Source: Spirochaetota bacterium (GTDB lineage: Bacteria > Spirochaetota > Spirochaetia > CADAEX01). From it: 38,455 nt of DNA. The notes under the pieces are model-generated. The model made no database searches, had not been told where the DNA came from, and saw only the letters and a program-made list of their open reading frames with translations. This document shows positions 1-38,455 of the stretch, one piece after another (the first letter of the stretch is position 1; every line of letters begins with the position of its first letter). A program made the translations under genes and the position numbers. The DNA is taken from assembly GCA_009786125.1 (NCBI GenBank), contig WQTU01000128.1:1-38455 (forward strand), given 5' to 3'.

Positions 1-206
1 GGTTCCAGGGAAATCAAAGTTTATGATGAACCAAAAAGTCCGTTTCAGAGGCTTATGGAATCTTCACAAACGCAACAGAAAACTAAAGATTTACTTTTAA
101 ACTTTACAATCCGGTCAAACTTCAACACAATGTTAACAAAGCTATTCTTCGTCTTAGACAGCGGATCGCTCAAATGAACCGGAAAATTACCAAAAGGGAA
201 AAGTAG
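1..206 (+). pseudogene. C-terminal remnant of an IS transposase (integrase-catalytic type), frameshifted
   Basis: The window opens inside a reading frame (frame 1) encoding YDEPKSPFQRLMES, which resembles the C-terminal region of transposases with a DDE integrase core whose tails read YD-PKTPYQRLLES. From about position 93 the similarity moves to frame 3, which reads NPVKLQHNVNKAI and ends at the TAG at 204-206. This matches the LNPV-L motif that normally follows a few residues later in those transposases. A frameshift around 90-107 therefore breaks the tail. The 5' part lies outside the window, so I cannot say whether the rest is intact. The family label (ISNCY/IS481-like) is from memory of such tails. 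The element probably lies upstream, and this is its right-hand end. Confidence 0.6.
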
Positions 207-210
207 CTAT

Positions 211-267
211 GGTAACATTTTCTATATGAGGCAGCCATAACTTTCGGTAACATTTTAAAATGAGGCA
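211..267. repeat. Two direct terminal repeats at the IS right end
   Basis: Two imperfect copies of a 22-23 bp sequence lie in tandem at 211-233 and 246-267. Both start GGTAACATTTT and end TGAGGCA, with three to four differing bases between. Being directly downstream of the transposase remnant, they look like the repeated transposase-binding sites at one end of an insertion sequence. The host sequence probably resumes near 270. Confidence 0.6.
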
Positions 268-324
268 TCTCGGAACCCACAGGTAAATAAAATTCTTTTT
301 ATTAACTTATGGATAGGTGGTGAA

Positions 325-666
325 ATGACCAATTTAAGGCATATCTTAGCCCTCAATATCAAGGAAAGACGGCGTTTTCTTGGTATGTCGCAGGTAAAAT
401 TGGCAGAAAAAATTGATACTGCTCCTACATATATTGCCATGATAGAATTGGAAAAAAGATCTCCGTCATTTGAAATGATTGAAAGAATAGCCGCAGCCCT
501 GAATATTGACCCGCCAGATCTCTTTTCCAAAAAAGCCTACTCAGTTGATCTCATTAAGGATTTCCATGAATCAGTATTGTCAGACTTTGAGAAAGTTCTA
601 AACAAGCAGATTATCGATTTCGAAAAAAAAATAAATTCGGCTATGTGCATAAAAAAAGATGCGTAA
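325..666 (+). CDS. XRE-family helix-turn-helix transcriptional regulator
   Basis: 113 residues. The first ~67 residues form a Cro/C1-type (HTH_3) DNA-binding domain: NIKERRRFLGMSQVKLAEKI, then the recognition-helix region APTYIAMIELEKRSPSFEMIERIAAALNI, then DPPDLF. This is the usual order for small XRE repressors. The C-terminal ~45 residues are helical and charged (DFHESVLSDFEKVLNKQIIDFEKKI) and probably dimerise. The ATG at 325 follows a GGTGG Shine-Dalgarno. It sits just after an IS end, so it may be accessory DNA or a resident gene whose upstream region was interrupted. No target can be inferred, and no operator palindrome is evident in its short leader. Confidence 0.85.
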   Translation: MTNLRHILALNIKERRRFLGMSQVKLAEKIDTAPTYIAMIELEKRSPSFEMIERIAAALNIDPPDLFSKKAYSVDLIKDFHESVLSDFEKVLNKQIIDFEKKINSAMCIKKDA

Positions 667-670
667 CTCT

Positions 671-735
671 GCCCTTCGATAAAGGTATTCGCGCAAAGCG
701 ACCGCAGGGCAAGACCCTGCAGGCAGGTGCAAAAA
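671..735. repeat. Dispersed GC-rich hairpin element, copy 1
   Basis: Between the XRE gene and the next CDS is a GC-rich patch in an otherwise AT-rich spacer. It contains a 6-bp hairpin, GCAGGG (704-709) and CCCTGC (715-720), loop CAAGA. The motif CTTCGATAAAG at its start and GCGCAAAGCGA are reminiscent of other copies in the window (CGATAAAG at 3363; GCGATAAAGCG in the last copy). Membership of the family is by resemblance only. Confidence 0.4.
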
Positions 736-795
736 TTTCATCAGTTTTATATTTTTATTATTGACTAAAAAAAAAAATAGTAAAATCATTAATCT

Positions 796-1518
796 ATGAG
801 CATACCCAAAAAATTAAAAGAACGATATACATGGTTTAAGAAACATTCTAGCCACGAAGACACTGCATCCTTTGCTTTTGAAATTATAAGCAAAGACAAG
901 CATGGTCTTATTTCGGAAATTTCAGCAAAGGTTTATAATCTTGGAAGCGATATTTCTTCTTTCCAGTTATGGAAAGAATATGACGGTAAATGCCACATAC
1001 TTCTTCATGTAGATAATAAGTCCAAGCCCGAAGTTGTAATAAAAGCTCTAAAAGAGATTCCGGAAATAGTTTCGGTTGAGACAACGCCTACGAATAAAAA
1101 GACATGGGGAAAAAGAATAATTATTATTGGCGGCGGCGCGCAAGTTTCCTGCGTAGCATCCGGCGCAATCACAGAAGCAGACAGGCATAATATTCGCGGA
1201 GAAACAATATCTGTTGATACAATCGCAGTAATAGGGGAAAACGAAATTGCAAACGCAATAGATGCTGTAGGCAAGCTGCAAAGGGTTGGGATCCTTGTTC
1301 TTGCAGGCTCTATTATGGGCGGCAAAATAACTGTGGCTGTAAAAAAATTAAGAGCCGAATACGGGATACCTGTAATTGCGCTTAATATGGCAGGCAGTGT
1401 TACAAAAGCATGTGACCTTGTAATAAGCGATCCCGTAGAGGCCGGGGTTATGGCTGCCATGCTCATAAGCAATGTGGGCGAATTTAATCTTTTAAAAGTA
1501 CATGGCAAAAAGTATTAG
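796..1518 (+). CDS. ACT-domain regulatory protein with a conserved C-terminal domain (DUF5612-like)
   Basis: 240 residues, soluble. Residues ~24-95 form an ACT small-molecule-binding fold: FAFEIISKDKHGLISEISAK, then SDISSFQLW, CHILLHVD and IPEIVSVET. Residues ~105-240 are glycine-rich and form an alternating beta/alpha domain with IIIIGGGAQVSCVASGAI, VLAGSIMGGKI and DPVEAGVMAAMLISNVGEFNL. This ACT-plus-C-terminal arrangement is known from methanogen and some bacterial conserved proteins (I believe DUF5612), with no established function. ACT domains usually bind amino acids, so a metabolic sensor is plausible. No Shine-Dalgarno precedes the ATG; a TAAAAT hexamer lies 9 bp upstream, suggesting a very short or absent leader. 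A terminator follows at once. Confidence 0.65.
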   Translation: MSIPKKLKERYTWFKKHSSHEDTASFAFEIISKDKHGLISEISAKVYNLGSDISSFQLWKEYDGKCHILLHVDNKSKPEVVIKALKEIPEIVSVETTPTNKKTWGKRIIIIGGGAQVSCVASGAITEADRHNIRGETISVDTIAVIGENEIANAIDAVGKLQRVGILVLAGSIMGGKITVAVKKLRAEYGIPVIALNMAGSVTKACDLVISDPVEAGVMAAMLISNVGEFNLLKVHGKKY

Positions 1519-1519
1519 A

Positions 1520-1552
1520 AAACATCAGTATATTTTTTCCTGATGTTTTTTT
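1520..1552 (+). terminator. Rho-independent terminator after the ACT-domain gene
   Basis: Stem AACATCAG/CTGATGTT with a T-rich loop and a run of seven to eight T residues, starting 2 bp after the stop codon at 1518. Confidence 0.85.
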
Positions 1553-1613
1553 AATTGTAATTATTATCCCGTTATGATACTCTCACTAAAAAATAATCCC
1601 CGGAAGTATTATA

Positions 1614-2417
1614 ATGAAAACTGAAGACACAATTACAGGAAATTTTCATACTCATACATTCAGATGCAAGCACGCAGTAGGCGACATTCCGGATTATGCA
1701 GCAAAAGCAGTTGAAAAAAATCTCAAAGTATTGGGAATATCAGACCATACGCCTTTTCCGGACAGAAAAAAATGGTGTTACGAGAGAATGGATATCGATC
1801 TGCTCGACAGCTACGACAGAGCATTCATGAGAGCACGGGAAGCGCATCCTGATCTCAAAATCGTAAAAGGAATGGAGTGCGATTGGGACCCGGAATATAC
1901 AAATTTTTATACTGATGAGCTCCGGGGTGCAAGAAATTGTGTCTACCTTATAGGCAGCGTGCATTATTTGCGGCACGAAGATAAATGGATTTGCTGCTAT
2001 TCCGGCGGAGAGGTTTGCGGAATGGTAAGGCAATACGGAGAAGCTGTAGTCAAAATGATAGAATCCAGGGTTTTTGATTTTGTTGGGCACCCCGACTTGT
2101 TTGGGCTTTTTACGCTAAAATGGGATGCAGAAACTATAAAAGCAAGCGAAGAAATATGCAAAGCTGCTAAAAAAAATAATATACCTCTTGAAATAAACGG
2201 CGGCGGCTTTCGAAGAGCTCCTGTAGAAGCCAGTGAGGGAACAAGATATCCCTACCCTATAGATGCATTCTGGGAAATCGCAGCAGACTACGAAGTCGAA
2301 GTTATCTGCAACTCAGATGCTCATCTTCCTGACGATGTAATAGCATCTGTAGATCTTTGCAGAGAGATCGTCAAAAAAAATAATCTTAAACTGGCATTAC
2401 TGCACTTCATGCAGTAA
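1614..2417 (+). CDS. PHP-domain histidinol-phosphatase family phosphoesterase
   Basis: 267 residues, close to the usual length of HisK-type histidinol phosphatases. The metal-binding pattern of the PHP family is complete: HTH at residues 12-14, SDH at 43-45, E88, GSVHY with H117, GHPD with H159, EINGGG with E193, and SDAH at 234-237. In the family these residues hold a trinuclear metal centre that hydrolyses phosphate monoesters, classically L-histidinol phosphate in histidine synthesis. No other his genes are nearby, so the substrate could differ. The ATG at 1614 follows GGAAG at a suitable distance. The gene stands alone between a terminator and a 180-bp spacer. Confidence 0.8.
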   Translation: MKTEDTITGNFHTHTFRCKHAVGDIPDYAAKAVEKNLKVLGISDHTPFPDRKKWCYERMDIDLLDSYDRAFMRAREAHPDLKIVKGMECDWDPEYTNFYTDELRGARNCVYLIGSVHYLRHEDKWICCYSGGEVCGMVRQYGEAVVKMIESRVFDFVGHPDLFGLFTLKWDAETIKASEEICKAAKKNNIPLEINGGGFRRAPVEASEGTRYPYPIDAFWEIAADYEVEVICNSDAHLPDDVIASVDLCREIVKKNNLKLALLHFMQ

Positions 2418-2503
2418 TGCTTGATAATCTAACTTCGTCGGCAAATACGAGAATACAGCTCCAAAAGAACGTCTTCCTGAACATTTTTTCAAAAAAATTG
2501 CAG

Positions 2504-2528
2504 AATTTTGTTATAAAAAATCAAAATT
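2504..2528. other. Small AT-rich hairpin in the spacer upstream of the ankyrin gene
   Basis: AATTTTG (2504-2510) pairs with CAAAATT (2522-2528). The 184-bp spacer holds no gene; it starts with a CTTCGTCGGCAAA stretch resembling the end of the last dispersed repeat (38442-38455). Role unknown; it could be a weak terminator for the phosphatase gene. Confidence 0.3.
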
Positions 2529-2601
2529 ATAGTTATATTTAGTCAAAGTTGCCCCAAAACAAATATGGGGTATGTAAAAATAGTAATATTATGGAGTTTT
2601 T

Positions 2602-3255
2602 ATGGATATTTTAGATAATATAATAACAGCAGCTTCTTCCGGCGAACTTGAAAAATTAAAAGCGCTCTTGGAAAAATATCCTGATATGGTTGATAAATCC
2701 AACAGCGCAGGGTTAACACCCCTTGCAGGCGCTCTTGTAAACAAACGGCTGGAAGAAACAGAATATCTCTTAATAAAAAATGCAGATAAAAGATCTTGCA
2801 TGGAAAACGGGCAGCCGGCTCTTGACTGGGCCAGAGAACAGGATAATAACGATGCAGCATTTTTTCTTATCGCATGGGATTATCTTGACCGCCTCTATGC
2901 AGCAGCAGCAATATGGAAAAAGCATAAAATAAAAGAGGCTTATTGCGATATATGCCTTGCGCGCATGACAGAAGAAGACAGCACAATGCTTAGCGTAGAC
3001 GAAGCTTTTATGGCAGAAAACTACAGCAACAAAGTTGTTGAGCAGGTAAGAAAGCAGAAGCCTTCTTTATTTAAAGACAAAACTCCGAAAGAAGCTGTGG
3101 AAATTGTTAAAGATCAGATTAAAAAATCAGCGCCTACAGGCAGATACTTTGTTTGCGAAGATTGTGTTGAGACATATTATTTGCAAATAGTTTTTGGAAA
3201 AGACAGAGACAAGGTATTTGAGATTGTAAACAGAATATTCGAGGAGAGCAATTAA
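2602..3255 (+). CDS. Ankyrin-repeat protein with a C-terminal cysteine-pair region
   Basis: 217 residues, no signal peptide. The N-terminal ~95 residues resemble two to three ankyrin repeats: IITAASSGELEKLKALLEKYPDMVDKSNSAGLTPLAGALVNKRLEETEYLLIKNAD, then a degenerate ALDWAREQDNNDAAFFLI. The rest is not a family I recognise. It has two cysteine pairs, CDIC (~residue 114) and CEDC (~residue 188), spaced as a split zinc-binding site. ATG 2602 is preceded by ATGGAG at a normal distance. Ankyrin domains mediate protein contacts; the partner is unknown. It is the last gene of a + strand run and is followed by a dispersed repeat and a palindrome with a T run. Confidence 0.7.
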   Translation: MDILDNIITAASSGELEKLKALLEKYPDMVDKSNSAGLTPLAGALVNKRLEETEYLLIKNADKRSCMENGQPALDWAREQDNNDAAFFLIAWDYLDRLYAAAAIWKKHKIKEAYCDICLARMTEEDSTMLSVDEAFMAENYSNKVVEQVRKQKPSLFKDKTPKEAVEIVKDQIKKSAPTGRYFVCEDCVETYYLQIVFGKDRDKVFEIVNRIFEESN

Positions 3256-3279
3256 TCTTGCCGAACTTTTATATGTAAA

Positions 3280-3365
3280 CCGGGCTTACGGCCGTTGCGC
3301 TTCGCCTAACGGCACGCCGCAACGAAGTTTCTGGCGCGGCTCGCGTATCAGCCTTCAGCCTCGAT
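3280..3365. repeat. Dispersed GC-rich hairpin element, copy 2
   Basis: A GC-rich block in an AT-rich spacer. CGTTGCG (3293-3299) pairs with CGCAACG (3318-3324). The first 25 bp (CGGGCTTACGGCCGTTGCGC and following CTTCGCC) closely match the copy at 27732-27757 (CCGGCTTGCGGCTGTTGCGC, CTTCGCC), and the ends of both copies also agree (GGCTCGCG..CAGCCTTCAGC against GGCTCACG..CAGCCTCCAGC). These two define a subfamily. Confidence 0.7.
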
Positions 3366-3387
3366 AAAGTGATATCACTTTTTTATA
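3366..3387 (+). terminator. Palindrome plus T run, probable terminator of the ankyrin gene
   Basis: AAAGTGATATCACTTT (3366-3381) is a perfect 16-bp palindrome followed by more T residues. It lies at the outer edge of repeat copy 2, so it could equally be a flank of that element. Confidence 0.45.
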
Positions 3388-3425
3388 ATATGGGCATTCT
3401 GAGCAAATACTTGCCAACGAAGCAT

Positions 3426-4235
3426 TTATTTAGAGCCTGCGCTCCTAATCTCGTCTATATACCGATAATATCTTGTACTTATTATGTCATAAACCTTATC
3501 GCGTATTCCCTTGTACTCAAGGTTTACCGGATCAAAAGGCTCAAGTATTTCTACATCAACTTCAAGAGATTTAAGCGCTAACAGTTTTATAAACTGCGGA
3601 GCAAACTTCATCCCCCCAAAATAACCGATTTCCCGAAAATCATCTGTGGTAAACGGTCTCTTGTTTATCTTTTTATACATTATACTTAGCGGAAGAATTT
3701 CCGCTCCTGTACCAGCAACAGCGCTCATAAGAGCTGCTTTAAAAGGCAAAAGCTCTACGCCATTTGCGCATGTAGCTTCGGGAAAAAAGCAAACATTCAG
3801 ATTATTTTTTAATGCCCCGCTTATCTCCGGTATTTCATTTTTTAGCGTTGTAATCTTTCTTCTGTCAACAAAAAGACAACCTGCCACAGTACAAATCTGC
3901 CCCAGAAGAAAGCGCTTTTTCATTTCCATCGAAGTAATAAAAGCTGTTCGAAAGTTTGTCATTATTATAATAATATCCAAAAAAGAGACATGATTACTCA
4001 TAATATACCATGTTTTTTCTTTGGAATAACTATTGCCTGTTAAATTAACTTTTACGCGCAATAGCTTCAGAAAAGCAGCGCCCCAAAAACCATATATTTT
4101 GGTAAGAATTTTTCTTTTTTTATACTTATTGACAGGAAGAATAAATGCAAAAGTTGCAGTCAAAAAATAAAACACCACAATAACGAGCGCCAATAGTATT
4201 TTATATAATAATCGCCACAATTTAATAATCCGCAC
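3426..4235 (-). CDS. 1-acyl-sn-glycerol-3-phosphate acyltransferase-like protein (PlsC family)
   Basis: 269 residues. An N-terminal hydrophobic segment (~residues 10-35) anchors it in the inner membrane. The acyltransferase motifs are in order: NHVSFLD with H82 and D87 (the catalytic H-x4-D), CLFVDRR (~120-126), FPEATCANG (~151-159, normally FPEGTRS) and LPLSIMY. The family transfers an acyl chain to lysophosphatidic acid in phospholipid synthesis; the altered FPEG motif leaves open another acceptor, such as a lysolipid. The start is a GTG at 4235 preceded by AAGGGG. Its 3' end abuts repeat copy 2, and its upstream region holds a perfect inverted repeat and repeat copy 3. Confidence 0.8.
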   Translation of the reverse strand: MRIIKLWRLLYKILLALVIVVFYFLTATFAFILPVNKYKKRKILTKIYGFWGAAFLKLLRVKVNLTGNSYSKEKTWYIMSNHVSFLDIIIIMTNFRTAFITSMEMKKRFLLGQICTVAGCLFVDRRKITTLKNEIPEISGALKNNLNVCFFPEATCANGVELLPFKAALMSAVAGTGAEILPLSIMYKKINKRPFTTDDFREIGYFGGMKFAPQFIKLLALKSLEVDVEILEPFDPVNLEYKGIRDKVYDIISTRYYRYIDEIRSAGSK

Positions 4236-4265
4236 TTGTATACCCCTTTTACATTGATATATTAT

Positions 4266-4311
4266 AAAAATTATTTTACCATAAGACTAGCCTTCTGGTA
4301 AAATAATTTTT
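4266..4311. repeat. Perfect 16-bp inverted repeat between divergent genes
   Basis: AAAAATTATTTTACCA (4266-4281) is repeated in exact inverse at 4296-4311, loop 14 nt. It lies between two divergently transcribed starts, so it cannot terminate either annotated gene. It directly adjoins repeat copy 3. Confidence 0.8.
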
Positions 4312-4485
4312 GTTCGCCTCCTCGCTAGGTTCATAAGGGGCTATGCCCCTTGTCCACCTCATCGTTCGGTCATGTGCGTGCAAAGCACGCCAGCGACCCT
4401 CACTTCTTCGGTGGATGTGCAGCTCTGTTTGCATGCAACTCTCGCGGAGTTTACCCCGTCGAAGGACGGGGTCGGCGAATAATAA
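4312..4485. repeat. Dispersed GC-rich hairpin element, copy 3
   Basis: About 175 bp with three successive strong hairpins: AAGGGGC/GCCCCTT (4335-4351), GCGTGC/GCACGC with loop AAA (4376-4390), and ACCCCGTC/GACGGGGT (4453-4472). It opens with CTCCTCGCT, as copies 13 and 14 do. The part at 4369-4419 (GTCATGTGCGTGCAAAGCAC and following) matches the reverse complement of copy 12 with only scattered differences. It lies upstream of the thioesterase and ends about 15 bp before its start. Confidence 0.7.
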
Positions 4486-4499
4486 TCATTGAGGTAAAA

Positions 4500-4916
4500 A
4501 TGAAATCAGATACAGAAATTGTTGTACGATATGCAGAAACCGATCAAATGAAAGTAGTCCATCACTCTGTCTACCCTATTTGGTTCGAAGCTGCAAGAAC
4601 CGACTATATGGAAAAATTGGGCTACCCATATGCTCGCATAGAAAAAGAGGGAATAATGCTCCCGCTTGCACGACTCCAGTGTGATTTTAGGGAAGGCGCA
4701 AGATATGGCGACACTGTTCTGGTAAAACTGTCAATAAAAAAGCTTACTCCGGCACGGCTTGAGATAAAATACACGGCTCACAGAAAAAGCGACGGCGCGC
4801 TTCTTGCAGAAGGCGAAACCCTTCATGCCTGGACAGACCACAATTTAAAAGTAATAAATCTTAAAAAACTAGCCCCGGAGTTATATAAACTGATGGAAAA
4901 CGAGGCGGAAAAGTAA
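4500..4916 (+). CDS. YbgC/FadM-type acyl-CoA thioesterase (4HBT hotdog fold)
   Basis: 138 residues, typical length for the family. The N-terminus IVVRYAETDQMKVVHHSVYPIWFEAARTDYMEKLG is diagnostic: the conserved RYAETDQMKVV-H-Y segment carries the catalytic Asp of hotdog thioesterases. The middle LARLQCDFREGARYGDTVLV and the C-terminal GETLHAWTD also fit. It probably hydrolyses acyl-CoA thioesters in the cytoplasm; the substrate is uncertain. The frame is open for 50 codons further upstream, but that part lies inside repeat copy 3 and is not protein-like. The ATG at 4500, preceded by TGAGGT, is the real start. The neighbouring PlsC-like gene is divergent and also concerns acyl chains. Confidence 0.85.
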   Translation: MKSDTEIVVRYAETDQMKVVHHSVYPIWFEAARTDYMEKLGYPYARIEKEGIMLPLARLQCDFREGARYGDTVLVKLSIKKLTPARLEIKYTAHRKSDGALLAEGETLHAWTDHNLKVINLKKLAPELYKLMENEAEK

Positions 4917-4937
4917 CACCGAGGTCGCGAAAAATCT

Positions 4938-5519
4938 TTACAGCTTGCTGGGGATAGCTGCGATAGCTTTCTGCATTATTGCTTCGACTTTATCAACATC
5001 GTCAAGCCCTTCTGCGCTAATGCATCTTACGTCCTTAATGCCAAAAAATTTACAGAGCCCCTGTATTGTCGCAAAGCCCAGATCTTTTTCATCCCCAATA
5101 TTGGAGCCGCCCCTTGTGGTAACATAGTAGAGCTTTTCTGCTTTGCAAAGTCCTGTTGGCTTGCCGTTTCCTTCGTAAAGACTCACGATACCTGGTATGC
5201 TTATTGCCTCAACATAATTCTTGAATATTCCGGGAAACCCGCAGTCCCAAAGAGGCGCAGCAACTACAATGCAATCTGCGTTACTGAATTGTCTGGCATA
5301 GCCAAATGATTCATCGGAAAGGGCTCCTTTTTTGAGCAGCTCGCCTCTTATGTTTAATGTTTCCGATGTTAGAGCCTGAAGATTCAGCTTTTCCAAAATC
5401 AATTCGGTTATTTCAAAAGCATTGTCTTTGTTAAGTAACGTAATTAACTCTTTGCACAATCTCCATGTCCGTGAAGTTTCCCTGTTCATACAGGCATTTA
5501 ATAAAAGTAGTTTTTTCAT
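4938..5519 (-). CDS. Flavodoxin-fold NAD(P)H-dependent oxidoreductase (azoreductase/AcpD-like)
   Basis: 193 residues. The N-terminal LLLLNACMNRETSRTWRLCKELI is the first beta strand and phosphate loop of the Flavodoxin_2 fold. IVVAAPLWDCGFPGIFKNYVEAI (~85-107) is the FMN-binding PMYNFGIPA-LK-W-D segment of AcpD-type enzymes. YYVTTRGG (~131) is the third flavin loop. The family reduces quinones, azo compounds or flavins with NAD(P)H, bound to FMN. The start codon overlaps the stop of the upstream DUF805 gene by 4 bp (ATGA), so the two are translationally coupled in one - strand operon. The physiological substrate cannot be read from sequence. Confidence 0.8.
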   Translation of the reverse strand: MKKLLLLNACMNRETSRTWRLCKELITLLNKDNAFEITELILEKLNLQALTSETLNIRGELLKKGALSDESFGYARQFSNADCIVVAAPLWDCGFPGIFKNYVEAISIPGIVSLYEGNGKPTGLCKAEKLYYVTTRGGSNIGDEKDLGFATIQGLCKFFGIKDVRCISAEGLDDVDKVEAIMQKAIAAIPSKL

Positions 5520-6052
5520 ATATTTTGTTGATTTTCCTCCGGGTTATTTTCGTGCTTAGGGTCTGCGCCGAATCTGTTTGGACCATAAGTGCCATTGGTA
5601 AGAGGAAGAATAATCCAGCCGTATATCGGAATAAGCATAAACCAGCCGCTTTTATTGCAATCGTGCATACGTCTTACTGTTACACTTATCGATGGTATTA
5701 AGATCGCAAGACTCCAAAGTGTGTCAAATACCCCTAGATATGGATTTCCTGCTATATACAAATCAAATATCACATCCAGAACAACAAAAGGAATAGAAAG
5801 AAGTAAGGCAAATAATGTAAACCACCAAAATTCAGCCCTTCTTGCTCTGCCTTCAAACACAGCATATTTCTTCATTGCACCGGTAAAATATTGCCAGGGT
5901 GATTTTTTTGCACGAAGTTTTATTGTATTATACTGAGGAGGCGCGTATGGGTTCTGTTCCCCGCCAACAGCTTCATCTATTTTTACTCTGCAGCTGTTGC
6001 AGAATCTGGCATCCTCGTTTAGTTTGGTTCCGCAATGTGCGCAAAAAGCCAT
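5516..6052 (-). CDS. Zinc-ribbon DUF805 membrane protein
   Basis: 178 residues. It starts with a zinc ribbon: CAHCG (~4-8) and CNSC (~18-21). A short linker follows, then DUF805: WQYFTGAMKKYAVFEGRARRAEFWWFTLF, with the family signature F-GRA-R-EFW-F, about four hydrophobic segments, and RRMHDCNKSGW (~130-140), the RRLHD--RSGWW motif. DUF805 proteins are inner-membrane proteins of unknown function. ATG 6052 follows AAGGAGG with ideal spacing. It is the first gene of a two-gene operon with the flavodoxin-fold oxidoreductase. Confidence 0.85.
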   Translation of the reverse strand: MAFCAHCGTKLNEDARFCNSCRVKIDEAVGGEQNPYAPPQYNTIKLRAKKSPWQYFTGAMKKYAVFEGRARRAEFWWFTLFALLLSIPFVVLDVIFDLYIAGNPYLGVFDTLWSLAILIPSISVTVRRMHDCNKSGWFMLIPIYGWIILPLTNGTYGPNRFGADPKHENNPEENQQNI

Positions 6053-6166
6053 TTTCCGCCTCCTTTATAGTTGCATATTTTAGTGCAAATAACATTTTAT
6101 TGCAAATAGATATCCTCAAAAAAGTATTTGAATGTTTTTAAGCAATAAAATAGATTTTACCTTACA

Positions 6167-7177
6167 ATGTTTAGAAGAGCTTTTTTGGTATTAAAACGCG
6201 TAGGTTTAAATACTATCGATATATGCAAAACTCTCTTTAAAGTAATGATACCTGTAAGCATTGTAATGAAAATACTTACAGAATTAGGGCTTATATCATA
6301 CATTGGAGACATTCTTTCGCCTGTAATGTCTTTGGCAGGGCTTCCCGGTGCTTACGGCATTGTATGGGCAGCAGCTTTATGCACAAATGTATATGCAGCA
6401 ATAATTGTTTTTCTCTCCATATTCCCCGACGAGCCTATAACCAAAGCCCAGATTACTGTGCTTTCAATAATGGTTTTAACTTCCCATAATGTGCCAATAG
6501 AATGCGGCATAGATACAAGAGTAGGGATAAAGCTAAAAGTATCTGTTATTTATAAACTTGTCATGGGAGTCCTTGCAGGAATAGTCTTTGGCTTTATTTT
6601 TTCTTTTTTTAATCTCTATAACACTGCGCCCCAAATCTTTTTGACAAGCACAGCTCCCGCCGAAGAGTCTTTGTTGAGTTGGGCTCTTGGGGAATTAAGG
6701 CTTTATTTTACCATAGTAGTTATTATATTTTTTTTAAATATAATAATAAAAATTCTTGAGCGCTCCGGAGCTTTAATTATTCTTATTAAAATCCTAAGAC
6801 CAGTCTTAAAACATATTGGAATAGGAAGAAACGCAATACCAGTAACAATAATCGGAACTGTTCTTGGGTACGCGTATGCAGGCGGATTCTTTATAAAAGA
6901 ATCAAAAGCAGGAAAGATTAAAAAGAAAGAATTTCTCTACACAGTATTTTTTGTTACATCGCACCATGCTGTTATCGAAGATAACATACTGATGATTTCA
7001 ATTGGAGGAGCTGCTTTTCCAATAATAGCAGGCAGATTTTTGTTTACCTATGCAGTTTGCATGATTATCTACCGTGTTACACGCAACATGAAGGAAGAAA
7101 CATTTTTAAAATTCTTCTTTCAGCGCAAAGTTCTGGAAAAAGACAGCGCTTCTTCGCCGCCAGGCTCGCCGGGATAA
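6167..7177 (+). CDS. Membrane protein with two nucleoside-recognition (Gate) domains
   Basis: 336 residues with eight or more hydrophobic segments. Two Gate domains are arranged as in SpoVB/SpmA/SpmB-like and nucleoside-transport-related proteins: residues ~15-130 (with LCTNVYAAIIVF and LTSHNVPIECGID) and ~175-310 (with GTVLGYAYAGGFFIKE and VTSHHAVIEDN). The paired SHN-P-E and SHH-VIED motifs suggest an internal duplication. It is probably an inner-membrane carrier of unknown substrate. The ATG at 6167 has no Shine-Dalgarno; a TTG at 6188 behind AGAAGAG is a possible alternative. The last ~9 codons (SSPPGSPG) fall inside repeat copy 4, so the natural C-terminus has been changed by that element. 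Confidence 0.75.
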   Translation: MFRRAFLVLKRVGLNTIDICKTLFKVMIPVSIVMKILTELGLISYIGDILSPVMSLAGLPGAYGIVWAAALCTNVYAAIIVFLSIFPDEPITKAQITVLSIMVLTSHNVPIECGIDTRVGIKLKVSVIYKLVMGVLAGIVFGFIFSFFNLYNTAPQIFLTSTAPAEESLLSWALGELRLYFTIVVIIFFLNIIIKILERSGALIILIKILRPVLKHIGIGRNAIPVTIIGTVLGYAYAGGFFIKESKAGKIKKKEFLYTVFFVTSHHAVIEDNILMISIGGAAFPIIAGRFLFTYAVCMIIYRVTRNMKEETFLKFFFQRKVLEKDSASSPPGSPG

Positions 7178-7234
7178 ATAAAGGGTACGCAAAGCGGCAC
7201 GAACGCAGTGCCTTGTCGTACCGCTTTTACTCAA
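7148..7234. repeat. Dispersed hairpin element, copy 4, at the converging ends of two genes
   Basis: It begins within the last codons of the Gate protein and ends at the stop codon of glyA. Segments AAGCGG and CCGCTT (around 7191-7227), and outer ATAAATAA and TTATTTAT, are mutually inverted, with GGCAC/GTGCC inside. The outer arms contain the stop codons of both convergent genes, so it may also act as a two-way terminator. Confidence 0.55.
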
Positions 7235-8485
7235 TTATTTATACATTGGAAACTTTGCGGTTAAGCTAAAAACTTCGTCCCTTATGGAACCAAGAGCGCT
7301 TTCGTTATTTACATTATCAATAACTCTTTTGATAAAGTCTGCGATTTTCCTCATTTCATCTTTACTCATTCCTCTGGTAGTAACCGACGGCGTTCCGATT
7401 CTTATTCCGCTTGTAATTAAGGGTTTTTGCGTATCAAAAGGTATTGTATTTTTATTTGCGCTTATTCCTGCTTTATCCAGCGCTGCTTCAACAACTTTTC
7501 CTGTAAGACTATTTTTGGAGACATCAATAAGCATTAAATGATTATCTGTTCCCCCGGAGACAATCGAAAGCCCTTGTTTAACAAGTTCTTCTGCCAGCAC
7601 TTTTGCGTTGTTATTAACATTCTGCATATAAGTTTTGTATTCGCTTTTAAGGCATTCTCCGAATGCAACTGCTTTTGCAGCAATAATGTGCATTAAAGGA
7701 CCGCCCTGGATGCCGGGAAAAATATCTTTATTAAACTTTTTCGCAATCTCTTCGTTATTTGTAAGCAGATACCCGCCCCGCGGTCCGCGCAAAGTTTTGT
7801 GCGTTGTGCCTGTTACAATATCTGCGAACGGAACAGGCGAAGGATGAAGCCCTGTTGCAACCTGCCCGCCGATATGCGCTATATCAACCATAAGGGAGGC
7901 GCCAACTTCATTGCATATTTCCCGAAACTTTGCAAAATCTATAATTCTTGGATATGCGCTGGCTCCGGCAATAATCATTTTTGGTTTTTCGCGGACAGCA
8001 ATTTTTCTTACCTCATCATAATCAATCATAAAAGTTTTTGGGCAAACCTGGTAAGAGATAATATTATAAAGCGAACCCGAAAAATTGAGCGGATGCCCGT
8101 GCGTAAGATGCCCTCCGTGGCTTAAGTCCATTCCCATAACTTTGTCGCCTGTATTTACAAGAGTCATAAATGCAGCCATATTAGCCTGGGAACCTGAATG
8201 AGCCTGAACATTTGCGAATTTTGCATCAAAAAGTTTTTTTAGCCTTTCTATTGCAAGGGTTTCCGCTACATCAACATGTTCGCAGCCGCCGTAATATCTT
8301 TTTCCGGAATATCCTTCGGCATATTTATTTGTAAGAACAGATCCATCTGCTTCCAGAACCGCCATTGAGACATTATTTTCCGAAGCAATTAATTCAAGAT
8401 TTTTATTCTGTCTTTCTTTTTCTTTCTCTATTGCAGCCCATATTTCCGGATCGCTGTCTTTAAGTCGTTTTTCAAAAAATTCCAT
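7235..8485 (-). CDS. glyA: Serine hydroxymethyltransferase
   Basis: 416 residues, full length. Cytoplasmic PLP enzyme converting serine and tetrahydrofolate to glycine and 5,10-methylene-tetrahydrofolate, the main one-carbon source. Motifs: [11 protein letters not shown] (30-40), [18 protein letters not shown] (55-72), AHSGSQAN (95-102), and the PLP-binding [14 protein letters not shown] with K230. The ATG at 8485 follows a very strong GGAGGGG. It is downstream of secF but separated by a strong terminator, so it is a separate unit. It converges with the Gate-domain gene. Confidence 0.97.
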
Positions 8486-8544
8486 TTACCCCTCCAGCAC
8501 TTACTATTTATATCAAAAAAAAAAAGAGACCGCAACAGAGCAAA

Positions 8545-8584
8545 GAGAAAAAAAGAGCTCTCTGCAAATACAGAAAGCTCTTTT
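8545..8584 (-). terminator. Rho-independent terminator of the yajC-secD-secF operon
   Basis: Read on the - strand: a 14-bp stem, AAAAGAGCTTTCTG pairing with CAGAGAGCTCTTTT with one G-T pair, loop TATTTG, then a T run. It lies 22 bp after the secF stop. Confidence 0.9.
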
Positions 8585-8605
8585 AATTGCCGTATCAAAA
8601 AATTT

Positions 8606-10030
8606 TTACTTTTTCTTTTTTCTCTTTGGCTGCCATCTTGCACCCGGCGTGCCTGGTGCGGGCGGCGTTTTGTTTTCTTTATCCGCTTTTTCTTCGGTAT
8701 TTGCAGATTCAGCCGGAAGCTGTCTTGGTTCTGCGGCAGTTTTTTTTGGTTCTTCCGAAAGCTTTTTAGGCTCTTCTGCTTCCAGAGTTTTGTCCTCTGC
8801 TTTTTTCTCAAGATCAGCAGCAAATTTGCTTCTTTTCTTTGAAAAGTTCATCAACATGATAAGCAAAGGCGATGCTGTATAAATAGAAGAATATGTACCA
8901 ACAACAATACCAATCATAAGATTTAAGGCAAATATCTGTATTACGCCCGAGCCAAAAATATAAATGGCAACTACAGCAAGAAGCGTTGAAAAAGATGTTA
9001 TAATTGTTCTGCCCAACGATTGTGTAATACTTTTATCAACAATTTTGGTAAAGTCTTTTTCTTTATCTCTTAAAAGTAGCTGATTCTCCCTTATTCTATC
9101 AAAAATTACGATATTATCATTAAGAGAATATCCAATTACTGTAAGAATTGCCGCAATAGTTGCTGTGTTTACTTCAAACTGGAAAAAGCCTATAATCCCC
9201 ACCATAACCAAGGCATTATGAATAAGACCTGTAACAGCCGAAGCGCCATACTCAAGTTTAAAACGGAACCAAATATAAACAAGTATAAGCAGCAGAGTAA
9301 GAGATATAAGCAGTATAACCTGATTACCCAAAGCTTCGGAAAACTGGGGACCAACATAATCTGATTGTTTTACAACCAAATTATCAGCGCCATACGCACT
9401 GCCAAGAGCTCCCAAAATTTGAGATGTAGCTTGTGCAGCAAAACCATCTGCTCCATCCCTGTTTTGCATTATTATAATAAATTCCTGGTTTAATGCTCTT
9501 CCGGCTGTTTGAATTCTTACGGAACCAAGCTCTGCAAGAGTTTCCCTTATACTGCCAATATCAATAAAATTATCCGTATTTGTATTTGCACTGTTAAGTA
9601 TTACGCCTGATTCTGTTAAATCAGTTACAAAATTAAGCCCCATGATTGTCGAAGCCGGAAGCCTGGCATTGCCTGTCTCTTCCACAATTATTTCATCAAT
9701 AGCTGAAAGTGCATAAGCCAAATCCGCAACTGTTGGATAGTCTGCAAGAACAAAAAAGTTATCCTCCCTGATCAAGCCGCCGTCTCTTATAAAAGTTATT
9801 TGAAGAGTATTATCTCTGATATTTATAATAGCTCTGTCCTGCCCTGTATAAAAAACTTTTAAAACACTTTCTGCAATTTGAATTCTCATTGATAAACCGG
9901 AGCTAAAATCAATTCCAAAGTTGAAACCGCCTTTATACACTGTTCCGGCTATACCGCCGATTATCACAAATAAAGATAAAATAAGTGCAGGTATTCTTAG
10001 TCTGGTGAAACGAATTATTCTATCGCTCAT
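8606..10030 (-). CDS. secF: Protein translocase subunit SecF
   Basis: 474 residues from the ATG at 10030, which overlaps the secD stop by ATGA and follows GGAGG at a good distance; a TTG start 12 bp further up is not needed. Inner-membrane partner of SecD that uses the proton gradient to help preprotein release. The first transmembrane helix is followed by FNFGIDFSSGLSMRI, the SecF signature. An unusually large periplasmic region (~30-225) precedes VGPQFSEALGNQVILL and helices 2-6, with GYSLNDNIVIFDRIREN matching SecF helix 4/5. The C-terminal ~75 residues are an added charged, Pro/Glu/Lys-rich tail ending KRKKKK, beyond the usual length. Confidence 0.95.
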   Translation of the reverse strand: MSDRIIRFTRLRIPALILSLFVIIGGIAGTVYKGGFNFGIDFSSGLSMRIQIAESVLKVFYTGQDRAIINIRDNTLQITFIRDGGLIREDNFFVLADYPTVADLAYALSAIDEIIVEETGNARLPASTIMGLNFVTDLTESGVILNSANTNTDNFIDIGSIRETLAELGSVRIQTAGRALNQEFIIIMQNRDGADGFAAQATSQILGALGSAYGADNLVVKQSDYVGPQFSEALGNQVILLISLTLLLILVYIWFRFKLEYGASAVTGLIHNALVMVGIIGFFQFEVNTATIAAILTVIGYSLNDNIVIFDRIRENQLLLRDKEKDFTKIVDKSITQSLGRTIITSFSTLLAVVAIYIFGSGVIQIFALNLMIGIVVGTYSSIYTASPLLIMLMNFSKKRSKFAADLEKKAEDKTLEAEEPKKLSEEPKKTAAEPRQLPAESANTEEKADKENKTPPAPGTPGARWQPKRKKKK

Positions 10031-11760
10031 TTTATCCTCCAACTGATGCTCAAGTGTTTTTTTCCAAAGTAAGTAAGGCTAAAATCAAAAATCAGCCTTG
10101 TTACAAAAAGAGCTGTAAACATTGAACAAACTATTCCTACCGCAAGAACATATGCAAATCCCTGTATAGGACCTGTTCCCAACTGTGAAAGGAAAATCAC
10201 TGCAATAAGTGATGTTAAATTTGAATCCATAATTGTCCAGAAAGCTTTTTTATATCCCATATTAACAGCAGCTTCTGCTGTTTTGCCGGCTCTTAATTCT
10301 TCTTTTATTCTTTCAAAGATAATTACATTGGCGTCCACCGCCATACCTACGGTAAGTATCAGCCCTGCTATACTTGTCATAGTTAACGTCATATTAAAAG
10401 CCGAAAGTATCGCCATCATAAGAAATAGATTCATAACCAGTGCGATATCTGCAATAAGTCCTGCGCCTTTGTAATAGAGTATCATAAAAATTACAACAAG
10501 AATAAAACCAAGCATAATTGCCTTAAGACCTGCTCTAATCAAGTCTTCTCCAAGAGAAGCTCCAACAGCCTGCTGGCTCTCTATTGTAAGCTCAAACGGA
10601 AGCGAGGCTGTTCTTAAGATAAGAGCAAGTGCATTGGCTTCTTCCCTGCCAAAGCCAGTCATTCTAACTTGACCGCCTGTAATTGCTTCGGTTATTGTCG
10701 CGCCTGCTTTTACCTGATTATCGAGAACTATTGCCATTGTTCTTTGTGTATTAGCAGAAGTTAATTGAGCAAAAATCTGAGAGCCTTCTCTATCAAGAAT
10801 AAAATTAATAACCGGTCTTCCTGTAATATGGTCAGTTCCAACCTGGGCATTTACAATATGATCACCGTGAAGACCCGGTATTTCCATTATTGCAACATAT
10901 CTTATAACCCTGTTAATTCCATACTCATCTCTTTGAACAAATTCTCTTAAGACAACGCCGGCTGGAATAATTGTCGGATCAAGAGGCTGACCTGTATCCG
11001 GGTGCAGCGCTTCTATTCCATATTCATATATATGGGCCATAGCTCTTGCAGTCGCTTCATCGTCAACAATATGAAAATTAAGCCCGCCTGCTCCCATAAG
11101 AAAAGCATTTACCCGCTCCGGATCTACTGCTCCAGGAATTTCAATAAGAATATGAGTATCCCCCTGGCTTCGTAAAACAGGTTCTGTAACTCCGAATCTA
11201 TCTACTCTGGTATTAAGTATTTCTATAGCCTGCGCAATGGCATTTCTTCTGTCTTCTGCCGAAGGAGCATGACCAAGCCGCTCTCTAAGGCTTTCCATAT
11301 CTGCCCGAAGAAGAACACTCATACCGCCCGAAAGATCCAGCCCAAGCTGTATAATTCCATTGCTTCTGTCCTGAAGCGCAAAAATTTCATCTCTGTAGTA
11401 TGCCTCAAGCGCTCTAAAGACCCTTTCTTGTGTGCCGAAGCTTAAAAGAACCTCGCCGATTGTCCACCTTGAAGGCATATCTCTTCCGGTAAGCCTATTA
11501 TTAGCTCTCGCTTTTCTGACAAGGAACTGATATTCTCTTGGAACATCGGCATTACTGTCCAGCCTCGCAAGTTCATTGATTCTGTCAAGCTCTCTGGCAG
11601 CTCTGCTCATTGCATAATTTCTTATCTGCTCTCTCGAACCTAATGCAATATCCTTTTTTTCCTGCGGCACCATAAAATACCAGTTTATTGTAGGATATAA
11701 AAATACCCCGGCAATGACTAATACCAAGAGTACAATAAAAAATCTAAAACGTTTGCTCAT
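10027..11760 (-). CDS. secD: Protein translocase subunit SecD
   Basis: 577 residues. Inner-membrane component of the SecDF-YajC complex. It has an N-terminal helix (~5-27), then LGLDLSGGMSVLLRADMES (~142-160), the canonical SecD D1 motif. NTRVDRFGVTEPVLRSQGDTHILIEIPG and a second periplasmic part follow, then six transmembrane helices with MAVDANVIIFERIKEELRAGKT (~483-504), the conserved helix-4 motif. Start ATG 11760 follows GGAG; the leader bases around it (CAAC and GTTG) can fold over that ribosome site. It sits 25 bp after yajC and overlaps secF, all in one operon. Confidence 0.97.
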   Translation of the reverse strand: MSKRFRFFIVLLVLVIAGVFLYPTINWYFMVPQEKKDIALGSREQIRNYAMSRAARELDRINELARLDSNADVPREYQFLVRKARANNRLTGRDMPSRWTIGEVLLSFGTQERVFRALEAYYRDEIFALQDRSNGIIQLGLDLSGGMSVLLRADMESLRERLGHAPSAEDRRNAIAQAIEILNTRVDRFGVTEPVLRSQGDTHILIEIPGAVDPERVNAFLMGAGGLNFHIVDDEATARAMAHIYEYGIEALHPDTGQPLDPTIIPAGVVLREFVQRDEYGINRVIRYVAIMEIPGLHGDHIVNAQVGTDHITGRPVINFILDREGSQIFAQLTSANTQRTMAIVLDNQVKAGATITEAITGGQVRMTGFGREEANALALILRTASLPFELTIESQQAVGASLGEDLIRAGLKAIMLGFILVVIFMILYYKGAGLIADIALVMNLFLMMAILSAFNMTLTMTSIAGLILTVGMAVDANVIIFERIKEELRAGKTAEAAVNMGYKKAFWTIMDSNLTSLIAVIFLSQLGTGPIQGFAYVLAVGIVCSMFTALFVTRLIFDFSLTYFGKKHLSISWRIK

Positions 11761-11785
11761 TTAAACAACTCCGATTGTTGAAGTT

Positions 11786-12148
11786 TTAATTACCTTTTTC
11801 CTCACTAGATGAAGCATCAGCATCAACCTTATCACTCTTTGATTCATATTTTTCAACCACTGTAGCAATAGCGTTTTTTGTAAATTCAATTTTTGTATTA
11901 TCATCTACTTTAAGAATAATACTGGTTTCTTTTACAGCTTGTACGACTCCCTTTATTCCGCCGATTGTAATAACTTTGTCGAATTTTTTAATCTCACTAA
12001 TCATAGTTTGAGTTTCTTTCTGTTTTCTTTGCTGCGGTCGTATAATTAAAAGGTAAAATACTGCAATTACTGCACCAAAAGTAAGCACGGTTGTAGCCAT
12101 CCCGCCGCCGGCTTGCATCAAAGGGAGACTGCTTATTAAATTAATCAT
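11786..12148 (-). CDS. yajC: Preprotein translocase accessory subunit YajC
   Basis: 120 residues. A single transmembrane helix (~17-38: MATTVLTFGAVIAVFYLLIIRP) is followed by the diagnostic RPQQRKQKE and GGIKGVVQAV. The cytoplasmic tail is acidic. YajC joins SecDF in the holotranslocon. First gene of yajC-secD-secF, with AAGGAAA ahead of the ATG. Confidence 0.95.
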   Translation of the reverse strand: MINLISSLPLMQAGGGMATTVLTFGAVIAVFYLLIIRPQQRKQKETQTMISEIKKFDKVITIGGIKGVVQAVKETSIILKVDDNTKIEFTKNAIATVVEKYESKSDKVDADASSSEEKGN

Positions 12149-12237
12149 AAAAATTTCCTTGTTTTATAAAAATATTTTTAAAGTACATAAAAAATATCAT
12201 CTATCGCAATAGTAGTCAAGAATACGAATCGGGATGA

Positions 12238-12531
12238 TTATATTACAACGGTTTTTGTTATCTCTTCGGGCATTCTTTGTATGCCAAGAACAAGCTTTAA
12301 CTGCTCCGCTGTATCTATTTTCTTTTCCGTTAATGAATTATATTTTTCAAGAACAGCATTTAATTCGTCAGGATTTTCTGAATATATTGCAGAGCATAAT
12401 GCAGGTTTGAAAAACCCTGCTTCAACCAGCTCTATTGTTGTCATTCCGGAATACTTTCTTCTTGCTTTTCTGTCCACTAATGCGGAATCCCCATCATAAC
12501 CTATGGTAGAAATAAAATCTTCTCTTGTCAT
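12238..12531 (-). CDS. Small conserved-looking protein of unknown function
   Basis: 97 residues, soluble, no recognised domain. It reads as a compact helical protein: MTREDFISTIGYDGDSALVDRKARRKYSG, then TTIELVEAGFFKPALCSAI, EDPDELNAVLEKYN-like middle and a C-terminal EQLKLVLGIQRMPEEITKT. Codon use resembles its neighbours and the frame is free of interruption. A weak Shine-Dalgarno (AGGG) lies ~10 bp upstream. It sits between the groEL terminator and yajC on the same strand, likely as its own short transcript. Confidence 0.6.
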   Translation of the reverse strand: MTREDFISTIGYDGDSALVDRKARRKYSGMTTIELVEAGFFKPALCSAIYSENPDELNAVLEKYNSLTEKKIDTAEQLKLVLGIQRMPEEITKTVVI

Positions 12532-12600
12532 ATTGTAAACCCTATTCGACTATACCACACAACTTTTTCTGCTTCTATCAGATTAAATCATATTAAACAT

Positions 12601-12638
12601 TAAAAAAAGGGAATGCTCCAAAGAGAACACTCCCTCTA
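12601..12638 (-). terminator. Rho-independent terminator of groEL
   Basis: On the - strand GAGGGAGTGTTCTC pairs with GGAGCATTCCC (several G-T pairs), followed by seven T residues. Confidence 0.85.
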
Positions 12639-12665
12639 AGATATATTTTCCAAAAGAGGCTGATA

Positions 12666-14495
<1,830 letters not shown>

Positions 14496-14616
14496 GTAAC
14501 CTTTCATACTGATGATGCCCCTTAGTGTGAATGGGAAAAAAAGTTATTGCAATATTAAATTTTATAGTATAAACAGTATAGTAAGAAATGACTTAAAACT
14601 CCAGCCAAAGGGCAAG

Positions 14617-14713
14617 AATCTACTTCAGGAATTTACGACAGGAACCTACTCTAAAAATCTACTTCAGGAATTTACCCCAGAAATCTACTCCAAGAATCTA
14701 CTTCAGGAATTTA
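14617..14713 (+). repeat. Tandem 39-bp repeat (2.5 units) upstream of the chemotaxis receptor
   Basis: AATCTACTTCAGGAATTTA recurs exactly at 14617, 14656 and 14695, period 39 bp. Each unit contains a weaker half-copy (AACCTACT, AAATCTACT), suggesting an ancestral ~19.5-bp unit. A short open frame (14512-14766) crosses it with 13-residue repeats, but it lacks a good ribosome site. Confidence 0.85.
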
Positions 14714-14799
14714 GCTCAGTAATGACGTATCCTGGAGCTTTAGGCAAAACTAAAAGCAAAACATAGTTTATGTTTTTCGCAAAAGGAGATGTAGAGTAT

Positions 14800-17010
14800 A
14801 TGAAAATCAAGTACAAGCTGACTATTATCGGGATCGCTATGGCTCTTGTAGTAGCAGCATCTGTTTCCGGCGTGCTGGTCTACAGAGCAGCAAGAGTAAG
14901 CAAGGAAATAAGCATACAGCATATGATTTCCCTAAACAACGCCCAATCCAATTACTGGGAAGGGCGTGTTAACAAATCTTTACAAACATTGCGTACTTTG
15001 GCTGGTGCAATGTCAGGTTATGAGATGCTAACTCCTGAAATCAGGCGTAACATTTACGATGAAATGGCCAGAAGCACCCTTGCAGCAGAACCAGACTTAC
15101 TCCAAATTAGTGTAACATGGAAGCCCAACGCTCTTGATAACATGGACGCTCAAATGGTTGGCAGACCGGGAACTACAAGAACCGGGCAGCACGCCATTGC
15201 TTTCAGCAAGGAAACGGGCAGAGAGATAATATCAGTCTATACTGTCAATGATTTGGCAATAGACCTGTTCATGAACCACCTTAATGGACCAAATAGCAGA
15301 AAAATTCTTGCAGAATATCCGCTTAAGAGAACTATATGGAGCGGGGATACCCACGTGGTCAGGTTATCTGCCCCAATAATTAATCCGCGTACCAACGAGC
15401 CGGTAGGTCTGGTCTCATGTTTTTGGGATATTGCTTTTGTACAGCCGCGGGTTATGGAGCTAATGCGGGAGAACCAGGATATTGCCGCAATGTCGATTTA
15501 TGCTGACAATGGATTTATCATAGCAAGCTTCCGCCCCGAAATCACAGGCAGCATGATGCGTGACACAGAATTGATTTACGGAAAGCGCCTTGAAGCTGCT
15601 TTTAATGCAGTAACTAATGCAACTCCGTTTCAGGAAAAAAGTTATTCACCTACTCTGAGAAGCAATGTGGAGTTAAACCTTAGCCACATTGCTTTGGGGG
15701 ACTCTGGCTTGACCTGGACGATAATGCTTGCCAAGGCAGACAGAACTATCATGGCTCCAGTTCGAAGAATGGTCAATTATGCTATTATTATAGCGGCAAC
15801 AGCAACAATCCTCATGTCAGCAATCGCCTTCTTTATTTACCACAAAATGACTAGACCTATCGTTGATGTCGCAGATACCTTAAAGGATATTGCTCAGGGA
15901 GAGGGAGATCTTACCCGCATTATTCCGGAAAAAGGCAATGACGAAATAAGCAGAATGGCAGGCTACTTCAATTTGACTCTGGAGAAAATCAGGAATCTGG
16001 TCATAACCATAAAAAAGGAGGCGGATTTACTAACCGCGGTAGGAGATGATCTTGCCGCAGACACGACAGAAACAGCCGCGGCAATGAACGAGATTACCGC
16101 CAATGTTCAGAGCATCAAAAACCAGATGCTTAACCAAAGTGCCAGCGTTACCGAAACCAATGCTGCAATGGAGCAAATTACCGCCAATATTGGCAAGCTC
16201 AACGATCATGTGGAAAAGCAGACCTCAAGCGTATCCCAGTCATCTTCGGCAATCGAAGAAATGCTTGCCAATATAAATTCCGTTACAAGAACTCTTGTTA
16301 ACAATGCAGCCAATGTAAAAACCCTGCTGGAGGCTTCGGAAATCGGCAGGGCTGGTTTGTCCGAAGTGGCTGCGGATATCCAGGAAATCGCAAGGGAATC
16401 CGAAGGTCTTTTGGAAATTAACGCTGTTATGGAAAACATCGCCAGTCAGACAAATCTTCTTTCGATGAATGCTGCCATTGAAGCAGCTCACGCAGGGGAG
16501 TCGGGCAAGGGCTTCGCTGTTGTTGCCGACGAGATACGCAAACTGGCAGAAAACTCAGGTGAGCAGTCAAAGACAATCAGCGCTGTACTTAAAAAAATAA
16601 AAACTTCTATCGATAAGATTACTCAATCCACAGAAAATGTGCTTAATAAGTTTGAGGCAATTGATTCAAGTGTAAAAACAGTTGCAGAGCAGGAAGACAA
16701 TATCCGTTGCGCGATGGAAGAGCAAGGGCAAGGCAGCAAGCAGATACTCGAAGCCATTGCGCTTGTAAACGAAACCACGCAATTGGTAAAAAGCGGTACC
16801 CAGGAAATGCTTGAAGGCGCCAGAGAAGTAATCCGTGAAGCTGACAATTTAGAAAAAACAACTCAGCAAATAACCGGAGGCATGAACGAAATGGCTGTCG
16901 GAGCGGAACAGGTAAACAAGGCAGTTGTCAATATTGATGAATTAACCGAGAAAAACAAGGAATACATTGCTGATTTGATTAGGGAAGTTTCGCGATTTAA
17001 GGTTCAGTAG
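14800..17010 (+). CDS. Methyl-accepting chemotaxis protein
   Basis: 736 residues from the ATG at 14800; the AAAGGAG at ~14782 lies inside the 10-codon longer reading, so the shorter start is preferred. Inner-membrane receptor: helix 1 (~7-28), a periplasmic ~300-residue sensor that resembles dCache ([26 protein letters not shown]), helix 2 (~326-350), HAMP ([11 protein letters not shown]... to ~400), then the coiled-coil signalling domain. The tip contacting CheA/CheW is [20 protein letters not shown], continuing [18 protein letters not shown] (~547-587). No C-terminal CheR-binding pentapeptide is visible. The ligand is unknown, but dCache receptors often bind amino or organic acids. Confidence 0.95.
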
Positions 17011-17030
17011 GGAAACAGCGCAAATATCGA

Positions 17031-17066
17031 ATGGGGGGCGAGCCACAAGCTCGCCGCTCATAGGCG
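17031..17066. repeat. GC-rich hairpin between converging genes (element copy 5)
   Basis: GGCGAGC (17037-17043) and GCTCGCC (17049-17055), loop CACAA; an alternative CGCC/GGCG pairing extends to 17066. It lies between the receptor stop and the barrel protein stop, has no T run, and may be a short member of the dispersed hairpin set. Confidence 0.4.
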
Positions 17067-17106
17067 TTGTTTTGACCGATTCCGGAAGCTCATGTATGCA
17101 GCTCAC

Positions 17107-17733
17107 CTAAAAGCCAAAACTATATCCCACGCGGATTCCTACGCTGTTATGCCTTAGGTTCCTAAGAAAAGAATCGCCATACGCATCAAACATATCTGTG
17201 AGTGTTCTTCTGTATCTAAAATCAAAAACAATTTCTCCGCTGCCAAAAGGCAGTGCATAACTTACACCAACAATAACTGCTAATACGACTCTGTTATCGA
17301 TTGATATAGTATGCGTAATTGGATCCACGGGATTATCTTCTGTTAGTTCATACGCCATATTTCCAAGTATTATATGCACTGCAGGACCCAGAAAAAAATT
17401 TAAATCCCAAAAACTAAATCTTGCAAGAACAGGAATTTCAAGCGCTTTTGTAGTATAAATTATTCTAAGATCATTGTTGTTTTGCCCGGCTCTCAGGTAT
17501 AAAAAATTAAACTCCGGCTGAAAAGAAAAAATGCTGCTTACTGCTATATTTGCAAAAACACCGGCTTCAAATCCCAACCCTATTATGTTGTCGTTCCCAT
17601 CAAGATAATCTTTCCAGTCGCTGCCGCTGTTCCAACTGCCGTTAAGCCCAATAGCGCCACCAAATTTAACCTCTGTTGCATACAGAGATGAAGCAAACAG
17701 AAAACAAATAAAAAAAATCAGTGCTTTTTTCAT
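17107..17733 (-). CDS. Outer-membrane beta-barrel protein, OmpA-N/porin-like
   Basis: 208 residues from the ATG at 17733 (MKKALIFFICFLFASSLYA), preceded by AAAAGG; five further upstream codons are not part of a signal peptide. SPase I cleavage is predicted after YA. The mature part alternates aromatic/hydrophobic strands (VKFGGAIGLNGSW, IIGLGFEAGVFANIAV, FSFQPEFNFLYLRAG, LEIPVLARF, LNFFLGPAVHIILG, VVLAVIVGVSYAL, GEIVFDFRYRRTL) and ends in NSVGIRVGYSFGF, with a terminal Phe typical of outer-membrane insertion. It resembles small PorT/OMP_b-brl-type eight-stranded barrels. Function unknown. Confidence 0.75.
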   Translation of the reverse strand: MKKALIFFICFLFASSLYATEVKFGGAIGLNGSWNSGSDWKDYLDGNDNIIGLGFEAGVFANIAVSSIFSFQPEFNFLYLRAGQNNNDLRIIYTTKALEIPVLARFSFWDLNFFLGPAVHIILGNMAYELTEDNPVDPITHTISIDNRVVLAVIVGVSYALPFGSGEIVFDFRYRRTLTDMFDAYGDSFLRNLRHNSVGIRVGYSFGF

Positions 17734-17782
17734 AAATACCTTTTGCACATTATATATTTTTTTGCTAAAAAAGAGAAGCCCA

Positions 17783-18757
17783 TCATCTGCATGATGTGGA
17801 AATTTCGCCGCTATAATACTTTTTTGTCCGCCCTGCGTCGTCTGTTATAAGCAGTTCGCCATCCGGACCAATTCCTTCAATAATTCCTGTAATTGCTTTG
17901 GGATTTTCATGCAGATTCTCGTAAAAAGTAATTTTCTTCCCCTTGTTGTGGAGTTTTTCCAAAACAACATCTTTCCAGTACCAGCTACGCCTGGCAGGAA
18001 CCTTCGCTTGTAATGCTCGGTCAGCCGGAAAATTCCAATTCTCTTTCATAAAATCGAGGAGCTTTATAAGAGTATCATTTATATCTGGCTTAACTCCTGT
18101 AAGCTCGTAGATAGAAACGCCATTGCCTCTGTCCTGCGCTCGCTTTGCGCGTGCCTTGCACGTGACCGAGTGAGGAGGCGGACACAGAGTATCGCTACCC
18201 GCATTCGCGTGCCGCGCGCAGGACGCGGCGTCCGTGCCGCAGACTTCTTCTATATTGTACTGATTATCCTGCCCAAGTTGCACCGGACTTTGCCTGCAAT
18301 TAAGGCCTATGCCGCACAAAACATAACCGCTGCTGTTCTCGCATAAAATGCCGGATATTTTTCTTCCATTTACAAGAACATCATTTGGCCATTTTATGGC
18401 GCTCTTAATTGCAAACTCTTTTTCGAGAAATCCCGATATGCAAAATCCAACAAAAAGCGGGAACAGAGAAAGCGCAAATCCAATATCAGAATTTTTTATA
18501 AGAATCGTAAACATAAGGCTTTCGTCTTTTTCGGAAAACCACTTGCGGCCTTCTAGGCGGCCTTTTCCTGCTGTTTGAAAAGAAGCAAGAACGAGAGTTC
18601 CTGTTGGCGGGTTTTGGGAAAGAAGCTCCCTTGCGTTATTCATTGTTGAAGATGTTGTCTCTTTGTAATAAATCTCTGCCATCTCGCCGGAGCCGGCTAT
18701 GCTAAATGGGTTTTTAAGATTCAGCTTTTGCAGCCCTGCGTTTAGCTGCTCCGGCAT
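17783..18757 (-). CDS. birA: Biotin--[acetyl-CoA-carboxylase] ligase with an in-frame repeat insertion
   Basis: 324 residues. It activates biotin with ATP and attaches it to the biotin carrier protein. Core motifs: TTSSTMNNA (~34-42), FQTAGKGRLEGRKWFS (60-75, the biotinyl-AMP loop), IKWPNDVLVNGRKISGIL (121-138) and CGIGLNCRQ (148-156); the C-terminal SH3-like domain ends the protein. There is no N-terminal helix-turn-helix, so it is the non-regulatory type. Residues ~173-210, rich in Cys, Arg, Ala and Pro, are unlike any BirA and are encoded by repeat copy 6. Removing them restores NIEEV-GNGVSIYELTGVKPD, a normal loop before TLIKLL. The start at 18757 follows GGAGGGG and overlaps mnmA by 16 bp. 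Confidence 0.93.
   Translation of the reverse strand: MPEQLNAGLQKLNLKNPFSIAGSGEMAEIYYKETTSSTMNNARELLSQNPPTGTLVLASFQTAGKGRLEGRKWFSEKDESLMFTILIKNSDIGFALSLFPLFVGFCISGFLEKEFAIKSAIKWPNDVLVNGRKISGILCENSSGYVLCGIGLNCRQSPVQLGQDNQYNIEEVCGTDAASCARHANAGSDTLCPPPHSVTCKARAKRAQDRGNGVSIYELTGVKPDINDTLIKLLDFMKENWNFPADRALQAKVPARRSWYWKDVVLEKLHNKGKKITFYENLHENPKAITGIIEGIGPDGELLITDDAGRTKKYYSGEISTSCR
18128..18241. repeat. Dispersed hairpin element, copy 6, in frame within birA
   Basis: A 114-bp GC-rich block in an AT-rich gene. GTCCTGCGC (18131-18139) pairs with GCGCAGGAC (18216-18224), and GCGGC (18225-18229) with GCCGC (18236-18240). In reverse complement the order CTGC-GGCACGGACGCC-GCGTC matches copy 14 (CTGC-AACATGGACGTT-GCGTC), with both sides of the hairpin changed together. 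Length is a multiple of three and free of stops in the birA frame. Confidence 0.85.
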
Positions 18758-19836
18758 ATTATCCCCCCTCCGAGAACAAGATCATCTTTATAAAACACAG
18801 CAGACTGCCCCGGAGTTATTACTGTTTTTTCTTCGAGAAAAACCAATGCCATGCCGTCGTTACCTTTCTCTACCCTGCATAATTTTTCCGAAGAGTTGTA
18901 TCTTACCATAACTTTGCATTCAATTGAGCTGCTAGCATGAGAATCAACAAACCAGTTGCTTTTTTCAATAACAAATTTATCCTGCCCCTGCTGAAAATCG
19001 CGGCCAACAACAACTATGTTTTTTTTGCTGTCGACTGCAATTACATACCACGGTCCGTTTCCAAGCGAAAGTCCTTTGCGCTGCCCCACTGTATAATAAA
19101 TATAACCCTTATGTTTTCCCAAAAAATTGCCCTCAATATCCGTTATATTCCCTTGCTTTACTTTGGAGCTGCTCGGGCTGTTCTGCTTTATAAAATCGCC
19201 GTATTCGCCTTCGATAAAGCAAATATCCTGACTCTCTTTTACAGAATCAAAAGAATAACCAGCCTCCTTTGCCTCTGCCATAAGATCTTTTTTATAAACA
19301 GTTCCCATAGGAAACACGCACCTTCCAAGGATCTCCCTCGGAAGCCGATACAGCATATAACTTTGATCTTTTGTTCTGTCAGCAGCTTTTTTTATAAATA
19401 GCTTACCTTCTTTTTCTTCGATTTGCGCATAATGACCGGTTGCAAAAAACGGCTTTTCATCTTTTTCTATTTTGCCTTCTGTCAAAAGTTTTGCCAAAAC
19501 AGCATCGTAGAACCAGGTAAATTTAATATTTTCATTGCAGATAACACATGGGTTTGGGGTAAGCCCGTTTATATATTTTTCAATAAAATCACCAATAATG
19601 ATTTCCCTGAACTCCTTAACTGCATCGATTACATAAAATGGAATATTTTCCCCAAGGCACAAGCTTTCTGCTTTTTTAAGAACCTCAGGGCTGCTAGATT
19701 TTACTCCCCTGCAAACAATGTGGTTCGCCCCAAAAATTTCTTTCCAGCCCGCTTCTTTGAGCTTTCGTATAGACATTCCGGAGTCGATCCCGCCGCTTAG
19801 CGCAAGGATAATTTTCCCTTTTTCTCTTTGTTTCAT
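18742..19836 (-). CDS. mnmA: tRNA-specific 2-thiouridylase MnmA
   Basis: 364 residues, full length. It adds sulfur to C2 of U34 in tRNA-Lys, -Glu and -Gln, with ATP. The PP-loop LALSGGIDSG (11-20) is slightly changed from SGGVDSS. NPCVICN with catalytic C97 and ESQDICFI with C206 give the two active cysteines; ATGHYA, RTKDQSYML and YYTVGQRKGL are all present. The start at 19836 has no Shine-Dalgarno; TAAAAT lies 6 bp upstream, suggesting a leaderless message. It is the first gene of mnmA-birA and is divergent from argR. Confidence 0.95.
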   Translation of the reverse strand: MKQREKGKIILALSGGIDSGMSIRKLKEAGWKEIFGANHIVCRGVKSSSPEVLKKAESLCLGENIPFYVIDAVKEFREIIIGDFIEKYINGLTPNPCVICNENIKFTWFYDAVLAKLLTEGKIEKDEKPFFATGHYAQIEEKEGKLFIKKAADRTKDQSYMLYRLPREILGRCVFPMGTVYKKDLMAEAKEAGYSFDSVKESQDICFIEGEYGDFIKQNSPSSSKVKQGNITDIEGNFLGKHKGYIYYTVGQRKGLSLGNGPWYVIAVDSKKNIVVVGRDFQQGQDKFVIEKSNWFVDSHASSSIECKVMVRYNSSEKLCRVEKGNDGMALVFLEEKTVITPGQSAVFYKDDLVLGGGIICRSS

Positions 19837-19892
19837 GTTGATATTTTAATCGTAAAAAAAATATTTTTCTATTGTAAAATAATCAAATCTGA

Positions 19893-19906
19893 TGTATTTT
19901 TATGCA
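19893..19906. promoter_or_regulatory. Candidate ARG box (ArgR operator) upstream of argR
   Basis: TGTATTTTTATGCA has the TGnAT-N4-ATnCA symmetry of known ARG boxes (E. coli half-sites TGAAT...ATTCA). It lies 30 bp upstream of argR in the divergent mnmA/argR spacer, as expected for autoregulation of argR-argC-argB-argD. A second dyad, GTATA-GT-TATAC (19915-19926), sits between it and the start. Confidence 0.5.
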
Positions 19907-19935
19907 AATAATAAGTATAGTTATACGAATATAAA

Positions 19936-20406
19936 ATGAGTGAAAAACAGTATCGGTTAAAAATAATAAAAAAACTCATAAAAGAAAACAAGATCGACAG
20001 TCAGGAAAAGCTCCTCGAAATGCTCGAGGCTGATAATGTAACCATTACTCAGGCTACATTGTCGCGCGACCTTAAGCTTTTAAAAGTAAGCAAAGTTTCC
20101 GATGGCAGCAAGGGATACTATTATTCACTTCTCGAAGAAGAATTGCAAAAGGTGTCCGAAGACAAATATATCATGGATATAAACAGGGGTTTTCTTTCTG
20201 TGAGTTTTTCCGGAAACATTGGCATAATTCGCACATTTTCCGGCCACGCAAATGCTGTGGCGCTGGCGCTCGATAGTCTGGAAATAGACGAAATCTTGGG
20301 GACTGTTGCAGGAGATGACACAGTTCTTATTGTATTACAGGATAAAATAAGTTCTTCTGATTTTTTAAAAAAACTTAGAGAAAGGTTTCCAGCACTTGAC
20401 TTGTAA
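19936..20406 (+). CDS. argR: Arginine repressor ArgR
   Basis: 156 residues, standard length. The N-terminal winged helix (YRLKIIKKLIKENKIDSQEKLLEML...VTITQATLSRDLKLLKVSKV) includes the TQATLSRD recognition motif. The C-terminal domain (~80-156) has NAVALALDSLE and EILGTVAGDDTVLIVL, the trimerisation and arginine-binding GT-AGDDT motif. With arginine it represses arginine synthesis. It heads argR-argC-argB-argD, with 33 bp to argC. There is no Shine-Dalgarno, and the start follows TATACGAATATAAA closely. Confidence 0.97.
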   Translation: MSEKQYRLKIIKKLIKENKIDSQEKLLEMLEADNVTITQATLSRDLKLLKVSKVSDGSKGYYYSLLEEELQKVSEDKYIMDINRGFLSVSFSGNIGIIRTFSGHANAVALALDSLEIDEILGTVAGDDTVLIVLQDKISSSDFLKKLRERFPALDL

Positions 20407-20439
20407 CATCAGGATAAAACATTTGGAAAGGAGAAAAAA

Positions 20440-21477
20440 ATGAAAGCTGTTATATTGGGTATTTCCGGTTACACGGGAATGATTCTTTTGAGAATGCTTG
20501 CAGACCACCCGGAAGTAAAAGAAATTATCCCGGTATCATCATCAAAACCAGGCGAAAAAATTATAGAGATCGACCCCGGAATAGGAAAAGCTGTAATGGA
20601 AAAAACCAATGCATCAAACAATTGCACAGTTGAAATTTCCCATGCAATAACCAGAAAACCGGATGTTGTATTCGCAGCCCTTCCGCACCTCACCTCCGCG
20701 GTAATGTGTGAACCGTTTTTCGGGAACTCTGTCGTAATCGACCTTTCCGCAGACCTTAGAATCAAAGACCCTGCGCTATTTCAAAAAGCATATAACGCGC
20801 CGACGCCTGCGCCGCACATGCTCGAAAAAGCAGTATATGGCCTTAGCGAAATTTACGAAAACGAGATAAAAAAAGCAGATGTAATCGCAAACCCGGGATG
20901 TTACCCAACCTGTATTCTCTTTCCAATAATTCCTCTTGCTGCCAAAAACCTTATAGAAGGAACAATTATATCAAATGCAGCATCCGGAATTTCCGGCGCC
21001 GGGAAAAAAGCAACCATTGGCAATCTCTATGTTGAAAGAACAGAAAACATGTGCGCATATCTTCCCGGGAAAACCCACAGGCACTATACGGAAATGAAAA
21101 AAGAAATCGACAGCTTCGACAGCTCTATTGACCTCTTTTTTACCCCGCACCTTGTACCAATTAAACGCGGGATGTATGCAACATCTGTTGTATCGCTCAA
21201 AAGCAACGTTAGCGCAGAAACTGTAGAAAATGCCTTTAACGAATATTACGCCAATAAAAAGTTTATTCTTCTTAAAGGCGGCACGCTTACAGAAACAAGA
21301 GATGTGTGGGGCTCCAACAGATGCGATATCTCATGGCAGATACAGGATGGAAAGATTATTCTCTTTTCTGCCATTGATAACCTTATTAAAGGCGCATCAG
21401 GACAAGCTGTGCAAAATATGAATCTAAGATTTAATTTTGACGAAACAGCAGGCCTCAGATTATATGGAGAACTTTAA
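20440..21477 (+). CDS. argC: N-acetyl-gamma-glutamyl-phosphate reductase
   Basis: 345 residues. It reduces N-acetylglutamyl phosphate to the semialdehyde with NADPH, the third step of arginine/ornithine synthesis. The N-terminal Rossmann motif is GISGYTGMILLRMLADHPEV (8-27). The catalytic cysteine is C154 in ANPGCYPTC. SGISGAGKKAT and HRHYTEM follow, and VVSL/KGASGQAVQNMN close the protein as in the family. The ATG at 20440 follows AAAGGAG. The stop lies 1 bp before argB. Confidence 0.97.
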   Translation: MKAVILGISGYTGMILLRMLADHPEVKEIIPVSSSKPGEKIIEIDPGIGKAVMEKTNASNNCTVEISHAITRKPDVVFAALPHLTSAVMCEPFFGNSVVIDLSADLRIKDPALFQKAYNAPTPAPHMLEKAVYGLSEIYENEIKKADVIANPGCYPTCILFPIIPLAAKNLIEGTIISNAASGISGAGKKATIGNLYVERTENMCAYLPGKTHRHYTEMKKEIDSFDSSIDLFFTPHLVPIKRGMYATSVVSLKSNVSAETVENAFNEYYANKKFILLKGGTLTETRDVWGSNRCDISWQIQDGKIILFSAIDNLIKGASGQAVQNMNLRFNFDETAGLRLYGEL

Positions 21478-21478
21478 A

Positions 21479-22255
21479 ATGATTGATAGCAGTAAAAAAA
21501 CTGTTGTAATAAAAACAGGCGGAAAAGCAGCATCTGAAAAATCTGCAATGATTACTCTCTTCAAAGAAATGAAAGATTTAAAAAGCAAATACAATTTTGT
21601 GTTTGTACATGGCGGCGGAGCAGAAGTAACCAGAGTAAGCAAAGTATTCGGGCTCGAAGCAGTTTTTAAAGACGGAATAAGGCTAACCACGCCAGAAGAA
21701 ATGGAAATCGTAGACATGGTGCTTTCCGGCAGAATGAACAAAGAAATTGTGCGGCTTGCAAACAGCTGCGGAATAAATTCCGTGGGATTAAGCGGCAGCG
21801 ATGCAATGCTCTTTTCAGGCAAGCAGGCAGGTGAAAAAACCCTAACCGGAAAAATCACAGATGTGCAGCCGGCGATTCTTGGCTTGCTTATCAATAACGG
21901 TTATCTGCCTGTTGTATCGTCAACATCAATGACAACAGAGGGGATAGCATTAAATATAAATGCAGATGAAGCTGCTCTTGAAATTGCTTCTGCGATCAAG
22001 GCAGATAAATTATTTTTTATATCAGATATTCAGGGAGTAATGAAAGAAGGTATTGTTATAAATATTCTTACGGAAAAAATGGCAGAAGAAGAAATAGCTT
22101 CCGGAATTATATCCGGCGGCATGATACCAAAAGTCAACGCTTCTGTGGCTGCGCTTAAAAAAGGCGTTAGCGCAATAATAATCGGAGAATACTTAAACAG
22201 CGGTGACCTTTTATTAAGCCTTGATGCTAAAAAAGGAACAAGCATTGTCCTGTAA
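21479..22255 (+). CDS. argB: N-acetylglutamate kinase
   Basis: 258 residues from the ATG at 21479, the start with a suitable GGAGA and the right length; upstream starts fall inside argC. It phosphorylates N-acetylglutamate. Amino-acid-kinase motifs: VVIKTGGKAA, FVHGGGAEVTRV (the glycine-rich substrate loop), NINADEAALEIASAIKADKLFFISDIQGV and SGGMIPKVNASVAALKKGV. Residue VIKTGG replaces the more common VIKYGG. It follows argC by 1 bp and leads to argD, with repeat copy 7 in the 100-bp gap. Confidence 0.96.
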   Translation: MIDSSKKTVVIKTGGKAASEKSAMITLFKEMKDLKSKYNFVFVHGGGAEVTRVSKVFGLEAVFKDGIRLTTPEEMEIVDMVLSGRMNKEIVRLANSCGINSVGLSGSDAMLFSGKQAGEKTLTGKITDVQPAILGLLINNGYLPVVSSTSMTTEGIALNINADEAALEIASAIKADKLFFISDIQGVMKEGIVINILTEKMAEEEIASGIISGGMIPKVNASVAALKKGVSAIIIGEYLNSGDLLLSLDAKKGTSIVL

Positions 22256-22267
22256 ATATTACAACAA

Positions 22268-22338
22268 CTTTTCCTGCTGCTTTTCCGGCTTGCGCTGGAC
22301 ATTGCCCGGCGCTTTGTCCGCACCGCGAAAACAGCAAG
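22268..22338. repeat. Dispersed hairpin element, copy 7, between argB and argD
   Basis: GGACA (22297-22301) pairs with TGTCC (22315-22319), and outer CTGCTGCTTTTC pairs imperfectly with GCGAAAACAGCA. GC-rich relative to the flanks. It ends just before the GGAGG of argD, so it may affect argD translation or mRNA stability within the operon. Confidence 0.45.
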
Positions 22339-22355
22339 AACACTGGAGGAAATAA

Positions 22356-23585
22356 ATGGAAGAAGTTAGTCATTTAATAAAAAAAGCAAAAGCGCATAAA
22401 ATCCCATTCCCGAAAAATTATGCCTCGGAATTTCTTATTTTTGAAAAAGGCGAAGGGGTTTATTTATTTGACCTCGACGGAAAAAAATATATTGATTTTG
22501 GTTCCGGCATTGCTGTGAATTCACTTGGGCATGGACGCGAAGACCTTGCGTTAACCGCATACGAACAGATGAAAAAAGTAGTCCACACTTCAAATCTCTA
22601 TACTACAGAACCTTCGCTTGTTCTCGCAGAAAAGCTGCGCGCACTTGGAAATTTCGATGCAGTTCATTTTGGAAATAGCGGCACAGAGGCTAACGAAGCT
22701 GCGATTAAGTATGCGCGCCTCTATTCGTACAACAAAAAGGGTTTAGGCAATCACAAAATATTGGCAATGGAAGCAGGCTTTCATGGAAGAACAATGGGCG
22801 CTTTGGCGTGTACGCACAATACTGCATACAAAACTTCTTTTGAGCCTCTTTTAACTGATGTTGAATTTGTACCGTTAAACGATGTTGAAACACTTACAAA
22901 AAAACTAGACAGCGCTTTTGCCGCAGTTATTGTCGAAGTTATTCAGGGCGAAGGCGGTTTAAAGATGATGACCGGAGAGTATGCAAAAGCGCTTAATACT
23001 CTTTGCAAAGAACATGATGTAATTCTTATTGCAGACGAAGTTCAGACAGGAATCGGCAGAACAGGCTGGCCTTTTGCCTGCTCCCTTGTTGATCTTGAGC
23101 CGGACATAATGACTCTCGCAAAACCGCTTGCCGCCGGGCTCCCTCTTTCAGCAACGCTAATTCCGGGAAAAATAAATGATTATTTAAAACCAGGGGATCA
23201 TGGGTCAACATTCGGCGGCGGGCCTGTTACATGCGCTGTTGCAGGACAGGTTTTAGACATTGTTTTTGATCCGTCTTTTCTTGCAGATGTAAGAAAAGCA
23301 GGCGAATATCTTGCAAAAAAACTCGAAGAATCAGCAAAAAAATTCAGTTTTACAGGAAAAATCCTGGGAACAGGGCTCTTGCTGGGACTCGAAATAATTC
23401 AGCCGCTAGGGTATGCAAATGATCTTTTAAAAGAGATAATAACAAAAAGCGAGGAAAACGGATTGCTCATTCTAAGATCCGGAAAGAATATAGTAAGAAT
23501 AGCGCCTCCTCTTATAATAGAAGAAAAGCAGATCGACGAAGGAATTGAAATATTTACAAAAGTTCTTGAAAGTTTTGAGATATAA
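22356..23585 (+). CDS. argD: Acetylornithine aminotransferase
   Basis: 409 residues, class III PLP aminotransferase. It transfers an amino group from glutamate to N-acetylglutamate semialdehyde. Motifs: DLDGKKYIDFGSGIAVNSLGH, NSGTEANEAAIKYAR, GFHGRTMGAL, EVIQGEGG, ADEVQTGIGRTG and TLAKPLAAGLPLSA with the PLP lysine K256. GSTFGGGPV and the C-terminal LRSGKNIVRIAPPL also fit. ATG 22356 follows GGAGG. It is the last gene of the arg cluster and a perfect hairpin follows the stop. No argJ, argA, argF, argG or argH is nearby. Confidence 0.95.
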   Translation: MEEVSHLIKKAKAHKIPFPKNYASEFLIFEKGEGVYLFDLDGKKYIDFGSGIAVNSLGHGREDLALTAYEQMKKVVHTSNLYTTEPSLVLAEKLRALGNFDAVHFGNSGTEANEAAIKYARLYSYNKKGLGNHKILAMEAGFHGRTMGALACTHNTAYKTSFEPLLTDVEFVPLNDVETLTKKLDSAFAAVIVEVIQGEGGLKMMTGEYAKALNTLCKEHDVILIADEVQTGIGRTGWPFACSLVDLEPDIMTLAKPLAAGLPLSATLIPGKINDYLKPGDHGSTFGGGPVTCAVAGQVLDIVFDPSFLADVRKAGEYLAKKLEESAKKFSFTGKILGTGLLLGLEIIQPLGYANDLLKEIITKSEENGLLILRSGKNIVRIAPPLIIEEKQIDEGIEIFTKVLESFEI

Positions 23586-23615
23586 CAAAAGTATGGACAG
23601 CTCCATACTTTTGTT
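23584..23615 (+). terminator. Perfect hairpin after argD
   Basis: AACAAAAGTATGGA (23584-23597) and its exact inverse (23602-23615), loop CAGC, overlapping the argD stop. The right arm ends CTTTTGTT, giving a short T-rich tail. It is a likely terminator, or another element-associated palindrome, since GC-rich CCCGC/GCGGG (23622-23636) follows. Confidence 0.7.
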
Positions 23616-23671
23616 AAACCGCCCGCCTGTGCGGGGATGAGAACCTGAATTTAAAACAAGGGGAGAAAAAA

Positions 23672-25270
23672 ATGGACGTAAAATTTAAAAATCTTACAAA
23701 GTCAGCATCATTTAAAGAATTGGCATCTTATCCGGCTCCTGACATAAAAGATATTCTTTCTGCAGAGAGAGTATCAAAATGCAATATAAAAACAGGAATT
23801 GGGCTTGACTACAACTATTCCGCAAAGCCTGTAGACAAAAAAATGCTTGGAATATTTCAGCAAGTGGCTAATGAACAGCAGGCAGTAGACAAATACAAAA
23901 AAGTTTTATACGGCGCCATAATGAATCCCGGAGAAAACAGAATGGTTCTTCATCATTACACAAGAGGAACCCTTGACGTTGATCACAAAAAAGACGTTAC
24001 CAAAAGAATAAATTTATACAGCAAGCAAATAGAGAGATTTTCCGCTTTTGCAGAAAAAGTACATAACGGAAAAATAAAAGGGTCAACAGGAGCAAAATTC
24101 GATACTGCTGTCCAGATAGGCATCGGCGGCTCGGACCTTGGTCCCAGAGCGCTCTACCTTGCTCTAAAAGGATATATGCAAACCGAAGGAAAAAAGCCTT
24201 TAATCAACTGCGAGTTTATATCTAACGTAGACCCGGACGATGCTTCCGACGTTATGTCCCGCATAAATCCCGAAACAACGCTCTTTATTGTTGTTTCAAA
24301 AAGCGGCACAACGCAGGAAACGCTTACAAACACAGCGCTTGTCAAAAGCCTTATTAAGTCGAAATCCAAATCAATAGATATTGCAAAACACATGATTGCT
24401 GTAACAGGAAAAGGAAGCCCTATGGAAAATCCTCTGGAGTTTTCCAATTCATTTTATATTGATGATTTTATCGGCGGAAGATATTCCGGCACAAGCGCAG
24501 TTGGCGGAGTTATATTAAGCCTTGCATTTGGAAGCGATATCTTCAAAAAAGTGCTGGCAGGCGCTCATGCCAATGACAAAATAGCCCTGCAGCAGGATAT
24601 ATTAAAAAACCCGCCGCTTCTCGATGCGCTTCTTTCTGTTTACGACAGGAACATACTTAAAACAACAACAGAAGCTATACTGCCCTATAGTCAGGCTCTT
24701 TCCCGCTTTCCAGCGCATCTCCAGCAACTTATTATGGAAAGCAATGGCAAGAGCGCAAACTTTAAAGGTAAACCAATAAACTACGAAACTAGCCCGGTTG
24801 TTTTTGGAGAACCCGGAACAAATGGGCAGCACTCTTTTTATCAGATGCTGCATCAGGGAACAGATATTGTACCTCTAAAATTTATAGGATTTAAAGAATC
24901 CCAGCAGCTTTGCGATGTTAACTTTGAAGAAAGCAGTTGCCAGAAAAAACTTAATGCAAACCTCGCAGCCCAAATAACAGCTTTTGCACTTGGTCAAAAA
25001 GATGAAAATCCAAATAAAAACTTTATAGGAGGGCGCAGTTCAGACATCCTTATAGGCAAGAAGCTTACGCCGGAAGCATTAGGATCATTATTAGCCCATT
25101 TTGAAAACAGAACAATGTTTCAGGGGTTTTTATGGAACATAAACTCATTTGACCAGGAAGGAGTTCAGCTTGGGAAAAAGCTGGCAAATAAAATCCTGTC
25201 CGCGAAGTCCGGCGACGCCAATATGCAGGAAAACCCTGTTCTCGATGCCTATAGCGCTCTTTTTACATAA
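23672..25270 (+). CDS. pgi: Glucose-6-phosphate isomerase
   Basis: 532 residues, the large (E. coli-type length) class. It interconverts glucose-6-phosphate and fructose-6-phosphate in glycolysis. Motifs: VQIGIGGSDLGPRALYLAL (~149-167), FIVVSKSGTTQETLTN (~208-223), GGRYSGTSAVGG (~269), FGEPGTNGQHSFYQMLHQGTD, which is the PGI signature 1 with the catalytic Glu and His, and the C-terminal NINSFDQEGVQLGKKLANKIL signature 2. ATG 23672 follows GGGGAG. It stands alone and is followed by a strong terminator. Confidence 0.97.
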   Translation: MDVKFKNLTKSASFKELASYPAPDIKDILSAERVSKCNIKTGIGLDYNYSAKPVDKKMLGIFQQVANEQQAVDKYKKVLYGAIMNPGENRMVLHHYTRGTLDVDHKKDVTKRINLYSKQIERFSAFAEKVHNGKIKGSTGAKFDTAVQIGIGGSDLGPRALYLALKGYMQTEGKKPLINCEFISNVDPDDASDVMSRINPETTLFIVVSKSGTTQETLTNTALVKSLIKSKSKSIDIAKHMIAVTGKGSPMENPLEFSNSFYIDDFIGGRYSGTSAVGGVILSLAFGSDIFKKVLAGAHANDKIALQQDILKNPPLLDALLSVYDRNILKTTTEAILPYSQALSRFPAHLQQLIMESNGKSANFKGKPINYETSPVVFGEPGTNGQHSFYQMLHQGTDIVPLKFIGFKESQQLCDVNFEESSCQKKLNANLAAQITAFALGQKDENPNKNFIGGRSSDILIGKKLTPEALGSLLAHFENRTMFQGFLWNINSFDQEGVQLGKKLANKILSAKSGDANMQENPVLDAYSALFT

Positions 25271-25322
25271 GCAAAGAACGCTTGCCGGACAATTTCAACA
25301 ACATTATTACTGGTTTAAAAGA

Positions 25323-25350
25323 CAAAACCTCGCCAAATAGCGAGGTTTTG
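25323..25350 (+). terminator. Rho-independent terminator of pgi
   Basis: CAAAACCTCGC pairs with GCGAGGTTTTG, loop CAAATA. The T residues are within the right arm. Confidence 0.8.
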
Positions 25351-25352
25351 CT

Positions 25353-25519
25353 GTTCTCTGCAAGAGAAAAAAAGATCCTTGCCCAGAAAAAGGAGGAAAA
25401 CCAGGCAAGGATTATTTACAAAGGAGGTAATATGTGAAAGTCACACTGTCCACACTAATACAAACAAGCCCTGATCAGAATAGTTACAATTTTCATTAAA
25501 ATTCCGACGAAAATTGTAA
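25353..25519 (+). promoter_or_regulatory. Structured intergenic module with three hairpins and two exposed Shine-Dalgarno sequences
   Basis: Between the pgi terminator and the next gene lie TTCTCT/AGAGAA (25354-25367), ATCCTTGCC/GGCAAGGAT (25375-25383, 25404-25412), and TTACAATTTTC/GAAAATTGTAA (25484-25494, 25509-25519), all exact pairings. The loop of the second hairpin contains AAAAAGGAGG, and directly after it comes AAAGGAGGT followed by ATGTGA. It could be a small RNA, a leader with an attenuation mini-ORF, or a ribosome-site decoy. No T run follows the third hairpin. Confidence 0.45.
25434..25499 (+). CDS. Possible 21-residue leader peptide
   Basis: A GTG at 25434 sits 5-6 bp after a perfect AAAGGAGGT and opens a 21-codon frame, MKVTLSTLIQTSPDQNSYNFH, ending at a TAA inside the third hairpin. 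An overlapping ATG at 25432 is followed at once by TGA, a start-stop pair. No run of one amino acid suggests classical attenuation. Coding is unproven; the strong ribosome site is the only reason to list it. Confidence 0.25.
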   Translation: MKVTLSTLIQTSPDQNSYNFH

Positions 25520-25574
25520 TTGTCATCTAAAAAATATTATTTATTTTTACTAATGATTATTTTATAAAACAGTA

Positions 25575-25580
25575 TATAAT
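25575..25580 (+). promoter_or_regulatory. -10 promoter hexamer immediately upstream of the coiled-coil gene
   Basis: A perfect TATAAT ends 8 bp before the ATG at 25589. There is no Shine-Dalgarno, so transcription would begin at or next to the start codon (leaderless). No good -35 is visible. Confidence 0.5.
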
Positions 25581-25588
25581 TATAAACA

Positions 25589-26533
25589 ATGGCAGAGCTT
25601 GGAAAAGAAATAATTGGCAGTTGGTTTGAAATCAAGTCAAATATCGAAAACATTATACATTTAAGGGACTATTTTAAACTTATTGATACAGAAATGAAAA
25701 ACACAATTACAAAACTCCATATCTCTATTGAAGAAGGTATAATTGAATACAAAAAACAGGCATTCAATAAAGCATTTTACCTCATAAAATCACTAAATTT
25801 CGATGCAAAAGCCATTCCTCTGTTAAAAGAAACAGCAAATGATATTAATTGCCTTACTTATGTAATATTATTACAGAGATTAATATCAAAAAAAGCCATA
25901 AAGTCAAAAACATCGCAAAATGAAAGCAATACTGATGAAGAAAAGCATTACAGCGTTGAAGAAGTTGGCGAAATTATAAAAGAAACACAAGATGCAATAA
26001 AAAAACAACCAGGTCTAAAATCAAATAAAAATGTAACAAACATACTTATCCAGGTACAAAAGTATAAAAAAGAACTTGAGTCAATTAAAAAAATCTTGCC
26101 TCACTTGCCGGCGGATAAACAAGAAAATTTTAGAGCCAACTCAAAAAGTACAATAAATGAAATATTCTCAAAACTTGTAATAAGTTATGAAGCTTTTATA
26201 AAAGAAACAAACACTTCGCCGGAAAACACAAAAAAACAGAATATTTTCGAAACTTATGATTTTTTGCCAATAGCAGAGCTTTTTAAAAAACAGGCAGAAA
26301 TATCAGATAAAATAAAAACAACATTTCTTTTTGCAGACAGAGAAAGATTTAAAATCCTTGAAACAGTTCATACATTAAAAACCCTTGAGGAAAAAATAAA
26401 AGAATTACTTAAAAAAGAATATGAATATTACCATAATGTTTCTCTCTCCGAAGCAGGAAAAAGAGAAGTAAGCAGACAGTTTTGCATTGAGACAATTAAA
26501 ATACTGGAAAAACAACTCGAAGCAATCTCTTAA
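25589..26533 (+). CDS. Helical/coiled-coil protein of unknown function
   Basis: 314 residues, no signal peptide or membrane segment, very rich in Lys, Glu and Ile. I do not recognise a family. Predicted nearly all helical: an N-terminal bundle (WFEIKSNIENIIHLRDYFKLIDTEMKN..., ~12-100), a charged linker with NESNTDEEKHYSVEEVGEI (~120-140), and a C-terminal pair of long heptad-like helices (ERFKILETVHTLKTLEEKIKELLKKEYEYY, ~260-290). It could be structural or a partner-binding protein. It is not in an operon and is preceded by the structured module above. AT content is higher than in pgi. Confidence 0.65.
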   Translation: MAELGKEIIGSWFEIKSNIENIIHLRDYFKLIDTEMKNTITKLHISIEEGIIEYKKQAFNKAFYLIKSLNFDAKAIPLLKETANDINCLTYVILLQRLISKKAIKSKTSQNESNTDEEKHYSVEEVGEIIKETQDAIKKQPGLKSNKNVTNILIQVQKYKKELESIKKILPHLPADKQENFRANSKSTINEIFSKLVISYEAFIKETNTSPENTKKQNIFETYDFLPIAELFKKQAEISDKIKTTFLFADRERFKILETVHTLKTLEEKIKELLKKEYEYYHNVSLSEAGKREVSRQFCIETIKILEKQLEAIS

Positions 26534-26568
26534 CAACCAGGATTTTGATACACAGCAGGCGAAAAAAT

Positions 26569-27645
26569 CTACAAAAGGTCTACCCTGTCCTTACCTTCCA
26601 TAAGACTTCTAAGCTCTTTAACCTTTTGGGAAGCGCCTTTTTTGCAGACCAGAGCTTTCCCGTTTTTTATAACAACAATAAGGTCTTCTACACCGCATAA
26701 AGCAACAGGAATATCAGAAAATACAGTATTATTCGCCGAACCAACCTCAAACAGCTCTGCCCACTTAAAGTTTTTTATAATTGTCTCAAACTGATCCCAG
26801 CTTCCAATATCATTCCAGGGAAAATCTGCCAAAACCACTGCTGCCAAAGGTGTTTTTTCCATAACAGCGTAATCAATTGAAATAGAAGGCGAGCTTTTAT
26901 AAGCTCTTTCAACTTCTTGATTATCCATAATTACTTTAATCTTGTTTTCAAAAACAGGGGCGGGAATTTCATTAATTTTTGCAAAAGAAGCAGTTATATC
27001 CGGAGAATATTTTTCAATTTCGCTTAAAAAAGTATCCATTTTAAAGACAAACATTCCCGAATTCCAGAAGTAGTTGCCGTCATCTATAAATTGTTTTGCT
27101 GTTTCAAGATTCGGCTTTTCCAGAAAAGATTCGACCTTATACCCATCAGCATGAACCTCGCCTCTTTTAATATACCCGTATCCTGTTTCGGGATATGCCG
27201 GAGGTATGCCAAATGTTACCAGAAAACCTTCGCGCGCAAGTGCATCGGCCTCTATAGCATTCCTTTTGAATTCTTCCATTCCTTCTATTAGATGATCTGC
27301 AGGCAAAATAAGAGCAGTGCTTGATTCCTTGCTGCTTTTTTTTAACCACCATGCAGCGGCAGTAAGAGCTGTCGCAGTATTTCTTGCTACAGGTTCTGGC
27401 AGAATCACAATCCTGGCTTTATCTCTGTATGGAGCGCACTCTTTTATAACATCATCCATCTGGGATTTTAAGGTGATAATTATAATTTCTCCGGAAATAT
27501 TAAGATAAAGCGCTCTTTCTATTGTAAGGCTTAGGAGAGATTTTTCTCCCTTAACTTTTATAAATTGTTTTGGATATTCGTTCAAAGAAGCAGGCCATAA
27601 TCGCGTGCCGGAGCCTCCGGCAAGTATAAAAACATTATCAACCAT
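26569..27645 (-). CDS. manC: Mannose-1-phosphate guanylyltransferase (GDP)
   Basis: 358 residues: the nucleotidyltransferase part only, without the C-terminal isomerase domain of bifunctional ManC/AlgA (about 470). It makes GDP-mannose for surface polysaccharides and glycolipids. The signature FILAGGSGTRLWPAS (6-20) and YPKQFIKV (24-31) form the nucleotide site; LPEPVARNTATAL, ILPADHLI, GYGYIKRGE, VESFLEKPN and FWNSGMFVFK follow as in the family, and FPWNDIGSWDQ is the C-terminal signature. The start has no Shine-Dalgarno, with TATAGT 5 bp upstream (probably leaderless). It stands alone. Confidence 0.93.
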   Translation of the reverse strand: MVDNVFILAGGSGTRLWPASLNEYPKQFIKVKGEKSLLSLTIERALYLNISGEIIIITLKSQMDDVIKECAPYRDKARIVILPEPVARNTATALTAAAWWLKKSSKESSTALILPADHLIEGMEEFKRNAIEADALAREGFLVTFGIPPAYPETGYGYIKRGEVHADGYKVESFLEKPNLETAKQFIDDGNYFWNSGMFVFKMDTFLSEIEKYSPDITASFAKINEIPAPVFENKIKVIMDNQEVERAYKSSPSISIDYAVMEKTPLAAVVLADFPWNDIGSWDQFETIIKNFKWAELFEVGSANNTVFSDIPVALCGVEDLIVVIKNGKALVCKKGASQKVKELRSLMEGKDRVDLL

Positions 27646-27704
27646 ACGATACTATAATAAAAAATATTAAGCTGCATGGCAAGATCATTTTTATGATTCG
27701 CTAT

Positions 27705-27848
27705 TTTCATCGCACAAGGACGATGATATCGCCCGGCTTGCGGCTGTTGCGCTTCGCCAGAGTCCTCATTGACATTGCGGATGGCTCACGCACCAGCCTC
27801 CAGCTCTCTTTTTCATCTCAATATTGCGCCGTCATATCATATATATGA
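27705..27848. repeat. Dispersed hairpin element, copy 9, with flanking palindromes
   Basis: The GC-rich core (27730-27815) matches copy 2 at both ends. It is preceded by TCATCG/CGATGA (27707-27726) and followed by GTCATAT/ATATGAC (27830-27848). It fills most of the 293-bp spacer between the divergent manC and ilvE genes; the remainder holds the ilvE promoter. Confidence 0.65.
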
Positions 27849-27877
27849 CTAAAATTGATTTCCATGTAGTCGGCATC

Positions 27878-27906
27878 TTGACCTCATTTTTTTTCTGCCG
27901 TAAAAT
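27878..27906 (+). promoter_or_regulatory. Sigma-70-type promoter of ilvE
   Basis: TTGACC (27878-27883), a 17-bp spacer, TAAAAT (27901-27906). Transcription would start near 27913, giving a ~26-nt leader with the AGGAG of ilvE. A second TATAAT at 27909-27914 is an alternative -10. Confidence 0.55.
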
Positions 27907-27938
27907 GATATAATTTTATATAAACAGGAGAATATTCA

Positions 27939-29027
27939 ATGGCAAAAGGTTTCACACTCAATATGTATCCGTGGATTTACATTGCTAAATTTTCAGATAA
28001 CAAATGGTCGGAACAATATATAGAACAGCCGCACAAAACCCCGGAAGAAGAAGCTTCAATGTCCGAAGAAGCTATGGCAGAACTTTCAATAAAAAGAAAT
28101 ATGATCCCCGGACTTCCTCTTATCAACTACACATCCCAGTATGGAATGGGTTGTTTTGAAGGGATGAAAGCATTTCCTCAACCGGATGGATCACTTAAAA
28201 TATTCAGACCAGATGAAAATGGAAAAAGATTTAAAAACTCTATGGAAGGGCTCTACATGCCCGGATTTCCGCCGGAAATGTTTGTTGAATCTGTAAAAAC
28301 AGTTGTAAGAAAAAATGCAGAACTTGGCTTTGCGCCAAAATATGACAAGGCTTGGGAAAATGATAATTTCTTAAGCGGAACATCGGTATATTTAAGGCCT
28401 TTCTCTTATACAGAGCCAGGAATAGGTGTTAATATTTCTGTTAATCCTTGGGTAATTCATATTACAACACCTGTTGGAGCTTATTTTTCCCCGGGTAATT
28501 CTGCGGCAGTAACAACAGAAAGAATAAGGGCAACCAAAAAAGGAACCGGCTGCTTAAAAGCAAATTCCAACTATGTGGTTTCTGCGATTGCCAAGTACGA
28601 AGCAATTAAAGCAGGTTATATGGAAGCTGTTTTTCTTGATGCAGAAGAAAAAACATATCTCGAAGAAGGCTCTTCTGCAAATATTTTTTGTTATCTTAAA
28701 AATGGAACTCTTGTAACACCAGACCTCGGAGACACAATTCTTCCGGGAATTACAAGAAAATCTATACTGATACTTGCGGCAGACATGGGAATAAAAACAG
28801 AAGAAAGACAAATTTCTATTGATGAAGCAATGAACGATTCTCTTGAAATGTTTGTTTCGGGAACTGCTGCAGGAATAACTTTTCTTGACTCCCTAACACA
28901 CAAAGGAAAAAAAGCTGTTTTTAATAATGGCAAAATGGGCGATGTTGCAACAAAACTTTTGGCAACATTAAAAGGAATTCAATACGGTAAAGTAGAAGAC
29001 AAATACAACTGGATGTTTAAAGTTTAG
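27939..29027 (+). CDS. ilvE: Branched-chain amino-acid aminotransferase
   Basis: 362 residues, fold-type IV PLP enzyme of the longer (eukaryote/Bacillus-like BCAT) type. It interconverts Leu, Ile and Val with their 2-oxo acids. Motifs: GMGCFEGMKAF (~69-79), the GTSVYLRPF (~148-156), GTGCLKANSNYV with the PLP lysine K207, YLEEGSSANIF and LPGITRKSIL (C-terminal phosphate and substrate sites), and GTAAGI. The usual GG-YK-GGNYA at the lysine reads GCLKANSNY here, as in this subgroup. ATG 27939 follows CAGGAG. A single gene with a good promoter. Confidence 0.93.
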   Translation: MAKGFTLNMYPWIYIAKFSDNKWSEQYIEQPHKTPEEEASMSEEAMAELSIKRNMIPGLPLINYTSQYGMGCFEGMKAFPQPDGSLKIFRPDENGKRFKNSMEGLYMPGFPPEMFVESVKTVVRKNAELGFAPKYDKAWENDNFLSGTSVYLRPFSYTEPGIGVNISVNPWVIHITTPVGAYFSPGNSAAVTTERIRATKKGTGCLKANSNYVVSAIAKYEAIKAGYMEAVFLDAEEKTYLEEGSSANIFCYLKNGTLVTPDLGDTILPGITRKSILILAADMGIKTEERQISIDEAMNDSLEMFVSGTAAGITFLDSLTHKGKKAVFNNGKMGDVATKLLATLKGIQYGKVEDKYNWMFKV

Positions 29028-29034
29028 CCAACGT

Positions 29035-29131
29035 AACTTCGTTAACCTCGAGGGTTTAAGAACAGATTCGTTTTGTTCCATAAATTCATTCGAGGTTCCT
29101 TGCGACACGAAGTGTCGAAAAACCAGCCATC
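29035..29131. repeat. Hairpin element, copy 10, after ilvE
   Basis: AACCTCGA (29044-29051) pairs with TCGAGGTT (29090-29097), followed by CGACAC/GTGTCG (29103-29117). The latter GCGACAC..GTGTCG hairpin is like the inner GCGACA/TGTCGC hairpin of copies 13 and 14. Otherwise dissimilar. Confidence 0.45.
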
Positions 29132-29150
29132 GGTCTGTTTTTGGATATAA

Positions 29151-29171
29151 TTCCCGATCATTGGTCGGGAA
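29151..29171. terminator. Hairpin between converging ilvE and the TPR gene
   Basis: TTCCCGATC (29151-29159) pairs with GGTCGGGAA (29163-29171), loop ATT. It ends 2 bp before the TPR gene stop. A T run is lacking, so a terminator role is probable by position only. Confidence 0.5.
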
Positions 29172-29173
29172 AA

Positions 29174-32100
29174 TTACCGTCCCATCCAGGCAAACATATC
29201 CTTGTCAATTTCTGTATATATAAGCACCCCTTCCATTCGAATGTTTTCTGCGCTATATGGAATAACATTAGTCGAAGGTCGGCGAATAGGTCTTCCTGCA
29301 TTAAGAAGCGCAAATTGCATATTAAGCTGTGCAAGCGGTCTTGTAATACTTCGGTCAAGAGTTTCCGGGTCTCTGCTTAAAAAATCATAAAGCTCCGCAG
29401 ATCTTGTAAGATTAACAAGAGCGCGTGTATAATAACTTGCACTTTGACTCCTTACAGCCAAATTATATAAAGTTGCGCCAAGATTATTATAGGCTTCCAT
29501 AAGCCTTCTCATATTAAACCTGTGGTCCCTTCTTCTGTCAATTTCAACAAAGTTAATAGCTCTCCACCGTTCAAGCCTATCAATAACTTGCTCATAAAAA
29601 GCCATTGCCAATGAGTAATTATTATTGTGAAAAGAAGCATTTGCAAACGCAAACAAAACAGATATATTATTTCTTTCCTCAAGAGATATTGCATAAAACC
29701 TTTCCGCAGCTTCTCTGAAATTCCTGTTTCTGTAATAGATAAATCCTATTTTATATGAAAGATTATTGTCTCTAAGACCTGTGGCTTCTGCTTTATAAAA
29801 TTGAATCAATGCATCGTTATATTTACCAACAATGTAAAAATATAAATCTCCGTAATCTTCATAAAGTTTTCCGAATCTTGGGTGAACGCCAAGAATATCT
29901 ATATTTCTTTCATATTCGTTGATAGCACGCTGAAAATATCTCTGCGCCGAAAGAACATTTCCATCCTGTAATTCAAAGTTACCAAGCCTGTTAAAAGCCT
30001 CTATTTCAAACTCTTTTCGCTGCCTTCTTGCATGCATATAGGAGTGCGGGTAATTTCTTCTCACATGATCAAGCGTATAACGCGCAGAGAGTTCTTCTAC
30101 AATCTGCAGAGATCTTCTTTCCATCTCCCTGGCTCCGTGTATTCTCCAGAACCTTGCAAGCTGAGAATGGGGTTCCAGAAGTTTTCTGTCAAGAGCAGCT
30201 ATTCTAATAAGCTCTCTTTCTATTCCGTCCAGATTCTCTTCATGCAAAATAAGATAGCCGTAAAAATCTGCAGCAATATAAGCGTCAATATGCCGCGGCC
30301 TCAGGTTTTCAAGAAAATGCCTATACTGACCAAGCACCATGAAATACCTTTTTTGTCCGGCAGCAAACCCTTCTCTTGTATCACCAATATTTGCAAATGC
30401 TTCGTTTCTCATATTAAGCAGCCTGCCGGATCTCACGCTATGAGTTATTCTACGCAGAAAAAATTCAGGTCTTGGACCAAACCTTGACAAGCTGTTATTT
30501 ATTATAATCGCCGCGTTATCAAATTTTGTGCTATCTATTTCCGCCCAGTTCAGGTAATTATCAATCTGCTTGATAAGCATATCAGAATCCCACTTGTTTC
30601 CTCTAAGCTGGAGAAAATCATCTATTACGCGCGCAGACCTGGAAAATTCTCCCATGTAATATGTCAAAAGCACCGAATAATCTAAAAAGCCTCTTTTGTC
30701 TCCCGGAAAAAATCCGCGATATCTTTCTCTCGGAGGTCTTTCTCTTTCGGAACTCAGGCTTACTCCAAGAAGCTGCCGGTATTTTATTTCTGCTCGGCCG
30801 AATTCGCGTTTTTCAATAAGTGCATCTGCGAACCTGTAAAACTGTCTTCGTACCGGTCTTATATTAACAGCTCTCTGAAAAAGCCTTTCAGATTCGGTAA
30901 AGTTTTCAATCAAAAGAGCTTCGAATCCTTTTCTGTAAAGCCATGCTGAATAAGCAGGTTTCCATATAAAATTATTTATTAAAAACAGCACAAAAAGAAT
31001 TGCAAAAGATGCTGCAATGGCTTTTCCAACAAAAGGAGCGACCCTGTATCTTATAACATACTCCAGCGTGCCTTTTTCTCTCTCAAGTTCCTGCCATGTT
31101 TTTCTTTGATACTGAGCCGGTATGCGAATTCTCTTTCCTGTTATTTTAAAGATAACTTCTACAATTTCCCTGGCAGAAGCGCCTATTGCAAGTTTTTCAA
31201 CAAGATTATCAAGATGAGCTTTTGGAATATCTTTGTTCCCAATAAGATCTTCGATATAAAGTTTGAGATTTCCGGGATATGAAGATAAAGTCTCTGTTAT
31301 TCTTTTTAATTTTTCCGAAGTTACATAAGGTTTTTCATAGCCGCCTTCTTCGCTTTCATAGCCTTCTTCGCTTTCATAGCCTTCCCCGGCTTCGGCGTCA
31401 CCGAATATTTCTTCTTTAGGTTTTGCAGCGACACGCGAATCTTCAAGCTCATCAATAGAGCCGAATTTTTCCCCAAAGTCTCCAAGATCAAATTCTGCTG
31501 ACTCTGAGTCTCCCTGCCCTGACAATTTTAAGTCATCCGAGTCATCTAAAGTCAAACTACCAGCTTCGGCATCTTCTTTTTTCTCAAACTCATCATCTAT
31601 TGAAATTGTATCTAATGAACTTATGTCAAAGCTCTCGTCTGTTGCTTTTGGCAATTCCGCGTCAAGTGATGGCAGCTCAAAGGCATCGTCATCGGAGATG
31701 GTATCATCATCGGAGATGGCATCGCTTGCGTCTGCGGAATCCGCGTCAAGTGATGGAAGCTCAAAATCATCGCTCGCGTCTGCGGAGTCCGCGTCAAGTG
31801 ATGGAAGCTCAAAATCATCGCTCGCGTCTGCGGAGTCCGCGTCAAGTGATGGAAGCTCAAAATCATCGCTTGCGTCTGCGGAATCCGCGTCAAGCGATGG
31901 AAGCTCAAAATCATCGCTTGCGTCTGCGGAATCCGCGTCAAGTGATGGAAGCTCAAAATCATCGCTTGCGTCTGCGGAATCCGCGTCAAGTGATGGAAGC
32001 TCAAAAGCATCGCTCGCGCCTGAGGAATCCGCGTCAAGTGATGGAAGCTCAAAGTCATCGCTTGCGTCTGCGGAATCCGCGTCAAGTGATGGAAGCTCAA

Positions 32101-32818
32101 AGGCGTCGCTTGCGTCTGCGGAGTCCGCGTCAAGTGATGGAAGCTCAAAGGCGTCGCTTGCGTCTGCGGAGTCCGCGTCAAGTGATGGCAGCTCAAAGTT
32201 ATCATCATCGGAGATGGCATCGTCATCGGAGATGGTATCTTCTGCTGCGCCGGCTGCATCCGCATCTGCAGAGCTCTTGTCTTCAAAAATATCATCAAGA
32301 GAACCAAGGTCAAAATCTGCAGAAGAATCGCCCGCGTCCTCTTCAGAAAAGCGGTCAAGAAGAGCATCGGGGTTATCATCTATTTTAACAGAATCATCGC
32401 CAAAAAGATTCTCAAGATCCCCAAGTCCTTCATTTTCTTTGCCGAAAACATCATCATCCGGAGGCGGCAAATCAAGGTCCGGCAGATCAGAATCAAAATC
32501 CGCAAGCTTGCCAAGATCATCATCTTCATTCTGCGCAAGAGGCAAATCTTCATCGGAGATGCTGTTGTCCGCGTCTGCATCCGAAAGGTCTTCGTCCATT
32601 AAGTTGTCAAAATCCGCGTGGGTACCATCTTCGATGATGCTATCTTCTGCATCTTCGTCTGCAAGACCATCGAGAAGGGAGGATATATCGTCCGAGACAC
32701 CGGTTTCTTGCGGTATTATATCCTGAATCTTTTCCCCTATTTGTGCCAAAATAGCAGGTTCGTTGCCAAGTGAGTTAAGCTTATCTTTTAATTTATCGAT
32801 GTCTTTGATTTCAGGCAT
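29174..32818 (-). CDS. Large membrane-anchored TPR protein with an acidic repeat domain
   Basis: 1214 residues. Residues 1-~490 are Asp/Ser/Glu-rich and probably disordered, including ten exact-length 16-residue repeats (FELPSLDADSADASDD, ~208-367) flanked by ISDDD repeats. A small helical domain follows (~500-570, KLKRITETLSSYPGNLKLYI...), then one transmembrane helix (~597-617, AIAASFAILFVLFLINNFIW). The C-terminal ~590 residues hold several TPR-like units (GFEALLIENFTESERLFQRAVNI; RYFQRAINEYERNID; ALIQFYKAEATGLRDNNLSYKIGFIYY; NNYSLAMAFYEQVIDRL). The likely topology is an acidic cytoplasmic arm and a periplasmic TPR scaffold. No catalytic motif is seen. Such proteins are common in treponemes, but I cannot assign a function. 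ATG 32818 follows AGGGA. Confidence 0.85.
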   Translation of the reverse strand: MPEIKDIDKLKDKLNSLGNEPAILAQIGEKIQDIIPQETGVSDDISSLLDGLADEDAEDSIIEDGTHADFDNLMDEDLSDADADNSISDEDLPLAQNEDDDLGKLADFDSDLPDLDLPPPDDDVFGKENEGLGDLENLFGDDSVKIDDNPDALLDRFSEEDAGDSSADFDLGSLDDIFEDKSSADADAAGAAEDTISDDDAISDDDNFELPSLDADSADASDAFELPSLDADSADASDAFELPSLDADSADASDDFELPSLDADSSGASDAFELPSLDADSADASDDFELPSLDADSADASDDFELPSLDADSADASDDFELPSLDADSADASDDFELPSLDADSADASDDFELPSLDADSADASDAISDDDTISDDDAFELPSLDAELPKATDESFDISSLDTISIDDEFEKKEDAEAGSLTLDDSDDLKLSGQGDSESAEFDLGDFGEKFGSIDELEDSRVAAKPKEEIFGDAEAGEGYESEEGYESEEGGYEKPYVTSEKLKRITETLSSYPGNLKLYIEDLIGNKDIPKAHLDNLVEKLAIGASAREIVEVIFKITGKRIRIPAQYQRKTWQELEREKGTLEYVIRYRVAPFVGKAIAASFAILFVLFLINNFIWKPAYSAWLYRKGFEALLIENFTESERLFQRAVNIRPVRRQFYRFADALIEKREFGRAEIKYRQLLGVSLSSERERPPRERYRGFFPGDKRGFLDYSVLLTYYMGEFSRSARVIDDFLQLRGNKWDSDMLIKQIDNYLNWAEIDSTKFDNAAIIINNSLSRFGPRPEFFLRRITHSVRSGRLLNMRNEAFANIGDTREGFAAGQKRYFMVLGQYRHFLENLRPRHIDAYIAADFYGYLILHEENLDGIERELIRIAALDRKLLEPHSQLARFWRIHGAREMERRSLQIVEELSARYTLDHVRRNYPHSYMHARRQRKEFEIEAFNRLGNFELQDGNVLSAQRYFQRAINEYERNIDILGVHPRFGKLYEDYGDLYFYIVGKYNDALIQFYKAEATGLRDNNLSYKIGFIYYRNRNFREAAERFYAISLEERNNISVLFAFANASFHNNNYSLAMAFYEQVIDRLERWRAINFVEIDRRRDHRFNMRRLMEAYNNLGATLYNLAVRSQSASYYTRALVNLTRSAELYDFLSRDPETLDRSITRPLAQLNMQFALLNAGRPIRRPSTNVIPYSAENIRMEGVLIYTEIDKDMFAWMGR
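31718..32197 (-). repeat. Ten tandem 48-bp in-frame repeats in the TPR protein
   Basis: Exactly ten units of 48 bp, each encoding FELPSLDADS(A/S)(D/G)ASD(D/A). Nucleotide identity between units is very high, with changes mostly at third positions and at the terminal Asp/Ala codon. An eleventh partial copy (FELPSLDAE) lies beyond ISDDDTISDDDA. Such arrays change length by slippage or recombination. Confidence 0.95.
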
Positions 32819-32951
32819 TTGTTCCCTATTCTGAATTTCGGAATAGAAAGGGGCCTTTCTTAGACAATTTATACCGCCATATATAGAAAAAAACAGTAAA
32901 ACTCGGAAAAATTATTAATAACCCGGCATACAAAGCCGATTTTATAAATGT

Positions 32952-33641
32952 ATGGAGATCAAAAGACTAATTTGCTTTCTCGCAATTATTTTCTCGTGTA
33001 TGCAAGTTTTCGCACTTGAAATTGAAAGCCGTAATGTACGAACAAGAATACTCTTTACTACAGATGCGGGCGCGCCTCAGATTATAGATAATTATATATT
33101 ATTAACGTTCCAAAGTAACGAAAGAACCGCTTTTGTGGCCGCTGCATTTGACTTTGAAAATTATGCCAGAATACATCAATTTAGAAGAAATGCTGATGGG
33201 ATCTACTTTCTTGCAATTAGAATACCAGAAAGGGAAGTTATACATTACAGGCTTATTGTGGACGGCATATGGATGGCAGATCCCTTTAACCCGGCAAGAA
33301 TAAGAAAGCCTAATTTTGTTGAAGTATCTGTTTTAAATCTTGCTGATATACGCCCTCGGATTAGGAGTTATCCTGTTACTGAGGGGGGTATTACCCATTT
33401 CAGATTCAGGGGGCAAGAAGGCGAAAGCGTTTTTCTTGCCGGAAGTTTCAACCGATGGGATCCTTTTATGCACCACATGGAAGAACGCAGACCCGGAGAA
33501 TTTTTTATATCTTTACGGCTTCCGCCAGGAACTCATCATTATTACTTTGTTGTTAATGGAAGACCTATGCCGGACGAAGGCAATCCAATTGTTGTCTGGG
33601 ACAGAGACTTCAGGCGAATATCATCATTTACTGTCAGGTAA
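32952..33641 (+). CDS. Exported protein with two glycogen-binding-type (CBM48/AMPK) domains
   Basis: 229 residues. The signal peptide MEIKRLICFLAIIFSCMQVFA is probably cleaved before LE. Two tandem immunoglobulin-like domains follow: ~45-130 (LLTFQSNERTAFVAAAFDFENYA...GIYFLAIRIPEREVIHYRLIVDGIWMADPFNP) and ~145-229 (THFRFRGQEGESVFLAGSFNRWDPF...GEFFISLRLPPGTHHYYFVVNGRPMPDEGNP). The second has the V-LAG-FN-W and YYFVVNG-P-D-NP signatures of CBM48/E-set domains; the first is a diverged copy. No catalytic domain is present. Probably periplasmic, binding a glucan or acting as a structural protein. There is no Shine-Dalgarno; TTTATA lies 5 bp upstream. Upstream it diverges from the TPR gene. Confidence 0.75.
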   Translation: MEIKRLICFLAIIFSCMQVFALEIESRNVRTRILFTTDAGAPQIIDNYILLTFQSNERTAFVAAAFDFENYARIHQFRRNADGIYFLAIRIPEREVIHYRLIVDGIWMADPFNPARIRKPNFVEVSVLNLADIRPRIRSYPVTEGGITHFRFRGQEGESVFLAGSFNRWDPFMHHMEERRPGEFFISLRLPPGTHHYYFVVNGRPMPDEGNPIVVWDRDFRRISSFTVR

Positions 33642-33644
33642 ACA

Positions 33645-33810
33645 ACCTTTAAAACCCGCCCATGCGCAAAAGGTCGCAGGCGTACCCAGCAGCTCTGCTG
33701 AAGAAAGCCGCCTTTAGGCGGCGTACACTGCGGCTTGCGAAGCAGCCCGCGCCCGGTGCAGCGGCACAGATATCGCTGCACCGGGAAGCTTTGCGCGTAA
33801 TACCTTTTAT
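33645..33810. repeat. Dispersed hairpin element, copy 11
   Basis: It lies between converging genes. It contains CTGCGGCTTGCGAAGCAG (33728-33745), nearly identical to copy 14 at 38208-38226. A perfect 12-bp stem, CCCGGTGCAGCG/CGCTGCACCGGG (33752-33763, 33774-33785), follows, in the place where copy 13 has a different perfect stem. GCCGCCTTTAGGCGGC (33708-33723) is a further hairpin. Confidence 0.8.
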
Positions 33811-33830
33811 TTTAATACCTGTTTACACAC

Positions 33831-34844
33831 TTATTCAAGAAATACGCCGAACACCCAGCCTTCGAGCGGAGTAGTTACGCGATACCATCTGGCGCTATCT
33901 CCGCCGATCGTAAAATTCTCCGCAGTCCGCTCGCTAACCGTTACTTCCTCATCTTTGCTTAGGCGGTCAATTACCCTGCCGGCATTTTGATCGGGAAAAT
34001 CACGGACATTTACATTATCGCTAATAACAAGCATAAAAGCACTGGTTACAGGCTCGGTTCTTGGAGGGACCGGCGGTGTAGCATCAGCAACAGCATTAGG
34101 GTCAATCAACACCTGTATGTCTGCGCGAAAAACTGAATCCGGGAAGTCCATAAACGCCGATTCCAGCAGCGCCTCTCTGCGAATTCCGGCTGCGCCTGTG
34201 GTTGCCAGCGGCAAGGCGGTTTGCAGCAAAATGGAAGCCTGTATATCGGATGTTCTTCTGGAAAGGGAAGCAGTGCGGACAAATTGGTTCTGCCGGTTAG
34301 CCTGCGCTATTGGGTCAAAAGCCCTTACTTTAACAAATCCGTCGCGCTCTGTGTCTGGATACAATACCACTACTGTTTTGCGGGAGAGGATTGTTCCGGT
34401 TACGTCAACAGCTCTTGGCGAAGTAAACAGATTGGCCCTGTCATCAATAACTACCGCAAGAGCACCTGCTTCTACAACCTGAGTAGTCCACCCAAATCCC
34501 TCGTTTCCGTTATCGCGGCGGACTTTAACAAAATTGTGGACCCTTCCATCCGATGGAAAAGTTGCTCTCCTGATTTCTCCCATTTGCACTCTTTCTCCCA
34601 GAGACATTCCGGCTATCCATCTTACCCTGTCTGTTTCGCTGTCAGTATCATTTTCAAGGGTATAAAATGCAGAATTAAGGCGCAATACATAGCCATCCCG
34701 CCAGCCTCCTGGGGCAACAGCCGGCTCAGCAGTGCCGTCGCCAGCAATTGCTCTGACTGAGTCTTGTGCGTCTTCGCTTCTGCCGCAAGAAAAAAACAGA
34801 ATAGCAGCAAAAACCATTATCGAAAAAATTATTATACGCTTCAT
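33831..34844 (-). CDS. Lipoprotein with SH3-type domains
   Basis: 337 residues from the ATG at 34844, preceded by TGGAGAAT; a TTG four codons upstream lies on the ribosome site. A lipoprotein signal peptide ends ILFFSC, with C20 as the lipid-bearing residue; Phe at -3 is atypical for enterics but tolerated in spirochaete lipoboxes. The C-terminal ~70 residues are a bacterial SH3 domain (DNVNVRDFPDQNAGRVIDRLSKDEEVTV...ARWYRVTTPLEGWVFGVFLE). Residues ~45-130 and ~135-200 look like two more diverged SH3 units (VVIDDRANLFTSPRAVDVTGTILSRKTVVVLYPD). Probably envelope-bound and contacting peptidoglycan or protein; the function is unknown. Confidence 0.75.
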   Translation of the reverse strand: MKRIIIFSIMVFAAILFFSCGRSEDAQDSVRAIAGDGTAEPAVAPGGWRDGYVLRLNSAFYTLENDTDSETDRVRWIAGMSLGERVQMGEIRRATFPSDGRVHNFVKVRRDNGNEGFGWTTQVVEAGALAVVIDDRANLFTSPRAVDVTGTILSRKTVVVLYPDTERDGFVKVRAFDPIAQANRQNQFVRTASLSRRTSDIQASILLQTALPLATTGAAGIRREALLESAFMDFPDSVFRADIQVLIDPNAVADATPPVPPRTEPVTSAFMLVISDNVNVRDFPDQNAGRVIDRLSKDEEVTVSERTAENFTIGGDSARWYRVTTPLEGWVFGVFLE

Positions 34845-34944
34845 ATTATTCTCCAAAAATTCCAGTTTTACTTATTATATATACAATAAACAAGCAATTT
34901 TGCATAGCCTTTTTTGATTAAGCTGCCTGAATTCAATGATAATG

Positions 34945-35125
34945 CTGTTATTTCTGAGTTAAGCGAGAGTCGTATCAAAGCCAAACCCGAAGGGGACGTG
35001 GCTTGCACGCTCATCCGCCAAATAAGCGGGAGTCGCGGCGTGCTTGCATGCTCATGACTAGCAAAGGGGTTTTCCCTTGTGAACCAGGAAACAAAGGGTC
35101 GGAAAGCATACCCTTTATTAAAGCA
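34945..35125. repeat. Dispersed hairpin element, copy 12
   Basis: Between the lipoprotein and galE is a 380-bp spacer without a convincing gene. Its GC-rich part is the reverse complement of the copy 3 type: on the - strand, GTCATGAGCATGCAAGCACG and following GGCGGATGAGC align with 4369-4419. Downstream, the spacer holds AAGTATATACTT (a perfect 12-bp palindrome near 35155) and the hairpin below. Confidence 0.7.
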
Positions 35126-35183
35126 TAAAACCACGGCTTGAATAAAAAAATCAGTAAGTATATACTTTTCAAAAATAAGTTTT

Positions 35184-35202
35184 ACCCTATTTGAAGTAGG
35201 GT
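35184..35202 (+). promoter_or_regulatory. Hairpin just upstream of the galE ribosome site
   Basis: ACCCTATTT pairs with AAGTAGGGT (one G-T), loop of one base (in practice three to five), 10 bp before the AGGAG of galE. It could control galE expression or end an upstream transcript. Confidence 0.35.
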
Positions 35203-35224
35203 TTAGACTTTCAGGAGTAATTCT

Positions 35225-36208
35225 ATCAAAATCTTAATTATTGGCGGCGCTGGCTACATAGGCTCGCACGTTGCGAGAAAATTCCTTGATGAAAACTGCA
35301 ATGTAACAGTATATGATAATTTTTCATCGGGCTGCAGGGAAAATCTTTTTGCCGAAGAAACTGTTGTGGAAGGCGATATTCTTGATTCGGAAAAACTTGA
35401 TTCTGCGCTAAAACAGGGGTTTGACGGAATAATTCACCTTGCGGCATTTAAAGCAGCAGGAGAATCAATGCTGCAGCCGGAAAAATACTCTGTTAACAAT
35501 ATTAGCGGCACCATAAATATTGTTAATTGCGCTTCAAAAGCAGGGATAAAAAATATTGTATTTTCATCATCTGCGGCAGTATATGGGGAGCCCGCATATT
35601 TGCCAATAGACGAAAAGCATCCTTTGAAGCCCGAAAATTACTATGGCTACACAAAGCTGCAAATCGAAGAGCTTCTTGCCTGGTACGATAAACTCAAGGG
35701 AATTAAGTCTGCATCGCTGCGTTACTTTAATGCAGCAGGCTACGATGCAGCCGGGAGAATCGCCGGGCTTGAGCGAAACCCTGCAAATCTTCTTCCTGTA
35801 ATTATGGAAACTGCTGCGGGAATACGGAAAAAAATCGATATTTTTGGAAATGACTACCCTACTCCGGACGGCACCTGCATAAGAGATTATGTTCATGTAA
35901 CAGATCTTGCAGATGCTCACTATCTATCCATGAAATATCTTATAAAAGAAAATAAAAGCTTTACTTTAAATCTTGGGAGCGATACAGGCATAAGTGTTCT
36001 TGAGATGATCGAAAAAGCGAGAGAGATTACTGGCAAGCCAATAAGTGCAGAAATCGCTCCGCGAAGAGCCGGCGACCCGGTCAAACTTATTGCAACATCG
36101 AAAAAAGCCGAAAAAACCCTGGGCTGGCAGGCAAAGTACAGCAGCGCAGAGACTCTTATCGCCTCTTCCTGGGAAGTCTATAAAAGGTATTATACCGAGG
36201 TTGTATAA
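35225..36208 (+). CDS. galE: UDP-glucose 4-epimerase with an apparent AUC start codon
   Basis: 327 residues. It interconverts UDP-glucose and UDP-galactose, with bound NAD. The Rossmann motif GGAGYIGSH is at residues 7-15 and YYGYTK gives the catalytic Y140/K144; HLAAFKAAGES, RYFNAAGYD, YPTPDGTCIRDYVHV and RRAGDPVKL follow as in GalE. The in-frame stop TAG at 35204 bounds the frame. No ATG, GTG or TTG occurs between it and the GTG at 35366, which would remove the NAD-binding motif. AGGAG at 35213-35217 sits 7 bp before ATC-AAA-ATC, exactly where MKI is expected. So it uses a rare AUC start, or has lost its ATG by a G-to-C change (or a sequencing error). A palindrome spans its 3' end. Confidence 0.9.
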   Translation: MKILIIGGAGYIGSHVARKFLDENCNVTVYDNFSSGCRENLFAEETVVEGDILDSEKLDSALKQGFDGIIHLAAFKAAGESMLQPEKYSVNNISGTINIVNCASKAGIKNIVFSSSAAVYGEPAYLPIDEKHPLKPENYYGYTKLQIEELLAWYDKLKGIKSASLRYFNAAGYDAAGRIAGLERNPANLLPVIMETAAGIRKKIDIFGNDYPTPDGTCIRDYVHVTDLADAHYLSMKYLIKENKSFTLNLGSDTGISVLEMIEKAREITGKPISAEIAPRRAGDPVKLIATSKKAEKTLGWQAKYSSAETLIASSWEVYKRYYTEVV

Positions 36209-36220
36209 TACCTTTTATAG
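36178..36220. repeat. Perfect 18-bp inverted repeat spanning the galE stop codon
   Basis: CTATAAAAGGTATTATAC (36178-36195) is repeated in exact inverse at 36203-36220, loop 7 nt. The left arm is galE coding sequence; the right arm contains the stop and leads straight into CTCCTCGCT of copy 13. A terminator is possible, but no T run follows. Confidence 0.85.
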
Positions 36221-36352
36221 TCTCCTCGCTCGCTCACACCCACAAGGGGTACTTTGTGTGCAAGCTCTGCAGCATTGCGAAGCAGTTGCGTCTGGCGCAG
36301 CGACACGGATGTCGCGAAAAAGCGCCAGACGCTTGCCCGCGGCTGTCAATAA
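36221..36352. repeat. Dispersed hairpin element, copy 13
   Basis: It shares over 100 bp with 38320-38437, including an unbroken identical 28-bp stretch (36243-36270). Structures: CACAA/TTGTG; GCAGC/GTTGC (36269-36273, 36285-36289); and a perfect 11-bp stem GCGTCTGGCGC/GCGCCAGACGC (36288-36298, 36322-36332) enclosing GCGACA-CGGA-TGTCGC (36300-36315). The rest of the 330-bp spacer to 36537 is AT-rich with a candidate promoter. Confidence 0.9.
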
Positions 36353-36443
36353 CCAGCGAAAATTTCATCCTAAAATTCACCAGAGATTGTTTCACCCTTA
36401 TATAATAACCAGGGAAAAAATCACTCAAGTTAATCAAATAATA

Positions 36444-36472
36444 TTGCATATTTAATAATTATTTTTCATAAT
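36444..36472 (+). promoter_or_regulatory. Candidate sigma-70 promoter of the lactate permease gene
   Basis: TTGCAT (36444-36449), a 17-bp spacer, CATAAT (36467-36472), 65 bp before the start. No obvious operator. Confidence 0.35.
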
Positions 36473-36537
36473 ACCCTTAAATTGCATGAAAAACCATGTT
36501 TAATTAAATCTTTAACAAATTTAAGGAATGAAATCTC

Positions 36538-38091
36538 ATGAATCCAATTTTGATGACAATCTTGTCAATGTTGCCAATAGCTTGTTTACTTGTCTGCCTG
36601 CTTTTCATTAGACTCTCGGTTGTCAAGTCCGGAGCTATTTCTCTGTCAATTGCTCTTGCCCTTGCGCTCTTTTTCTTTGGTCTTACTGCTTCCGGTCTGT
36701 CCATCGCTGTCGGAAAGGCATTGGCTCTGGCATTATTTGTCTCGCTAATTGTATGGTGTGCGCTTTTTCTCTATCATTTAGCTGATGATTTTAAAGCTAT
36801 TGATGTGATAAGCAAAAACATCGTTATATTTGTAGAAGACAAGTTTGTTCAATTTATGTTGCTTGCCCTGCTCTTCACGGGGTTGCTTCAAGGTATGGCG
36901 GGTTTTGGAGTGCCTGTAGTTATTGTTGCTCCAATCTTAATCGCTCTTGGGTTTGACAAGATCAAATCACTTGCTGCTGCATTGCTAGGTCATTCATGGG
37001 CTGTTACATTTGGCTCTATGGGTGCGGCTTTTTTTATCATCCAAATGATAACCGGCGTCCCACCTGAAGACTTGGCTATTCCAATGTGGATATTCAATAT
37101 GGTAGCCCTTTTCTTCACTGGTCTTGGGGTTGCTTGGTTGTATGATGGGTTTAAAGGTATAAAGCTTGCCATTCCATACTTTCTGCCTGTATTTGCTGTT
37201 ATGGCGACAGTGCAATTTTTTACACTTACACTTGGTTTGTATTCGCTTGCTACTTTAAATACTGCTCTGGCAGGACTAATATCGTTGTTTGCTTTGTATA
37301 AGCTGCGGACGAAATCCAAAGTAACAACTGGTCTTTATTCAGGAGAACTAAATCTATTGCAGGCTATATTGCCTTATGCAGTCATTCTCGGCTTGTCGAT
37401 ATTATTCCAGTTTTTTCCATCTGCTTTGCGGGATATTTCGCTTTCTTTCCGATTTCCCGGATCTGAGACAGCATTGGGTCATGTAGTAGCTGCGGAAACA
37501 GGCTACGCAAGGATTAGATTGTTTGGGCACCCTGCCTTTATTCTGCTTTGCGCTTCTGTTGTTGCTATTATTATATACAAAATGGCTGGTATATGGAAAC
37601 CAGAGGTATTTCGCGGCGCTGTGCAAAAAACTGTTAAAAAAGGTATTCCGGCTACACTTGCACTTTTGTGCCTTGGAAATATGTCGTTGATCATGATGGA
37701 TTCAGGCATGATGCACCTACTGGCCAATAACGTAGCTGATCTTACAGGCAGGATGTATCCATTGCTTTCGCCGTTTTTTGGTGTACTTGGAAGTTTCTTA
37801 ACTGGTAACAATACTAATTCAAATGTCCTTTTTGGTGCTTTTCAATATACAATAGCAGACCGGCTAGGAGTAAGTACCGCAGTAATGGCTGCATCACAGT
37901 CGATATCTGGCGGCACAGGCGTTGCCATAGGTCCTACGCTTGTACTAATGGGTGCGCTTGCTGCTGGTATAAAAGGGCAAGAGTCCGTAGTTCTCAGAAA
38001 GCTTATAGTTATAGTGTTACTTATCGCACTAGCAATGGGAATCACAAATTTTATATTGCTGGAAGTATTACGCTTCGGCGCTATTGGTTAA
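36538..38091 (+). CDS. L-lactate permease family transporter (LctP/LldP/GlcA)
   Basis: 517 residues, about twelve or more membrane helices. LctP-family proton symporters import lactate or glycolate. Family motifs: LLQGMAGFGVPVVIVAPILIALG (~118-140, the G-AGFG-PVAI motif), LLGHSWAVTFGSMGAAF (~150), and FGVLGSFLTGNNTNSNVLFG (~420-440, the FLTGS-TN-N-LF motif). SQSISGGTGVAIGPTLVLMGA closes the core. ATG 36538 follows AAGGA. It is a single gene flanked on both sides by near-identical repeats (copies 13 and 14b) in direct orientation. It is less A-rich on the coding strand than neighbouring genes, which with the flanks might indicate acquisition. Lactate against glycolate cannot be decided. Confidence 0.9.
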   Translation: MNPILMTILSMLPIACLLVCLLFIRLSVVKSGAISLSIALALALFFFGLTASGLSIAVGKALALALFVSLIVWCALFLYHLADDFKAIDVISKNIVIFVEDKFVQFMLLALLFTGLLQGMAGFGVPVVIVAPILIALGFDKIKSLAAALLGHSWAVTFGSMGAAFFIIQMITGVPPEDLAIPMWIFNMVALFFTGLGVAWLYDGFKGIKLAIPYFLPVFAVMATVQFFTLTLGLYSLATLNTALAGLISLFALYKLRTKSKVTTGLYSGELNLLQAILPYAVILGLSILFQFFPSALRDISLSFRFPGSETALGHVVAAETGYARIRLFGHPAFILLCASVVAIIIYKMAGIWKPEVFRGAVQKTVKKGIPATLALLCLGNMSLIMMDSGMMHLLANNVADLTGRMYPLLSPFFGVLGSFLTGNNTNSNVLFGAFQYTIADRLGVSTAVMAASQSISGGTGVAIGPTLVLMGALAAGIKGQESVVLRKLIVIVLLIALAMGITNFILLEVLRFGAIG

Positions 38092-38103
38092 TTCATAATC
38101 TAA

Positions 38104-38179
38104 GGAAGCGCTGATTAAGAACCTACCATATTTTTAAAAATTAATAGTAGGTTCTTATTTGACTCTAATCAGCACTTCC
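38104..38179. repeat. Two-level inverted repeat after the lactate permease gene
   Basis: The inner stem AAGAACCTAC/GTAGGTTCTT (38117-38126, 38147-38156) encloses ATTTTTAAAAAT; the outer stem GGAAGCGCTGATT/AATCAGCACTTCC (38104-38116, 38167-38179) has one G-T-type change. The inner stem is followed by TATTT and may terminate the gene. Confidence 0.75.
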
Positions 38180-38189
38180 ATACTTTTTC

Positions 38190-38455
38190 TCGTTTTCTTG
38201 TAGAAAACTGCGGCATTGCGAAGCAGCCGCGCTCGGTCGAAAAAACACCGGCTGCGAAAAAGCGATAATAAAAGGTATGCTGTTTGCCCCTTAGGGATGC
38301 TTCGCGACCTTTTGTTTACCTCCTCGCTCGACCACACCCGCAAGGGGTACTTTGTGTGCAAGCTCTGCAACATGGACGTTGCGTCTGGCGCAGCGACACG
38401 GATGTCGCGATAAAGCGCCAGGCAGCTTGTCCGCGGTTCTCGCTTCGTCGGTAAA
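38190..38455. repeat. Dispersed hairpin element, copies 14a and 14b, to the window end
   Basis: 14a: GTTTTC/GAAAAC (38192-38208), then GCGGC/GCCGC (38210-38214, 38226-38230) around ATTGCGAAGCA, matching copies 11 and 13. 14b (38320-38437): near-identical to copy 13, but its hairpin is GCAAC/GTTGC (38367-38371, 38378-38382) around ATGGAC, and the long stem is slightly decayed (GCGTCTGGCGC against GCGCCAGGC). No gene is seen from 38092 to the end. Confidence 0.85.

What the first reader, a model, noticed from the sequence alone, without database searches (positions are those of the whole stretch)
33645..38455. Dispersed structured repeat family with compensatory stem changes
Copies 6, 11, 13, 14a and 14b share a module in which a 5-bp stem keeps pairing while its sequence differs: GCAAC/GTTGC (38367-38382), GCAGC/GTTGC (36269-36289), GCGGC/GCCGC (38210-38230 and 18225-18240). 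The next stem also covaries: GCGTCTGGCGC/GCGCCAGACGC in copy 13, GTCCTGCGC/GCGCAGGAC in copy 6, CCCGGTGCAGCG/CGCTGCACCGGG in copy 11. Paired changes on both arms are direct evidence that a folded RNA or single-stranded DNA is what is conserved. REP/BIME elements and Rickettsia palindromic elements are the nearest known analogues; I do not recognise this one. No REP-type (RAYT/Y1) transposase is in the window.
Basis: partly seen in the sequence, partly recalled or inferred. Interest (0 to 1): 0.85.

Follow-up and report, generated by a model that had tools for sequence, protein, structure and literature searches.

The report
Nested hairpin repeats inserted inside genes
A group of termite-gut spirochaetes carries over a hundred scattered copies per genome of short hairpin-forming DNA modules that insert into each other and, without breaking the reading frame, into ordinary protein genes, although no matching transposase was found; this resembles a long-unexplained feature of Rickettsia and gives an independent, more elaborate case in which to study how such DNA spreads.

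Summary
In detail: every coordinate and stem quoted is correct. The copies are not one family but interlocking modules. E (~75 nt, intergenic) has a freely varying outer stem around conserved loop motifs. C (~60 nt) is hairpin-stem-hairpin. A third, MITE-like family (D) hosts both. Covariance models find at least 121 E and 85 C copies in this genome, and 8-13 E and 21-39 C in each of three sister species. C occurs in no other genome of 198 in the class. Covariation far exceeds a tree-based null (E 360 versus null maximum 61; C 156 versus 44). C modules sit in frame, without stops, inside protein genes whose sister orthologues lack them (13 copies in 11 genes, birA in the window among them); the one frame-breaking copy found lies in a decayed vapC-like gene. 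No Y1 transposase, reverse transcriptase or TnpB was found in the genus. Best reading: non-autonomous mobile palindromic DNA, working like Rickettsia palindromic elements but not shown to belong to them, copied by an unidentified enzyme or host replication/repair. Whether the pairing is kept by selection or by hairpin template switching is open, so 'direct evidence of a folded RNA' is too strong. New variant of a known kind.

The parts
36175..36223 (+). AT-rich palindrome at the left end of an E element (AGTCTATAAAAGGTATTATAC / GTATAATACCTTTTATAGTCT)
   Evidence: inverted repeat I18, 21-nt arms, 95% complementary; same position left of other E copies with different paired arms, e.g. AAAAAGTGTTACC/GGTAACACTTTTT
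36211..36369 (+). E element (copy 13) with a C module in its apex; its outer stem matches the model poorly
   Evidence: cmsearch R1 22.3 bits with long insert; 87% identical over 121 nt to 38320-38436
36267..36332 (+). C module in copy 13: hairpin GCAGC/GTTGC, stem TCTGGCGC/GCGCCAGA, hairpin GCGACA/TGTCGC
   Evidence: cmsearch R2 62 bits
38309..38455 (+). E element (copy 14b), outer stem TTTACC/GGTAAA, mid stem ACC/GGT, cut by the contig end
   Evidence: cmsearch R1 60.9 bits
38365..38425 (+). C module in copy 14b; a core of the same score (80.9 bits) lies at the ends of several other contigs (assembly breaks)
   Evidence: cmsearch R2 80.9 bits; same score at ends of C19, C20, C25, C68, C123, C134
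38100..38265 (+). family D element (MITE-like, GGAAGCGCTGATTA..TAATCAGCACTTCC) carrying a C-type module at 38208-38257 (copy 14a)
   Evidence: aligned with about 20 other D copies, most with the empty site AGAAAACT[G/A]CGAAAAA
4264..4478 (+). nested double E: outer TTCGCC/GGCGAA enclosing a second E with stem TCCACC/GGTGGA
   Evidence: cmsearch R1 66.4 bits for 4347-4421; sequence
33665..33815 (+). compound hairpin array (copy 11); C-like at 33728-33788
   Evidence: fold z -4.9; weak R2 match, 26.2 bits
18131..18242 (-). C-type module (copy 6) inserted in frame inside birA
   Evidence: R2 match at 18190-18242; the coding stretch is absent from BirA of three sister species; inserted region predicted disordered
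17783..18757 (-). birA, biotin-protein ligase, host gene of copy 6
   Evidence: Pfam BPL_LplA_LipB 7.5e-15 and BPL_C 1.6e-5

Best explanation
E, C and D are non-autonomous mobile palindromic DNA modules of one genus of termite-gut spirochaetes. SHOWN: they are dispersed, they differ in position between sister species, they nest inside one another, and C modules lie in frame inside protein genes whose orthologues are empty. SHOWN: stems are free to change sequence as long as the arms still pair, while several unpaired motifs stay constant (AYGGAY loops, TCGCTCGG, CTCGCTTCGTC). INFERRED: a hairpin formed by the DNA when single-stranded, during lagging-strand synthesis or repair, is what the copying machinery recognises, through stem shape plus loop motifs, and is reinserted elsewhere. 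Insertions that break needed genes are lost, so what survives is intergenic (E, which carries stops) or in frame in tolerant surface loops and linkers (C). INFERRED: no dedicated transposase travels with the elements; they use an enzyme of a kind not searched for here, or host replication and repair.
For: Copy numbers and genus restriction. Covariation above shuffled, slid and tree-based controls; about 16 distinct perfectly paired outer E stems, e.g. TTTACC, TTCGTC, TTAGCC, TTGACC, TTTGTC. Filled versus empty sites: asparaginase-like gene with two C insertions, birA, TrmH-like gene and others against a sister genome; a 60-bp insertion between CTT and GC in an FGGY-like kinase (L241; sister sequence KVLAVDIG). 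Filled versus empty sites inside family D for both C and E-type modules. All clear intragenic C copies are in frame and stop-free; the one frame-breaking copy (L250) sits in a decayed vapC/PIN-like gene. E copies: none of 44 clearly inside a conserved gene. C lies in either orientation relative to the host gene, as expected of a DNA insertion. The BirA insert is predicted disordered, residues 158-190 and 200-211 below pLDDT 50.
Against: No movement was observed. No constant target-site duplication: CTGC(G) flanks C in family D and in the asparaginase-like gene but not in L241. No autonomous copy in 684 kb, and only five enzyme families were searched. The paired changes could come from template switching rather than constraint. 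Assemblies are fragmented MAGs, so a mobilising gene could be missing.
Confidence: 0.65

Rival explanations
1. The stems covary because of a mutation process, not because structure is functional: hairpin template switching (quasipalindrome correction) copies one arm onto the other, so dispersed copies stay palindromic without selection on a fold.
For: Template switching can create and maintain stems by multibase compensatory changes (PMC8794818); a similar repeat conversion is proposed for coding palindromes of Nematomorpha (PMC6649704). Several E stems differ by two or three adjacent pairs (TTTACC versus TTCGTC). The wobble asymmetry expected of RNA selection is weak.
Against: Does not explain dispersal, nesting or in-frame gene insertions. 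Conserved unpaired motifs (loop columns with entropy near 0 in C) need another cause, unless the copies are simply recent. One-sided mismatches are common: 47 G-U, 73 A-C and 95 others among 1316 E cells.
Confidence: 0.2
2. E (with its AT palindrome) is a functional RNA or regulatory element such as a bidirectional terminator or mRNA-stability structure, dispersed like BIMEs; C is a passenger.
For: E is intergenic; the AT palindrome followed by T-runs looks terminator-like; strong RNA fold of one copy, z -7.0; mild orientation bias, the gene on the left of E points away in 31 of 45 cases.
Against: Orientation classes cover all arrangements (16 divergent, 15 and 8 codirectional, 6 convergent, rough ORF calls). 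No Rfam family, even at E up to 1. G-U/A-C counts do not favour RNA on the modelled strand. Another copy folds only modestly (z -1.65).
Confidence: 0.1
3. C modules in genes are removed or skipped during expression (splicing or ribosomal bypassing), so they need not be translated.
For: They are hairpins inside conserved genes, as are mitochondrial bypassing elements (own knowledge).
Against: All clear intragenic copies keep frame and lack stops, and the only frame-breaker is in a decayed gene; skipping would not require frame preservation.
Confidence: 0.03
4. GC-rich coincidence or assembly artefact.
For: Many contigs end in these repeats, and all genomes are MAGs.
Against: More than 100 model hits, sister genomes assembled separately, genus restriction among 198 class genomes, covariation against three kinds of control.
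Confidence: 0.02

Closest known systems
Rickettsia palindromic elements (RPE) and Wolbachia palindromic elements
   Same: short palindromic repeats, in frame inside unrelated protein genes, no dedicated transposase known; Rickettsia birA also carries one (PMC3767692, Table 1: RJP_0524 biotin-(acetyl-CoA carboxylase) ligase)
   Different: different phylum; nested multi-module architecture with a compound E element that stays out of genes; direct sequence comparison with RPE families was not run
REP/BIME elements mobilised by RAYT (GTAG superfamily)
   Same: short dispersed palindromes combined into mosaics; intragenic REPs are known (PMC3733652)
   Different: no Y1/RAYT transposase in any of four genus genomes; no recurrent GTAG tag seen in the consensus sequences
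CGTC-tagged palindromic repeats
   Same: no dedicated transposase, reported from Spirochaetes among other phyla, include RPE-4 and RPE-6 (PMC3733652)
   Different: described as one 8-9 bp stem with a 4-5 nt loop, terminal CGTC and CCA-like tail; C is hairpin-stem-hairpin with 5-, 8- and 6-bp stems, E an interrupted three-helix fold
MITEs (BOX, Correia, ERIC)
   Same: modular, non-autonomous, structure-forming; family D fits this well
   Different: E and C lack classical terminal inverted repeats and a constant target duplication
Double-hairpin and repetitive hairpin-forming elements of mitochondria (PMC2800124)
   Same: dispersed GC-rich hairpin elements without an obvious enzyme
   Different: organellar; in-frame coding insertions and covarying outer stems were not compared here

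Membership tests
Rickettsia palindromic elements | palindromic repeat in several unrelated genes, in frame, absent from some orthologues | tested here: met
Rickettsia palindromic elements | sequence homology to RPE-1 to RPE-10 | not tested
   no RPE alignment on hand; plasmid and phage searches gave no meaningful match
REP/RAYT (GTAG superfamily) | Y1 transposase (PF01797) in the genome, flanked by the repeat | tested here: not met
   none in G000-G003, while the search rings in control genomes and in G005, G011, G012, G014
REP/RAYT (GTAG superfamily) | terminal GTAG tetranucleotide | tested here: not met
   absent from the E and C consensus sequences, judged by reading
CGTC-tagged REPs | terminal CGTC, single 8-9 bp stem starting with A-T pairs, loop 4-5 nt, CCA-like tail | tested here: not met
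   C and E consensus structures differ
MITE | terminal inverted repeats and target-site duplication | tested here: inconclusive
   D has GGAAGC/GGTTCC-like ends flanked by TAG; E and C have no constant duplication
known structured RNA family | Rfam match | tested here: not met
   no match on the window at gathering threshold, none at E up to 1 on 36150-36400
retroelement or IStron-type element | reverse transcriptase (PF00078) or TnpB (PF07282) in the genome | tested here: not met
   none in G000-G003

The most novel reading that the evidence does not exclude
The modules spread without any dedicated transposase: a hairpin formed in single-stranded DNA is copied and inserted by host replication or repair enzymes (or by an undescribed enzyme class), hairpins preferentially land in other hairpins, and this builds nested structures whose stems drift freely under pairing.
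Probability: 0.2. Interest if true: 0.85.

Novelty: new variant of a known kind. Interest (0 to 1): 0.62.

Why it matters
How Rickettsia palindromic elements and CGTC repeats move without a transposase is unanswered in the papers read here. This genus gives an independent case outside Rickettsiales, with many copies, clear empty sites in sister species, nested filled and empty sites inside repeat families, and strong covariation. That makes the recognised structure, the insertion boundaries and the tolerance of host proteins directly testable. It is also a warning that covariation in dispersed repeats need not mean a functional RNA.

Tried and rejected
An exact pattern from the E loop found nothing in genome contigs. 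Viral contigs: no match. Phages: none; plasmids: one weak 35-nt match in a Comamonas istA gene, judged chance. One marginal E hit outside the genus (G011, E 3.8e-4) not followed up. RAYT, reverse transcriptase, TnpB and rve-type mobilisers: absent from this genome. IS4-type DDE transposase (PF01609): three fragments in this genome, none in the sisters, which carry the elements too; one fragment lies about 70 bp from a C module but is truncated. Autonomous E enclosing a gene: none in 684 kb. Ribosomal bypassing: disfavoured by frame preservation. A strict anchor-based count of E gave only 10 copies, too few alone, but 5.8 of 6 outer pairs matched with the own partner versus 4.1 with another copy's. 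Several apparent frameshift 'interruptions' were judged, from stop codons and differing frames, to be intergenic spacers between neighbouring genes.
Full report
OBSERVATION. The window is contig C128 of a 2.42-Mb, 139-contig genome. Three sister species carry the element; in genome contigs they are titled MAG: Spirochaetaceae bacterium Lab288P1bin105, Lab288P4bin6 and Lab288P3bin165 (the matching of these records to G001-G003 rests on equal contig lengths). From the Lab288 naming I take them to be termite-gut genomes (own knowledge).

ANATOMY. Reading about 60 copies separates three interlocking modules. E: an optional AT palindrome (AAAAGGTATTATACC..GGTATAATACCTTTT), outer stem TTTNCC/GGNAAA, loop motif TCCTCGCTCGG, mid stem GTC/GAC, inner stem GCAAGC/GCTTGC, CCGC, loop motif TCTCGCTTCGTC, then AATAAA. 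A small hairpin (CACCCGCAAGGGGTACTTTG), a C module or a whole second E may sit inside it. C: hairpin 1 GCRRC-AYGGAY-GYYGC, stem 2 of about 8 bp, and in its apex hairpin 3 GCGACA-YGGA-TGTCGC followed by GATAAA. D: a MITE-like element with three hairpins and TAG-flanked ends. Window copies 13 and 14b are C in E, 14a is C in D, 6 is C in birA, 4264-4478 is E in E, and 11 is a weak C-like array.

ABUNDANCE. Model R1 (E, 10 seeds) and R2 (C, 15 seeds) find at least 121 E and 85 C copies in this genome (only 150 candidates per genome are scored, so lower bounds), 8/12/13 E and 21/35/39 C in the three sisters, and none in the other family-level genomes searched; one marginal E match lies in G011. Over 198 genomes of the class, C occurs only in these four. 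The 684-kb sample used for detailed work was chosen for the largest contigs and for contigs with hits, so its density is not a random estimate.

COVARIATION. Three controls agree. Shuffled partners: 34 versus 10.6 double-changed cells for C in a structure-blind alignment, 133 versus 38 for E (aligned to the model, so leaning towards it). Slid partners: clearly lower in both. Tree-based null (substitutions of each column re-placed on the FastTree tree of the copies): summed score E 360 versus null mean -0.5 and maximum 60.6, C 156 versus maximum 44. Seven of 15 E pairs and four of 19 C pairs pass in the structure-restricted test; the all-pairs test is much stricter and passes only one structural pair in each. 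About 16 different perfectly paired outer E stems occur.

WHAT COVARIATION DOES AND DOES NOT SHOW. It shows that pairing is preserved while sequence drifts. It does not by itself show selection on an RNA: template switching can produce compensatory changes (PMC8794818). A strand test, G-U versus A-C mismatches, gives 47 versus 73 for E and 89 versus 51 for C, the latter mostly from one pair; this neither establishes RNA nor excludes it. Fold energies are strong for copy 13 (z -7.0 as RNA, -6.6 as DNA), modest for 14b (z -1.65) and nil for the birA copy (z -0.04).

GENE INSERTIONS. birA (17783-18757, minus) has an insertion of about 50 residues that three sister BirA proteins lack; the inserted region has pLDDT below 50 while the conserved core is well predicted. 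A frame-agnostic test of 54 C loci, matching both flanks separately to sister genomes, with reading of the alignments, gives 13 C copies in 11 genes: birA; an asparaginase-like gene twice; TrmH-like; RibD-like; homocysteine-methyltransferase-like; RluC/D-like twice; an FGGY-kinase-like N-terminus; and four others, of which some lie in variable linkers where the gap is less sharp. Gene names other than birA are from recognised motifs, not from profile tests. All are in frame and free of stops. The only frame-breaking copy inside a gene is in a vapC/PIN-like gene that is decayed in this genome and frame-shifted in the sister too. None of 44 E copies is clearly inside a conserved gene. In-frame preservation argues that the inserts are translated and tolerated, and that breaking insertions are purged.

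BOUNDARIES. The L241 insertion is about 60 bp, from CTGC to the end of stem 2, with no clear target duplication. In family D the empty site AGAAAA-CTGCG-AAAAAA becomes AGAAAA-CTGCG-[C]-CTGCG-AAAAAA, and the asparaginase-like gene shows CTGC on both sides. So a short duplication or a preference for CTGC is possible but not constant.

MACHINERY. No Y1 transposase, reverse transcriptase or TnpB in G000-G003, with positive controls elsewhere; rve only in one sister; IS4-type fragments only in this genome. No autonomous E in the sample. Other transposase families were not searched and MAG gaps are possible.

COMPARISON. The closest working analogue is the Rickettsia palindromic element, known for in-frame insertions (PMC10969869, PMC3767692) and found even in Rickettsia birA. 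Intragenic REPs are also known from other bacteria, and CGTC-tagged repeats lack a transposase and have been reported from Spirochaetes (PMC3733652). Membership in REP/RAYT and CGTC families was tested on defining features and not met; RPE sequence homology was not tested. I therefore call this a new variant of a known kind: transposase-less palindromic repeats, with nested modules, a division of labour between intergenic E and gene-tolerated C, and unusually clear pairing-only stems.

Noticed in passing
window 38100-38265; L046, L049, L061-L067, L069: Family D, about 20 copies in 684 kb: GGAAGCACTGATTA..TAATCAGTGCTTCC, then TTTTCTTGCAGAAAACTACGAAAAAA, then GCTGATTTATTC-TCGATT-GAATAAATCAGC, TAG at both ends; MITE-like host of C and E modules.
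   Followed up: partly
window 31624-32295: 48-nt tandem repeat, about 10 to 14 units, inside a 1214-aa reading frame (29174-32818, minus).
   Followed up: no
window 14614-14730: 13-nt repeat (AGGAATYTACYYC-like), about 9 units, between genes.
   Followed up: no
L250:1466-1529 (G000:C121): C module in a decayed vapC/PIN-like gene, the only frame-breaking insertion found inside a gene.
   Followed up: yes
G003:C43:13046-13219; G003:C10:5838-6014: Head-to-tail C arrays, period 57-58 bp, in a sister species, hinting at tandem amplification or insertion of C next to C.
   Followed up: no
window 36269-36289, 38210-38230; L050: In some C copies the hairpin-1 loop ATGGAC is replaced by ATTGCGAAGCA, which recalls the CATTGCGA..AAGCAAT core I remember from CGTC repeats; possibly another nested hairpin.
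   Followed up: no
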